Below, piece after piece: positions 1-39,897 of a DNA stretch of 39,897 bases. The stretch is from an uncultured Rhodospirillales bacterium (GTDB lineage Bacteria > Pseudomonadota > Alphaproteobacteria > Acetobacterales > Acetobacteraceae), in contig CAIMWH010000238.1 in the NCBI GenBank assembly GCA_903845065.1, positions 1 to 39,897 on the forward strand, given 5' to 3'. Each line of letters opens with the position of its first letter. The first letter of the stretch is position 1. Made by a program: the position numbers and the translations under genes. The notes below the pieces were generated by a model that had not been told where the DNA came from, made no database searches, and saw only the letters and a program-made list of their open reading frames with translations.

Positions 1-141
1 CTTGTGCAGGTGCTCGAGTACGGTGCCGGCGGGTTTGGGCAGCGGGCGGCCAGCGATTGGCGTGACCAGCCACCGGGCCATCAGGCGCTGATAGGCCTCG
101 GCCGCGGTGCGCCAGGCGGCGGGGTTGAGCGTGGCGCATTC
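1..141. repeat. Left copy of 141-nt terminal direct repeat
   Basis: These 141 bases are identical to 39757-39897, the last bases of the window. The gene that crosses this stretch on the minus strand stays in frame when the two copies are merged, which shows that the ends belong together. 141 is also a common assembler k-mer size, so the repeat is most simply an assembly overlap of a circular or circularly permuted molecule rather than a biological terminal repeat. Confidence 0.95.
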
Positions 142-300
142 GCCGGCGCGGTGGGTGGTGGGCTGGTAGCGGCGCACCAGGTTGACCAGCGCGTCAACGC
201 CGGTGAAGCCATCATCGGCCGGGGCCGGCGGCGGGGCGGCGGGTTCCAGCACCGTCGGCGGGGCGCGCCACGGAGCGGGGGCGAACATATCGAGTTGCAT
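1..300 (-). CDS. Hypothetical early protein, N-terminal part (continues across circular join)
   Basis: The reading frame opens at the ATG at 300 (protein begins MQLDMFAPAPW) and runs off the left window edge. Joined to 39756-39622 it gives a 144-residue protein ending in SVCP. The N-terminal part has a Pro/Ala-rich linker (about residues 20-30), then a helical stretch with NLVRRYQPTTHRAGEC. I do not recognise a family. It begins 3 nt after the stop of the gene at 304-507 and its own stop overlaps the start of the ParB-domain gene by 10 nt, so it belongs to the leftward early operon. The intact frame across the join is the best evidence for circularity. Confidence 0.8.
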   Translation of the reverse strand, partial: MQLDMFAPAPWRAPPTVLEPAAPPPAPADDGFTGVDALVNLVRRYQPTTHRAGECATLNPAAWRTAAEAYQRLMARWLVTPIAGRPLPKPAGTVLEHLHK

Positions 301-303
301 GCC

Positions 304-507
304 TCAGCCCTCCCCCGGCGGCGTCGGCTCGGCGAGGGGCTCAAGTTCCTCGTCCAGGAAGTGCATCACCATGCGCGGCAGGTTGTCGAGCCGGGCGCTC
401 ACGCCCTCGGTGAAGCGGTGCGTCACGGTGCCGGGCTCGCCGGCGAAGCCGCAGTCGTCATCGGCGGCCACGCGCACGCGGTCCCCCACGTTCCAACGCT
501 GTGCCAT
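304..507 (-). CDS. Small protein with SH3/KOW-like fold, hypothetical
   Basis: A 67-residue product beginning MAQRWNVGDRVRV. The pattern GDRVRV, then GEPGTV, and a conserved-looking acidic end (FLDEELEPL) resembles small SH3-like or KOW-type beta-barrel proteins that are common in phage early operons; this is a pattern match, not a firm family assignment. It is separated by 3 nt from the next gene downstream (start at 300) and lies immediately after the stop of the 508-798 gene, so it is co-translated with its neighbours. No catalytic residues are evident. Confidence 0.75.
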   Translation of the reverse strand: MAQRWNVGDRVRVAADDDCGFAGEPGTVTHRFTEGVSARLDNLPRMVMHFLDEELEPLAEPTPPGEG

Positions 508-798
508 CTATTCGACCTCCTGCCGCGTCCAGTCGGACCCGGCGGCGCGGCGGGTCCAGGGGCCCGGGATCACGGTGGCGCTGGGCGCCTCGGCGATCCA
601 GCCGAGGCCGACGATGGTGAAGTCCCCGCTATCCAGGCGGATCGAGGCCGAAACCGGCTCGCCTTCGAGGAAGTTGACCGCGATCTTGGCGCCGAAGCCG
701 CGCGGGGTGAGGCGCCGGCCGGTGGGGTCCACGATGTAGACGCGCTCGGGCACGCAGTCATGCGAGCTGGCGCCGAAGGTGTGATGGGGCTGGATCAT
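508..798 (-). CDS. Hypothetical protein, beta-rich
   Basis: A 96-residue product starting at the ATG at 798 (MIQPHHTFG). The start overlaps the TGA of the upstream small membrane-protein gene by 4 nt (ATGA), which favours this start over a longer reading of the frame. The sequence alternates hydrophobic and polar residues (RVYIVDPTGRR, SASIRLDSGDFTIVGLGWI), suggesting a mostly beta structure. There is no signal peptide or membrane segment. I do not recognise a family; it is part of the leftward early operon. Confidence 0.7.
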   Translation of the reverse strand: MIQPHHTFGASSHDCVPERVYIVDPTGRRLTPRGFGAKIAVNFLEGEPVSASIRLDSGDFTIVGLGWIAEAPSATVIPGPWTRRAAGSDWTRQEVE

Positions 799-977
799 TC
801 GCCAGCCCCCCAAAACCCGCCGTTCCAGAGGGTGAACGCGAGGATTGCTGCGCCGGTCACCGCCCCGGAGAAGCTGTGCCGCCCGGTGCGCGGCTCGCCA
901 TCCATGACGAGGCCGCCGAGGATGTTGAGGGCGAACAGACCGACCATCACCCATTACGGCCAATGCCAGGCGCTCAT
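795..977 (-). pseudogene. Small membrane protein gene interrupted by an ochre codon at position 8
   Basis: The ATG at 977 overlaps the TGA of the preceding gene (ATGA), the coupling used throughout this operon. It reads MSAWHWP, then TAA at 956-954. The same frame then continues without another stop as WVMVGLFALNILGGLV... to a TGA at 797-795 that overlaps the next gene's ATG by 4 nt. The remainder has one hydrophobic segment near its start and a second near its end (AAILAFTLWNGGFWG). TAA is one C-to-T change from CAA (Gln), so the simplest reading is a recent nonsense mutation, or a sequencing error. Translation might restart at the ATG at 947, giving 50 residues. Confidence 0.65.
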
Positions 978-1267
978 TCGCCACCGCCGATCACGTCGGC
1001 GGCGCGGACGTGTTCGAAGCGGCGCACGCCGTAGGCGGTGAACTTGCGCTGGCCGCGTCCGCCGGGGAGCAGGGTGTAGCCGTGGAGGTAGAAGCGGGAG
1101 CCGTCGCGCAGGGTGACCCAGCGGGGCTGGTCAAGCGGCTGCTCGGCCATGCCGCCGCTGGCGGGGGCGGCGGGGCGGGGCGCGGGCTGGGGGGCCTCTT
1201 CCGGCGCGTCGCCGAACAGGCGGGCGGCGCGGCAGAAGAGGGACAGGTTTTCGGGGATGGCGTCCAT
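974..1267 (-). CDS. Hypothetical protein with basic C-terminal domain
   Basis: A 97-residue product. The start chosen is the ATG at 1267, preceded by GGAGG at a 6-nt spacing; a GTG lies 3 nt upstream. Residues about 25-45 are a Pro/Ala linker. The C-terminal half (WVTLRDGSRFYLHG, GGRGQRKFTAYGVRRFEHVRAADV) looks like a compact folded domain with many Arg residues. No family recognised. It overlaps the upstream stop by 1 nt and the downstream gene start by 4 nt. Confidence 0.7.
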   Translation of the reverse strand: MDAIPENLSLFCRAARLFGDAPEEAPQPAPRPAAPASGGMAEQPLDQPRWVTLRDGSRFYLHGYTLLPGGRGQRKFTAYGVRRFEHVRAADVIGGGE

Positions 1268-1467
1268 CACTGGCCTCCGAGGTAGGCGGCGGCGGTGCCG
1301 TAGACCGCGACCGCGATGACGAGCCCGAGGGTGAACAGGCGGGCAGCGGCCCAGGCCTGCCGGCGACGGCGCGCGGCCCGCCAGTGTTTCACGGTGAAGC
1401 CGCGATGCGGGGTGCCCTGGTTGGCCGGCGCGAGGGACGGGCGGGCCTTGGCCTGGTGCGCGTTCAT
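1267..1467 (-). CDS. Small single-pass membrane protein
   Basis: A 66-residue product from the ATG at 1467. The N-terminal two-thirds is strongly basic (HWRAARRRRQAW) and is followed by a hydrophobic segment, LFTLGLVIAVAVYGTAAAYL, that would span the membrane once. By the positive-inside rule the basic part would face the cytoplasm. The start overlaps the stop of the upstream gene by ATGA. Function unknown; it is one of four consecutive small membrane-protein genes at the promoter-proximal end of the leftward operon. Confidence 0.7.
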   Translation of the reverse strand: MNAHQAKARPSLAPANQGTPHRGFTVKHWRAARRRRQAWAAARLFTLGLVIAVAVYGTAAAYLGGQ

Positions 1468-1484
1468 GGCGTCACCGCCATCAG
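1464..1484. repeat. 21-nt direct repeat at gene ends (partner 1673-1693)
   Basis: The sequence TCATGGCGTCACCGCCATCAG is not quite a spacer: it holds both the start codon of one gene and the C-terminal LMAVTP codons of the gene upstream of it. It occurs identically at 1464-1484 and 1673-1693. Flanks on both sides differ. It suggests duplication or homologous exchange of a gene-boundary module among the small membrane-protein genes. Confidence 0.8.
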
Positions 1485-1676
1485 CCAGCGAGACACAGCA
1501 AGCGAGTGGCTCGACGCATAGAGCAGCAATGCGCAGCCCGCGATGAGGACGGCGGCGGTCAAGCCGGTAGCAGCCCAAATGGTCTTGCTTGTTGGCGCGG
1601 CCTCTAAAATCCGCTTGATGTCATAGAGTGATCGTTCGATCTGCGTGAGGCGGTCATTGCCTTGGCGCGGGGTCAT
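1464..1676 (-). CDS. Small single-pass membrane protein with N-terminal helix
   Basis: A 70-residue product from the ATG at 1676. Residues 5-28 (NDRLTQIERSLYDIKRILE) look like an amphipathic or coiled-coil helix, followed by one membrane segment (IWAATGLTAAVLIAGCALLLYA). This layout is typical of small phage membrane proteins of unknown role. The last residues, LMAVTP, are encoded by a 21-nt sequence that is repeated at the end of the neighbouring gene (1673-1693). The start overlaps the upstream stop by ATGA. Confidence 0.7.
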   Translation of the reverse strand: MTPRQGNDRLTQIERSLYDIKRILEAAPTSKTIWAATGLTAAVLIAGCALLLYASSHSLAVSRWLMAVTP

Positions 1677-1888
1677 GGCGTCACCGCCATCAGCGCGCCG
1701 AGTGCGGCATAGGCAGCCCAGCCGATCGCGCCGAAAGCGACGAACGCGATGACGGCAAGCCCGGCGGTCAGTTGGAGCGGGTAACGCTCGTCCACGGTGA
1801 CGCAGCGATGCAGCGGAGCAGCCGTCTTTTCATCCGGCAGGCCGCGCAGGCGGCGCATCAAGGCGATATCGGGGTGATCGGCGTCCAT
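1673..1888 (-). CDS. Small membrane protein, first gene of leftward operon
   Basis: A 71-residue product. I chose the ATG at 1888 because GGAGG lies 5 nt upstream of it; an in-frame ATG at 1900 is possible. The N-terminal part is soluble and charged (DIALMRRLRGLPDEK), followed by a long hydrophobic stretch (LTAGLAVIAFVAFGAIGWAAYAALGAL) that could form one or two membrane passes. It is the first gene after the proposed leftward promoter at 1919-1947. Function unknown. Confidence 0.7.
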   Translation of the reverse strand: MDADHPDIALMRRLRGLPDEKTAAPLHRCVTVDERYPLQLTAGLAVIAFVAFGAIGWAAYAALGALMAVTP

Positions 1889-1918
1889 GGCGGCCTCCAT
1901 CGCGGGATGCGATGGGGC

Positions 1919-1947
1919 AATTTCGGCTGACGAAATTTCTACGTCAA
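1919..1947 (-). promoter_or_regulatory. Proposed early leftward promoter (pL)
   Basis: On the minus strand, TTGACG (1947-1942) is followed after exactly 17 nt by GAAATT (1924-1919), a good -35 and a weak -10. Transcription would start near 1912, about 24 nt upstream of the ATG at 1888. The spacer carries the inverted repeat TGACG...CGTCA (1928-1932/1942-1946), and the palindrome ACGAAA-CTC-TTTCGT lies just upstream at 1965-1979. Both are likely binding sites of the repressor or the Cro-like protein. Confidence 0.5.
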
Positions 1948-1986
1948 CAAAAAACTTGCGTGCGACGAAACTCTTTCGTGCCGAAG
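1948..1986. promoter_or_regulatory. Operator repeat, left copy
   Basis: This stretch contains AAAAACTTGC followed by ACGAAACTCTTTCGT and resembles 2398-2434, which has AAAAACTTGC followed by CCGAAACTTTCGG. The shared core is a CGAAA/TTTCG inverted repeat. The two copies flank the repressor gene on both sides, as operators of a lambdoid immunity region do. The copy here lies between the repressor stop and the proposed leftward promoter. Confidence 0.55.
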
Positions 1987-1993
1987 CGAAAGC

Positions 1994-2353
1994 CTACTCG
2001 GCTTTGGGCCGCCTAAGTCGTTTCCCGAGCGCCAGCCATTCATCAAGGGCTTCAGCCGGCATATCCCGCGCAACTTCGGCAATCTTGCGATATTGCAAGC
2101 TCTGTTCTCTATCCGGTGGGGCTGCTAGCAGTTCAGCCGGATCAGCGTCTAAAAAGGCGGCAATGGCAGAAAACTGTGCAATAGTCACAGGCTGGTTCCC
2201 CTTGAGCCATTTAGACACGTTGCCTTCCGAAACATTGAGTGCGTCGGCGAGGCGCCGTTGTGTCTGACCACGGAACCGTAACCAGTCTCTAACAAATGTC
2301 AAAGGACGTTGGTTGGCTTCACGCTCAGCGGGGGTGAGGACTTTATCGGGCAT
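1994..2353 (-). CDS. XRE-family phage repressor (CI-like, short form)
   Basis: A 119-residue protein with a helix-turn-helix of the Cro/C1 type at about residues 29-68 (QTQRRLADALNVSE then NVSKWLKG). There is no C-terminal S24 autopeptidase domain, so it could not be inactivated by RecA-stimulated self-cleavage in the way lambda CI is. It is transcribed away from the Cro-like gene; the 91-nt gap between them holds the operators. The -10-like sequence TAAATT (2364-2359) ends only 5 nt before its ATG, so its own message may be almost leaderless. It probably maintains lysogeny by shutting off the early promoters. Confidence 0.85.
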   Translation of the reverse strand: MPDKVLTPAEREANQRPLTFVRDWLRFRGQTQRRLADALNVSEGNVSKWLKGNQPVTIAQFSAIAAFLDADPAELLAAPPDREQSLQYRKIAEVARDMPAEALDEWLALGKRLRRPKAE

Positions 2354-2444
2354 GGGATAATTTACCGTGCAAGCACCGAAAGCCCCACGCAGTGAACCGA
2401 AAAACTTGCTTGACCCGAAACTTTCGGCACACTAAATCTTTTGT
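2354..2444. promoter_or_regulatory. Immunity switch: divergent promoters and operators
   Basis: Rightward: TTGACC (2410-2415), a 17-nt spacer and TAAATC (2433-2438) end 6 nt before the ATG at 2445. The spacer holds most of the near-perfect palindrome CCGAAA-C-TTTCGG (2415-2427), so a bound protein would block RNA polymerase. Additional CCGAAA half-sites lie at 2376-2381 and 2397-2402, giving three sites at about 20-nt intervals. Leftward, TAAATT (2364-2359) lies directly before the repressor ATG. The layout resembles a lambdoid OR region; assignment of each site is inference. Confidence 0.6.
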
Positions 2445-2687
2445 ATGGAAACCTTGCAAAAGCTGATCCGAGCGAAGGGGCGGCGCCAGCGTGATCTGGC
2501 AAAGGCGATCAACGTCAGTGAACCGATCATGTCGCGATGGGCAAATCGAACCACTGATATCCCTGCGCGGGCCATCCGCCCTCTTGCGGATGCGCTGGGG
2601 ATTTCGGTCGACGAGGTGCTTGCAGTGGCAACGGTGCCACATGTCGATGCGGCTGCTTCCCATGTTGCCGGTCGGGAGGCTGCATGA
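2445..2687 (+). CDS. Cro-like XRE-family DNA-binding protein
   Basis: An 80-residue protein with a helix-turn-helix over most of its first 55 residues (RRQRDLAKAINVSE, IMSRWANR, IRPLADALGIS). The recognition region resembles that of the divergent repressor (both have NVSE between the helices), so both may read the same CGAAA-n-TTTCG operators. The ATG lies 6 nt downstream of the proposed -10, with no room for a ribosome-binding site, so the transcript is probably leaderless. It is the first gene of the rightward early region and likely favours lytic growth. Confidence 0.8.
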   Translation: METLQKLIRAKGRRQRDLAKAINVSEPIMSRWANRTTDIPARAIRPLADALGISVDEVLAVATVPHVDAAASHVAGREAA

Positions 2688-2724
2688 TGTCACAGACCGC
2701 CTGTGACCTGAACGCGCCGCTCCC

Positions 2725-2955
2725 TCACGCCTTAGGGCCGTGGGCGAAACCGGATGCAGCACGGATACGGTCAATGATCTCGCTCCCTTCGGCCGGGAAA
2801 TTGGCCCGCAGGAATTCCTCTGCATCGGTCAGCAACCAGCCGACGTCCGCTGATGCAAGCGCTCCGCTGCTTTCGAGTTGGAGCAAGAGCATGCCGATCA
2901 TATGCGCCATCAACGTGATGTTCGCCGCCGGCCGCCGTGATTTCTTTGGCAACAC
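2725..2955 (-). CDS. Small hypothetical protein, antisense to rightward early transcript
   Basis: The frame encodes up to 76 residues from a GTG at 2955; a TTG at 2952 has better spacing from an upstream GGGGGAG. The core (MAHMIGMLLLQLES, then DVGWLLTDAEEFLRANFPAEGSEIIDRIRAASGF) reads as a helical soluble protein and is more protein-like than the opposing frame. No family recognised. It points toward the Cro-like gene and lies 37 nt from its stop, so the two are convergent. Confidence 0.5.
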   Translation of the reverse strand: MLPKKSRRPAANITLMAHMIGMLLLQLESSGALASADVGWLLTDAEEFLRANFPAEGSEIIDRIRAASGFAHGPKA

Positions 2956-3025
2956 TAACTCCCCCGAGGCCGCCCGGCATTCTGCCTATCGCGACTTTGC
3001 AACTATTTCCGAAAAATACGCCCGG

Positions 3026-3142
3026 ATGACGATAGTGCATCAACTCAACCATCCCCACAACGAGAGGCCCGCCTATGCACGCGTCGATTGGACGCTGCCC
3101 GGAGGCGAGGGCCTCGCACTCATTAAGCGGGAGGCCGCGTGA
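3026..3142 (+). CDS. Possible small protein (38 aa)
   Basis: The ATG at 3026 opens a 38-residue frame (MTIVHQLNHPHNERPAY... ending IKREAA) in the gap between two minus-strand genes. The product is His-rich at its start. It has no obvious ribosome-binding site of its own, but it ends at a GGGAGGCCGCGTGATGTCA junction that also occurs at the end of the Cro-like gene (2675-2692). The frame is open further upstream to 2684, but there it is antisense to another gene. Evidence for expression is weak. Confidence 0.3.
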   Translation: MTIVHQLNHPHNERPAYARVDWTLPGGEGLALIKREAA

Positions 3143-3162
3143 TGTCAGATCGCTACGGGTTC

Positions 3163-3468
3163 TCACTGCATTGGGCCGTATCGGCGGACCAACTGCTCGC
3201 TGACAAAGAGTTCTCGTGCACGAGCATCGACATTCAGGCCGCGGGTGCGGCACCAGAGGGGGAATTGCTGCGGGTCAATGTTACAGCGTTCGGCGATGCC
3301 GCCGCTGTCGACGATCTGCTGGCGCACCTTCTCCGCGCGATAGAACCACTTATCCCACGTCTTCGGGAGCAGTTCGCCATCGGCCATGACACGCAGGATC
3401 TCGGCGTAGTCCTCGCGCCGATACCAGGGGATGCCGTTGGCACGGATGGGTGTGGGTTGGCGGGGCAT
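3163..3468 (-). CDS. Conserved phage hypothetical protein (PWYRREDY type), paralogue 1
   Basis: A 101-residue product from the ATG at 3468, with AAGGA 7 nt upstream. It contains the signature IPWYRREDYAEILRVM, then LPKTWDKWFYRAEK and a C-terminal segment (FPLWCRTRGLNVDARAREL). I know this pattern from small hypothetical proteins of alphaproteobacterial phages and islands; no function is established. It is paralogous to the protein encoded at 3609-3938, with the same order of motifs. The plus strand is also open here, but in codon register, as expected for a GC-rich shadow frame. Confidence 0.75.
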   Translation of the reverse strand: MPRQPTPIRANGIPWYRREDYAEILRVMADGELLPKTWDKWFYRAEKVRQQIVDSGGIAERCNIDPQQFPLWCRTRGLNVDARARELFVSEQLVRRYGPMQ

Positions 3469-3608
3469 GGCGGTGTCCTTGCGGATGGGGCCGATGTTGA
3501 TCCGTTGACGCTCATAGCGCGTGGGCTGGACGTGTCGGCTGAACAGCTTCGGCGGGATTTGGCCCGATCACCACTGAGCCCGCCCGAGAGTGGGGAAGCC
3601 GCATGATG

Positions 3609-3938
3609 TCACCTCGTCCTCTTGGCGCCGCGGTGCACGGCTACATTGGGGTTGAACATGCCGATGCGGTGATCGGCGGCAAAGCGCATGCGGGCATTGC
3701 CGTCGAGGGGCTCGTGCCGCTCGGCACAGAAGCGGACGAACAGGTCGTCATCCACGTTTACTCGATGCACGGAGAGGCCCGCGCGGATGCGCTGCTGTTC
3801 GCGGCGCTCGGCGTGCTCCAGCCACTCATCGAAGCTGGCGGGCAGGCGGTCGGCATCGGCCATCCGGGCGCGGGCCTCGTCGTACCGCTCCCGGCGAAAC
3901 CACGGGAGCATGCAGCCGTTCCGGTAGAGGCCGGTCAT
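3609..3938 (-). CDS. Conserved phage hypothetical protein (PWFRRERY type), paralogue 2
   Basis: A 109-residue product from the ATG at 3938, preceded by GGAG at 8 nt. Motifs in order are LPWFRRERYDEARARMAD, LPASFDEWLEHAERREQ and FVRFCAERHEPLDGNARMRFAA. These align with the same elements of the 3163-3468 product at clearly diverged identity, so this is an old duplication rather than an assembly artefact. The start codon shares bases with a plus-strand ATG at 3937, and the next plus gene begins 14 nt away, so two genes diverge from nearly the same point. Function unknown. Confidence 0.75.
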   Translation of the reverse strand: MTGLYRNGCMLPWFRRERYDEARARMADADRLPASFDEWLEHAERREQQRIRAGLSVHRVNVDDDLFVRFCAERHEPLDGNARMRFAADHRIGMFNPNVAVHRGAKRTR

Positions 3939-3951
3939 GAAGGGAACTCCG

Positions 3952-4125
3952 ATGATGGACGCTGAAATTGTGCGTACGGAACTCGCCGCCAATCGCGACC
4001 GGCGGCGGTTTGAATTCAAGCTCGATCCCGAGGAGGCCGCCAAACTGGGCGCGCGCTTGGCGGCGCTCGGAGAGGCGGTTAGCCCTGGCTGTTGCGGCCG
4101 ATCATCCGGGACGCATCCCGAATGA
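3952..4125 (+). CDS. Small hypothetical protein
   Basis: A 57-residue product starting at the first of two adjacent ATG codons (3952, 3955), with AAGGGA 6 nt upstream. The body (EIVRTELAANRDRRRFEFKLDPEEAAKLGARLAALGE) is helical and charged. It starts divergently from the 3609-3938 gene and overlaps the 3' end of the minus-strand gene at 4079-4306 by 47 nt. I see no family signature. It could belong to the rightward early transcript together with the Cro-like gene. Confidence 0.5.
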   Translation: MMDAEIVRTELAANRDRRRFEFKLDPEEAAKLGARLAALGEAVSPGCCGRSSGTHPE

Positions 4126-4306
4126 GGCTCAACGTCGCGGAAAACTCCGGGCCGAACGCCTCGCCGAAGGCGTCGCTGAGGCCGTCGAACAGGCCGTCGA
4201 TCTCGGCGGCTTCGACGACCTCTTTGACCTCCAGCATGGCAACAACTCCGCCGAGCGCGGCGCAGATAGCTTGTATCTGGCTGATAACCGCGTTGTGTTC
4301 CGCCAT
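4079..4306 (-). CDS. Small helical hypothetical protein
   Basis: A 75-residue product from the ATG at 4306 with a strong GGGAGG ribosome-binding site 5 nt upstream. The sequence (ISQIQAICAALGGVVAMLEV, AEIDGLFDGLSDAFGEAFG) is alpha-helical and acidic. No family recognised. It lies opposite to the rightward operon just before the leader at 4354-4405 and its 3' end overlaps the plus gene at 3952-4125. Confidence 0.6.
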   Translation of the reverse strand: MAEHNAVISQIQAICAALGGVVAMLEVKEVVEAAEIDGLFDGLSDAFGEAFGPEFSATLSLIRDASRMIGRNSQG

Positions 4307-4353
4307 CGAAGCCTCCCTGGTTGATTATACCGATACCCTGCCGCCTTTCCTAC

Positions 4354-4405
4354 GGACCCGCAACGGTCCGCCCTACGGCTTCCGCCCGGCGTTCCCGCGC
4401 CGGGC
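4354..4405 (+). terminator. Two tandem hairpins in the leader of the rightward operon
   Basis: The first hairpin pairs CGGACC (4354-4359) with GGTCCG (4366-4371). The second pairs GCCCGGCG (4384-4391) with CGCCGGGC (4398-4405), a perfect 8-bp stem with a TTCCCG loop, followed by the moderately T-rich TTCGGCCTTCTCGTT. They sit in the gene-free stretch before the ATG at 4466. They may terminate or attenuate transcription arriving from the Cro-like gene; without a true U-tract this is tentative. Confidence 0.4.
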
Positions 4406-4465
4406 TTCGGCCTTCTCGTTCCACGCCACCAGCGGCGCTCCCGTCCTCACGACAGGAGCAATCGC

Positions 4466-4798
4466 ATGAAGGGTGGCGAAATGTCTTTCGGTCTGAACCG
4501 CAGTTTTCTTCGTGACGCATCAACGATTTCCCTCGCGGACCGGATTGCGCGCGCGCTTGATGGCGTGCCGGCGAAGATCGCGGCGCGGGCGGCCGGGGTT
4601 TCGGTGCGCGCGGCGGAGGCCTGGAAGGCCGGGCGGGGCGTGCCGTCGGGCGAGGCGCTGTGCCGGTTGTGCGCGGAGTTCGATGCGGTGTGGGATGCCA
4701 CGCGCACCCATTCCGGCCGCCGCGCCGCCTCGGCCGAGGCGTTCCTCGATGACCTCGCCGCCCGCCTGCATGAGCGCCGCGCCGGAGCTGCCGAATGA
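4466..4798 (+). CDS. Putative HTH regulatory protein
   Basis: A 110-residue product from the ATG at 4466, preceded by AGGAG at 8 nt; an in-frame ATG lies at 4481. Residues about 25-75 (LADRIARALDGVPAKIAARAAGVSVRAAEAWKAG) fit a helix-turn-helix in which AARAAGVS would be the first helix and RAAEAWKAG the recognition helix. The C-terminus is a charged helix. It opens the rightward early operon and overlaps the next gene by 4 nt. A role in transcriptional control is likely, its target unknown. Confidence 0.65.
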   Translation: MKGGEMSFGLNRSFLRDASTISLADRIARALDGVPAKIAARAAGVSVRAAEAWKAGRGVPSGEALCRLCAEFDAVWDATRTHSGRRAASAEAFLDDLAARLHERRAGAAE

Positions 4799-5076
4799 TT
4801 GTTCGCATTCGCTCCGTGCATGGTTTCGCCGGCCTGCTGCCCCGCCTGGACCGCTCCGGCCCGTGGCCGCGGCGCACCTGGCTGTGGTGGACCTGGGATC
4901 ACCTGCCGCCCCGCATCGGCGCCCGCCTCGCGGCGGTGCTGGCCGAGGTCGCGGCGCTCGACATGACGTTCAACCAGATCGCTGCCGGCGTTTCTCCCGA
5001 AGATGGGTCGCCCGAGGCCGGCAGCGCGACGCGGAGCCCGGGCGGCCCCACCTTGCCGGGGCGACGGCGGGCGTAA
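4795..5076 (+). CDS. Hypothetical protein, Trp-rich
   Basis: A 93-residue product starting in an ATGA overlap with the previous gene. The N-terminal half (GPWPRRTWLWWTWDHLPPRIG) is rich in Trp and Pro; the middle (ARLAAVLAEVAALDMTFNQIAAGVSPEDG) is helical and could contain a short helix-turn-helix. The C-terminus is low-complexity Gly/Pro/Arg. I recognise no family. It is followed by a 48-nt gap before the next ribosome-binding site. Confidence 0.6.
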   Translation: MIVRIRSVHGFAGLLPRLDRSGPWPRRTWLWWTWDHLPPRIGARLAAVLAEVAALDMTFNQIAAGVSPEDGSPEAGSATRSPGGPTLPGRRRA

Positions 5077-5124
5077 CGAACCCGCCGCTGCCCCGGTCTT
5101 TTTCGCCCCTTTTCGGAGGTCTCG

Positions 5125-5607
5125 ATGTCCGCCACTCGCACCATCCTCAAGCCCTGGCAGGGGCACAATGACGCGCTGCTCGCCGGGCAAATCCGCTCCG
5201 CCAGCGGGGCTACGAACAAGGGGCGCCGGCCGGTGATGCGGGTGCCGGGGCTGCGGCCGATCGCCGAGGTTGTCGCCGGCATCGTGGCGACGGTGCCGCC
5301 GCCCGTGGAGCCCGACATGGTGCCCGCGCCGATCACCGCCGGGGCCGCCACGCGGGCGGACCGGCTGTATGACACGCTGGTGGAGATCGCCCGCAACGGC
5401 GAGATCGTGCCGGTGACCGCCGATCTGATGGAACGGATGGGGGTTTCGGCGAACTGGTCGAACCATGTGTCGGACGTGCTGGTCACGCTGGAGCAGCAGG
5501 GCCGGATCGTCCGCACGATGCATGGCAACCGGCGGGATATCGAGATCGTGGAGATCGGGATGGTGGTGAGCAACCGCCGTGCGCCGGTTGCCGTGGTGTC
5601 GGCATGA
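5125..5607 (+). CDS. Winged-helix-like DNA-binding protein
   Basis: A 160-residue product with GGAGG 5 nt before the ATG. The first 60 residues are basic and Pro-rich. The rest (ADRLYDTLVEIARNGEIVP, LMERMGVSANWSNHVSDVLVTLEQQGRIVRT) has the helix-helix-wing layout of winged-helix proteins, with LEQQGRIVR as the recognition helix leading into the wing. It overlaps the GcrA homologue by 4 nt, so a role in early gene regulation or replication initiation is plausible. The precise family is not known to me. Confidence 0.7.
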   Translation: MSATRTILKPWQGHNDALLAGQIRSASGATNKGRRPVMRVPGLRPIAEVVAGIVATVPPPVEPDMVPAPITAGAATRADRLYDTLVEIARNGEIVPVTADLMERMGVSANWSNHVSDVLVTLEQQGRIVRTMHGNRRDIEIVEIGMVVSNRRAPVAVVSA

Positions 5608-6182
5608 GCTGGGGCGGGAGTGTCAGCGAGCAGCCCTGGACGGATGCGGCGCTGGCGACGTTGCGGGCGTTGTGGGCAGACCCGGCCAATAGCGCGAGTG
5701 CCATCGGCGAGAAGATGAACCGCTCGAAAAACGCCATCCTCGGCAAGGCGCACCGGCTCAATCTGCCGCCGCGCCAGTCCCCGATTGTCCGCACGTATGC
5801 GCAGAAGGCGCCGAAGCCGAGCATCGCGATGCGTGCAGCGGCGGCGGCCGAGGTTACGGCGGTGGTGGCCGCGCCGCCGGTGGCGAAGCCCGTGCCGGTA
5901 GTGATCGCCGCTCCGGTCAGCCTGCGGCCGCTGGTGATGCGTGAGGGCCGGGTGATCCACCTGCCGGCGATGAGCGTGCGCCAGTGCCAGTATATCGCGG
6001 GCGATGTGCGGGCCGGTGCGTGGTCGTTCTGCGGCGATGCCACCAACGGCGCCAGCAGCTACTGCGCCGAGCATGCCGCACGCTGCTTCACCAAGCCGCG
6101 CGGCCCGGTGGAGGGCTTTCCCGAGGGGTTCGAGCCCGCCGAGGGCACGCGGATGGGCGAGCGTTTCGGGCGGGGTGCGTGA
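5604..6182 (+). CDS. gcrA: GcrA-family cell-cycle regulator homologue
   Basis: A 192-residue protein with the GcrA architecture. The N-terminal helix-turn-helix (residues about 10-52) has WTDAALATLRALWAD and the KNAILGKAHRLNLP signature. A Pro/Ala-rich linker follows, and the C-terminal sigma70-binding region has Cys/His positions (VRQCQYIAG, FCGDAT, SYCAEH). GcrA is found in alphaproteobacteria and activates sigma70 promoters that carry m6A-methylated GANTC sites. A phage copy could redirect host cell-cycle genes or phage promoters according to methylation state. The same genome encodes an adenine methyltransferase at 32928-33767, although of the D12 type rather than CcrM. Confidence 0.85.
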   Translation: MSWGGSVSEQPWTDAALATLRALWADPANSASAIGEKMNRSKNAILGKAHRLNLPPRQSPIVRTYAQKAPKPSIAMRAAAAAEVTAVVAAPPVAKPVPVVIAAPVSLRPLVMREGRVIHLPAMSVRQCQYIAGDVRAGAWSFCGDATNGASSYCAEHAARCFTKPRGPVEGFPEGFEPAEGTRMGERFGRGA

Positions 6183-7078
6183 TGGAACTGCCCCCGCTCC
6201 GCATCATCATCGAACCCGGCGAGGGTTGGTTCCGGCTGGTGGACCGCATCGTCGCCGCGCTGCGCCAGGCGCCTGCCGCGGCACCGGTTGAGGCCGCGCC
6301 GGCTGGTATGGCGGACCCGGTTGCGCCGCTGCCCGCGTTCGAGGCGGCCCAAGCCGAGCGCGTTCCGCCGGACGTGCTGGCCGAGCCGGAACCCGTCATG
6401 CCCGAACCGGCTGAGGCTGAGCCCGCGCCGGTCAAGGTCAAGCGGGTGCTGTCGGAAGCGGAACTCGCGACCCGCCGTGAGGCGATCAAGAAAGCGCAGG
6501 CTGCGCGCTGGGCCAAGAATGCGCCGCCGGCCGAGCCGGTTCCCGAGCCCGCCCCCGCGCCGCTGAAACGCTGGACGCCGGAGCGGCGCGCCCTGTTCAC
6601 CGCCGAATGGGAAAAGGGCGTGCCGACCCGGGTGATCATGGACCAGCTCAACGCGATGCCGGGCGAACCCATCCACATGGGCCTTATGTCCACCCAGGCC
6701 GCGAACATGGGCCTGACCCGGCCGCCCGGTTTCGAGCCGGTGCGCATTTCCCCCAAGCCGATCGCGGCCCAGCCGGAGGAGCGCCCGGCCACGCGGGCCA
6801 TTCCCAAGGACGTCCGCACCCGCGATGGCAGCCTGTCCGTCGCCGCGCTCCAACAGCGCGACCGCGGCGCCGGTTTCGAGCCCATCACCTGGGCCGACGC
6901 CGAGGAATGGGCCCGCCGCCACGCCCCGCATCTGCTCACCGGCCGCGGTAGCACCCTGCCCGATGTGGTGGGCCTCAACGCCTACCGCCGCGACAACGGC
7001 CTGCCGCCGTGGCGGATCATCGTGGGCTTCGGCCCGCAAACCCCCATGCCGGCGACGGCGGCGGGTGCCAACCAGTGA
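6182..7078 (+). CDS. Hypothetical protein with Pro/Ala linker and possible HTH
   Basis: A 298-residue product starting at the ATG at 6182, overlapping the GcrA-type gene's stop by 1 nt. Residues about 30-130 are low-complexity Ala/Pro/Glu. The middle (LKRWTPERRALFTAEWEKGVPTRVIMDQLNAMPG, then STQAANMGL) resembles the trihelical DNA-binding region of GcrA-like proteins, which suggests a diverged relative. The C-terminal 90 residues contain ITWADAEEWARRHAPHLL and a Gly-rich end. Function is not known; DNA binding is inferred. Confidence 0.6.
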   Translation: MELPPLRIIIEPGEGWFRLVDRIVAALRQAPAAAPVEAAPAGMADPVAPLPAFEAAQAERVPPDVLAEPEPVMPEPAEAEPAPVKVKRVLSEAELATRREAIKKAQAARWAKNAPPAEPVPEPAPAPLKRWTPERRALFTAEWEKGVPTRVIMDQLNAMPGEPIHMGLMSTQAANMGLTRPPGFEPVRISPKPIAAQPEERPATRAIPKDVRTRDGSLSVAALQQRDRGAGFEPITWADAEEWARRHAPHLLTGRGSTLPDVVGLNAYRRDNGLPPWRIIVGFGPQTPMPATAAGANQ

Positions 7079-7281
7079 GCGAATGGGTCGGTCATATTCG
7101 CCGCGAGGGGGATGTCTGGGTCGGGCAACTCCAGCTCGGGGATATGGACTGGCCGCTGCTGTTGCGTGGCACGGTGGAGAAGATCGGCGATCGGACGCAG
7201 TTGCGCATCGTCGGCAAGATGGCGCCGCCGCCGAAATGGATGACGGTGCCGATCCTCGATCGGGAGGAACCGCGCCGATGA
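7075..7281 (+). CDS. Small beta-rich hypothetical protein
   Basis: A 68-residue product starting at the GTG at 7075 (GTGA overlap with the previous stop). It reads SEWVGHIRREGDVWVGQLQLG, then WPLLLRGTVEKIGDRTQLRIVGKM, a pattern of short beta strands. No family recognised. It overlaps the next gene by 4 nt and is co-translated in the early rightward operon. Confidence 0.65.
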   Translation: MSEWVGHIRREGDVWVGQLQLGDMDWPLLLRGTVEKIGDRTQLRIVGKMAPPPKWMTVPILDREEPRR

Positions 7282-7757
7282 TCCCGCCGCAGGTGATCCG
7301 GGGGCAAATACTGGCGTTGCGGTGTTTCGCACCCCTGGTTGTACGTGGCCGGATGACGCGCGATGACGCGATCGCGCAAGTGCTGCCGACCGCTCTGGAG
7401 ATCATCCGAAAGACGATGCCGGACTATTCCGAGCAAGGGATGCGTACGCAGCTCGCGTGGCATCTGACCGATTTCCAGGCCGCGCATGCCCGCGCCTATG
7501 ACCGCACCGAGAACGAAATTCGCTGGGCAATCCGCGCGATGATCCGCGGCCCCCAGGCCCCCACTGATGATGACCCGCAGGGAAGCCGTCGCCCGACCTC
7601 GGCCGAGCTGCTCGCCGCCGCAGCCGCGATAAACGGCCGCAACGGCGCGCCGTTGTCGGAGACGAAGCTGCGGTTTGGCCGCAACGAAGTGGCCGCGATC
7701 GTTGAGGAAGAAGTGCTCACGGCGCTGCGCCGCGCGAGCCGGAGGAAAGCAGCATGA
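7278..7757 (+). CDS. Hypothetical early protein
   Basis: A 159-residue product starting at the ATG at 7278, with GGGAGG 9 nt upstream and an overlap with the previous stop. It is largely helical (DAIAQVLPTALEIIRKTMP, RTQLAWHLTDFQAAHARAYDRTENEIRWAIRAMI), with an acidic-polar middle and a basic C-terminus (LTALRRASRRKAA). It directly precedes the primase/helicase-like gene with a 4-nt overlap, the place where a helicase loader or replication accessory protein is often found; that role is inference from position only. Confidence 0.6.
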   Translation: MIPPQVIRGQILALRCFAPLVVRGRMTRDDAIAQVLPTALEIIRKTMPDYSEQGMRTQLAWHLTDFQAAHARAYDRTENEIRWAIRAMIRGPQAPTDDDPQGSRRPTSAELLAAAAAINGRNGAPLSETKLRFGRNEVAAIVEEEVLTALRRASRRKAA

Positions 7758-9571
7758 GCGGCGCGCGTGTGTTTGACATTTGGGATAGTGGCGAACGGCC
7801 GAAGCGCGGCGATCTGCCGCCCCCGCCGCCATCCGGTCCGCCGGAACAGGCCGATCCCTGGCCGACATGCCCATTCACCCCACTCGGTGCCGGCGCCGGG
7901 CGCTACTGGTTCCTCGATGCGCAAGGTGCGCTCACCGACGTGCCGTCCAGCACGTTGGCGCAGTGGCCGAAGCTGCTGGAGCTGTGCGCCGGCGATCGCG
8001 CCTGGCTGGTGACGAATTTCCCGGCATTCGACAAGGAAGGGCTGCCGATCGACTGGTTCAACCTCCGCTCGGCCACCGGCGCCATCATGCGGCGCTGCGC
8101 GGAAATGCCGCCGTTTGACGCGGAAATGGCGCGCCGGCGCTACGGTCTGTGGAAGGTGGCGGACGGATATGCGCTGCACCTCGGCGACCGGATCGAATGG
8201 TGCGGCGGTGAGGAACGGGCCGGGTTCGTGCGCGAAAATGTGCTGTGGCTGCGCCTGTCGCCGCGCGGTGGCCATGCCGCCCCGGCCGATGTCAGCCTCG
8301 GCGCCGAGTTGGAGAAGCTGCTCGCCACCTGGTCATGGCGGGATAAGAAAGGCGCCGGCATCATGCTCGGCCTGATGGTGTCCGGCTGGATCGCCGGCGC
8401 ACTGCCGTGGCGGCCGCATGGCTTCGTGGTGGGCGAGGGCGGTTCGGGCAAGACGACGTTGCTGCGCGACGTGATCGGCGGGCTATGCCCCCTCACCCGG
8501 TATCTCAACGACTACACCGAGCCGGGCATCCGCCAGCTATTGAGCGAAAGTGCCACCTGCATCGTGCTCGATGAGGCCGAGGGCGACAGCGGCACCGAAA
8601 TGCGGCTGCGGCGCACCATCGAAATGCTGCGCCGCGCGTCATCCGGTTCGGGCGTGCAGTCGGTCAAAGGGTCCAGCGACCACACCGCCAAGCAGTTCAC
8701 CTTGACGGGCTCGGCGATCATGGGCGCCATCCTGCCGCCGCCGTTGGAGCCGCAGGACGCCAGCCGGTTCACCGTGCTGGAGCTTGACCGCCTGGTGCCG
8801 ACCCTATCCGAGTCGGATATCACCGCCTTCGTGGCGCGGAATGGGCCGGCGCTGTGGGGGCGGGCGATCGCGGAGATCTCGCGCATCCTGGCGCTGGTGA
8901 AAATCCTGCGCCAGCGCATCATTGATCGCGGGTTTCCTGCCCGCATCGCGGACCAGCTCGCCACCATCGCGGCGTGCCGCTGGGTGATGCTGCGGGACGC
9001 CGGCGACGATCCGCGCTCGGCCGATGTCGAGGATGGGCCGGATGAGGCGCTGGCCATCGTGGATCACCTGTTCACCACCGATGATGAACGGGTGGCCGAC
9101 AGTACCGGCAACCAGGCGCTCGGCCGGCTGCTGATGTCCGCGGTGGATATGGCCGGTGACAAGAAAACGCTGGGCCAGGTGCTCAACCGCCATCGCTGGG
9201 TCACGAAGTTCCTGATCACCAGTGCCGGCGACCGGGAGCAGGATGAGGAACGCAAGGTGCGGACGGCCGAGGGAGAGAAGCTCGATGCCCTGCTGCAAGG
9301 CCACGGCGTGCGCTGGGGGGGGTGCGAGGCGGCCCGGGCGGATGGCGCCCCCGCGCCCCCCCTGGGTTTGTTTGTCTGCGTCGCCGCCCATCCTCGGCTC
9401 GAACGGGCCTTCGCGGACACGGCATGGACCGGAAAGCGATGGGGCGCGGCATTGGCGCAGCTACCCGGCGCGCTCGGCGGCCGTGCGCTGCCACCGCAGC
9501 GAATCGGTGGGCACAAGCCGCGCGTGGTGTGGGTGCCGGCCGTGCTGTTCGAGGCGCCGGAGGATGACTGA
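7754..9571 (+). CDS. Primase/helicase-like replication ATPase (DUF927/SF3-like)
   Basis: A 605-residue protein. The N-terminal 180 residues form a domain without clear motifs. A P-loop ATPase follows, with Walker A GEGGSGKT at residues 227-234 and Walker B CIVLDEAEGD at about 269-278 (acidic pair D273-E274). Downstream motifs (SGVQSVKGSSDHT, FTLTGSAIMGAILPPPLEPQDASRF) fit the sensor and arginine-finger region of DUF927/superfamily 3 replicative helicases. It has no zinc-ribbon primase signature that I can see. It is the only obvious replication protein and is followed directly by an iteron array, so it probably binds or unwinds the origin. Confidence 0.75.
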   Translation: MSGARVFDIWDSGERPKRGDLPPPPPSGPPEQADPWPTCPFTPLGAGAGRYWFLDAQGALTDVPSSTLAQWPKLLELCAGDRAWLVTNFPAFDKEGLPIDWFNLRSATGAIMRRCAEMPPFDAEMARRRYGLWKVADGYALHLGDRIEWCGGEERAGFVRENVLWLRLSPRGGHAAPADVSLGAELEKLLATWSWRDKKGAGIMLGLMVSGWIAGALPWRPHGFVVGEGGSGKTTLLRDVIGGLCPLTRYLNDYTEPGIRQLLSESATCIVLDEAEGDSGTEMRLRRTIEMLRRASSGSGVQSVKGSSDHTAKQFTLTGSAIMGAILPPPLEPQDASRFTVLELDRLVPTLSESDITAFVARNGPALWGRAIAEISRILALVKILRQRIIDRGFPARIADQLATIAACRWVMLRDAGDDPRSADVEDGPDEALAIVDHLFTTDDERVADSTGNQALGRLLMSAVDMAGDKKTLGQVLNRHRWVTKFLITSAGDREQDEERKVRTAEGEKLDALLQGHGVRWGGCEAARADGAPAPPLGLFVCVAAHPRLERAFADTAWTGKRWGAALAQLPGALGGRALPPQRIGGHKPRVVWVPAVLFEAPEDD

Positions 9572-9578
9572 CGGGGCG

Positions 9579-9783
9579 GTGTCCCGGTGTCCCGCTATGT
9601 GTCCCGTCTAAGCCATTGACGGGAAACTGGTGGGACACATGGGACACCGGGACACCGGGGGTAGCAATATCTTCTGCACGTGATGCGTGTGTGTGGAGAA
9701 TTGCGGTGTCCCATGTGTCCCGGTGTCCCAAAGCATTTTTATCAATGGGTTAAGTGGGACACAGAGCGGGACACATGGGACAC
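9579..9783. repeat. Double mirrored iteron array, proposed replication origin
   Basis: Twelve copies of a 7-mer lie in 205 nt. Unit 1: GTGTCCC at 9579, 9587 and 9599, then GGGACAC at 9632, 9641 and 9649. Unit 2: GTGTCCC at 9706, 9715 and 9723, then GGGACAC at 9756, 9768 and 9777. In both units the third direct and first inverted copies start exactly 33 nt apart. A core, TAAGCCATTGA (9609-9619), recurs inverted as TCAATGGGTTA (9742-9752), each 3 nt from an iteron. Unit 2 is thus a diverged reverse complement of unit 1, with an AT-rich centre. Position just after the helicase gene suggests an origin. Confidence 0.75.
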
Positions 9784-10527
9784 ATCGAAATTGCCTCGCC
9801 GGTGAATGCAGATTCCTCTGGACACGGAGACGGCGGGTCGGCTTTTCTCCCGGTCACCACTCCAGCGCCCGCCGGGCACCAGGAGTGCGTAAGCCATGGC
9901 GTGGCATCCCCCCTATTCAGCAAGATCAACCGCCATGGTGGCGCTCGTGCCAACAGCGGCGGCGCGCGGCTCGGATCGGGGCCGAAGCCGAAAGCCAAGC
10001 CTGCGGCGGTTGAGCATCGGGCATCCTCGCCGCGGTGGTATTGCCTGCAAACCGAAGCGCGATATGAGCTGGCCGCGATCCATGCGTTGCTGGTCGAGGG
10101 TTTCGAGATCCACTTCCCCACCATCGTCGAGGATGACAGCCGCGTCGCCTCGCTGATGTATCCGGGCTACGGGTTCGTTCGGCTCGATCTCGATGCCGGC
10201 GGGTGGCAGGGGTTGCAGCGCGGCGATGTGTCGCGGGTGCGGCGGCTGCTGTCGGACCCGACCGGCATGCCGGTGCCAGTGCGGCGCGGTTTCGTGGAGC
10301 GGCTGATCGAAGAGGCCGGCGAGGCTGGGTTCATCGATGCGCGGGTTGGTGGTGCGTCGGACATTGAGCCGGGCACGACGGTGCGGGTGGTCGATGGTCC
10401 GTTCGCTGGGTTCGATGCGGTAGTGACTGGCACGGCGGGCAAGTGGATCAAGGTGACGACGCTGGTGTTCGGGCGTGAGGCGCCGATGACGCTGCCGCGC
10501 GGGGCGGTTGTGAAGATAAGCGCGTGA
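9775..10527 (+). CDS. NusG/RfaH-family transcription antiterminator
   Basis: The conserved part is a NusG N-terminal (NGN) domain, RWYCLQTEARYELAAIHALLVEGFEIHFP ... MYPGYGFVRLDL (split here for brevity), followed by a C-terminal KOW domain, IEPGTTVRVVDGPFAGFDAVV to LPRGAVVKI. Such proteins bind RNA polymerase and reduce pausing or termination. The N-terminus is uncertain: ATG at 9775 lies inside the iteron array, and GTG at 9802 or 9901 are alternatives; the segment NRHGGARANSGGARLGSG is a basic phage-type leader. It lies just upstream of the late morphogenesis genes, fitting a role as a late-operon antiterminator that lets polymerase pass internal hairpins such as 17152-17179. Confidence 0.8.
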   Translation: MGHIEIASPVNADSSGHGDGGSAFLPVTTPAPAGHQECVSHGVASPLFSKINRHGGARANSGGARLGSGPKPKAKPAAVEHRASSPRWYCLQTEARYELAAIHALLVEGFEIHFPTIVEDDSRVASLMYPGYGFVRLDLDAGGWQGLQRGDVSRVRRLLSDPTGMPVPVRRGFVERLIEEAGEAGFIDARVGGASDIEPGTTVRVVDGPFAGFDAVVTGTAGKWIKVTTLVFGREAPMTLPRGAVVKISA

Positions 10528-10530
10528 CGC

Positions 10531-10659
10531 ATGCCGCAACGCAATCCATGCGCCATACGCGGCCGCGCGTGTCGCATGGCTTCGCCGGAGCCATGCAAAA
10601 TCGAGGGTCCTCCCCGTGGAGGGGGAAATACAGGTCAACGACGCGCCTTTATTTTCTAG
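10531..10659 (+). CDS. Possible small Cys-rich peptide (42 aa)
   Basis: An ATG 3 nt after the antiterminator stop opens a 42-codon frame (MPQRNPCAIRGRACRMASPEPC... ending RRAFIF). It contains three Cys and many Arg. It has no clear ribosome-binding site and it spans a strong stem-loop at 10574-10596, so it may be only a chance frame in a regulatory gap. Confidence 0.25.
   Translation: MPQRNPCAIRGRACRMASPEPCKIEGPPRGGGNTGQRRAFIF
10574..10596. promoter_or_regulatory. 8-bp perfect stem-loop before terminase genes
   Basis: GCATGGCT (10574-10581) pairs perfectly with AGCCATGC (10589-10596) around the loop TCGCCGG. It is not followed by a U-tract, so it is not a typical intrinsic terminator. It lies between the antiterminator gene and the packaging genes, where an antiterminator recruitment site, processing site or late promoter could be expected. 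Function is not shown by the sequence. Confidence 0.4.
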
Positions 10660-10689
10660 TCGGGCAGTCAGGAAGTTAGGTTACCCGTC

Positions 10690-11199
10690 ATGACGGACGT
10701 GACGCCCCCAGATGACGCTGACGTTCCGCTCACGTTCACGGATTTCGCTGTTCGGATCGGGAAGTCCCGGCCCTACGTCTCGTCTCTCGTCGCGAAGGGC
10801 GTGATCCAGGCGCCGGCGCTGACCGAGCAACGACTGATTATCCCGTCGCTCGCCGAGGCGCAGATCGCCGCCTCCGCCACCCGCCCGAAGCTCTCCACCA
10901 CCGAACCCGCCACCTCCGGCACCCTCAACGCCGAACGCCTGCGCCTGGTGCGCGAGCAGGCCGACCGGCAGACGATGGAGAACAAGGTCCGCCGCGGCGA
11001 GCTGATCGCCCGCTCCTCCCTCTCCAGCATCCTGCCGCCCCTTTCCCGCCGCTTCACCGAGCGGGTCAGCCAGCTCGTCCGCGACACCATCACCGATGAC
11101 GTCGAACGCGCCGCGCTGATCGACCTGATCGCGACCGATACCGAGACGTTCATCGCCGAGGCACTCACCCATGGAGGCGCTGCTCCCCCTGCCGGATGA
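10690..11199 (+). CDS. Terminase small subunit (Nu1-like)
   Basis: A 169-residue protein with an N-terminal winged-helix-like DNA-binding segment (FTDFAVRIGKSRPYVSSLVAKGVI), a helical middle (NAERLRLVREQADRQTMENKVRRGELI) and a C-terminal helix that would contact the large subunit. This is the layout of lambda Nu1-type small terminases, which recognise the packaging site and recruit the motor. It overlaps the large-subunit gene by 29 nt. The packaging site would be expected nearby; the 160-nt gap upstream (10528-10689) is a candidate. Confidence 0.75.
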   Translation: MTDVTPPDDADVPLTFTDFAVRIGKSRPYVSSLVAKGVIQAPALTEQRLIIPSLAEAQIAASATRPKLSTTEPATSGTLNAERLRLVREQADRQTMENKVRRGELIARSSLSSILPPLSRRFTERVSQLVRDTITDDVERAALIDLIATDTETFIAEALTHGGAAPPAG

Positions 11200-13162
11200 C
11201 GACGACGCGCGGTTCATCACCGCGCTATTCTGCCAAGGCATCCGCCCCGACCCGCGCCGCACCGTCGCCGAATGGGCCGACGCCCGCCGCGTGGTCACGG
11301 AGGGTGCCTATGAGGGCCCCTGGCGCACCAGCCGCACGCCCTACCTGCGCGAGCCGATGGAGAAGGCCACCCTCTCCCATCCCGCCCGCCGCGTGACGAT
11401 CAAGGGCTCGGCCCAGGTGGGTAAAACTCAGGTTGGCATCAACCTCCTCGGGCAGATCCTGGAAGAGACGCCCACCAAGGCGATGGCGGTGCTGCCCAGC
11501 CTGAATTCGGCGCGGATGTATAACCGCGACAAGCTCGACCCGATGCTCCAGGCCTCGCCAGGCCTCAAGGAAGCCGTCGCCGACATCACCTCCCGCGACG
11601 GCGCCGGCAGCACCACCACCGTGAAGCGCGGTGCCCGCGGTGCCCAGGTCGAAATCGTCACCGCCTCCAGCTCGAAGGACCTCCAGTCCCGCACTGTGCG
11701 GGTGCTGATCCTGGAGGAGGAATCGGAATACCCGGCCGACGTCGACAACCGCGGCGATCCTGTCGATCTCGCCTTCGCCCGCACTATCGCCTGGCGCAAG
11801 GCGGGCGAGAAGGTGCTCGATATCAGCACCCCCGGCATCAAGGGCGCCTGCCGCGTCACGAAGTTCTACGAGGCTGGCTCACAGGCCTCCTACCACGTGC
11901 CCTGCCCGCACTGCGATCACCGCCAGGCGCTGATCTTCACCCGCCTGCACTGGCCCGAAGGCAACCCCGACGCGGCGCAATATGCCTGCGAAGCGTGCGG
12001 GACGATGATCGACGAAGCCCAAAAGCTCCGCATGACCGCTGCCGGCGCGTGGGTGCACGCCCGGCCGCATTTCGCCGAGCGCCATCCGAGCTATCACGTC
12101 AACGCCCTCTATTCCCCGTTCACCCCCTGGGCCGAGATCGCCCGCGAGGCCGACGCCTCGATCGCCAACCCGACGCGGATGAAGGCCTTCAGCCAGCAAT
12201 GGCTCGGCGAGGCCTGGGATGAAGCTTTCGACCTGCCGAAGGCCGACATCCTCCTCCTGCGCCGCGACAAATGGCAGCCCGGCCGCATCCCGCCTGGCGT
12301 CCTGTTCCTCATGGCCGCCACCGACGTGCAGGCCGATCGCCTGGTGTGGGCGGTGTGGGGGTTTGACCGCCATTTCGGCCAATGGCTGATCGACACCGGC
12401 GTGCTCGAAGGGGACCCGACGCTGCCCGACGTGTGGCGGGCGCACGACGAACTCCTCCAGCGCCGCTGGAAAGATGCCTGGGGCAAGCCGTGTGCCCCCG
12501 AATCCTGGGGCATCGACTCTGGTTACCTGTCCAGCCACGTCTACGCCTACGCCCGCCGCCATGCCGGAGATCCCGCGCCGAAGGTTCGGGCGCTCGACGG
12601 GCGGGCGCAGTGGAAACTCCCCCCGCTCGGCACGCCGAAGTTCATCGACGTCGACTTCAATGGCCGCAAGCTGGGCAAGGTTGCCCTCTGGCCGGTCGGC
12701 ACATGGGACATGAAGTCCGAGCTGGCCGGCGCGCTGCGCCTGACGGAAATGGGCGCCGGGCCGGACGGATGGCCGCGCGGCGCTATCCGCTACAACGAAC
12801 AGGTCGATCGCGCCTGGCTCGATGAAATGCTGGCCGAATACTGCGCGCAGAACCCCCGCACCGGCGAGCGGTTCTGGAAAAAAACGGCACCCCGAAACGA
12901 GGCGTGGGATCTCGCGGTCTACTGTCGCGCCCAGGCCCGTCACGAGACGCTGCAATTCGACGATGCCCGCTGGGCCGCCCTCGCCGCCGAACGGCAGGGA
13001 CCGGCCGAGGATATCCAGTCCGACCTCGCCGGGCTGTGGGCGCCGGACCTCAAGGCCCTTGCCGTCGTCACGCCTCCGCCGGCGCCCCCGCCCAAGCCGA
13101 AGAAACCGACGTACCTGCCGCCCGCCAATAACTGGCTGGGCGCGCCGCAAAGGTGGATTTGA
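11171..13162 (+). CDS. Terminase large subunit, GpA family
   Basis: A 663-residue packaging motor of the lambda GpA type. The N-terminal ATPase has RTVAEWADARRVVTEG, the Walker A sequence GSAQVGKT at residues 79-86 and an acidic Walker B region VLILEEESEY (residues 178-187). A zinc-binding-like pair follows (CPHCDHR, CEACG). The C-terminal nuclease region includes LVWAVWGFDRHFGQ and WGIDSGYLSS, consistent with the RNase H-like fold of this family. Length is normal. It pumps DNA into the prohead and cuts it, in lambda at cos sites. It overlaps the small subunit and joins the gpW gene by a 1-nt overlap. Confidence 0.95.
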   Translation: MEALLPLPDDDDARFITALFCQGIRPDPRRTVAEWADARRVVTEGAYEGPWRTSRTPYLREPMEKATLSHPARRVTIKGSAQVGKTQVGINLLGQILEETPTKAMAVLPSLNSARMYNRDKLDPMLQASPGLKEAVADITSRDGAGSTTTVKRGARGAQVEIVTASSSKDLQSRTVRVLILEEESEYPADVDNRGDPVDLAFARTIAWRKAGEKVLDISTPGIKGACRVTKFYEAGSQASYHVPCPHCDHRQALIFTRLHWPEGNPDAAQYACEACGTMIDEAQKLRMTAAGAWVHARPHFAERHPSYHVNALYSPFTPWAEIAREADASIANPTRMKAFSQQWLGEAWDEAFDLPKADILLLRRDKWQPGRIPPGVLFLMAATDVQADRLVWAVWGFDRHFGQWLIDTGVLEGDPTLPDVWRAHDELLQRRWKDAWGKPCAPESWGIDSGYLSSHVYAYARRHAGDPAPKVRALDGRAQWKLPPLGTPKFIDVDFNGRKLGKVALWPVGTWDMKSELAGALRLTEMGAGPDGWPRGAIRYNEQVDRAWLDEMLAEYCAQNPRTGERFWKKTAPRNEAWDLAVYCRAQARHETLQFDDARWAALAAERQGPAEDIQSDLAGLWAPDLKALAVVTPPPAPPPKPKKPTYLPPANNWLGAPQRWI

Positions 13163-13380
13163 TGACCGATATCGCCACCCTCAACGCCTACAGCGCCTCG
13201 CTGCGCGCCGCCCTGGCATCGGGCGCGCTGCGGGTGCGTTCGCCGGACGGCCGCGAAGTCCAGTACCAGACCTCCGACCAGCTCCTGCGCGCGATCGCGG
13301 CAGTGGATGGCGAGATCGCCGCCGCCTCGCAAACCCCGCCGCCCCGGATGCGCCGCGTCGTGACGGTGCGCGATTTCTGA
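13162..13380 (+). CDS. gpW-like head-tail joining protein
   Basis: A 72-residue protein from the ATG that overlaps the terminase stop by 1 nt. The sequence (TLNAYSASLRAALASGALRVRSPDGREVQY, SDQLLRAIAAVDGEI) matches the helix-beta hairpin-helix layout and size of lambda gpW, which plugs the head after packaging so that the tail connector can bind. The position between terminase and portal is the same as in lambda. Confidence 0.85.
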   Translation: MTDIATLNAYSASLRAALASGALRVRSPDGREVQYQTSDQLLRAIAAVDGEIAAASQTPPPRMRRVVTVRDF

Positions 13381-14912
13381 TGAACCTCCTCGACAGCCTG
13401 ATCGCCGCGATTTCCCCCGCCACCGGCCTCGCCCGGGCGCGCGCCCGCGCCGCCATGGGCATGGTGCGCGCCTATGACGGCGCCGGCCGCGGCCGCCGTA
13501 TGGCGGGTTGGAAAACCAGCACCGCCGGCCCGGTATCCGAAGTGCGGGCCGCCCGGGTGCTGCTGCGCGATCGCTCGCGTGACCTGGTGCGCAACAACCC
13601 ATGGGGGCGCCGCGCCGTCACGCTGCACGTCTCAAGCCTGGTCGGCACCGGTATCCGCCCCCGCCCCACCGGCACCGATCCGCGCCTCAACAAGAAGATC
13701 GCCGCCCTGTGGGATGCCTGGGCGGCCGACTGCGACCACAACGGCCGGCTCGATTTCTACGGCCTCCAGGCCCTCGCCGCGCGCACCGATGCGGAGTCCG
13801 GCGAGGCGCTGATGATGATGATCGCCGAGGGGCGCGACTCCAAGCGGGCGGTGCCGCTCAAGCTGCAAATCCTCGAACCTGACTGGCTCGCTGACTTCAC
13901 CCAAGTGCCGCTGCTCTACACCGACGCCGAGGCCGAGGGCATCCTGTTCAACAATGACGGCACCCGGCGCGGCTACAAGCTGTGGAACCGCAACATCAAC
14001 GAGAACTACGCTTGGTCGGTCGCCGCCACCGGCACCCGCGAGGTTAGCGCGGCCGACATGGTGCACCTCTACCAGCTCGACCGGCCCGGCCAGTTGCGCG
14101 GCATCCCCCGCCTTGCCAGCGTGATGAAGCCGCTGCGCGACCTCGATGACTATCACGACGCCGCGCTGATGCTGGCGAAAATCCAGTCCATCCTCGGCGT
14201 GTTCATCGAGCAGCCCGGCGGCCCCGGTGATTCGCCGCTCGGCACGCCAGGCACTGACGATGCCGGGCTGATCGAGACCGTTTCGCCCGGCATGATCGCC
14301 TACATGCGGCCGGGCGAGAAAGCCTCGTTCCTGGCGCCGGCCATGAATGCGCCGTTCTCCGACTACACCCGCACCTTCCTGCACATGATCGCCGCCGGGT
14401 TCGGCCTGACCTATCACCAGCTCACCGGGGACCTGCGGGACGCCAACTATTCCAGCCTGCGCGCCGGCAGCCTCGAATTCCGCCGCCTCATCGAGCAGCA
14501 GCAATACCTGCAGTTCATCCCGACGTTCTGCGTGCCGATCTGGAAGCGGTTCATCTCGGCGGCCATCCTCGCCGGCCAGCTGCCCGATCGCGCGGCGGAT
14601 GTGCCAGTGATGTGGACGCCGCCGCGGTTCGATCTGGTGGACCCGGGCAAGGATACGGCGGCCATCATCGCCGCCGTCCGCGCCGGGCTGATGACCATGC
14701 CGGAGGCGATTTCGGAAATGGGATACGACCCGGTCACCCAGGTCGAACAAATCGCCGCCTTCTACGCGCTGGTCGATAAGCACGGCGTGGTGCTCGACAC
14801 CGATCCCCGCCGCGTCGACGGCAAGGGCCAGTTGGTGGACGCCACCGCCGAGCCGAACAGCAAGCAGGTGGCTGCCGAACCCACGCCAGCGCCTGGGGCA
14901 GAAAAAGGTTAG
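13380..14912 (+). CDS. Portal protein, lambda gpB family
   Basis: A 510-residue protein starting at ATG 13380 (1-nt overlap). It has the lambda-type portal signatures: SRDLVRNNPWGRRAVTLHVSSLVGTGI near residues 62-88, LWDAWAADCDHNGRLDF, a DAESGEALM segment and the C-terminal wing with MIAAGFGLTYHQLTGDLRDANYSS. Portals form the dodecameric vertex ring through which DNA enters. The Pro/Ala-rich C-terminal tail is typical. It is followed by an antisense gene instead of the usual direct overlap with the protease gene. Confidence 0.95.
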   Translation: MNLLDSLIAAISPATGLARARARAAMGMVRAYDGAGRGRRMAGWKTSTAGPVSEVRAARVLLRDRSRDLVRNNPWGRRAVTLHVSSLVGTGIRPRPTGTDPRLNKKIAALWDAWAADCDHNGRLDFYGLQALAARTDAESGEALMMMIAEGRDSKRAVPLKLQILEPDWLADFTQVPLLYTDAEAEGILFNNDGTRRGYKLWNRNINENYAWSVAATGTREVSAADMVHLYQLDRPGQLRGIPRLASVMKPLRDLDDYHDAALMLAKIQSILGVFIEQPGGPGDSPLGTPGTDDAGLIETVSPGMIAYMRPGEKASFLAPAMNAPFSDYTRTFLHMIAAGFGLTYHQLTGDLRDANYSSLRAGSLEFRRLIEQQQYLQFIPTFCVPIWKRFISAAILAGQLPDRAADVPVMWTPPRFDLVDPGKDTAAIIAAVRAGLMTMPEAISEMGYDPVTQVEQIAAFYALVDKHGVVLDTDPRRVDGKGQLVDATAEPNSKQVAAEPTPAPGAEKG

Positions 14913-15118
14913 AGAACGTGCACGTTACTTGGGAGCCGGCGAAAGGATTTTAGCAATTCGCGCCCGCGCTCTACCTCAACGAAATGATGAAACGTCCCGT
15001 CTTTGATACATGCCTCATCGTGCTCAACCAAAGCCTTCAACGCATAATATAGCTGCTCAAGTCGCTCATCTTTAGTCACCGATGAGCGATCCAGGCAGTA
15101 AATCGTTGGAGTAAACAT
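14909..15118 (-). CDS. Antisense moron-like hypothetical protein
   Basis: A 69-residue product (MFTPTIYCLDRSS ... RRLPSNVHVL) from the ATG at 15118, with GAGGCGG just upstream. It runs opposite to the late operon and its stop overlaps the portal stop region by 4 nt. The insert (about 14913-15179) is visibly richer in A+T than the flanking head genes, with codons such as TTA, ATA and AAA that are rare elsewhere here. The protein is helical (LEQLYYALKALVEHDEAC) with no known family. Position, strand and composition mark it as a moron, probably expressed from its own promoter in the lysogen. Confidence 0.7.
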   Translation of the reverse strand: MFTPTIYCLDRSSVTKDERLEQLYYALKALVEHDEACIKDGTFHHFVEVERGRELLKSFRRLPSNVHVL

Positions 15119-15179
15119 GTCCGCCTCGCGAGTTGATACCGCACAATAACCGATTTCCGGCTCCGATAGAGGAAAAAAT

Positions 15180-17147
15180 ATGCCCGATGATGTAATGCGC
15201 CGCCCGGCGGTGCCCCCGGCACTACGCGCAAATTTCGCACCTGGCACTTGGAACGCGGACAACCGCACCATCGATGTCACCTGGTCGACCGGCGCGCGCG
15301 TCGCCCGGCGCGACTACTGGGAAAACACCAACTGGACCGAAGTGCTGGACGTATCCCCCGATGCGGTGGACCTCGCCCGGATGAACGCCGGCGCGCCGGT
15401 GCTCAACACCCATTCCAGCTATGACCTGTCCGACGTGATCGGCGTGGTGGAGCGGGCCTGGATCGAGAACGGCCTCGGCCGCGCCACGGTGCGTTTCTCC
15501 GACCGGCCCGAAGTCGCCTCGATCATGCGCGATGTCGGCAACGGCATCATCCGCAACCTGTCCGTCGGCTACACGGTGCAGCAGTGGGACGTCGTTCCTG
15601 CCGGCGACGGCACCGGCGAGGTCCGCACCGCCAAGCGCTGGACCCCCTACGAAATCTCGTTCGTCCCCATTCCTGCCGATGCTGGCGCGCAAACCCGCGC
15701 GCTGGCGCCGACGGATACCGCCATGCCTGCCCCCCAACCCCAAGCGGCCCGCGCCGCTCCTCAGGAGCCCTCGATGCCCGATCCGGTCCTCGAAACGGCG
15801 ACGGCCACCGCCGCCGCCACCACTGCCGAACGCGCCCGCGTCTCGGCGATCAACGGCCTTCAGCGCCAGCACCCGCAGATCACCGCCGAGTTCGTGCAGA
15901 CGCACATCGAGGCCGGCACGTCGATCGACGCCGTGCGCGGCCTGGTGCTCGACCTGCTCGCCGCCGCCGCGCCGCGCCCCGTCGCCCAGATGGTGCGGGA
16001 CGAGGCCGAGACGCGCGGCATGCTCTTGCAGAACGCGCTGGAGCACCGGGCCCACATCCCCGGCGTGGCGCTGATCGACGGCGCCCGCGAGTTCCGCGGC
16101 CTGCGCCTGCTCGATATCGCGCGGGTGTCGATCGAGGCCGCCGGCGCCTCGCATCGCGGCATGTCGCCGCTGGAAACCTTTGAGCGGGCGTTGGGGCTCC
16201 ATCGTCGTGACCTGGCCGGCGCGATGTCCACCTCGGATTTCTCCAACCTGCTCGCCAACACCGCCAGCAAGAGCCTGCGCATCGCCTATGGCACCGCTCC
16301 GCGCACTTTCACGCAGTGGACCACCCAGCACGACCTGCCCGATTTCAAGCAGTTCAGCGTCGTGCAGCTCGGCGGCGCGCCGAAGCTGACTGCCATCGCG
16401 CAGGGCGGTGTCGACGAGTACAGCCTGATGACCGATGCGGCCGAAAAGTGGAACCTGATCCGCGTCGGCAAGCTGTTGGCGATCACCTTCGAGGCCATGG
16501 TCAACGATGATCTCTCCGGCTTCACCCGCATCCCCGCCATGTTCGGCGCGGCTGCCGCGCGCTACGAATCGGAGACTGTCTACGGCTTGCTGGAAACCAA
16601 TGCGGCCATGTCGGACGGCATCACGCTGTTCCATGCCTCGCACAACAACCTCGCCACCGGCGGTTCCTCGGCGCTGACGGTCGATGCCACCGGCGTGCTG
16701 GCGGTGGGCAAGTTGCAGCAGTATCTGCGCAAGCAGACCGCCCCCAACGGCGACGTGCTCAACAACACCCTGCGCTATCTCGTGGTGCCGGCCGAACTCG
16801 AAACGGCCGCCCGGCAGTTGTTCAGCTCCCGCCTGGTGCCTAGCTCGGCCGGCGCGGTGAACCCCTTCTCCGGTGGCGACGGGCCGCCGGTGACCAATCC
16901 GCACGCCGACAGCTCGATCAACGTGATTTCCGAGGGTCGCCTCGCTGCCTCCGCCACCGCCTTCTACGGCATCGCCGATCCGGCGCAGATCGATACCGTC
17001 CAGTGGGGCTACCTCCAGGGCGAGGCCGGGCCGCGCGTCTCCACCGAGCTGGATTTCGACACCGACGGCATGAAAACCAAGGTGGTCCATATCTTCGGCG
17101 CCAAGGCGGTTGACTGGCGCGGCATGGCGAAGTCCGCCGGCGCCTAG
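15180..17147 (+). CDS. Prohead protease / major capsid protein fusion
   Basis: A 655-residue protein from ATG 15180, with AGAGGA upstream. Residues 1-175 form a U35-type (HK97-like) prohead protease: His in VLNTHSS, Ser in RNLSVGY and the EISFVPIPAD end motif. A Pro/Ala linker (about 180-200) leads to a scaffold-like helical region and then a capsid domain of the Mu gpT/HK97-fold type (about 320-655; FKQFSVVQLGG, TFEAMVNDDLSGFTRIPAMFG, YLVVPAELE). The protease would mature the capsid and remove the scaffold. An in-frame start at 15774 with its own ribosome-binding site may supply capsid protein alone. Confidence 0.9.
   Translation: MPDDVMRRPAVPPALRANFAPGTWNADNRTIDVTWSTGARVARRDYWENTNWTEVLDVSPDAVDLARMNAGAPVLNTHSSYDLSDVIGVVERAWIENGLGRATVRFSDRPEVASIMRDVGNGIIRNLSVGYTVQQWDVVPAGDGTGEVRTAKRWTPYEISFVPIPADAGAQTRALAPTDTAMPAPQPQAARAAPQEPSMPDPVLETATATAAATTAERARVSAINGLQRQHPQITAEFVQTHIEAGTSIDAVRGLVLDLLAAAAPRPVAQMVRDEAETRGMLLQNALEHRAHIPGVALIDGAREFRGLRLLDIARVSIEAAGASHRGMSPLETFERALGLHRRDLAGAMSTSDFSNLLANTASKSLRIAYGTAPRTFTQWTTQHDLPDFKQFSVVQLGGAPKLTAIAQGGVDEYSLMTDAAEKWNLIRVGKLLAITFEAMVNDDLSGFTRIPAMFGAAAARYESETVYGLLETNAAMSDGITLFHASHNNLATGGSSALTVDATGVLAVGKLQQYLRKQTAPNGDVLNNTLRYLVVPAELETAARQLFSSRLVPSSAGAVNPFSGGDGPPVTNPHADSSINVISEGRLAASATAFYGIADPAQIDTVQWGYLQGEAGPRVSTELDFDTDGMKTKVVHIFGAKAVDWRGMAKSAGA
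15774..17147 (+). CDS. Probable nested product: scaffold-capsid protein without protease
   Basis: Inside the fusion gene, AGGAG (15763-15767) lies 6 nt before an in-frame ATG at 15774, at the boundary between the protease and the scaffold region. Internal initiation would give a 457-residue protein beginning MPDPVLETATAT. A capsid needs hundreds of capsid subunits but few proteases, and lambda (C/Nu3) and Mu (I/Z) use nested starts for similar reasons. The sequence supports the start; its use in vivo is inference. Confidence 0.6.
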   Translation: MPDPVLETATATAAATTAERARVSAINGLQRQHPQITAEFVQTHIEAGTSIDAVRGLVLDLLAAAAPRPVAQMVRDEAETRGMLLQNALEHRAHIPGVALIDGAREFRGLRLLDIARVSIEAAGASHRGMSPLETFERALGLHRRDLAGAMSTSDFSNLLANTASKSLRIAYGTAPRTFTQWTTQHDLPDFKQFSVVQLGGAPKLTAIAQGGVDEYSLMTDAAEKWNLIRVGKLLAITFEAMVNDDLSGFTRIPAMFGAAAARYESETVYGLLETNAAMSDGITLFHASHNNLATGGSSALTVDATGVLAVGKLQQYLRKQTAPNGDVLNNTLRYLVVPAELETAARQLFSSRLVPSSAGAVNPFSGGDGPPVTNPHADSSINVISEGRLAASATAFYGIADPAQIDTVQWGYLQGEAGPRVSTELDFDTDGMKTKVVHIFGAKAVDWRGMAKSAGA

Positions 17148-17151
17148 TCCT

Positions 17152-17179
17152 GACGGCGGGCGCCCGGGTGCCCGCCGTC
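17152..17179 (+). terminator. Strong stem-loop after the capsid gene
   Basis: GACGGCGGGC (17152-17161) pairs perfectly with GCCCGCCGTC (17170-17179), an all-Watson-Crick 10-bp stem with an 8-nt loop, followed by CCTTCTCTTTCC. It begins 5 nt after the capsid stop codon. The tract is pyrimidine-rich rather than a pure U-run, so it may act as a partial terminator or as a 3' stabiliser that raises capsid mRNA relative to downstream genes. Confidence 0.6.
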
Positions 17180-17224
17180 CCTTCTCTTTCCCGCTGACCT
17201 CACCATCACGAAGGAAAACGGCCA

Positions 17225-17563
17225 ATGGCCACGAATATCATTGCCGACAACGACCGCATCCCCATCGTTCTCGCGGCCAATGTCAATTCCGGCGATCTGC
17301 TGATCAAGGGCAACATCTTCGGCGTCGCCCTTACCTCCGGCAGCTCCGGCGATACCGTCGTTGTCGCGGCGGGGGTGCGTTGCACCCTGCCGAAGGCGAA
17401 CGCCGTCTCCACCTCGATGGCGGTCGGCGATATCGCCTATTTCGACAACACCGGCCACCAGGTCACCAACTCCGCGACCTCCAACACCAAGATCGGCGTG
17501 GTGACCATCGCCGCCTCGAACACCGACACGACCATCCAGGTCGTGCTCAACAAGGCGTGGTGA
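17225..17563 (+). CDS. Capsid decoration protein (DUF2190-like)
   Basis: A 112-residue protein with AAGGA upstream of the ATG. It begins MATNIIADNDRIPI and has the small beta-rich, Gly/Thr/Val-rich pattern of DUF2190 proteins (GDLLIKGNIFGVAL, AVGDIAYFDNTGHQV, KIGVV). In other phages such proteins lie directly after the capsid gene and decorate the capsid surface. Length and position are as expected. Confidence 0.8.
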   Translation: MATNIIADNDRIPIVLAANVNSGDLLIKGNIFGVALTSGSSGDTVVVAAGVRCTLPKANAVSTSMAVGDIAYFDNTGHQVTNSATSNTKIGVVTIAASNTDTTIQVVLNKAW

Positions 17564-17567
17564 TCCG

Positions 17568-18356
17568 ATGAGTGCAGCCTCGCCTTCCGCCGGCCTGTCC
17601 CCCCACGCCGTTCGCTGGGAAGGCGAGGTTGCGCTCGGCCGCATCATGGTCGGCACGCCGATGTATGGCGGCCTATGCCATGATGCCTACCTCGCCGGCA
17701 TGATCTCGGCTGCCTGTGGTTTCGCCGCGCGCGGCCTGCATCTCGATACCCTGACGATCCGCAACGAAAGCCTGATCCAGCGGGCGCGCAACAAGATCAC
17801 CGCACGTTTCCTGGCCTCGCAATGCACCCACCTGGTGTTCATCGATGCTGATATCGGCTTCACCGGGGAAAGCCTGCTGCGGCTGCTCGCCCATGATCGC
17901 CCGATCATGGCGGGCGTCTACCGCAAGAAAAACATGCACCAGGTCGATTGGGCGATGAACGTGCTGCCCTCGGCCGACGGCACCGCGGCGCGCGATCGCC
18001 GCACCGGCGCGGTGCAGATCATGCATGCCGCCACCGGATTCCTCGCCATCAAGCGCGAGGTGATCCAGGCGATGTATGACGCGAGGCCGGATCTGCACTA
18101 CCGGCTCTATCTCGGCGAGGATGGTGATGGGCCGTGGCGGGACCTGTGCCATTTGTGGTTCGATTGCTTCATCGACCCGAAATCGCGCTGCTACGTGTCC
18201 GAGGATTATGGCTTCTGCATGCGCGCGGCCGAGCTGGGCTTCGATGCCTGGATGGACCCCGGCATCATCCTGGAGCACCACGGCACCGCGACGTTCGTGG
18301 CCGATCCCACCGCGGCATTCAGCATCGTGCCGCCGCTGAAAGTGGCGGCGGAATGA
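17568..18356 (+). CDS. GT-A type glycosyltransferase within head operon
   Basis: A 262-residue protein with a nucleotide-sugar-binding fold of the GT-A (GT2-like) type. It has a beta strand into VGTPMYGG, a conserved RNESLIQRARNKI segment, the metal-binding DxD motif FIDADIGF (D93, D95) and a C-terminal acceptor segment YVSEDYGFCMRAAELGFDAWMDPG, with EDY as the likely catalytic acid region. No signal peptide or membrane segment. It begins 4 nt after the decoration gene stop and overlaps the head-completion gene by 4 nt, so it is expressed with virion proteins. Modification of a capsid or tail protein, or of a host surface sugar, is possible. Confidence 0.8.
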   Translation: MSAASPSAGLSPHAVRWEGEVALGRIMVGTPMYGGLCHDAYLAGMISAACGFAARGLHLDTLTIRNESLIQRARNKITARFLASQCTHLVFIDADIGFTGESLLRLLAHDRPIMAGVYRKKNMHQVDWAMNVLPSADGTAARDRRTGAVQIMHAATGFLAIKREVIQAMYDARPDLHYRLYLGEDGDGPWRDLCHLWFDCFIDPKSRCYVSEDYGFCMRAAELGFDAWMDPGIILEHHGTATFVADPTAAFSIVPPLKVAAE

Positions 18357-18703
18357 CCGTGTTCGACACCATGCTGGCCACCATGTTCGCCGACCCGAAC
18401 ATCGCGACGGACGTGCTCTATACGTCCAGCCTGGGCGCCAGCAACACCATCCGCGCCATCCGGCTCAACCCGATGGACGATGACGCGATCGGCGGCCTCA
18501 AGGTGCGCTCGGGCGCGGCGACGCAGGTGTCGAGCGTGACGCTCGATGTCGCCGTCACCACCTTCGCCGCCGCCGGGCTGCCGATGCCGCAGCGGGGTGA
18601 CGTGGTGGTGCTCGATGGCGCGCTGACCTACCAGGTGCGCGGCGTGGAGATCGAGAAGCAGGGCATCGCCTTCCGCATCACCCTCGGCCGGGGCGAAACA
18701 TGA
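18353..18703 (+). CDS. Head-tail connector / head completion protein
   Basis: A 116-residue protein in an ATGA overlap with the glycosyltransferase gene. It has the profile of small head-completion or adaptor proteins: short helix (TVFDTMLATMFADPN), then beta-rich segments (VSSVTLDVAVTTFAA, GDVVVLDGALTYQVRGVEIEKQG, FRITLGRGE). The motif PQRGDVVVLDG with a later tail is like phage ATP-binding-sugar-transporter-like (lambda FII-like) tail attachment proteins. Position just before the tail terminator supports this. Confidence 0.65.
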   Translation: MTVFDTMLATMFADPNIATDVLYTSSLGASNTIRAIRLNPMDDDAIGGLKVRSGAATQVSSVTLDVAVTTFAAAGLPMPQRGDVVVLDGALTYQVRGVEIEKQGIAFRITLGRGET

Positions 18704-19212
18704 GCACTTTGACGTCGGGCGCCCTGGTGTCGGTGCGGGAAACCGTGGTGCAGGCGCTGCTCGCCGCCGTCACCACCGGGGCCGCGGCCTTCACCTCCGC
18801 CACGTCGCTGGCGGTGCTGCTGCGCCGGGCCTGGGACCTGCCGGTCACCACCGATGAATGCCCGTTCGTCAACCTGGCCGAGGGCAACGAAATCGAGGAA
18901 ACGCTGTGGGCCGGGCTGCGCACCTACGTGCTCACCGTCACCGTCGAGGGCATCGTGGTGGCGCCCGCCAATACCGACGATCCGCTCGGCCTGGTGCTCG
19001 CCAACCAGGATGCCGGCGCGCTGCGCGACTACATCATCTCCGCCATCCTCGCCGACGTGACGCTCGGCGGCGTTGCGATGGATGTGCGCCAGGCGGCCGA
19101 AAGCGCGCCGCCAACCCTGATGATCGACGGCGAGCGCCCCACCGCCGGTTTCGTCCGCGATTTCGAGGTTTGGTTCTCCACCACCGAAACATCCCGCTTC
19201 ACCCCAGCCTGA
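18700..19212 (+). CDS. Probable tail terminator / tail completion protein
   Basis: A 170-residue protein in an ATGA overlap. Its order of elements (VRETVVQALLAAVT, LPVTTDECPFVNLAEGNEI, TYVLTVTVEGIVVAP, ALRDYIISAILADVTLGGVAMDVRQ, FEVWFSTTE) matches the alpha-beta fold of lambda gpU/HK97 gp10-type tail terminators, which cap the tail tube and join it to the head. Placement before the tail tube gene fits. The assignment rests on pattern and synteny. Confidence 0.65.
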   Translation: MSTLTSGALVSVRETVVQALLAAVTTGAAAFTSATSLAVLLRRAWDLPVTTDECPFVNLAEGNEIEETLWAGLRTYVLTVTVEGIVVAPANTDDPLGLVLANQDAGALRDYIISAILADVTLGGVAMDVRQAAESAPPTLMIDGERPTAGFVRDFEVWFSTTETSRFTPA

Positions 19213-19223
19213 GGCCCTCCCCA

Positions 19224-19418
19224 ATGAAGATGCCCTCCGTCGGCGGCGCTCGCACGTTCGAGCAGGCCGAAGCCCTCGCCCGCAAGCTCGCCGGCGAGAC
19301 CGTTGATCCCGCCGAACTGGCGCAGTGCGACCTGATCGAACAGGGCGCGCCGTCCTTCGCGTTCGATGGCCCCGTCCCCACCTTTACCGGCCCGGATGCG
19401 CCGGCGCAGGAGTCCTGA
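19224..19418 (+). CDS. Small hypothetical protein in tail operon
   Basis: A 64-residue product from the ATG at 19224, following a 11-nt gap. It begins MKMPSVGGARTFEQAEALARKLAGE and is mostly helical, with an acidic, Pro-rich end. It stands just before the tail tube gene (3-nt gap). I recognise no family; small proteins of this type are common between the tail terminator and the tail tube in alphaproteobacterial phages. Confidence 0.65.
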   Translation: MKMPSVGGARTFEQAEALARKLAGETVDPAELAQCDLIEQGAPSFAFDGPVPTFTGPDAPAQES

Positions 19419-19421
19419 TCC

Positions 19422-20585
19422 ATGGTTGAATTCCGCTCTCGCGCTCAAATCCTGCTGGCCAAAATCCAGTCGGCCGCCGGCACCGAAGTCACGCCGGCGG
19501 TCAGCACCGATGCCGTGGTGCACCGGATGCCGGTCGGCCTGCGCGCGCCGTTCGAGACCCTCGATACCGATTACGTCACCGGCACCATGTCCTTCGGGCC
19601 GCCGGTCATCGGCGGCGGCTATGCCGAAATTGACGTGCCGATGAACGTGCGCGGCAAAGGCAACGCCGACCTGGACGCGCTGCTGCGCTGCTGCGGCCTG
19701 TCCGCCACCACGCTGTCGAGCGCCCAGACCGGCACTGCGGCGGCCGGCGCCGCCTCCTCCATCACCCTGGCCTCCGGCGCCTCCACCACGGACGGCGCCT
19801 ATACCGGGATGAACCTGCGCATCACCGCCGGCACCGGCGTCGGCGGCCCCTGGGTCATCACCAACTATGTCGGCAGCACCAAGGTCGCCACCCTGCTCGG
19901 CGCGGCCGTGACGCCCGATACCACCTCGGTCTACTCGGTTGACGCCTGCGTGCTCTACAAGCCGGTCAGCGCGGCGAACGAGCTGATCTCGATGCACCAT
20001 CACCAGCGCTCCTCGGTGGCATCGGGCCAGTCGCACCGCTTCCGCCTGTTCGACGGCGCCGGCTCCTTCAAGCTGGCGATCAAGCCGCGCCAGCTCGCAC
20101 AGATCGATTTCAGCGTGCGCGGCAAACTCTCGGCCACGCCGGATGACGTGTCCGACCCCGGCAACGCCACCTATCCGACCGGCCTGCCCGTCCCGGTGCT
20201 GTCGGCGCAGACCTATCTCGGGGGCACGCTGATCCGCTTCACCGATTTCAGTTTCGACCTCGGCGCGGATATGCAGATGTTCGCGGACCCCGGCGCGGCG
20301 TACGGCTACGACAGCGGCGCCATCGTCAGCCGCAAGCCGACGGGCTCGATCGAGCCGGACCTCACGCGCAATTCCACCCGCAATGCCTTCAGCACCTGGC
20401 TGGCGAGCACGGATCAGTCGATGTGGCTGCAATGGGGCAGCGCCGCCGGTTCCAAGGCGAGCTTCTACATGCCCTCGGTGCGGCTGACCGGCAACGATCG
20501 CTCCGATGCTGCGGGGTTCGTGTCCGAAAAGCTGCCGTTCCGCGCCTATGGGCCGGACGCCGAAATCTACATCTGCCTGGGCTGA
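19422..20585 (+). CDS. Major tail tube protein
   Basis: A 387-residue protein with the beta-rich composition of siphophage tail tubes. The N-terminal segment (RAQILLAKIQSAAGTEVTP, then DTDYVTGTMSFGPP) and a C-terminal half (GSFKLAIKPRQLAQIDFSVRGKL, FTDFSFDLGADMQMF) resemble the tube-fold seen in lambda gpV-like and GTA-like tubes. The middle (GASTTDGAYTGMNLRITAGTGVGG) is Ser/Thr/Gly-rich, probably an inserted surface domain. It makes the hollow tube stacked around the tape measure. Its position before the tail chaperones is canonical. Confidence 0.8.
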   Translation: MVEFRSRAQILLAKIQSAAGTEVTPAVSTDAVVHRMPVGLRAPFETLDTDYVTGTMSFGPPVIGGGYAEIDVPMNVRGKGNADLDALLRCCGLSATTLSSAQTGTAAAGAASSITLASGASTTDGAYTGMNLRITAGTGVGGPWVITNYVGSTKVATLLGAAVTPDTTSVYSVDACVLYKPVSAANELISMHHHQRSSVASGQSHRFRLFDGAGSFKLAIKPRQLAQIDFSVRGKLSATPDDVSDPGNATYPTGLPVPVLSAQTYLGGTLIRFTDFSFDLGADMQMFADPGAAYGYDSGAIVSRKPTGSIEPDLTRNSTRNAFSTWLASTDQSMWLQWGSAAGSKASFYMPSVRLTGNDRSDAAGFVSEKLPFRAYGPDAEIYICLG

Positions 20586-20589
20586 TCGC

Positions 20590-21153
20590 ATGCTCCCGAT
20601 CTCTCCCACCACGCCCTTGCGCGTCGTGCCCGCCCAGGAAACCCTCGGCGACGCGGCGCCGGTCTACCTGGTCAAGCCCGCCAGCCGCCGCGAGCGGATC
20701 GATTTCCACGCCGCCATGCTGGAGGCCGGCATCCAGTACCAGGACGACGCCAAGATGCGCGCCGTCCTGCGCGATGCGGTGCGCGGGCTGGCCGATACCG
20801 AGGCCGACGCGCTGCTCGCCATCGTGGACGGCGTGGACGCGCTGGCGACGGCCAACCAGCCGGTGCCGGACGCGCTGCGCCAGCAGTTCACCGAGATCGA
20901 GGAGGCGGCGATCGCGGGCTGGCCGGCCTATGCCCGGGTGATCGCCGCCCGCACCAGGTGGCACGCCACCGCGCCGCTGATCGCCGCCAGCCGCTTCCTG
21001 CTGGGCTGGGAGAACGTCGCGGCGCCGTTCCGCCGGGTGGGTGGCGTGGTGCCCGATGACGTGCTGGACGGCCTGCCCGACGACGATGTCCGCGCCATCG
21101 GCCATGCCGCACTTGCCGCTTTCGGCGTGTCGGAGGCCGAACGAAAAAACTAA
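20590..21153 (+). CDS. Tail assembly chaperone (gpG-like), 0-frame product
   Basis: A 187-residue protein from ATG 20590. It is largely helical (RRERIDFHAAMLEAGIQ, KMRAVLRDAVRGLADTEADALLAIVDGV, ARTRWHATAPLIAASRFLLGWENVAAPF). It lies between the tail tube and tape measure, as do chaperones that coat the tape measure during tail assembly. Its last codons are CGA AAA AAC TAA, a slippery heptamer next to a stop codon. A fraction of ribosomes should shift -1 and make a 293-residue longer form. Confidence 0.8.
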   Translation: MLPISPTTPLRVVPAQETLGDAAPVYLVKPASRRERIDFHAAMLEAGIQYQDDAKMRAVLRDAVRGLADTEADALLAIVDGVDALATANQPVPDALRQQFTEIEEAAIAGWPAYARVIAARTRWHATAPLIAASRFLLGWENVAAPFRRVGGVVPDDVLDGLPDDDVRAIGHAALAAFGVSEAERKN

Positions 21154-21185
21154 CCATCGCCTGGGCGCTATCCTCGAACCCGGGC
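21144..21185 (+). promoter_or_regulatory. Programmed -1 ribosomal frameshift signal
   Basis: The heptamer A_AAA_AAC occupies 21144-21150 in the correct register, directly followed by the 0-frame stop TAA (21151-21153). After an 8-nt spacer, GCCTGGG (21159-21165) pairs with CCCGGGC (21179-21185) in a 7-bp stem with one G-U pair. All three elements of a -1 signal are present, at the place where the tail chaperones of lambda and many siphophages use one. Confidence 0.88.
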
Positions 21186-21470
21186 AGCTTCGATGAGGAT
21201 GATGACGAGCTTGGCTGGCAGATCGCAGGCCTGACGTTTGAAGCCAACCCGGCGCGTGACCTGCCGCTGGTCTGGCTGGAGATCGTGGCGCTGTGGCGCA
21301 CCTGCCGCCCGCAGCCCGGCATCATCCGCGGCATGGCGGCCGGCTACGTCCCCGCCGCCCCGGTGATGCCCGAGGCCGGCGGCGCGCTCGATCAAGGCGC
21401 CTGGCTGCACCACGCGATGGATGTGCTCGACACCGCCGAAACCCACCGCAGGAATGACCGGCTCAAGTAA
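21150..21470 (+). CDS. Frameshift extension of tail assembly chaperone (gpGT-like)
   Basis: This is the -1 frame entered from the A_AAA_AAC site. It is open from 21150 to the TAA at 21468-21470 and adds 106 residues (LTIAWALSSNPGSFDEDDDE ...; DLPLVWLEIVALWRTCRP; HAMDVLDTAETHRRNDRLK), giving a 293-residue fusion with the upstream protein. The extension would bind the tape measure, as gpT does in lambda. There is no good independent start near 21150; a GTG at 21285 is in frame but lacks a ribosome-binding site. It overlaps the next gene by 1 nt. Confidence 0.85.
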   Translation, partial: LTIAWALSSNPGSFDEDDDELGWQIAGLTFEANPARDLPLVWLEIVALWRTCRPQPGIIRGMAAGYVPAAPVMPEAGGALDQGAWLHHAMDVLDTAETHRRNDRLK

Positions 21471-22168
21471 TGGGCGCCATCACACAAATATCGGGCGGCA
21501 AGTTCGCCGATTGGATGGATGGCAACCGGGATGCCCTCGCCCGTGCCGTCACCTTCGCCGTCGATGCGGCGGCGAAGGGGGCGCAGGGTGATTTCCGCCA
21601 GGACCTCGGCCGCACCAACTACAAGCAGATGCTGGGCAACCTGATCGGCGAAGGCGTGTTCCCGCGCGGCGGCAAGGCGAGCGTCGCCGCGGCCGCGATG
21701 GTGTCTTCTCGCGGCGAGCTTGCGGACAAGGTGCTCGGCAACCTCGTCGACGGCCGCGCCATCATGGCCAAGCGCGGCAAGTTCATGGCGATCCCGACCG
21801 GCTACAACCGCCCCTCCGGCCGGCGCGGCGGAGCCTATCTGATCTCCCCGGCGCAAATGATCGCCAGCGGGCATGCCTTTGTCACCCGCTCCAAACATAG
21901 CTCCAAGGGGGCTTATGTCTGGTATCTCAAGGTTGAAGGTGTCACGCCCTACCAGGGCAAGCGCGGCATTACCGCCCTCGCCGGCGGCATGCTCAAGGTG
22001 GGCTCCAGCGCCAAGCGCGCCCGCCACCTCATCAAGCGCGGCGCCGTCCCGATGTTCGTGCTGATACCGATGGTGCTGATGCCGAAGATCTTCAACGCCG
22101 ACGGCACCATGGAAAAATGGGTCAATGCGGTGCCCGAATTGATCGAACGCGCGCTGCCGAAGGGCTGA
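21470..22168 (+). CDS. Tail-associated protein (DUF6441-like)
   Basis: A 232-residue protein starting in a TAATG overlap. The sequence (FAVDAAAKGAQGDFRQDL, RGKFMAIPTGYNRPSGRRGGAYLISPAQM, VMLKVGSSAKRARHLIK-like) is basic and has no membrane segment. It resembles tail proteins of alphaproteobacterial phages carried just before the tape measure; the DUF6441 name is from memory and is tentative. It may be a minor tail or tail-completion protein related to the HK97 gp10 group. Confidence 0.55.
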   Translation: MGAITQISGGKFADWMDGNRDALARAVTFAVDAAAKGAQGDFRQDLGRTNYKQMLGNLIGEGVFPRGGKASVAAAAMVSSRGELADKVLGNLVDGRAIMAKRGKFMAIPTGYNRPSGRRGGAYLISPAQMIASGHAFVTRSKHSSKGAYVWYLKVEGVTPYQGKRGITALAGGMLKVGSSAKRARHLIKRGAVPMFVLIPMVLMPKIFNADGTMEKWVNAVPELIERALPKG

Positions 22169-22170
22169 AA

Positions 22171-24963
22171 ATGGCAAAGACCTTCTCGTTCCGCATCAGC
22201 CTGGAGAACTACGACGAGCTGAAGCGCTCGCTGGAGGCGCTCGGCCCGGCCGGCGATGCCGCGCTCCAGAAGATCAACCAGGCGGCGCCGCAACTCCGCG
22301 ACAACCTGCGCCAGGCGCGCGAGGAAGCGGACAAGCACGCCACCGCGATGAAGGCCGTGGGCAAGGCGCACGGCGACGCGGCCAGCGGCATGATGCCGCT
22401 CAACATGCGGATGATGGAACTCGGCCACTCCGCCCGCGCCTCGGCCGATGCCCTCGCTGCCGGCATGTCGCCGACCCGGGTGATGGCCATGGAGGGCGCC
22501 CGCCTGGCCCAGGCGTTCGGGCTGATGGGCGCCATCCTCAACCCCGTCACCCTTGGCATCGTCGCCGCCGGTGGCGCCATGGCGGTGATCGCCGCGCGCA
22601 TGGCCTCGCTCTCGGCCGAGACGCGCGGCTATCAGGTGCTGCTCAACGGCATGGGCATGGCTGCCGGGAATTCGGCCATCCAAATGCAAAGCCTCGCCCG
22701 CAGCATGGAATTGTCCGGCATGGGCCGGGGCGACTCCGAAGCGGCAATCACCGCGATGGTTCGGGCACGGACTCTGCCGACCTCGATGTTCGGCTCGGTG
22801 GCGCAGCTCGGCCTCGATGCATCCGGTGTCACCGGCGAGGCGCCGGTCAAGCAGGTGGAGGCGTTCACCAAGGCGCTCACCGGCGGCTATGCCGGGATTG
22901 TCAAGCTGGACGACGAATTCAACGTGCTGACCGAAGCCGAGCGCCAGTCGATCCGCGTGATGGCGGACCACGGCAATCAGGTCGGCATGATGGAAACCGC
23001 CGTCGGTGCGCTGGAGCGGCGGTTCCATGGGCTGCATGAGCAAGGGCTTTCCGAGACCGACAAAGCGTTCCACGAGATCGCCGTCGCCTATAACGATCTG
23101 GTCGACACCATCGCCAAAAGCCCGATCACCATCACGGTGGCGAAGGGCGCGCTCGATGAGATCAAGGGCATGCTGACGGGCGGTGACAGCACGCTCGCCA
23201 ATATCATGAAATGGGTGCCGGGCGGCAGTCTCGCCAGCGCCGCCATGTCGATCCCCGGGGCGGTCAAATCGGTCACCGGCTCGCTGGAATACCAGGCCTT
23301 GACCGGAGCGCGCGCGAAATGGGAGCCCGCCGGCCCGTGGGAGGCGCAGCCGCCGGCCGATGCGTCATTCGATATCCCCAAACCCTCGCCGGCCGACCAG
23401 GCGCGCGCATCCAGCACCAAGAAGGTCAATGACCAGCTCGCCGACCTGGCCGAAAAGCATACCGTGGACTCGCTGCGCGGGGTCGACAAGGCCGTCGCCG
23501 AGGGGGCGTTGCGGGCGCGCGAGTATGTCCGGTCGCACAGCATCGTCGGCGAAGACAACGTGGCGCGGGTCACCGAGGCCTTCAAAGACGATGCCCGCAA
23601 GGCCTGGGAAGTCAGCCACGTCAACCGCACCGATCGCGTCGGCCTCAACGCGGCCGGGGCGATCGCCGAGGCGGGCGCCTATCTGTCCAGCCCCGCCGCC
23701 GGCGACAGTGCGGCCGCCGCGCGCAAGGGCGGGCTCGATGCGCTGAAAAGCGCCACCGATGCCGCCCGCCAGTCGCAGGACGAACTGAACCTCGCCCAGG
23801 CCGAGGCGCTGATCACCGGCGCCAAGCACGTCAATGAGCTGGAGCGCGAGGCAACGGCGCAGAAGGCGGTGGCCGATGCCGCGCGGCAGGGTGCGGCGGC
23901 GTTGCGCGAGGCGAAGCTGGCGGCCTCGATCGACAAATCAACCGAGGCGCAACGCGCGGTGCTGGCCAACGACAACGCCTCGCCGGAAGCGAAGCGCATC
24001 GCCCAGGCCGAGATCGACCGCACCGGCGGCGCGATGCGGGACCTCGATTTCCAGAAGCTACGCGAAAGCATGAACGCCGACCTCGCCGCCCGCCAACTGG
24101 CGATGGAGAAGGCGCAGGAAAAGCAGGGGCTGATCGGCCTGTCGTCCAGCGATCTCGCCACCCGCTCGGCGCAGCTCGATTTCAAATATCAGCTCAAGGG
24201 CCAGGGGCTCCAGGGCGACCAACTCGACAGCGCCTACAACGAGGGCGCCGACATGGTGGGGCGCGCGGCGCAGGCGGGCCAGGCGGTGACGGAATACGAG
24301 GATCGGCTCAAGCAGGCCAAGGCCAGCGCGGCCGATTTCTCCCGCGTCATCGCCGGCGGGTTCGAGGATGCGATCATGAAGGGCAAGGACTTCAAGTCCG
24401 TGCTGCTGAGCGTGTCGCAGGACCTCGAAAAGATCGCCATGCGCATGCTGGTCACCAAGCCGATGGAAAACATGATGACCGGGATGATGGGTTCCATCAT
24501 GCCGGGCATGTCGGGCGGCGGCGGCTTCGGTGCCGGCGCCGGCCTCCTCGGCTCGCTGTTCCCCAGCCTGTTCGGCGGCGGCGCGGCGCAGGGGCCTAGC
24601 GGCTTCGGCTCGCCGCTCGATGCGGCATCCGGCGGCGGCATGCTCAGCGGCATCGGTTCGTGGTTCTCCGGCCTGTTCGGCGGTTTCGCCACGGGTGGTC
24701 AGATGGACACCGGGCGGGCCTACGCGGTGAACGAGAACTCCACCGCGCCGGGCCTGTTCCTACCGCTGGCGCCGGGCCGCATCGATCCCACGCCGACCAT
24801 GGGCAGCACCACCCAGCAAGGCATGCAGCCCGGCGGCGGCCATACCGTGGTGATCAACATGAATGGTGTGCAGGGCGACCCCGCCACCATCCGCCGCAGC
24901 GCCACCCAGGCCGCGGCCATGGCGCATCGCTCGATCTCGGCCGCGAACCAAAGGGTTGCGTAA
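22171..24963 (+). CDS. Tail tape measure protein
   Basis: A 930-residue protein; I start it at the ATG at 22171, 2 nt after the previous stop. The N-terminus is long helical and coiled-coil (LEALGPAGDAALQKIN, QAREEADKHATAMKA). A hydrophobic segment lies near residues 120-145 (AILNPVTLGIVAAGGAMAVI). A long Ala/Gln/Lys-rich helical middle follows, then a Gly-rich C-terminus (GGFATGGQMDTGRAYAVNENS and VVINMNGVQGDPATIRRS), which is the usual end of lambda-type tape measures. By the rule of about 0.15 nm per residue, the tail should be roughly 140 nm. Confidence 0.93.
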   Translation: MAKTFSFRISLENYDELKRSLEALGPAGDAALQKINQAAPQLRDNLRQAREEADKHATAMKAVGKAHGDAASGMMPLNMRMMELGHSARASADALAAGMSPTRVMAMEGARLAQAFGLMGAILNPVTLGIVAAGGAMAVIAARMASLSAETRGYQVLLNGMGMAAGNSAIQMQSLARSMELSGMGRGDSEAAITAMVRARTLPTSMFGSVAQLGLDASGVTGEAPVKQVEAFTKALTGGYAGIVKLDDEFNVLTEAERQSIRVMADHGNQVGMMETAVGALERRFHGLHEQGLSETDKAFHEIAVAYNDLVDTIAKSPITITVAKGALDEIKGMLTGGDSTLANIMKWVPGGSLASAAMSIPGAVKSVTGSLEYQALTGARAKWEPAGPWEAQPPADASFDIPKPSPADQARASSTKKVNDQLADLAEKHTVDSLRGVDKAVAEGALRAREYVRSHSIVGEDNVARVTEAFKDDARKAWEVSHVNRTDRVGLNAAGAIAEAGAYLSSPAAGDSAAAARKGGLDALKSATDAARQSQDELNLAQAEALITGAKHVNELEREATAQKAVADAARQGAAALREAKLAASIDKSTEAQRAVLANDNASPEAKRIAQAEIDRTGGAMRDLDFQKLRESMNADLAARQLAMEKAQEKQGLIGLSSSDLATRSAQLDFKYQLKGQGLQGDQLDSAYNEGADMVGRAAQAGQAVTEYEDRLKQAKASAADFSRVIAGGFEDAIMKGKDFKSVLLSVSQDLEKIAMRMLVTKPMENMMTGMMGSIMPGMSGGGGFGAGAGLLGSLFPSLFGGGAAQGPSGFGSPLDAASGGGMLSGIGSWFSGLFGGFATGGQMDTGRAYAVNENSTAPGLFLPLAPGRIDPTPTMGSTTQQGMQPGGGHTVVINMNGVQGDPATIRRSATQAAAMAHRSISAANQRVA

Positions 24964-25595
24964 TGCTCGCCATCGATGAAGTCGTGTTCCCCACCCAGGT
25001 CAGCTACGGCAGCCGCGGCGGCCCGGGCTGGAAAACCGAAGTGGTGGAACTCGCCACCGGCTACGAGCGCCGCAACGGCCTGTGGGCCAACCAGCGGGCG
25101 AAATACGACGCCAAGTACGGTGTGCGAAACGCGACCGACCTGTCGAACGTCCGCAGCTTCTTCAATGCCCGGCGCGGCAAGCTGCGCGGCTTCCGCTATC
25201 TGGACTGGCTCGACGGCTCCTCGCGCGGCCCGGTCTCGCTCGGCTGGGGGCCGACGGATCAGGTGATCGGCCACGGCGACGGCGCGACCACCACATTCCA
25301 ACTGGTGCGGACGTACCAGACCACATCCGACCCGGCGCCCTACATCCGGCCGATCCTCAAGCCGATCGCCGTCACCATCGCCCTCAACGGGACCACGTTG
25401 ACCTCGGGCTGGTCCTGCAACCTGACGACGGGGCTGGTGACCATCGCCTCGGCCCCCCTCACCGGCGCCACCATGACGGCCGGGTTCATCTTCCACGTGC
25501 CGGTGCGGTTCGACATCGATGACCTCGATGTCAGCATGTCGCACTTCAACGCCGGCGAAATCCCGTCGATCCCGATGGTGGAACTCAAACTGTGA
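24963..25595 (+). CDS. Distal tail protein, DUF2460 (GTA gp12-like)
   Basis: A 210-residue protein starting in a TAATG overlap. It has the DUF2460/TIGR02217 signature: DEVVFPTQVSYGSRGGPGW, VVELATGYERRNGLWANQR, YDAKYGVRN and FFNARRGKLRGFRYLDWLD. In the Rhodobacter gene transfer agent the homologue forms the distal tail ring at the tube end. It begins the four-gene block that keeps the GTA order. Confidence 0.9.
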   Translation: MLAIDEVVFPTQVSYGSRGGPGWKTEVVELATGYERRNGLWANQRAKYDAKYGVRNATDLSNVRSFFNARRGKLRGFRYLDWLDGSSRGPVSLGWGPTDQVIGHGDGATTTFQLVRTYQTTSDPAPYIRPILKPIAVTIALNGTTLTSGWSCNLTTGLVTIASAPLTGATMTAGFIFHVPVRFDIDDLDVSMSHFNAGEIPSIPMVELKL

Positions 25596-26509
25596 GAACA
25601 CTGCCCAGCGGCATGACGGCGGCGCTGGCGACTGGCATCACCACCTGGTGCCGCTGCCTGTCCATCACCCGCGCCGATAGCACGGTGTTCGCGCTGACGG
25701 ATCACGATGGGGACGTGACCACCTCGGCCTACCCGCCCGGCGGCTCGGCCACCGCCATCACCTATCTGGCGGCGATCGGCGGCGCGGCGAGCGCGATCGA
25801 GACCAATCTCGGCCTCTCCGTCGGCAACCTCACGGTGGATGGCGCGCTTTCGCCCGACGGCATCACCGACGGCGATATCAGCGCCGGCCTGTATGACGAC
25901 GCCACGATCGCGCTCTATCTGGTCGACTGGACCACGCCGACCACCTGGTTCGTCCTGCTGGTGGGCAACGTCGGCCAGTTCCGCCGCGGCCGGGCCCATG
26001 TCACCACCGAGCTGCGCGGCCTCGCCCATCGCCTCAACCAGCCCACTGCGCGGCTCGCCACCCGCACCTGTTTCCACGACCTCGGCGACAGCAAATGCGG
26101 CGTCACGCTGGCGAGCTTCACCGATGCCAGCCAATCCGTCACCGCGCCCGACAGCGCCCGCCCGAGCCTGAAATTCACCGCCACGCTGCCCGATACCACC
26201 GGCATCGCCTACTTTCACGGCGTGGTGAAATGGACCTCCGGCGCCAATGCCGGGCTCGCCGGCGAGGTGAAAAACCAGGTGCTCGCCACCGGCGTCACCA
26301 CCATCACGCTCAACCTGCCGATGCCCAACGACATCGCCGCATCTGACGGGTTCGATATCGTCAAGGGCTGCAACAAAACCGCGCCGGTCTGCGTCGCCAC
26401 CTTCTCCAACCTCGCCAATTTCGGCGGGTTTCCGCGCATGCCGGGGGTGGATGCAGTCTACTTCTACGGTGACCGCAACGACCTCAACAACGGGACCTCC
26501 CTGTTCTGA
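25592..26509 (+). CDS. Tail hub protein, DUF2163 (GTA gp13-like)
   Basis: A 305-residue protein from the GTG at 25592 (GTGA overlap). It matches DUF2163/TIGR02218: TTWCRCLSITRADSTVFALTDHD, NLTVDGAL, a central beta domain (FVLLVGNVGQFRRGRAHVTTELRGLAHRLN) and Cys positions (RTCFHDLGDSKCGV and KGCNKTAPVC). In GTA particles this protein is a hub with a Cys-rich iron-sulfur or metal site in homologues. The four C-terminal-half Cys residues are present here. Confidence 0.9.
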   Translation: MRTLPSGMTAALATGITTWCRCLSITRADSTVFALTDHDGDVTTSAYPPGGSATAITYLAAIGGAASAIETNLGLSVGNLTVDGALSPDGITDGDISAGLYDDATIALYLVDWTTPTTWFVLLVGNVGQFRRGRAHVTTELRGLAHRLNQPTARLATRTCFHDLGDSKCGVTLASFTDASQSVTAPDSARPSLKFTATLPDTTGIAYFHGVVKWTSGANAGLAGEVKNQVLATGVTTITLNLPMPNDIAASDGFDIVKGCNKTAPVCVATFSNLANFGGFPRMPGVDAVYFYGDRNDLNNGTSLF

Positions 26510-26955
26510 TGACCAACCCCGCCGCCATCATCGCCGAGGCCCGCACCTGGATCGGCACGCCGTATCACCATCAGGCGAGCTGCAAGGGCGCCGGCACCGA
26601 TTGCCTCGGCCTGGTGCTCGGCATCTATCGCGCTGTGGTGGGGCCGCTCGGCGAGCCCGTGCCGCCCTATTCGCCGGATTGGGCCGAGGCCAGCGGGCGC
26701 GAAACCCTGGCCGAGGCCGCGCGCCGCCACCTGGCGGAGATCCCGGCGGCCGAGGCGCGGCCGGGTGACGTGCTGCTGTTCCGCTGGAAACCGGACCTCC
26801 CCGCCAAGCATTGCGCCATCCTGGTCGGTGGCGCGGCCGATGCCGGCGGCACCATCGTCCATGCCTATAATGGCGTGAGGGTGTGCGAGGTGCCGCTCGG
26901 GCAGCATTGGGCGAAGCTGATCGCCTACGCCTTCCGCTTTCCGCAGGACGCCTGA
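26509..26955 (+). CDS. NlpC/P60 tail peptidoglycan hydrolase (GTA gp14-like)
   Basis: A 148-residue cysteine peptidase. The catalytic Cys is C32 in GTDCLGLV and the catalytic His H101 in KHCAIL, with the preceding WIGTPYHH segment typical of the TIGR02219 phage NlpC/P60 family. It should cut the peptide stem of peptidoglycan as the tail tip passes the cell wall. It overlaps the DUF2163 gene by 1 nt (TGATG). It is the only clear wall-degrading enzyme in the genome, but by synteny it is a tail part rather than the endolysin. Confidence 0.92.
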   Translation: MTNPAAIIAEARTWIGTPYHHQASCKGAGTDCLGLVLGIYRAVVGPLGEPVPPYSPDWAEASGRETLAEAARRHLAEIPAAEARPGDVLLFRWKPDLPAKHCAILVGGAADAGGTIVHAYNGVRVCEVPLGQHWAKLIAYAFRFPQDA

Positions 26956-26956
26956 G

Positions 26957-28453
26957 ATGGCAGGCCCCGCACTTTCAATCGTCGGCGGAATCATCGGGTC
27001 GTTCTTCGGCCCCGCCGGCACCATGATCGGTTCGACGCTCGGCGCCATGGCCGGCAACGCGATCGACCAGTCGATGGCCGACAAGCCGCGCCAGGCGGCG
27101 CAGATGGACATCACCGGCGTGTCGTCCGTCGAGGGCTCGCCGATCCCGCGCGTGTTCGGCAAGGTGCGCGTCGGTGGCATGCTTGTGTGGGCAACGCGTT
27201 TCAATCGCACCACCGGCAGCTCGCACGCCGGCAAGGGCTCGCCCGCCGGCACCTCCACCACCGATACCTACACGGCGAATTTTGCCGTCGCGATCTGCCT
27301 CGGCCCGATCGACGCGGTGACGCGGGTGTGGTTCGACGGCAAGGAACAGAACCTCGCGACGCTGCCCTGGCGCCTATACGGCGGCAACACCACGCAGACG
27401 GCGGACTCCCTCATCGTCGCCAAGGAGGGCGCGGCCTGGGCGCCGGCATTCCGCGGCATCGCCTACGCGGTGTTCGAGGGTCTCGATCTCACCAACGTCG
27501 GCAACCGCATTCCCCAGGTCTCGTTCGAGGTCTGGTCGGTGGCGGCCGGGGCGGAGACCATGGACAACATCGTCTCCACCCTGTGCAGCGATGCCGGCGT
27601 GGATACCGCGCTGATCGACGTGACTGATATCGCGCCGATCCTGGTGTCCGGCTACATCTACCCGGGCTCGCAGACCGTGCGCGAGGCGATCGCGCCGCTG
27701 GCCGAGTTGTATGGGTTCGACGGCTGCGAGTCCGGCGGCGTTGTCGTGTTCAAGCGGCGCGGCGCCAATCCAGTGGCCACGGTGGCGCTGGCCGACATGG
27801 CGGCCGCGAACGGGCCGGATGCCGATCCGTTCACCATCGAGCGCCAACAGGAAACCGACCTCGATGCCCTGATGGGCGTGTCCTTCGTAAATTCGGACAA
27901 CGACCATTATTGGCAGGAAACCACCTATGTCCGCCGGCTCATCGATGGCGGCAAGCGGGAGCGGCGCCTGCGCCTGGCGCACGCCACCCGACGCCACTCC
28001 GCCCGCGCCGTCACCATCAACGCGCCTTACGACGAGATCACTGCCCGCGCCCAAATGCTCCTCGATGACGAATGGATCGGCCGCGAGCAGCTCACCGCCA
28101 CGCTGGGCCCGGACTGGCTTGGTATCGAGCCGGGCGACCCGATCACCCTCGATGTCAACGGCCTCACGCGCGGGTTTCTGGTGATGCGAACCTCCTATTC
28201 CGGTGCAGTCGAGATCCAGGCGCGGAGCTACGAACCCACGGCCTACGAGATCATCATCGCGCCAGCGCCCACCACCTCCACTCAGCCGTCCTCCGGCACC
28301 ACGCCAACGACCGATCCAACCCCAGTCACCGGGAGCCCGACCGACACCGGCGGCCCTGGCATATTCGACGGCGGTGACGGCGGCGATCCGCCCGGCGGAG
28401 GCCTCGGCCCTGGTGGTATCGGCGGCGACGCAAACGGCGGCATCGAAGTATGA
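26957..28453 (+). CDS. Tail tip/host-specificity protein, N-terminal hub part (GTA gp15/gpJ-like)
   Basis: A 498-residue protein. It starts with a Gly/Ala membrane-active-like segment (SIVGGIIGSFFGPAGTMIGSTLG), then SVEGSPIPRVFGKVRVGGMLVWATRF, which is the hallmark of GTA megatron/gpJ-type hubs, followed by NFAVAICLGPIDAVTRVWFDGKE and YPGSQTVREAIAPLAELYGF. It is much shorter than the usual 1,200-1,300 residues: the TIM-barrel glycosidase domain is absent, and the end is a Thr/Pro/Gly-rich tail (GSPTDTGGPGIFDGGDGGD). The rest of the usual protein seems to be encoded by the next gene. Confidence 0.85.
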   Translation: MAGPALSIVGGIIGSFFGPAGTMIGSTLGAMAGNAIDQSMADKPRQAAQMDITGVSSVEGSPIPRVFGKVRVGGMLVWATRFNRTTGSSHAGKGSPAGTSTTDTYTANFAVAICLGPIDAVTRVWFDGKEQNLATLPWRLYGGNTTQTADSLIVAKEGAAWAPAFRGIAYAVFEGLDLTNVGNRIPQVSFEVWSVAAGAETMDNIVSTLCSDAGVDTALIDVTDIAPILVSGYIYPGSQTVREAIAPLAELYGFDGCESGGVVVFKRRGANPVATVALADMAAANGPDADPFTIERQQETDLDALMGVSFVNSDNDHYWQETTYVRRLIDGGKRERRLRLAHATRRHSARAVTINAPYDEITARAQMLLDDEWIGREQLTATLGPDWLGIEPGDPITLDVNGLTRGFLVMRTSYSGAVEIQARSYEPTAYEIIIAPAPTTSTQPSSGTTPTTDPTPVTGSPTDTGGPGIFDGGDGGDPPGGGLGPGGIGGDANGGIEV

Positions 28454-29304
28454 CCGATCCCCGCACCGTCACGGCCACCATTCTCGATCTACCGCCGATC
28501 GACGGCGACGAACCCAGGCACCGCCCACTGCTCGCCGTCGCGGCAGCGCGGTTCGGCGGCGCGCATGTGTGGCGCAGCGTCGGCGGCGACGGCTACCGGC
28601 TGTGGTGCTCCGTGGGCGCCGCGGCGACGATGGGACACGTCGTCACCGCCCTCGATGTCTCCGTCACCGGAGACTGGCAGGACCAGGCGTTCGAGGTCGC
28701 GCTGGACCATGGCGAGATCTACGCCGCGCCGCGCGCCGCCGTGCTCGCTGGCATCAACCTCGCCGCCATTCGCTCCGACGGCGGGGCGTGGGAGTTGCTG
28801 CGCTTCGCCGGCGCCGAGTTGATCGGCCCGTCGCGCTACCGCCTCTCGGACCTGCAGCGCGGCTGCCACGGCACCGCGCCCATCGCCGCGGCCGCCGGCG
28901 CCGATCTGGTGATCATCGATGACGCCGTGGTGCGCCTGCCCGTCCATCTGCGTGAGATTGGGACCGCCATGGAACTGCGCATCTGCCCGACCGACCGCGC
29001 CTATACCGACGCCACTGCCGCCGCGATCAGCTACACTCCGGACGGCCTGGCGCACCGCTGGCCGGAGTTGCTGGTGCAACCCGTTGCCCTCACGGTCGGG
29101 CAGAACGCCCCGCCCGCCGCCGTGGCCGACGGCCAGGTCCACATTATCGGGGACGCGCCGATCGGCGCCTGGACCGGCCGCGCTGGGCACGTCACCGGCT
29201 TCCTGTTCGGCGCCTGGCGCTTCCAAGCACCGTTCGAGGGCTACTCGGTATGGGACCTCGCATCCCATAGCCGCCGCACGTTTTCCGCCGGGGCGTGGCT
29301 GTAG
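28450..29304 (+). CDS. Tail tip protein, C-terminal hub part with DUF2793
   Basis: A 284-residue protein in an ATGA overlap. The main part (HVWRSVGGDGYRLWCSVG, LSDLQRGCHGTAPIAAAAGADL, FVVL-type strands) resembles the C-terminal half of GTA-type hub proteins. The last 50 residues (GAWTGRAGHVTGFLFGAWRFQAP, then EGYSVWD) are a DUF2793 module, which in related phages and GTA clusters sits at the hub end. Together with the preceding gene it would form a two-chain hub; the separation is by a normal stop/start overlap, not a frameshift. Confidence 0.75.
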   Translation: MTDPRTVTATILDLPPIDGDEPRHRPLLAVAAARFGGAHVWRSVGGDGYRLWCSVGAAATMGHVVTALDVSVTGDWQDQAFEVALDHGEIYAAPRAAVLAGINLAAIRSDGGAWELLRFAGAELIGPSRYRLSDLQRGCHGTAPIAAAAGADLVIIDDAVVRLPVHLREIGTAMELRICPTDRAYTDATAAAISYTPDGLAHRWPELLVQPVALTVGQNAPPAAVADGQVHIIGDAPIGAWTGRAGHVTGFLFGAWRFQAPFEGYSVWDLASHSRRTFSAGAWL

Positions 29305-29341
29305 CCCCGGCTATTCGACCACCCATCATCGAGAGGTTTCC

Positions 29342-29788
29342 ATGATCCGGTTCATCCTGGTCGCGCTGGCGCTCGCCTTGGCAAGCCCTGCTGCGATGGC
29401 GCAATGCGTCTATAGCGCCAACACGCCGACGCGCTCCGATGGCACGTCCGCCCCGCAGGCTTGCGACCCGAATGGGCGGCATATCGTCACCCCCGGATCG
29501 CTCACCTATTCCGGTTCCCCCTCGGCGACCGTCGGCACCTCCTCGGGGACGTTGGTGACGGCGGGGGCCTATACGCGATCTTTGAGCGTGTGCACTCTTC
29601 CGTTATCAACGACGAATGTCTGGCTACGTCCTGATGGTGGGACGGCCGCGCCTGGTGCGGGGCTGCCGGCCTACGCCGGCGGCGGTTGCGTCAGTTTCGG
29701 GTCGACCGCGTTGCCGATGCCCACCGGGGCGATCACAGCTATTACCGACAGCGGCTCGGCACAGACTGTCACGCTGGCGGGGGGCTGA
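29342..29788 (+). CDS. Exported hypothetical protein with Sec signal peptide
   Basis: A 148-residue product from the ATG at 29342, with GAGAGG upstream. It begins with a clear signal peptide (MIRFILVALALALASP, cleavage after AMA). The mature part is Ser/Thr/Gly-rich with four Cys and repeated short strands, and looks like a small beta domain. Its signal peptide resembles that of the next gene (MIRYVLALLAIALVP), so the two may have arisen by duplication of the 5' end. A signal peptide is unusual for a tail protein and suggests function in the host envelope. Confidence 0.7.
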   Translation: MIRFILVALALALASPAAMAQCVYSANTPTRSDGTSAPQACDPNGRHIVTPGSLTYSGSPSATVGTSSGTLVTAGAYTRSLSVCTLPLSTTNVWLRPDGGTAAPGAGLPAYAGGGCVSFGSTALPMPTGAITAITDSGSAQTVTLAGG

Positions 29789-29791
29789 GCC

Positions 29792-31492
29792 ATGATCCGC
29801 TACGTCCTCGCCCTGCTCGCTATTGCGCTCGTCCCGCTCTCTGCTGTCGGACAGGTGCAACTACCGCCGGCGGTGGCCCAGATCACCGCGAACCCCATCG
29901 GGGCTCGTGCCGCGCTCGGCATACCCGACGCGCTTATGTCGACCTTGGCCACCCGCGCGCCGCAGCCAGGGGATGACAGCACCGCCGGCCGCGCTGCCGG
30001 CGATCTGTGGCAGATCCCCGGCGTGACTTACTCCGCCCTTCAGGTTTCGACCGGCGCGGCCGCTTGGCAGCCCGTCAACAACGGCCGCGCGCTTCCCGGC
30101 GATCTGGTGCCCACCGCGATCGCGATCTACGGCACCAAACGGCTGATCTCCACCTATACCGGCAACCTGATCGACGTGGTGCGGGCGAGTGACAGCACTA
30201 CCAGCTCTATTGGGCAGGTTAACGCCGACCTAGATGTCGCTGCCCTCGATGCGTTCTGTGCGCTGACAACATGCACCGTCTCGAAAATCTATGACCAGAC
30301 CGGGAACACAAACCACTGTCTCCAGGCGACCGCGGCAAACCGGCCGCTACTTTCGCCAGTGATGAACATCGCTGGATCTCGCTCGATCCTGTTCTGGTCA
30401 GCCTTCACCGCTGGCACGGTTGCCAAATCCTGTGCGGCCACTCTTGGAACGAGCGTCACGCCCCGCATCACCACCCAGGCGTGGGTTGGCGCGTCGCGCA
30501 CTTCTATCCAGATTAACTCGGTGTTCAACCTCGGCGGTGTGTCCGCCTACAACATCGGCACATTCCAGAGCACGCCGGGCCTCGGCATCCTGGCGGTAGC
30601 CGGCGCATCCGTGGTCCCGGCGGGGCCGCATGTGGGTTTGGCATCGGCATCGAACAGTGGATGCACGCTGACGCTGCCGACCTATACTGACAACAACGTC
30701 TCCGCGATCACCGGTGTCAGCGCCTGCGCGGCAGGTCAGAACACGGCGACGACAGCGCTGACGATCGGCGCTACCACCACATCCAGCACCGGCCCCGGTG
30801 AAATGGAGTTGAACGCCTTCCTTCTCTATAACCGGGCGATGTCGGCGCTGGAATTGACCAACCTGCGCGCGTCGCTCACGGCCCTCTATTCGCTCACGCC
30901 GCAGAACGCGCGGGACATCGTGGCGGTTGACGGCGACAGCATCACGTTCGGCCTCGGCAACACGCTCAACCCGAGCTGGTCGCGCCAGATGGTCCCGCTG
31001 CTCAACCGGCCGGTCACGCTCTACAATCTCGGCGTCTCCGGCGAGACGGCCTTCGCCCAGCAATCCACGATCTCGGCCCGCCTTACGCAGGTCTATCGCT
31101 CGACCGCCCGCAACTTCGTGGTGTGCCTGCTGATCGGCACGAACGATATCGGCGGCTCATCGAAAACCGGCGCCCAGACCTGGGCTTACGTCCAGGCAAT
31201 GGCGGCAACGATCAAGGGCCTCGGCAGCAACGTCAAGCTGTTGGTGTCGACCATCACGCCCCGCACTACCGGCGTCGGCGGCACAACCACTGAGATCAAC
31301 AATTTCAATACTCTCATCCGGGCCGGGTGGTCGTCGATCGCGGACGGTTTGATTGACTATGCCGCCGATCCGACAATGGGAAGCGGCGCCGCCAACGCCG
31401 CGCTCTATGGCGATGGGCTGCATCCGACCGACCTTGGCAACAGCTATATGGCGCCGATCGCCGCGAAGGCCGTCAACGCCGTCCTCAAATAG
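29792..31492 (+). CDS. Exported LamG/arabinofuranosidase-like and SGNH hydrolase protein
   Basis: A 566-residue protein. It starts with a signal peptide (MIRYVLALLAIALVPLSAVGQ). Residues about 110-360 contain YGTKRLISTYTGNLIDVVRAS and SKIYDQTGNTNHCLQ, a pattern of ArabFuran/LamG-like sugar-binding domains. Residues 375-566 are an SGNH/GDSL hydrolase: GDS with Ser383, an LGVSGET block, GTND with Asn451 and DGLHPT with Asp541 and His544, so the full catalytic set is present. It probably removes acyl groups from surface polysaccharide. It could be a tailspike that uses its N-terminus differently, or an exported enzyme of the infected cell or lysogen. Confidence 0.85.
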   Translation: MIRYVLALLAIALVPLSAVGQVQLPPAVAQITANPIGARAALGIPDALMSTLATRAPQPGDDSTAGRAAGDLWQIPGVTYSALQVSTGAAAWQPVNNGRALPGDLVPTAIAIYGTKRLISTYTGNLIDVVRASDSTTSSIGQVNADLDVAALDAFCALTTCTVSKIYDQTGNTNHCLQATAANRPLLSPVMNIAGSRSILFWSAFTAGTVAKSCAATLGTSVTPRITTQAWVGASRTSIQINSVFNLGGVSAYNIGTFQSTPGLGILAVAGASVVPAGPHVGLASASNSGCTLTLPTYTDNNVSAITGVSACAAGQNTATTALTIGATTTSSTGPGEMELNAFLLYNRAMSALELTNLRASLTALYSLTPQNARDIVAVDGDSITFGLGNTLNPSWSRQMVPLLNRPVTLYNLGVSGETAFAQQSTISARLTQVYRSTARNFVVCLLIGTNDIGGSSKTGAQTWAYVQAMAATIKGLGSNVKLLVSTITPRTTGVGGTTTEINNFNTLIRAGWSSIADGLIDYAADPTMGSGAANAALYGDGLHPTDLGNSYMAPIAAKAVNAVLK

Positions 31493-31495
31493 CCG

Positions 31496-31852
31496 GTGAA
31501 GCCACCCGACGACTGCGCCGCCGTGCTGCGCGCGGTGCTGCGCGATGACCTCGTCGGCGGCCGCCAGTCCGCCGCCACCCTCGCCCGCATCAACCACCTC
31601 CTCGCCCGCGGCCGCGCCGACGCGCTCGGCCTCTCGCTGCCGTGCACCGCCCTCGATCTCCCGTTCCAACAGCCGGAGTCCGCCATGCCCGATAACCTGC
31701 CGATCGAAGATGCCAAAGCCGCGCTCAAGGAAGCGTACCGCGAATGGCTGGAAGAGAAGTTCTCCGCCGTCGGGAAATGGACGCTGAAGGGGCTCGCCGC
31801 CGCGGCGTTCGCGGCCACCGTCGGCGCCGTTCTGCACCTGAGCACGAAGTAA
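31496..31852 (+). CDS. Small membrane protein, possible lysis-associated (start uncertain)
   Basis: The open frame starts at GTG 31496, 3 nt after the esterase stop, but has no ribosome-binding site there. The ATG at 31685, with GGAG 6 nt upstream, would give a 55-residue protein: a charged helix (EDAKAALKEAYREWLEEKFSAVG) and one C-terminal membrane segment (GLAAAAFAATVGAVLHL). The longer form would add a 63-residue helical domain. One-pass proteins of this shape near holins are often lysis accessory proteins. Function not proven by the sequence. Confidence 0.6.
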   Translation: MKPPDDCAAVLRAVLRDDLVGGRQSAATLARINHLLARGRADALGLSLPCTALDLPFQQPESAMPDNLPIEDAKAALKEAYREWLEEKFSAVGKWTLKGLAAAAFAATVGAVLHLSTK

Positions 31853-31871
31853 CCCCCTGAAAGGACCTCCC

Positions 31872-32168
31872 ATGATGGACTTGCTGAAATACGCCAACGC
31901 CCGCCTGGGCGAGGCCTCCACCTGGTCGGCGATCACCGCGCTCCTGATCGGCCTGCATTTGTCCGTCGATCCCGGCCTGATGCACACGATCACGATCTAC
32001 GTGCCGATCGTCACCGGCCTGCTCGGCGTGGTGATCGCCGATGCCGAGAACAAGAAGCCGCCGGCCGCGATCGCCGAGGATGTGCTCGGCGCGCTTGCCC
32101 GCGCGATCATCACCCAGCCGGCACCGGCCGCCGTGCCGGTGGCACCGCCCGCGCCTCCCGCCGCCTAA
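31872..32168 (+). CDS. Putative holin
   Basis: A 98-residue protein with AAGGA before its ATG. It has two predicted membrane segments (TWSAITALLIGLHLSV and IYVPIVTGLLGVVIA) joined by a short loop, followed by a charged, Pro/Ala-rich C-terminal tail. This is the topology of small two-pass holins. It lies after the tail genes and before two lipoproteins, the usual lysis region. I could not find a cognate endolysin next to it. Confidence 0.6.
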   Translation: MMDLLKYANARLGEASTWSAITALLIGLHLSVDPGLMHTITIYVPIVTGLLGVVIADAENKKPPAAIAEDVLGALARAIITQPAPAAVPVAPPAPPAA

Positions 32169-32212
32169 CCCCGCGCGCCGGCGGCACCCGGCGCATATCC
32201 CAAGGAAACATC

Positions 32213-32554
32213 ATGAAAGCGTTCAACCTCGCCCTTGCGGGCTTAGCTCTGCTTGGCCTCAGTGCATGCGCCGGCGGTCAGCTCACCCCGGCCGGCACTG
32301 CAGCCGTCAACACCGCCATCGCCGACGGCCAGCAGTTCTGCGCGGTGGCGCAGTCCCCCGGCCTGACGACGATCGTGCGCCTGGTGGCCGCCAGCACCGG
32401 CGTGCCGGTCACCGTGACGGACAAGGCGGCCGACGTGGTGGCCGCCACTTGCCCGGTCATTGCCGGTATCAAATCCTTCCCCGTCTCGCCGCCGCCGGCG
32501 CCGGCCACGGTGCCGATCGTCGCCGTCCCGGTCACTGTCGCCGCCAAGACCTGA
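32213..32554 (+). CDS. Phage lipoprotein 1
   Basis: A 113-residue protein with AAGGA upstream. It has a lipoprotein signal peptide (MKAFNLALAGLALLGL) and lipobox LSAC, so it should be lipidated at Cys19 and placed in the outer membrane. The mature part has two further Cys and ends in a Pro/Val-rich tail. Its place after the holin suggests a lysis role such as outer-membrane spanin, but no partner inner-membrane spanin is obvious. It overlaps the next lipoprotein gene by 1 nt. Confidence 0.7.
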   Translation: MKAFNLALAGLALLGLSACAGGQLTPAGTAAVNTAIADGQQFCAVAQSPGLTTIVRLVAASTGVPVTVTDKAADVVAATCPVIAGIKSFPVSPPPAPATVPIVAVPVTVAAKT

Positions 32555-32769
32555 TGCGCCGCCTGGCGGCCGTCCTGCTGCCTCTGCTGCTGGCGGGGTG
32601 CGGCATGTCGCCGGCGCTCATCGGCGCTGGCCTCGGGCTGCTCTCGGGTGAGCTGAAGCTCGGCACCGCGGTGCTGGGCTACATGACCGCCCGCGAGGCG
32701 CGGCCGCCAGACTGCTCGACCACGGCGCCACCGCCTTGCGTGGTGCTGCCGGGGCCGACAGCGCCGTGA
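32554..32769 (+). CDS. Phage lipoprotein 2
   Basis: A 71-residue protein beginning with a short lipoprotein signal peptide (MRRLAAVLLPLLLAGC; lipobox LAGC, Cys16). The mature part has a hydrophobic segment (PALIGAGLGLLSGELKLGTAVLGYM) and a Pro-rich end with two Cys. It starts in a TGATG overlap with lipoprotein 1. Small Pro-rich lipoproteins in this position are typical outer-membrane spanins (Rz1-like), which is my favoured but unproven reading. Confidence 0.65.
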   Translation: MRRLAAVLLPLLLAGCGMSPALIGAGLGLLSGELKLGTAVLGYMTAREARPPDCSTTAPPPCVVLPGPTAP

Positions 32770-32771
32770 TC

Positions 32772-32801
32772 GAACGCCGGGCCAGCGATGGTCCGGCGTT
32801 C
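32772..32801 (+). terminator. Stem-loop after the lysis region
   Basis: GAACGCCGG (32772-32780) pairs perfectly with CCGGCGTTC (32793-32801), a 9-bp stem with a 12-nt loop, followed by TTCGTTCC. It starts 3 nt after the second lipoprotein stop. It may partly terminate the late transcript before the methyltransferase gene. The remaining 126 nt to the next gene hold no gene I can support. Confidence 0.5.
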
Positions 32802-32927
32802 TTCGTTCCAGCCCTCCGCAACGGGGGCCAGGGCTGCGTCAACAGCCCGAGCCGTGCGGCCTGAAGCCCGCACTCCGGTCAAAGACCCGCCGCCCGGCTA
32901 GCCGGACGGCCATCGGAGCACGTCCCT

Positions 32928-33767
32928 GTGACACCATCGTCAATGCATCCCGTCCGCCCTACCAGCCCTGTTGCGCCCTACATGGGCGGTAAGCGCCACC
33001 TGGCCGGGCGGATCATCGATCGCCTCGCCGAGATCCCGCACACCACCTATGTCGAGCCCTTCGTCGGCATGGGCGGCGTGTTCCTGCGCCGGCCATTCCG
33101 CGCCCAGGCGGAGGTCATCAACGATATCTCCGGCGACGTGATCACCCTGTTCCGCATGCTGCAGCGTCACTACGAGGCGCTGATGGACATGCTGAAATGG
33201 CAGATCACTTCCCGCGCCGAGTTCGAGCGCCTGGTTGCGGCCGCGCCCGAGACCCTAACCGACCTGGAGCGCGCCGCCCGCTTCCTCTACCTCCAGCGTC
33301 TGGCCTATGGCGGCAAGGTCACCGGCCGCAACTTCGGCGTTTCGGCCGCCACACCAGGTCGGTTCGACGTGACCAAACTGCAGGCCCACCTCGATGAGGT
33401 GCATGATCGCCTCGCCGGCGTCGTGGTGGAGCGGTTGCCCTACGCCGAGCTGCTCGCGCGCTATGACACGCCGGCGACGCTGTTCTATCTCGATCCGCCC
33501 TACTGGCAGTGCGAAACCGACTACGGCACCGGCGTGTTCGCCCCGGCCGACTTCAGCCGCCTCGCCACGCTGCTGGCCGGGCTGAAGGGCCAGTTCCTTA
33601 TGTCGATCAACGACGCACCGCAGATCCGCGAGATCTTCGCCGCGTTCGACATCGAGGAGGTCGACACGGTCTACACGATCGGCGCGGCGACGGCCGGGCC
33701 GGCGGATGTGAAGGAGCTGCTGATCGGCCGGGTGCGAGGCCGGCGGGATCTGTTCAGTCAGGTCTGA
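32928..33767 (+). CDS. D12-class DNA adenine (N6) methyltransferase
   Basis: A 279-residue protein (GTG at 32928; ATG at 32943 is possible). It has the Dam/D12 order of motifs: YMGGKRHLAGRII at the N-terminus, the AdoMet-binding motif I VEPFVGMGGVF (F45, G47, G49), NDISGDVITLF and the catalytic motif IV DPPY at residues 189-192. It should methylate the N6 of adenine, probably at a short palindromic site such as GATC, which I cannot determine. Roles include protection from host restriction and timing of expression; a link to the GcrA homologue is discussed under findings. It is the last gene of the rightward operon. Confidence 0.92.
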   Translation: MTPSSMHPVRPTSPVAPYMGGKRHLAGRIIDRLAEIPHTTYVEPFVGMGGVFLRRPFRAQAEVINDISGDVITLFRMLQRHYEALMDMLKWQITSRAEFERLVAAAPETLTDLERAARFLYLQRLAYGGKVTGRNFGVSAATPGRFDVTKLQAHLDEVHDRLAGVVVERLPYAELLARYDTPATLFYLDPPYWQCETDYGTGVFAPADFSRLATLLAGLKGQFLMSINDAPQIREIFAAFDIEEVDTVYTIGAATAGPADVKELLIGRVRGRRDLFSQV

Positions 33768-33775
33768 TGAAAGAG

Positions 33776-33803
33776 GGCCCTGGGAGCGATCCCGGGGCCT
33801 TTG
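33776..33803 (+). terminator. Intrinsic terminator of the rightward operon
   Basis: GGCCCTGGGA (33776-33785) pairs with TCCCGGGGCC (33790-33799) through a GCGA tetraloop with one T-G pair, followed by TTTGTCGTTT. It begins 8 nt after the methyltransferase stop and separates it from the convergent integrase gene. It is the best intrinsic terminator in the window. Confidence 0.8.
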
Positions 33804-33943
33804 TCGTTTCAGGTTGCCTAGCAGGCCAAGGGTATCCCCGAACTCATGGGGCGTTGCGCACGCAACCTATTGAAAACAAACCATGGCGCTAAATCATGAC
33901 GAAGATCGCGCGCATTTTTTATGAATCCTTTCAGATAGTTATA
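33804..33943. other. Gap between convergent operons, probable attP region
   Basis: This 140-nt gap is markedly richer in A+T than its surroundings (for example CATTTTTTATGAATCC and GATAGTTATATCAC) and lies beside the integrase 3' end, the usual place of attP. No gene is visible. I cannot identify the core sequence or a tRNA-derived segment from this window alone. Confidence 0.4.
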
Positions 33944-34894
33944 TCACTTAGTTGCCCCGGTTGTCCCTTTTCGGGGCAACCGCCGCATTGCCCGCTTTGC
34001 GAGCGCCTCTTGGTCGACTGCCTGGGTGTATAGCTGCACCATTGAGATCGTGCGATGGCCGGTCACGGCCGCGATCTCATGCACCGTGGCGCCGGACTGG
34101 GCCAGCTCAGTCGCGCGGAATTTGCGCACTCCGTGGATGCCTAGGTTGTCAGGCAGCCCCGGGATTTTCCCGAGGGCGCGGGACAGGCGCTCGGTGAAAC
34201 GCTGTGGCACCCACGGGTCACCATCCTCGTTGGACAGGATGGTGGTCGCCGGTCGGTCCCATATGTCGAGCGCCTCGCATACGATCGGAGCGAGGGTGAT
34301 AACCATCGGCATACGGGTCTTGATCTGGACGAAGCGCAGTGCTGCACCGTCATAGTCCAGCCACCTCAATGCCAGCAGATCGCCCCGGCGCTGGCCCGTG
34401 GCGGCCGCGAGAAACACCGCATGGGCGAAGGGTTGGGGCAAGTGCTTGAGCGCCACGCGCACGTGCTGTGCGGTCCACGTCGCGAGGTGGCCCCCGGGAA
34501 GGGTGCGCACCTTATACATTGGCGAGTGATCGATCCATTCCCGGTCGACCGCCCACGTGAACATCGCGGATGCCGCGCGGACAAATCCGGTGGCGGCGCC
34601 GTGCCCGCGGGTGCTGGCGATCGCATCGCGCATGGCCAAAAGATCGCGGCGGGTGATGCGGGCAACCTCAGTGTGCGGGTCGCGTTCGAGGTCGCGGATA
34701 TAGACGCTGTAGACGGTGCGTGTGTGCTCGGCGAGGTTCACCCATTCGGGGCTGGCCTTGTAGGCTTGGATCAGCGCGCCCAAGCTCTCGGCGCCGAAGC
34801 GGCTAGCGGGCGCCTTGTGCGGCGGGTAGCGATACTCGCGCACGGTGCCGTCCGCGAGGGTCTTTCGAACCACCCTTCCCGCTTTCCTTGGCAC
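33944..34894 (-). CDS. int: Tyrosine-type site-specific integrase
   Basis: A 316-residue tyrosine recombinase, starting at the GTG at 34894 with GGGA a few nt upstream. The SAM-like core-binding domain is about residues 35-135. The catalytic domain has Arg169 (TGQRRGDLL), His254 and Arg257 (HGVR), His280 (TGH) and the nucleophile Tyr289 (QLYTQ), so all key residues are present. It integrates and excises the phage at attP/attB. It overlaps the upstream excisionase-like gene by 92 nt. The 3' end contains the inverted repeat GTTGCCCCG/CGGGGCAAC (33951-33980). Confidence 0.93.
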   Translation of the reverse strand: MPRKAGRVVRKTLADGTVREYRYPPHKAPASRFGAESLGALIQAYKASPEWVNLAEHTRTVYSVYIRDLERDPHTEVARITRRDLLAMRDAIASTRGHGAATGFVRAASAMFTWAVDREWIDHSPMYKVRTLPGGHLATWTAQHVRVALKHLPQPFAHAVFLAAATGQRRGDLLALRWLDYDGAALRFVQIKTRMPMVITLAPIVCEALDIWDRPATTILSNEDGDPWVPQRFTERLSRALGKIPGLPDNLGIHGVRKFRATELAQSGATVHEIAAVTGHRTISMVQLYTQAVDQEALAKRAMRRLPRKGTTGATK

Positions 34895-35156
34895 GTTTTT
34901 CCCTGCCTTCCCGCAGAATTTGTTCAACCGCAGATGACAACGGCCGCGCGGCGGATGCTGCGCTGCCGGACATTGCAGCGTCAAGCCCGGCGGCCGACCA
35001 GCGCGGCGAGCGCGGGCCAAGCTCGTAGGAAGCCGCCGGCAGGCCCCCCTCTTTTACCCGGCGGAGGAACGCGGCCAATCGCAGGCCGAGATGGGCGGCT
35101 GCCGACTCGGCATCGAGCCAGGGAGAGAACGGGGCAATGCGATGGCCGTCAGCCAT
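34803..35156 (-). CDS. Excisionase-like HTH protein
   Basis: A 117-residue product from the ATG at 35156, which overlaps the DUF4326 gene stop by 8 nt (ATGGCTGA). Residues about 10-60 (FSPWLDAESAAAHLGLRLAAFLRRVKEGGLPA, then PRWSAAGLDAAM) fit the small MerR-like winged helix of AlpA/excisionase proteins. The C-terminus is basic. It lies directly upstream of the integrase and overlaps it, the usual Xis position, so a role as directionality factor is likely. Confidence 0.7.
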   Translation of the reverse strand: MADGHRIAPFSPWLDAESAAAHLGLRLAAFLRRVKEGGLPAASYELGPRSPRWSAAGLDAAMSGSAASAARPLSSAVEQILREGREKRAKESGKGGSKDPRGRHRARVSLPAAQGAR

Positions 35157-35517
35157 TGGCAATCTCCAACAGGACGTCGGCATGGCAGGCGCGATCGAGG
35201 CGGCACCAACAGGCGAGGTTCTTGCCGCGGAGGGCTAGCTTGGCTTGCTCGGCAAGCGCGATGTCGCATTGTAGGCGGGCACGGAAGATATCGACCGCTT
35301 CCCAGTGGGCGGCATCACGACTGCGGAATGGGCCGATGGGTTCGTAGTCGGTCGGGCCATCGGCCTGGACCCACCAGCGGAAGGAAATGTCGGGGCCGAT
35401 GATGACGGCCCGATTTCCCCACGGCGTCGGCCGCCCGACATAGACCGTGTTGCGTGGCTGGCGCCAACCGGCGGCGCGGAGGCGCTGGATACGGATAGGG
35501 GTGAAAGCATCGCTCAT
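35149..35517 (-). CDS. DUF4326 protein
   Basis: A 122-residue product from the ATG at 35517 (ATGA overlap with the upstream stop). It has the DUF4326 pattern: TVYVGRPTPWGNRAVIIG, and near the end LRGKNLACWCRLDRACHADVLLEIAN. The Cys/His cluster CWC...C.HAD may bind a metal. The biochemical function of this family, frequent in phages and plasmids, is not known to me. It lies between the nuclease-like gene and the excisionase-like gene. Confidence 0.85.
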   Translation of the reverse strand: MSDAFTPIRIQRLRAAGWRQPRNTVYVGRPTPWGNRAVIIGPDISFRWWVQADGPTDYEPIGPFRSRDAAHWEAVDIFRARLQCDIALAEQAKLALRGKNLACWCRLDRACHADVLLEIANG

Positions 35518-36239
35518 GGGAATAGCCCTGACGTCGACGCCGGCGTCGCTGCGCCGATCGGCGGGTCGGACGCTGCGGCAAACGCGGTTCTGGTGCGGAG
35601 AGCAGCGCAAACCGCCCGCATCACCTGGTTGCCAGTCATCCCAGCGGCGCAGGCATCGGCGAGTAGATCGTGTCTCGCGCGGGCCGCAATGCCATGCTTG
35701 AAGGCGACAACCTCCAACTCCAGGACGTGGAGAATATCGAGCGCGAGACGGGGCCAGGGGAAGCGGTTGGTTAAATAGCCGCCGTCCGTCTGTGCGGCAG
35801 TCCCCGCGGCTGCATCGCAGGTCCAGGTCTCGACATGATTGGCGTGGACGCTGCTGATGATGCGCTGCGCATCTGTATGTTGGCTGATAAGCGTTCTTGC
35901 GCCGGGGTGCTTTGACGGCCGCTCGATCGACGGGAGCTTCTCATTCCAGCGGGGCGCCAGTGCGACAATCAATCGGGTTGAAATCGGCGCGAAGGTGCGG
36001 AGTTGCTTTTCGAGACGGTCCATCACGTCACGGCTAGACTTGATCTCGACGGCATTGATCTCAGTCTCCGTTACAGCAGCCAGATCAATGGTGTTCGATC
36101 CATAGCGGAGCGGCAGTTCATGAATAATACGAGCCTGAGGGAAGCGGGTACGGAGTTCGCTGACCATGATCTCCCGCATCGCAAGCTCCTCGGCGCTGCG
36201 GTTTTGCTTACGTGGCACTGGCGCATCGGTGTCAGCCAT
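35514..36239 (-). CDS. PD-(D/E)XK-like nuclease, putative
   Basis: A 241-residue product from the ATG at 36239, which overlaps the upstream stop by 8 nt. The N-terminal half has the signature of a PD-(D/E)XK nuclease core: helix with Glu (AEELAMREIMVSELR), IIHELPLRYGSNTIDLAAVT and INAVEIKSS. The expected residues are E41, D52 and the E65-x-K67 pair. The C-terminal half (WPRLALDILHVLELEVVAFKHGIAARARHDLL) is helical. Such proteins act as restriction-like or recombination nucleases; here it may degrade host or competing phage DNA, or act in recombination. The catalytic assignment is inferred from the motif only. Confidence 0.65.
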   Translation of the reverse strand: MADTDAPVPRKQNRSAEELAMREIMVSELRTRFPQARIIHELPLRYGSNTIDLAAVTETEINAVEIKSSRDVMDRLEKQLRTFAPISTRLIVALAPRWNEKLPSIERPSKHPGARTLISQHTDAQRIISSVHANHVETWTCDAAAGTAAQTDGGYLTNRFPWPRLALDILHVLELEVVAFKHGIAARARHDLLADACAAGMTGNQVMRAVCAALRTRTAFAAASDPPIGAATPASTSGLFP

Positions 36240-36498
36240 TGCGCGTCGCCCCCTTGATGAGCGCCGGCCACTCTGCAACCTGGTGAGTGGCGGCAGCCTT
36301 GGCTTCGGCGAAGGTGCCGGCGCGGCCTCGGATCGTCGGCTCGGCATCGCCGGGCAGCATGTCCAGGGACCAGGTGGCGCCGGTGCCGTCATCGTCCAGG
36401 CGGGCGGTGACGATGCCTTGTAGTTCATCGCCGCAGAGAGCGTAGGCCACGCCAAACCCGGCGAAGACCCAACGGAGATCGCTGTCGATTTCAGCCAT
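36232..36498 (-). CDS. Hypothetical early protein
   Basis: An 88-residue product from the ATG at 36498, overlapping the MazG-like gene stop. The sequence reads as a compact beta-alpha domain (RWVFAGFGVAYALCGDE, GIVTARLDDDGTGATWSLDML, FAEAKAAATHQVAEW). No signal peptide or known motif. It overlaps the nuclease-like gene by 8 nt, so the two are made together. Confidence 0.65.
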   Translation of the reverse strand: MAEIDSDLRWVFAGFGVAYALCGDELQGIVTARLDDDGTGATWSLDMLPGDAEPTIRGRAGTFAEAKAAATHQVAEWPALIKGATRNG

Positions 36499-36710
36499 CA
36501 GTATTTCTTCCCATGCTCGCCGAGCCGGTGCTCGGGCTTGTGGTCCTCGCGGCTGGCGTTGAAGGCCATCTTTTCGGCGACGGCCCCGCCGAGATCGAGG
36601 CCGAGGCCGGCGCCGGCATCGCAGATGCGGATGAGGGCATCGGCGAGTTCAACCTCGATCATCGGGCGATGCGGCAGCTTGTCGTCGTAGTCGTCCGGGT
36701 TGTCACTCAT
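36498..36710 (-). CDS. MazG-like nucleotide pyrophosphohydrolase, short form
   Basis: A 70-residue product from the ATG at 36710. It contains VELADALIRICDAGAGLGLDL and AVAEKMAFNASREDHKPEHR, which is the C-terminal half of the MazG-like all-alpha NTP-pyrophosphohydrolase domain. The N-terminal ExxE metal motif of the full domain is only partly visible (EVELADA), so it may be an abbreviated or dimer-dependent form. Related phage proteins hydrolyse non-canonical dNTPs or lower (p)ppGpp. It overlaps neighbours on both sides. Confidence 0.7.
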   Translation of the reverse strand: MSDNPDDYDDKLPHRPMIEVELADALIRICDAGAGLGLDLGGAVAEKMAFNASREDHKPEHRLGEHGKKY

Positions 36711-37183
36711 GCGGGCGCCTCCGGGGTGTTGGCGGTGTGGCGTCGGCGGCGGGCGATTTCGTATTCGCGCGACGTTTGATTACCGCCGCTGGCCCAATCC
36801 TCGGGCAAAATTCCGCCGTTACAGTGCGGGCAGCAAATTGCCATTTCGCGGCCCGACCATGCGCTTTCTACCTTCTTGGCCGCGATACGGTGCAGCACCG
36901 AAGTTCGGGCAGTCGTCGCTTCATCCAATTTGCGTTGGGCATCGGATTGCATTTTCTCGAAATCATCGACCACCACCATGAGCGCGTCGAATGCGTCGAT
37001 GGTGCGCACGCAATCGTCGCACCATACCCGGCGCTCATTCGTGCAGTATGTCAGGTTGCGGTGCTTGCAGCGCGCGACGCCGGGTTTTGAACGACCGCGG
37101 CGCATCCGAACGCCGGCCAAGTCAACCACGATCGCGTTGAACGCGCCCCCGGAGTCCAGTGGTTCTAGCGGACCATCACTCAT
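36707..37183 (-). CDS. Hypothetical protein with two zinc-ribbon-like Cys clusters
   Basis: A 158-residue product from the ATG at 37183 (overlaps the upstream stop by 8 nt; an ATG at 37189 is possible). Two Cys clusters can be seen: CKHRNLTYCTNERRVWCDDC in the first half and CCPHCNGG in the second, separated by a coiled-coil-like helix (FEKMQSDAQRKLDEATTAR). The pattern suggests metal binding and interaction with nucleic acid or protein. No family recognised. Confidence 0.65.
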   Translation of the reverse strand: MSDGPLEPLDSGGAFNAIVVDLAGVRMRRGRSKPGVARCKHRNLTYCTNERRVWCDDCVRTIDAFDALMVVVDDFEKMQSDAQRKLDEATTARTSVLHRIAAKKVESAWSGREMAICCPHCNGGILPEDWASGGNQTSREYEIARRRRHTANTPEAPA

Positions 37184-37397
37184 CGCCATCCTCCACCGGC
37201 ACGAGGTGGAAGGGGCGGACGGTGTAGCCATTCACTGCGTAATGGTTTTTCCAGAAACGCAAAACTTGCTCATCTGATCCTTTGCCGCCGACAAACCGAT
37301 CAATCGCCATGATGCTGGACGCACCAAGGTTTCCGGCGAGAACCTCACCATCCGGCCGCACCACGGCCCAATACACCACGGGCTTGCGCTCACTCAT
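37176..37397 (-). CDS. Small hypothetical protein
   Basis: A 73-residue product from the ATG at 37397, preceded by AAGGAGG about 11 nt upstream inside the mini-gene at 37390-37455. The sequence (VVYWAVVRPDGEVLAGNLG, VLRFWKNHYAVNGYTVRPFHLVPV) is a small alpha-beta domain. No family recognised. It overlaps the neighbouring genes by 8 nt on each side. Confidence 0.65.
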   Translation of the reverse strand: MSERKPVVYWAVVRPDGEVLAGNLGASSIMAIDRFVGGKGSDEQVLRFWKNHYAVNGYTVRPFHLVPVEDGDE

Positions 37398-37455
37398 CCC
37401 TCTGCGCCTCCTTGATCGCCCGCGCTGCCGCGAGGCCGGCGGGGGTGAGGGTCAT
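37390..37455 (-). CDS. Possible 21-residue mini-gene
   Basis: The ATG at 37455 overlaps the previous gene's TGA (ATGA) and the frame (MTLTPAGLAAARAIKEAQRD) ends at a TGA that overlaps the next gene's ATG (ATGAGTGA). The same junction types join all genes of this operon. It also carries the ribosome-binding site of the next gene. It could be a real small protein or simply a ribosome bridge that maintains coupling across a 54-nt gap. Confidence 0.4.
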   Translation of the reverse strand: MTLTPAGLAAARAIKEAQRDE

Positions 37456-37955
37456 GCCGGCACCCCACGCTTCGCCGCGCGATCGATGCGCTCGATCTCG
37501 GCGATGATCAGCGCGCCGGCGCGCACCAGGTCGCGGCGCGGGTCCTTCGGGTTGAACTGGCTATCGTGCCAGGGCCAGATTGCCACGAGCGGCGCGGAAA
37601 CCCAGGGTTCGAAGCAGCCGCCCGACGTGATCGAACAGCCGGCGCTGAAGGCGTAAGCGGCGGCGGCACGGCTCAACTCGCCGAGGCGGTGCTGGTCATC
37701 ATGCTCTGGCTTCCAGCCCTCGACCTCGACCTGCCGTCGACGCTCGGCGATGATCTCGGCGGCGGCGGCGTTCCCGCCGATCCCACGACGGAGGAGAAGC
37801 GCCAGCACTTCCTCGGCGTAGGCGAGCATTCCAGCCCGGTCGAACTCGCTCAGGCTCTCCCATGGCGTGTGGTGGCCGATCCGCTTGCAGCGGGCGACGT
37901 TGATGGCCTGGGCGATCTCATCGGCGGTGACGGGCGCGTGGTGCTGAAGGGCCAT
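37452..37955 (-). CDS. Conserved phage hypothetical protein
   Basis: A 167-residue product from the ATG at 37955 (1-nt overlap with the ParB-domain gene's stop). It contains a pattern that I know from many phages: IIAERRRQVEVEGWKPEHDD, GELSRAAAAYAFSAG, WPWHDSQFNPKDPRRDLVRAGALIIAEIERIDRA. The function of this family is unknown. The N-terminal 60 residues (DEIAQAINVARCKRIGHHTPWESLSEFDRAGMLAYAEE) are a separate helical domain. Confidence 0.8.
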   Translation of the reverse strand: MALQHHAPVTADEIAQAINVARCKRIGHHTPWESLSEFDRAGMLAYAEEVLALLLRRGIGGNAAAAEIIAERRRQVEVEGWKPEHDDQHRLGELSRAAAAYAFSAGCSITSGGCFEPWVSAPLVAIWPWHDSQFNPKDPRRDLVRAGALIIAEIERIDRAAKRGVPA

Positions 37956-39631
37956 CAGGCGGATTCCTCTTCGTCATGGGTTTGGGTGATGGTACGGGCG
38001 GGGGCGGGGGCGCCGAATCCGGCGCCGGGCGGCAGCCACGCTGGCAGGTGGCCGGCCAGGCGCTTGCGCAGCTCGCCGACGGTGGAGGGCGGCTGCATTC
38101 CGGCATCCTTGGCGGCGGCGCGCAGGGCGTCGCCGTTGATGGTGGCGAGGATCTCCGGCGTGTCGAAGCGGGGGAGCTTCCTGGCGGCACCGATGGCATC
38201 ACCGATCCATTCGGCGACAGGGCCGCTGCCCACCGCGTAGCTGCTGCCCAGCTTGCTCGGCAGGTCGATCGACAGCACGCGGGCGAGGGTTTCGCCGATG
38301 ATGGCAACCAGGTCGGCCTCTTCGGGCAGCGTGATGGTGCCAAGGGGGCCGATGAGGCGGCGCGTCACGTCGTTGTCGGCCCCGCTGTTGATCGATGCCG
38401 GGCGATAACCCCGGATATCGACGTTGCTGGCGTGGAAGGCGAGCAGCAGCATGGCGCAGAGATGTTGCCACGGCGGGTCGCCCTCGATCGGCGCGCGCAG
38501 GGCATCACGCAGCGCGGCCGTCTTGGCCTCGGCGATGAGGTCGCGCCCGGCCGTGGTGATGGCGGCCTTTTCGGCGGGCGGCGGCGGAGGCGGTGGCGCG
38601 GCGTGCGCAGCCTCGTCATCATCGTCGCCGGCGGCCGTGGCATCGGCGGCGCTGGCGGGCTGCGAGATCGGGGAGCAAATCACGTAGGTGATCTGGCCGG
38701 GGTTGTGCAACTCGGTGCAGATCCCGGCGAGCACCCGGCGGAAGTCGGATTTGCCGAGGGTGGGGGCATGCCATTGCGTGGCGTCCCGCTGGAAGCCGGC
38801 GGGGATTTCCAGGCGGTCATTCCCACCCGCCCATTCGGCGATGCTCCAGCGCTTGTCCTTCCGCTTCGCCACCTGCTCGGCGAGGGCGGCGCGTTGGGCG
38901 GCGAGGAAGCCGGTGACGTCATAGGTGACCCACTGGCCGGGCGAGCCGGGCTCGGCGAAGAGGTCCTCCTCGAACAGGACGCCGGCGGTTTCCCAATCGA
39001 AGATGGCGTTGCCGCGGCCGATCCACTTCACCCGGCACATCTGGCCGATCATCTCCCAATCGGCCCAGCCGGCGCGCGCCATCACGGCGTTATAGCCCGC
39101 CACCTGCGCCTCATGCGGCGCGGCGGCGATGCGGCCGATGTAGCTCTCGTGGGGCGGTTCGTAATCCTCCTGAGCCTCCTCCGCCTCCAGGGCCGCGAGC
39201 AATTCGGGGGCCAGGGCGCCGAGCTTCGCCAGCCGGCCGGCGTGGCGGATGTCCATTCCCAGCGCGGCGGCGGCGCGGTTGATGTTGAAGCCCTCGGTCT
39301 CCTGCAACGCCTTGAGCGCGCGCCATTGCTGGGTGGCCGTCATGCCGGCGCGCACCAGGTTGGTGGCGACGGTGGCGGCGATCTCATTGGCGCCCGGCAG
39401 GTTCGGCTCGATGTGCACCGGAACCTCGGCCAGCCGCAGCATCTGCGCCACCGCCAGGCGCTTGCCGCCGTCCACCACGCGGAAACGGTTGCCGTCCATC
39501 ACCACCACAAGCGGCGTCAGCACGCCCATGGACTCGATGCTGGCATAGAGCGGGTCGGCGATATCGATGCGCAGGGCGCCACGCAAGGCGAGCGTCGGCG
39601 GGTCGATCTGGTCGACGGGGATCAGGGGCAT
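37955..39631 (-). CDS. ParB/RepB-domain protein
   Basis: A 558-residue protein from the ATG at 39631. The N-terminal ParB/sulfiredoxin-type nuclease domain (residues 1-75) has PLIPVDQIDPP, SMGVLTPLVVV and the VDGGKRLAVAQ box (GGKR at 55-58). A KorB/ParB-like helix-turn-helix follows (NINRAAAALGMDIRHAGRLAKLGAL). The centre and C-terminus, with an acidic stretch and Pro/Ala linker, are specific. No ParA gene is present. In phage early operons such proteins act in DNA binding, partition or as nucleases; it might bind the iteron array or an undetected parS. It overlaps the upstream gene by 10 nt. Confidence 0.85.
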   Translation of the reverse strand: MPLIPVDQIDPPTLALRGALRIDIADPLYASIESMGVLTPLVVVMDGNRFRVVDGGKRLAVAQMLRLAEVPVHIEPNLPGANEIAATVATNLVRAGMTATQQWRALKALQETEGFNINRAAAALGMDIRHAGRLAKLGALAPELLAALEAEEAQEDYEPPHESYIGRIAAAPHEAQVAGYNAVMARAGWADWEMIGQMCRVKWIGRGNAIFDWETAGVLFEEDLFAEPGSPGQWVTYDVTGFLAAQRAALAEQVAKRKDKRWSIAEWAGGNDRLEIPAGFQRDATQWHAPTLGKSDFRRVLAGICTELHNPGQITYVICSPISQPASAADATAAGDDDDEAAHAAPPPPPPPAEKAAITTAGRDLIAEAKTAALRDALRAPIEGDPPWQHLCAMLLLAFHASNVDIRGYRPASINSGADNDVTRRLIGPLGTITLPEEADLVAIIGETLARVLSIDLPSKLGSSYAVGSGPVAEWIGDAIGAARKLPRFDTPEILATINGDALRAAAKDAGMQPPSTVGELRKRLAGHLPAWLPPGAGFGAPAPARTITQTHDEEESA

Positions 39632-39897
39632 ACGCTGCCCTCCTCGGGTTCGGGTTGCGGGCGCAGGCGGCGGGCGGCTTCGGCGGCGGCCTGGACGACG
39701 TGGAGCAGCACCACGGGGACGCCGCCGGGGCGCATCTCGACGCGGAAGATGTCGAGCTTGTGCAGGTGCTCGAGTACGGTGCCGGCGGGTTTGGGCAGCG
39801 GGCGGCCAGCGATTGGCGTGACCAGCCACCGGGCCATCAGGCGCTGATAGGCCTCGGCCGCGGTGCGCCAGGCGGCGGGGTTGAGCGTGGCGCATTC
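39622..39897 (-). CDS. Hypothetical early protein, C-terminal part (starts beyond window edge)
   Basis: This is the other end of the gene described at 1-300. In the merged circle it starts at position 300, passes through the 141-nt repeat and stops at 39622, giving 144 residues. The C-terminal part (RVEMRPGGVPVVLLHVVQAAAEAARRLR) is a strand-helix segment followed by an acidic end. Its stop overlaps the ParB-domain gene's start by 10 nt. No family recognised. Confidence 0.8.
   Translation of the reverse strand, partial: ECATLNPAAWRTAAEAYQRLMARWLVTPIAGRPLPKPAGTVLEHLHKLDIFRVEMRPGGVPVVLLHVVQAAAEAARRLRPQPEPEEGSVCP
39757..39897. repeat. Right copy of 141-nt terminal direct repeat
   Basis: Identical to 1-141. 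Merging the copies gives a 39,756-bp circle in which the leftward early operon is continuous. See the left copy for interpretation. Confidence 0.95.

Follow-up and report, generated by a model that had tools for sequence, protein, structure and literature searches.

What does a block of twelve short, mirrored repeats do when it sits immediately behind the gene for an AAA+ ATPase in the genome of a temperate phage? The block in question lies at positions 9579-9783 of a contig from an uncultured Rhodospirillales bacterium, which was analysed over its whole length of 39,897 nt (G000:C238, hereafter the window), and a preliminary description of this DNA had put it forward as a probable replication origin. 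The comparison with relatives presented here supports that proposal: across phages, prophages and plasmids the array is linked to the ATPase gene, with its layout kept and its repeat word changed. Judging from these comparisons, we consider it highly probable that 9579-9783 is the replication origin of the phage, and that it is read by the C-terminal domain of the ATPase with six sites in each half.

Genomic context and layout of the array

The contig carries an exact 141-base terminal overlap (1-141 = 39757-39897), and so closes in the assembly as a circle of about 39.8 kb. Such closure may also come from a phage genome that is itself circularised or permuted; the phage was probably present in an unintegrated, circularised or permuted form. 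The window encodes a gpA-type TerL, a lambda-type portal and a capsid protein, together with the features listed below, among which is indeed the ParB-domain protein of the preliminary description. Elsewhere in the same assembly, a short segment (G000:C237:26276-26329) matches a portion of the ATPase gene at 80%.

5604-6182: phage-encoded GcrA-like cell-cycle regulator
7754-9571, plus strand: 605-aa AAA+ ATPase, proposed initiator helicase with a Cch/SaPI-Rep-like fold (PHROG matches, AF2, Foldseek)
9362-9571, plus strand: C-terminal domain of the ATPase, residues about 537-605, proposed iteron reader (strand-helix-helix-strand in AF2)
9579-9605, plus strand: outer-left iteron triplet, GTGTCCC at 9579, 9587 and 9599
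9606-9631, no strand: left loop, GC 0.50, with core TAAGCCATTGA at 9609-9619
9632-9655, minus strand: inner-left iteron triplet, GGGACAC at 9632, 9641 and 9649
9656-9705, no strand: centre between the half-sites, in which purines and pyrimidines alternate over a run of 13 (p = 0.04 in the window)
9706-9729, plus strand: inner-right iteron triplet, GTGTCCC at 9706, 9715 and 9723
9730-9755, no strand: right loop, proposed melting site, AT-rich (GC 0.27), with core TCAATGGGTTA at 9742-9752
9756-9783, minus strand: outer-right iteron triplet, GGGACAC at 9756, 9768 and 9777
9754-10527: NusG-like antiterminator, directly after the array
32928-33767: DNA methyltransferase (phrog_56)
34010-34420, minus strand: match to a tyrosine integrase, within a long reading frame (33944-35020)
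37955-39895, minus strand: ParB-domain protein

The array begins 7 nt past the ATPase stop codon (9571) and consists of 12 exact copies of GTGTCCC/GGGACAC in the order >>><<<>>><<<, two sets of six as had been described, with start-to-start spacings of 8, 12, 33, 9 and 8 nt in the left set, 57 nt between the sets, and 9, 8, 33, 12 and 9 nt in the right set. The distance of 33 nt between the third direct and first inverted starts is thus exact in both units, and the 11-nt core that had been reported twice (TAAGCCATTGA and TCAATGGGTTA) matches at 10 of 11 bases after inversion, each copy lying 3 nt from an iteron. The claim that the two units mirror one another holds for the order of the sites, but for their spacing only to within 1 nt (8, 9, 33, 12, 8 expected; 9, 8, 33, 12, 9 found). 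The GC content is 0.56 in the centre and 0.27 in the right loop.

A thirteenth copy of GTGTCCC stands alone at 28632, which brings the whole-window count to 13, against a shuffle mean of 5.58 and a shuffle maximum of 12. Within the 5.9-Mb assembly (G000), all six pairs of GTGTCCC 0-4 nt apart fall in the 9579-9783 array, while a reversed control pattern gave none. A search of the block against Rfam returned nothing at gathering score, and blastn of the window's array against plasmids gave no match.

Arrays accompany the ATPase gene in relatives

ATPase homologues were collected from whole genomes and phage records. A single-protein search at class level found the ATPase in 10 of 385 genomes (the window's own included), and an alignment search found it in 22 of 200 genomes at family level, 37 of 346 at order level, 8 of 385 at class level and 6 of 398 at phylum level; each of these tallies includes the window's genome, the tallies differ in their E limits, and loci were taken from best matches only. 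A single-protein scan of viral contigs yielded no close ATPase relatives. Twenty-three phage records had an ATPase hit, and 14 of the 23 were read. Setting window copies aside, this gave 76 loci with the ATPase, 67 once nine duplicates had been dropped, and from these 62 representatives below 90% identity, 60 of which had enough downstream sequence.

We applied a strict array test, namely at least six copies of one 7-mer (p < 0.01) no more than 900 nt downstream of the ATPase. It was passed by 33 of the 60 downstream regions, as against one of 54 upstream regions (L260) and one of 60 random regions, and the lone random pass (L331:7896) overlaps the ATPase end and the array region of its own locus (ATPase 6452-8332). 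Two of the 33 have simple words, CCGCGCC (L293) and AAAATTT (L324), and are probably not arrays of this type. Among the 27 of 60 regions that the strict test missed, several arrays are degenerate, displaced or split (L006, L256, L115, L072), and no array was found within 900 nt downstream in L258, L261, L263, L265, L266, L269, L276, L296 and L297, among others.

The preliminary description had proposed looking for GTGTCCC arrays beside such ATPases in related phages; the layout is indeed conserved, but the word is not. A locus whose ATPase is 68% identical (L004) has the same order built from GTGTTCC, with a mismatch in one of 12 sites, and another, found by its DNA pattern alone (L033), has GTGTCCC in the same order at near-identical spacing. 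The words found among relatives include GTGTCCC, GTGTTCC, CGTTACG, TGTAACC, TGGCTAC, TGTCTCA and CTGTGAG, and most fit NGTNMC in a hand alignment. When word labels were placed on a tree of 38 ATPases, built from the ATPase core without its C-terminal domain, the 22 labels required at least 25 changes; iteron register and labels were assigned by hand.

GTGTCCC itself was rejected as a diagnostic word: two pattern scans of viral contigs gave at least 120 matches each, and an ATPase homologue is encoded in only five of the 240 pattern matches listed (L033, L072, L079, L115, L146). As an observation of its own, a recurrent GTGTCCC array whose spacing approximates 9, 55, 11, 11, 10 occurs in a group of viral contigs (L016, L019, L035, L040, L045, L047, L073 and similar ones) near a terminase-small-subunit-like gene, with no ATPase homologue in the stretch, and represents a separate use of this word.

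Spacing, loops and core

Across the relatives, spacing is mostly 8-9 bp within inner triplets and mostly 8-13 bp within outer ones, with exceptions such as the 20-21 bp of L307. A second layout, in which the outer-left set is flipped, is common (for example L277, L295, L298 and L305). Counting sites with one mismatch allowed in 31 arrays, six was the commonest number per half (16 of 31 on the left and 16 of 31 on the right; median 6, range 4-8). The window scores 7 + 7 in this mismatch-tolerant count, which includes near-matches, and 6 + 6 in exact copies.

Right-loop lengths from 27 loci cluster at 31-33, 41-46, 52-57 and 64 (Rayleigh R 0.74 at a period of 11, p = 3e-8). This p value is optimistic, given the relatedness of the sequences and the manual entry of the lengths, in which near-matches within the loop were skipped for L010, L301 and L322. 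The lengths thus step by about one helical turn, as expected if the sites stay on one face of the helix. For the centre, periodicity is weak at most (p 0.035-0.18), and right-loop phasing without clear centre phasing fits two rigid six-site halves that need no phasing relative to each other.

The right loop is also low in GC. In all 27 loci its GC content is below that of the last 2 kb up to the ATPase stop codon (mean 0.29 versus 0.65), although the right loops of L004 (0.52) and L322 (0.50) are not AT-rich; the drop is smaller for the left loop (mean 0.45, below the gene in 27 of 27) and for the centre (mean 0.53, below in 25 of 27). With the window excluded, 26 loci remain, and a core within two mismatches of TAACCCATTGA occurs in 12 of their right loops and 5 of their left loops, where shuffles gave means of 0.3 and 0.1.

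Two further features did not carry over from the window. An alternating purine-pyrimidine centre, tried as a general feature, reached p < 0.05 in only 9 of 27 loci. GC skew had been suggested as a check on the origin; in the window the skew changes sign near the array and its cumulative maximum falls at 10680, 0.9 kb past the array, but this is not general. Of 31 loci, 21 have a higher skew on the left than on the right and only 4 show a sign flip, and because the relatives are inconsistent we dropped skew as origin evidence.

The ATPase as a candidate initiator

The 605-aa ATPase matches the phage families phrog_21086 (E 7e-84) and phrog_35358, a DNA primase family (E 9e-26). Its AF2 model has a mean pLDDT of 86.8, and the best Foldseek match in the PDB is SCCmec Cch (5dgk, E 1.1e-8), a likeness at the level of the fold only, after which come NrS-1, ASFV PrimPol, D5 and the SaPI5 primase-helicase 7ola (E 1.5e-6). 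The earlier label of a DUF927-like ATPase is weak, with a match (E 0.001) for just one family member out of 12. As for the P4-primase C-terminal domain (TIGR01613), NCBIfam gave no match for the window ATPase, and a Phaeobacter homologue scored 20.4 against a cut-off of 108.7. The 310-aa protein encoded upstream was considered as a relative of the MinM1 CHC2 primase and rejected for want of any similarity.

On our own reading of the model, the C-terminal domain appears winged-helix-like; taken in isolation it matched no known fold in a Foldseek search of the PDB (nothing below E 1.8). On the small contig of one homologous ATPase (L009), a second reading frame (L319, G080:C105:7105-7536) encodes a close relative of that protein's C-terminal domain.

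Taken together, these observations suggest a working model for the locus. The AAA+ helicase encoded just upstream would be the initiator, and its small C-terminal domain would read the 7-bp iterons. Because each half offers six sites in two facing triplets, two hexamers could assemble, one on each half, and strand opening would then start at the AT-rich right loop with its conserved core, the putative melting site.

Small plasmids that keep the ATPase and the array

The ATPase is present in 14 plasmid records (7 Arsenophonus, 4 Phaeobacter, 1 Leisingera, 1 Atlantibacter and 1 Azospirillum), nine of which were read: six from Arsenophonus, one from Phaeobacter, and those of Leisingera and Atlantibacter. 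The Phaeobacter and Leisingera plasmids are phage-plasmids of about 40 kb that also have annotated repA and parB genes. In the 7-mer test the Phaeobacter plasmid gave four copies (p 0.01, borderline), the Leisingera plasmid p 0.57, and the Atlantibacter plasmid six copies, which is significant.

In each of the six Arsenophonus plasmids the ATPase gene is followed by an array, organised as 4+2|2+4 in five of them, some with extra copies or near-matches, and with six sites in the outer-right set of paPv13. Three of these plasmids (paNv_CH14, CAN18 and UK14) combine the same ATPase and array in records of 8.2-8.3 kb with five annotated genes, encoding a small protein, the ATPase, an HTH regulator, an Rpn nuclease and a protelomerase; in these gene tables, which are stated to be incomplete, the ATPase is the only initiator-like gene annotated, and the 4+2|2+4 array starts some 60 nt behind it. 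A listing of paNv_CH14 reading frames from 75 aa upwards contains, apart from the annotated genes, none longer than 104 aa. A protelomerase is annotated in five of the six small Arsenophonus plasmids with the ATPase (L358, L362-L366). Pairs of co-resident plasmids differ in their words, TACAACC and TTGTAAT in strain aNv_CAN, TTGTTAG and TGTTACC in strain aPv.

Does the protein change with the word?

Two pairs of plasmids bear on this point. The ATPases of paNv_CAN17 and paPv13, whose words differ, are 97% identical in the core and 63% identical in the C-terminal domain, and residues 451-532, which precede that domain, have diverged as well (75%). At the DNA level the identity of this pair is 0.94-1.00 at +200 to +1299, falls from about +1300 to 0.52-0.84 across the gene end and the array, and is again 0.82-0.96 at +2200 to +2599. 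Between paNv_CH14 and paPv15, the whole gene and the array have diverged, with flanks alike on both sides. Both patterns fit a joint exchange of initiator and array, although fast local divergence may also have produced them; some plasmids show what an exchange of C-terminal domain plus array is expected to leave behind.

Across pairs whose cores share an identity of 0.45 or more, the mean drop in identity from the core to the C-terminal domain is -0.006 for pairs with the same word (n = 10) and 0.120 for pairs with different words (n = 105; p = 8e-6, for pairs that are not independent and with a same-word group of 10 pairs). The window and L004 run counter to this trend, in that their words differ and yet the C-terminal domain is closer than the core (0.76 versus 0.70). 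An all-pairs Mantel test of iteron distance against the C-terminal domain gave no significant correlation (r 0.07, p 0.13; partial r 0.06, p 0.18), and a mutual-information scan of alignment columns did not single the domain out (9% of scores above 3, against 7%).

Alternative explanations

Arrays of this kind might serve functions other than replication. One would be packaging, with the array as a pac/cos site bound by the terminase small subunit, for which the gene at 10690-11199, about 0.9 kb downstream, is the candidate. That gene is weakly Nu1-like (E 0.004, below the curated cut-off) and is followed by that of the gpA-type TerL, TerL lies 1.2-2.7 kb downstream of the array in many relatives, and in some marine viral contigs, on our own reading, a GTGTCCC array comes just before a terminase-small-subunit-like gene. 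We nevertheless hold a terminase site to be unlikely, because the scaffold persists with two TerL families (PF05876 and PF03354) and in the 8.2-kb Arsenophonus plasmids, which have no terminase gene annotated; moreover, the terminase small subunit gene of three other Arsenophonus plasmids (L362, L364 and L365) is far from the array, which in most relatives lies near the ATPase stop codon and not near the terminase. The preliminary description had named a partition or silencing site as the main alternative, and a ParB-like protein that might act there is encoded at 37955-39895, on a contig whose closure makes plasmid-like maintenance possible. This gene is about 28 kb from the array, however, or about 9.4 kb round the closed circle, and since the smallest Arsenophonus plasmids, with five annotated genes, keep the array with no ParB gene annotated, we have come to disfavour partition strongly.

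The array might instead act as RNA, as a put-like element or terminator hairpin for the NusG-like antiterminator, whose gene comes next. The block does fold, at -126 kcal/mol (z -9.1), and each of the 15 arrays that were folded is more stable than its own shuffles (z -2.7 to -17.9), a necessary consequence of inverted repeats. A NusG-like gene is nevertheless present in only 4 of 41 loci with the ATPase (the window, L033, L256, which is MinM1, and L339; 42 loci were examined, in stretches of unequal length), the pairing of the outer quarters is absent in five of eight flipped relatives (L277, L282, L299, L305 and L306; L274, L278 and L279 keep 13, 22 and 5 pairs), and right-loop lengths step by about one helical turn, all of which makes a role as RNA very improbable. 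Initiators often repress their own genes, and the array, lying between two co-oriented genes, could accordingly be a set of operators through which the ATPase operon is autoregulated, the true origin being elsewhere; its position downstream of the ATPase gene and the lack of any promoter-like site at 9400-9950 (in a scan for the sigma-70 consensus only) leave this reading with little probability.

Discussion

We thus favour a replication origin read by the upstream ATPase. Its conserved layout and differing words suggest that the scaffold of the origin is maintained while its recognition code can be exchanged, and since the C-terminal domain is encoded right beside the array, one short DNA segment could carry a whole new code. 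Beyond this locus, it seems to us rather probable that a widespread class of phage and plasmid origins has a fixed 2x6 scaffold whose word has changed repeatedly through a compact cassette, the C-terminal region of the initiator plus the adjacent array, that was either exchanged or diverged. If this is true, it would sort co-resident elements into compatibility groups, a natural code by which replication distinguishes self from non-self, and offer a possible reason why related elements can share one cell. With the scaffold fixed and the word changed at least 25 times in 38 sequences, these loci form a natural data set for the co-change of a DNA-binding domain and its site, and six sites per half make the two-hexamer loading model directly testable. 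No printed description of a mirrored 2x6 scaffold was found in our search of the literature, which covered mostly openly accessible journals.

Comparison with known systems

The alpha protein of phage P4 is a helicase and initiator that works with short iterons and needs two separate iteron regions, ori and crr. The preliminary description had likened the locus to this arrangement, and the helicase/initiator with short iterons is a genuine likeness. The window, however, has one array only, its further GTGTCCC being a lone copy and the pairs in the assembly falling only in the array. Since there is no second GTGTCCC array and no match to the P4-primase family, the helicase-plus-downstream-iteron origins of PICI/SaPI and SCCmec elements are nearer.

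Helicases of the SCCmec Cch/SaPI Rep type are reported to bind, through their C-terminus, iterons that lie immediately 3' of the helicase gene (PMC7581432). PICI/SaPI elements are described as having an initiator gene followed at once by an origin with two iteron sets, with iteron sequences given for each element and an AT-rich region proposed as the melting site, an arrangement stated to be unique to PICIs among known bacterial replicons (PMC6092414, in the portions consulted). Shared with these elements are the predicted Rep/Cch-type AAA+ helicase fold, from Foldseek and at fold level only, and iterons in two sets directly 3' of the initiator gene. Relative to the PICI/SaPI arrangement as described in those portions, the window is a full phage that encodes capsid, portal and terminase, not a satellite, and its relatives include small plasmids; each iteron set is divided into two triplets that face each other; and the AT-rich stretch is located within the right set and not between the sets (mean GC over 27 loci 0.53 in the centre and 0.29 in the right loop). 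Because the satellite lifestyle and the central AT-rich region are lacking, we file the locus as a variant of the PICI/SCCmec kind and not as a PICI origin. With SCCmec Cch it shares the AAA+ fold (Foldseek), and in the SCCmec system the C-terminal domain binds repeats just downstream of the helicase gene, as we propose for the ATPase; the Cch2 origin has three 5-nt repeats, and the accessible part of that report describes no mirrored 2x6 scaffold (PMC7581432).

The RepA/ori system of the Vibrio cholerae PLE likewise combines initiator-iteron specificity with natural variation and exchange of replication modules, and differs in having three iterons of about 30 bp, with no mirrored 2x6 scaffold in the excerpts at hand (PMC8263062). 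There, attack by the phage nuclease Odn may select for changed replication modules (PMC8263062, same excerpts), and by analogy nuclease attack is a possible driver of word change here. Our comparison would place an origin related to that of the PICIs, though of a different build, in complete temperate phages and in plasmids of 8 kb.
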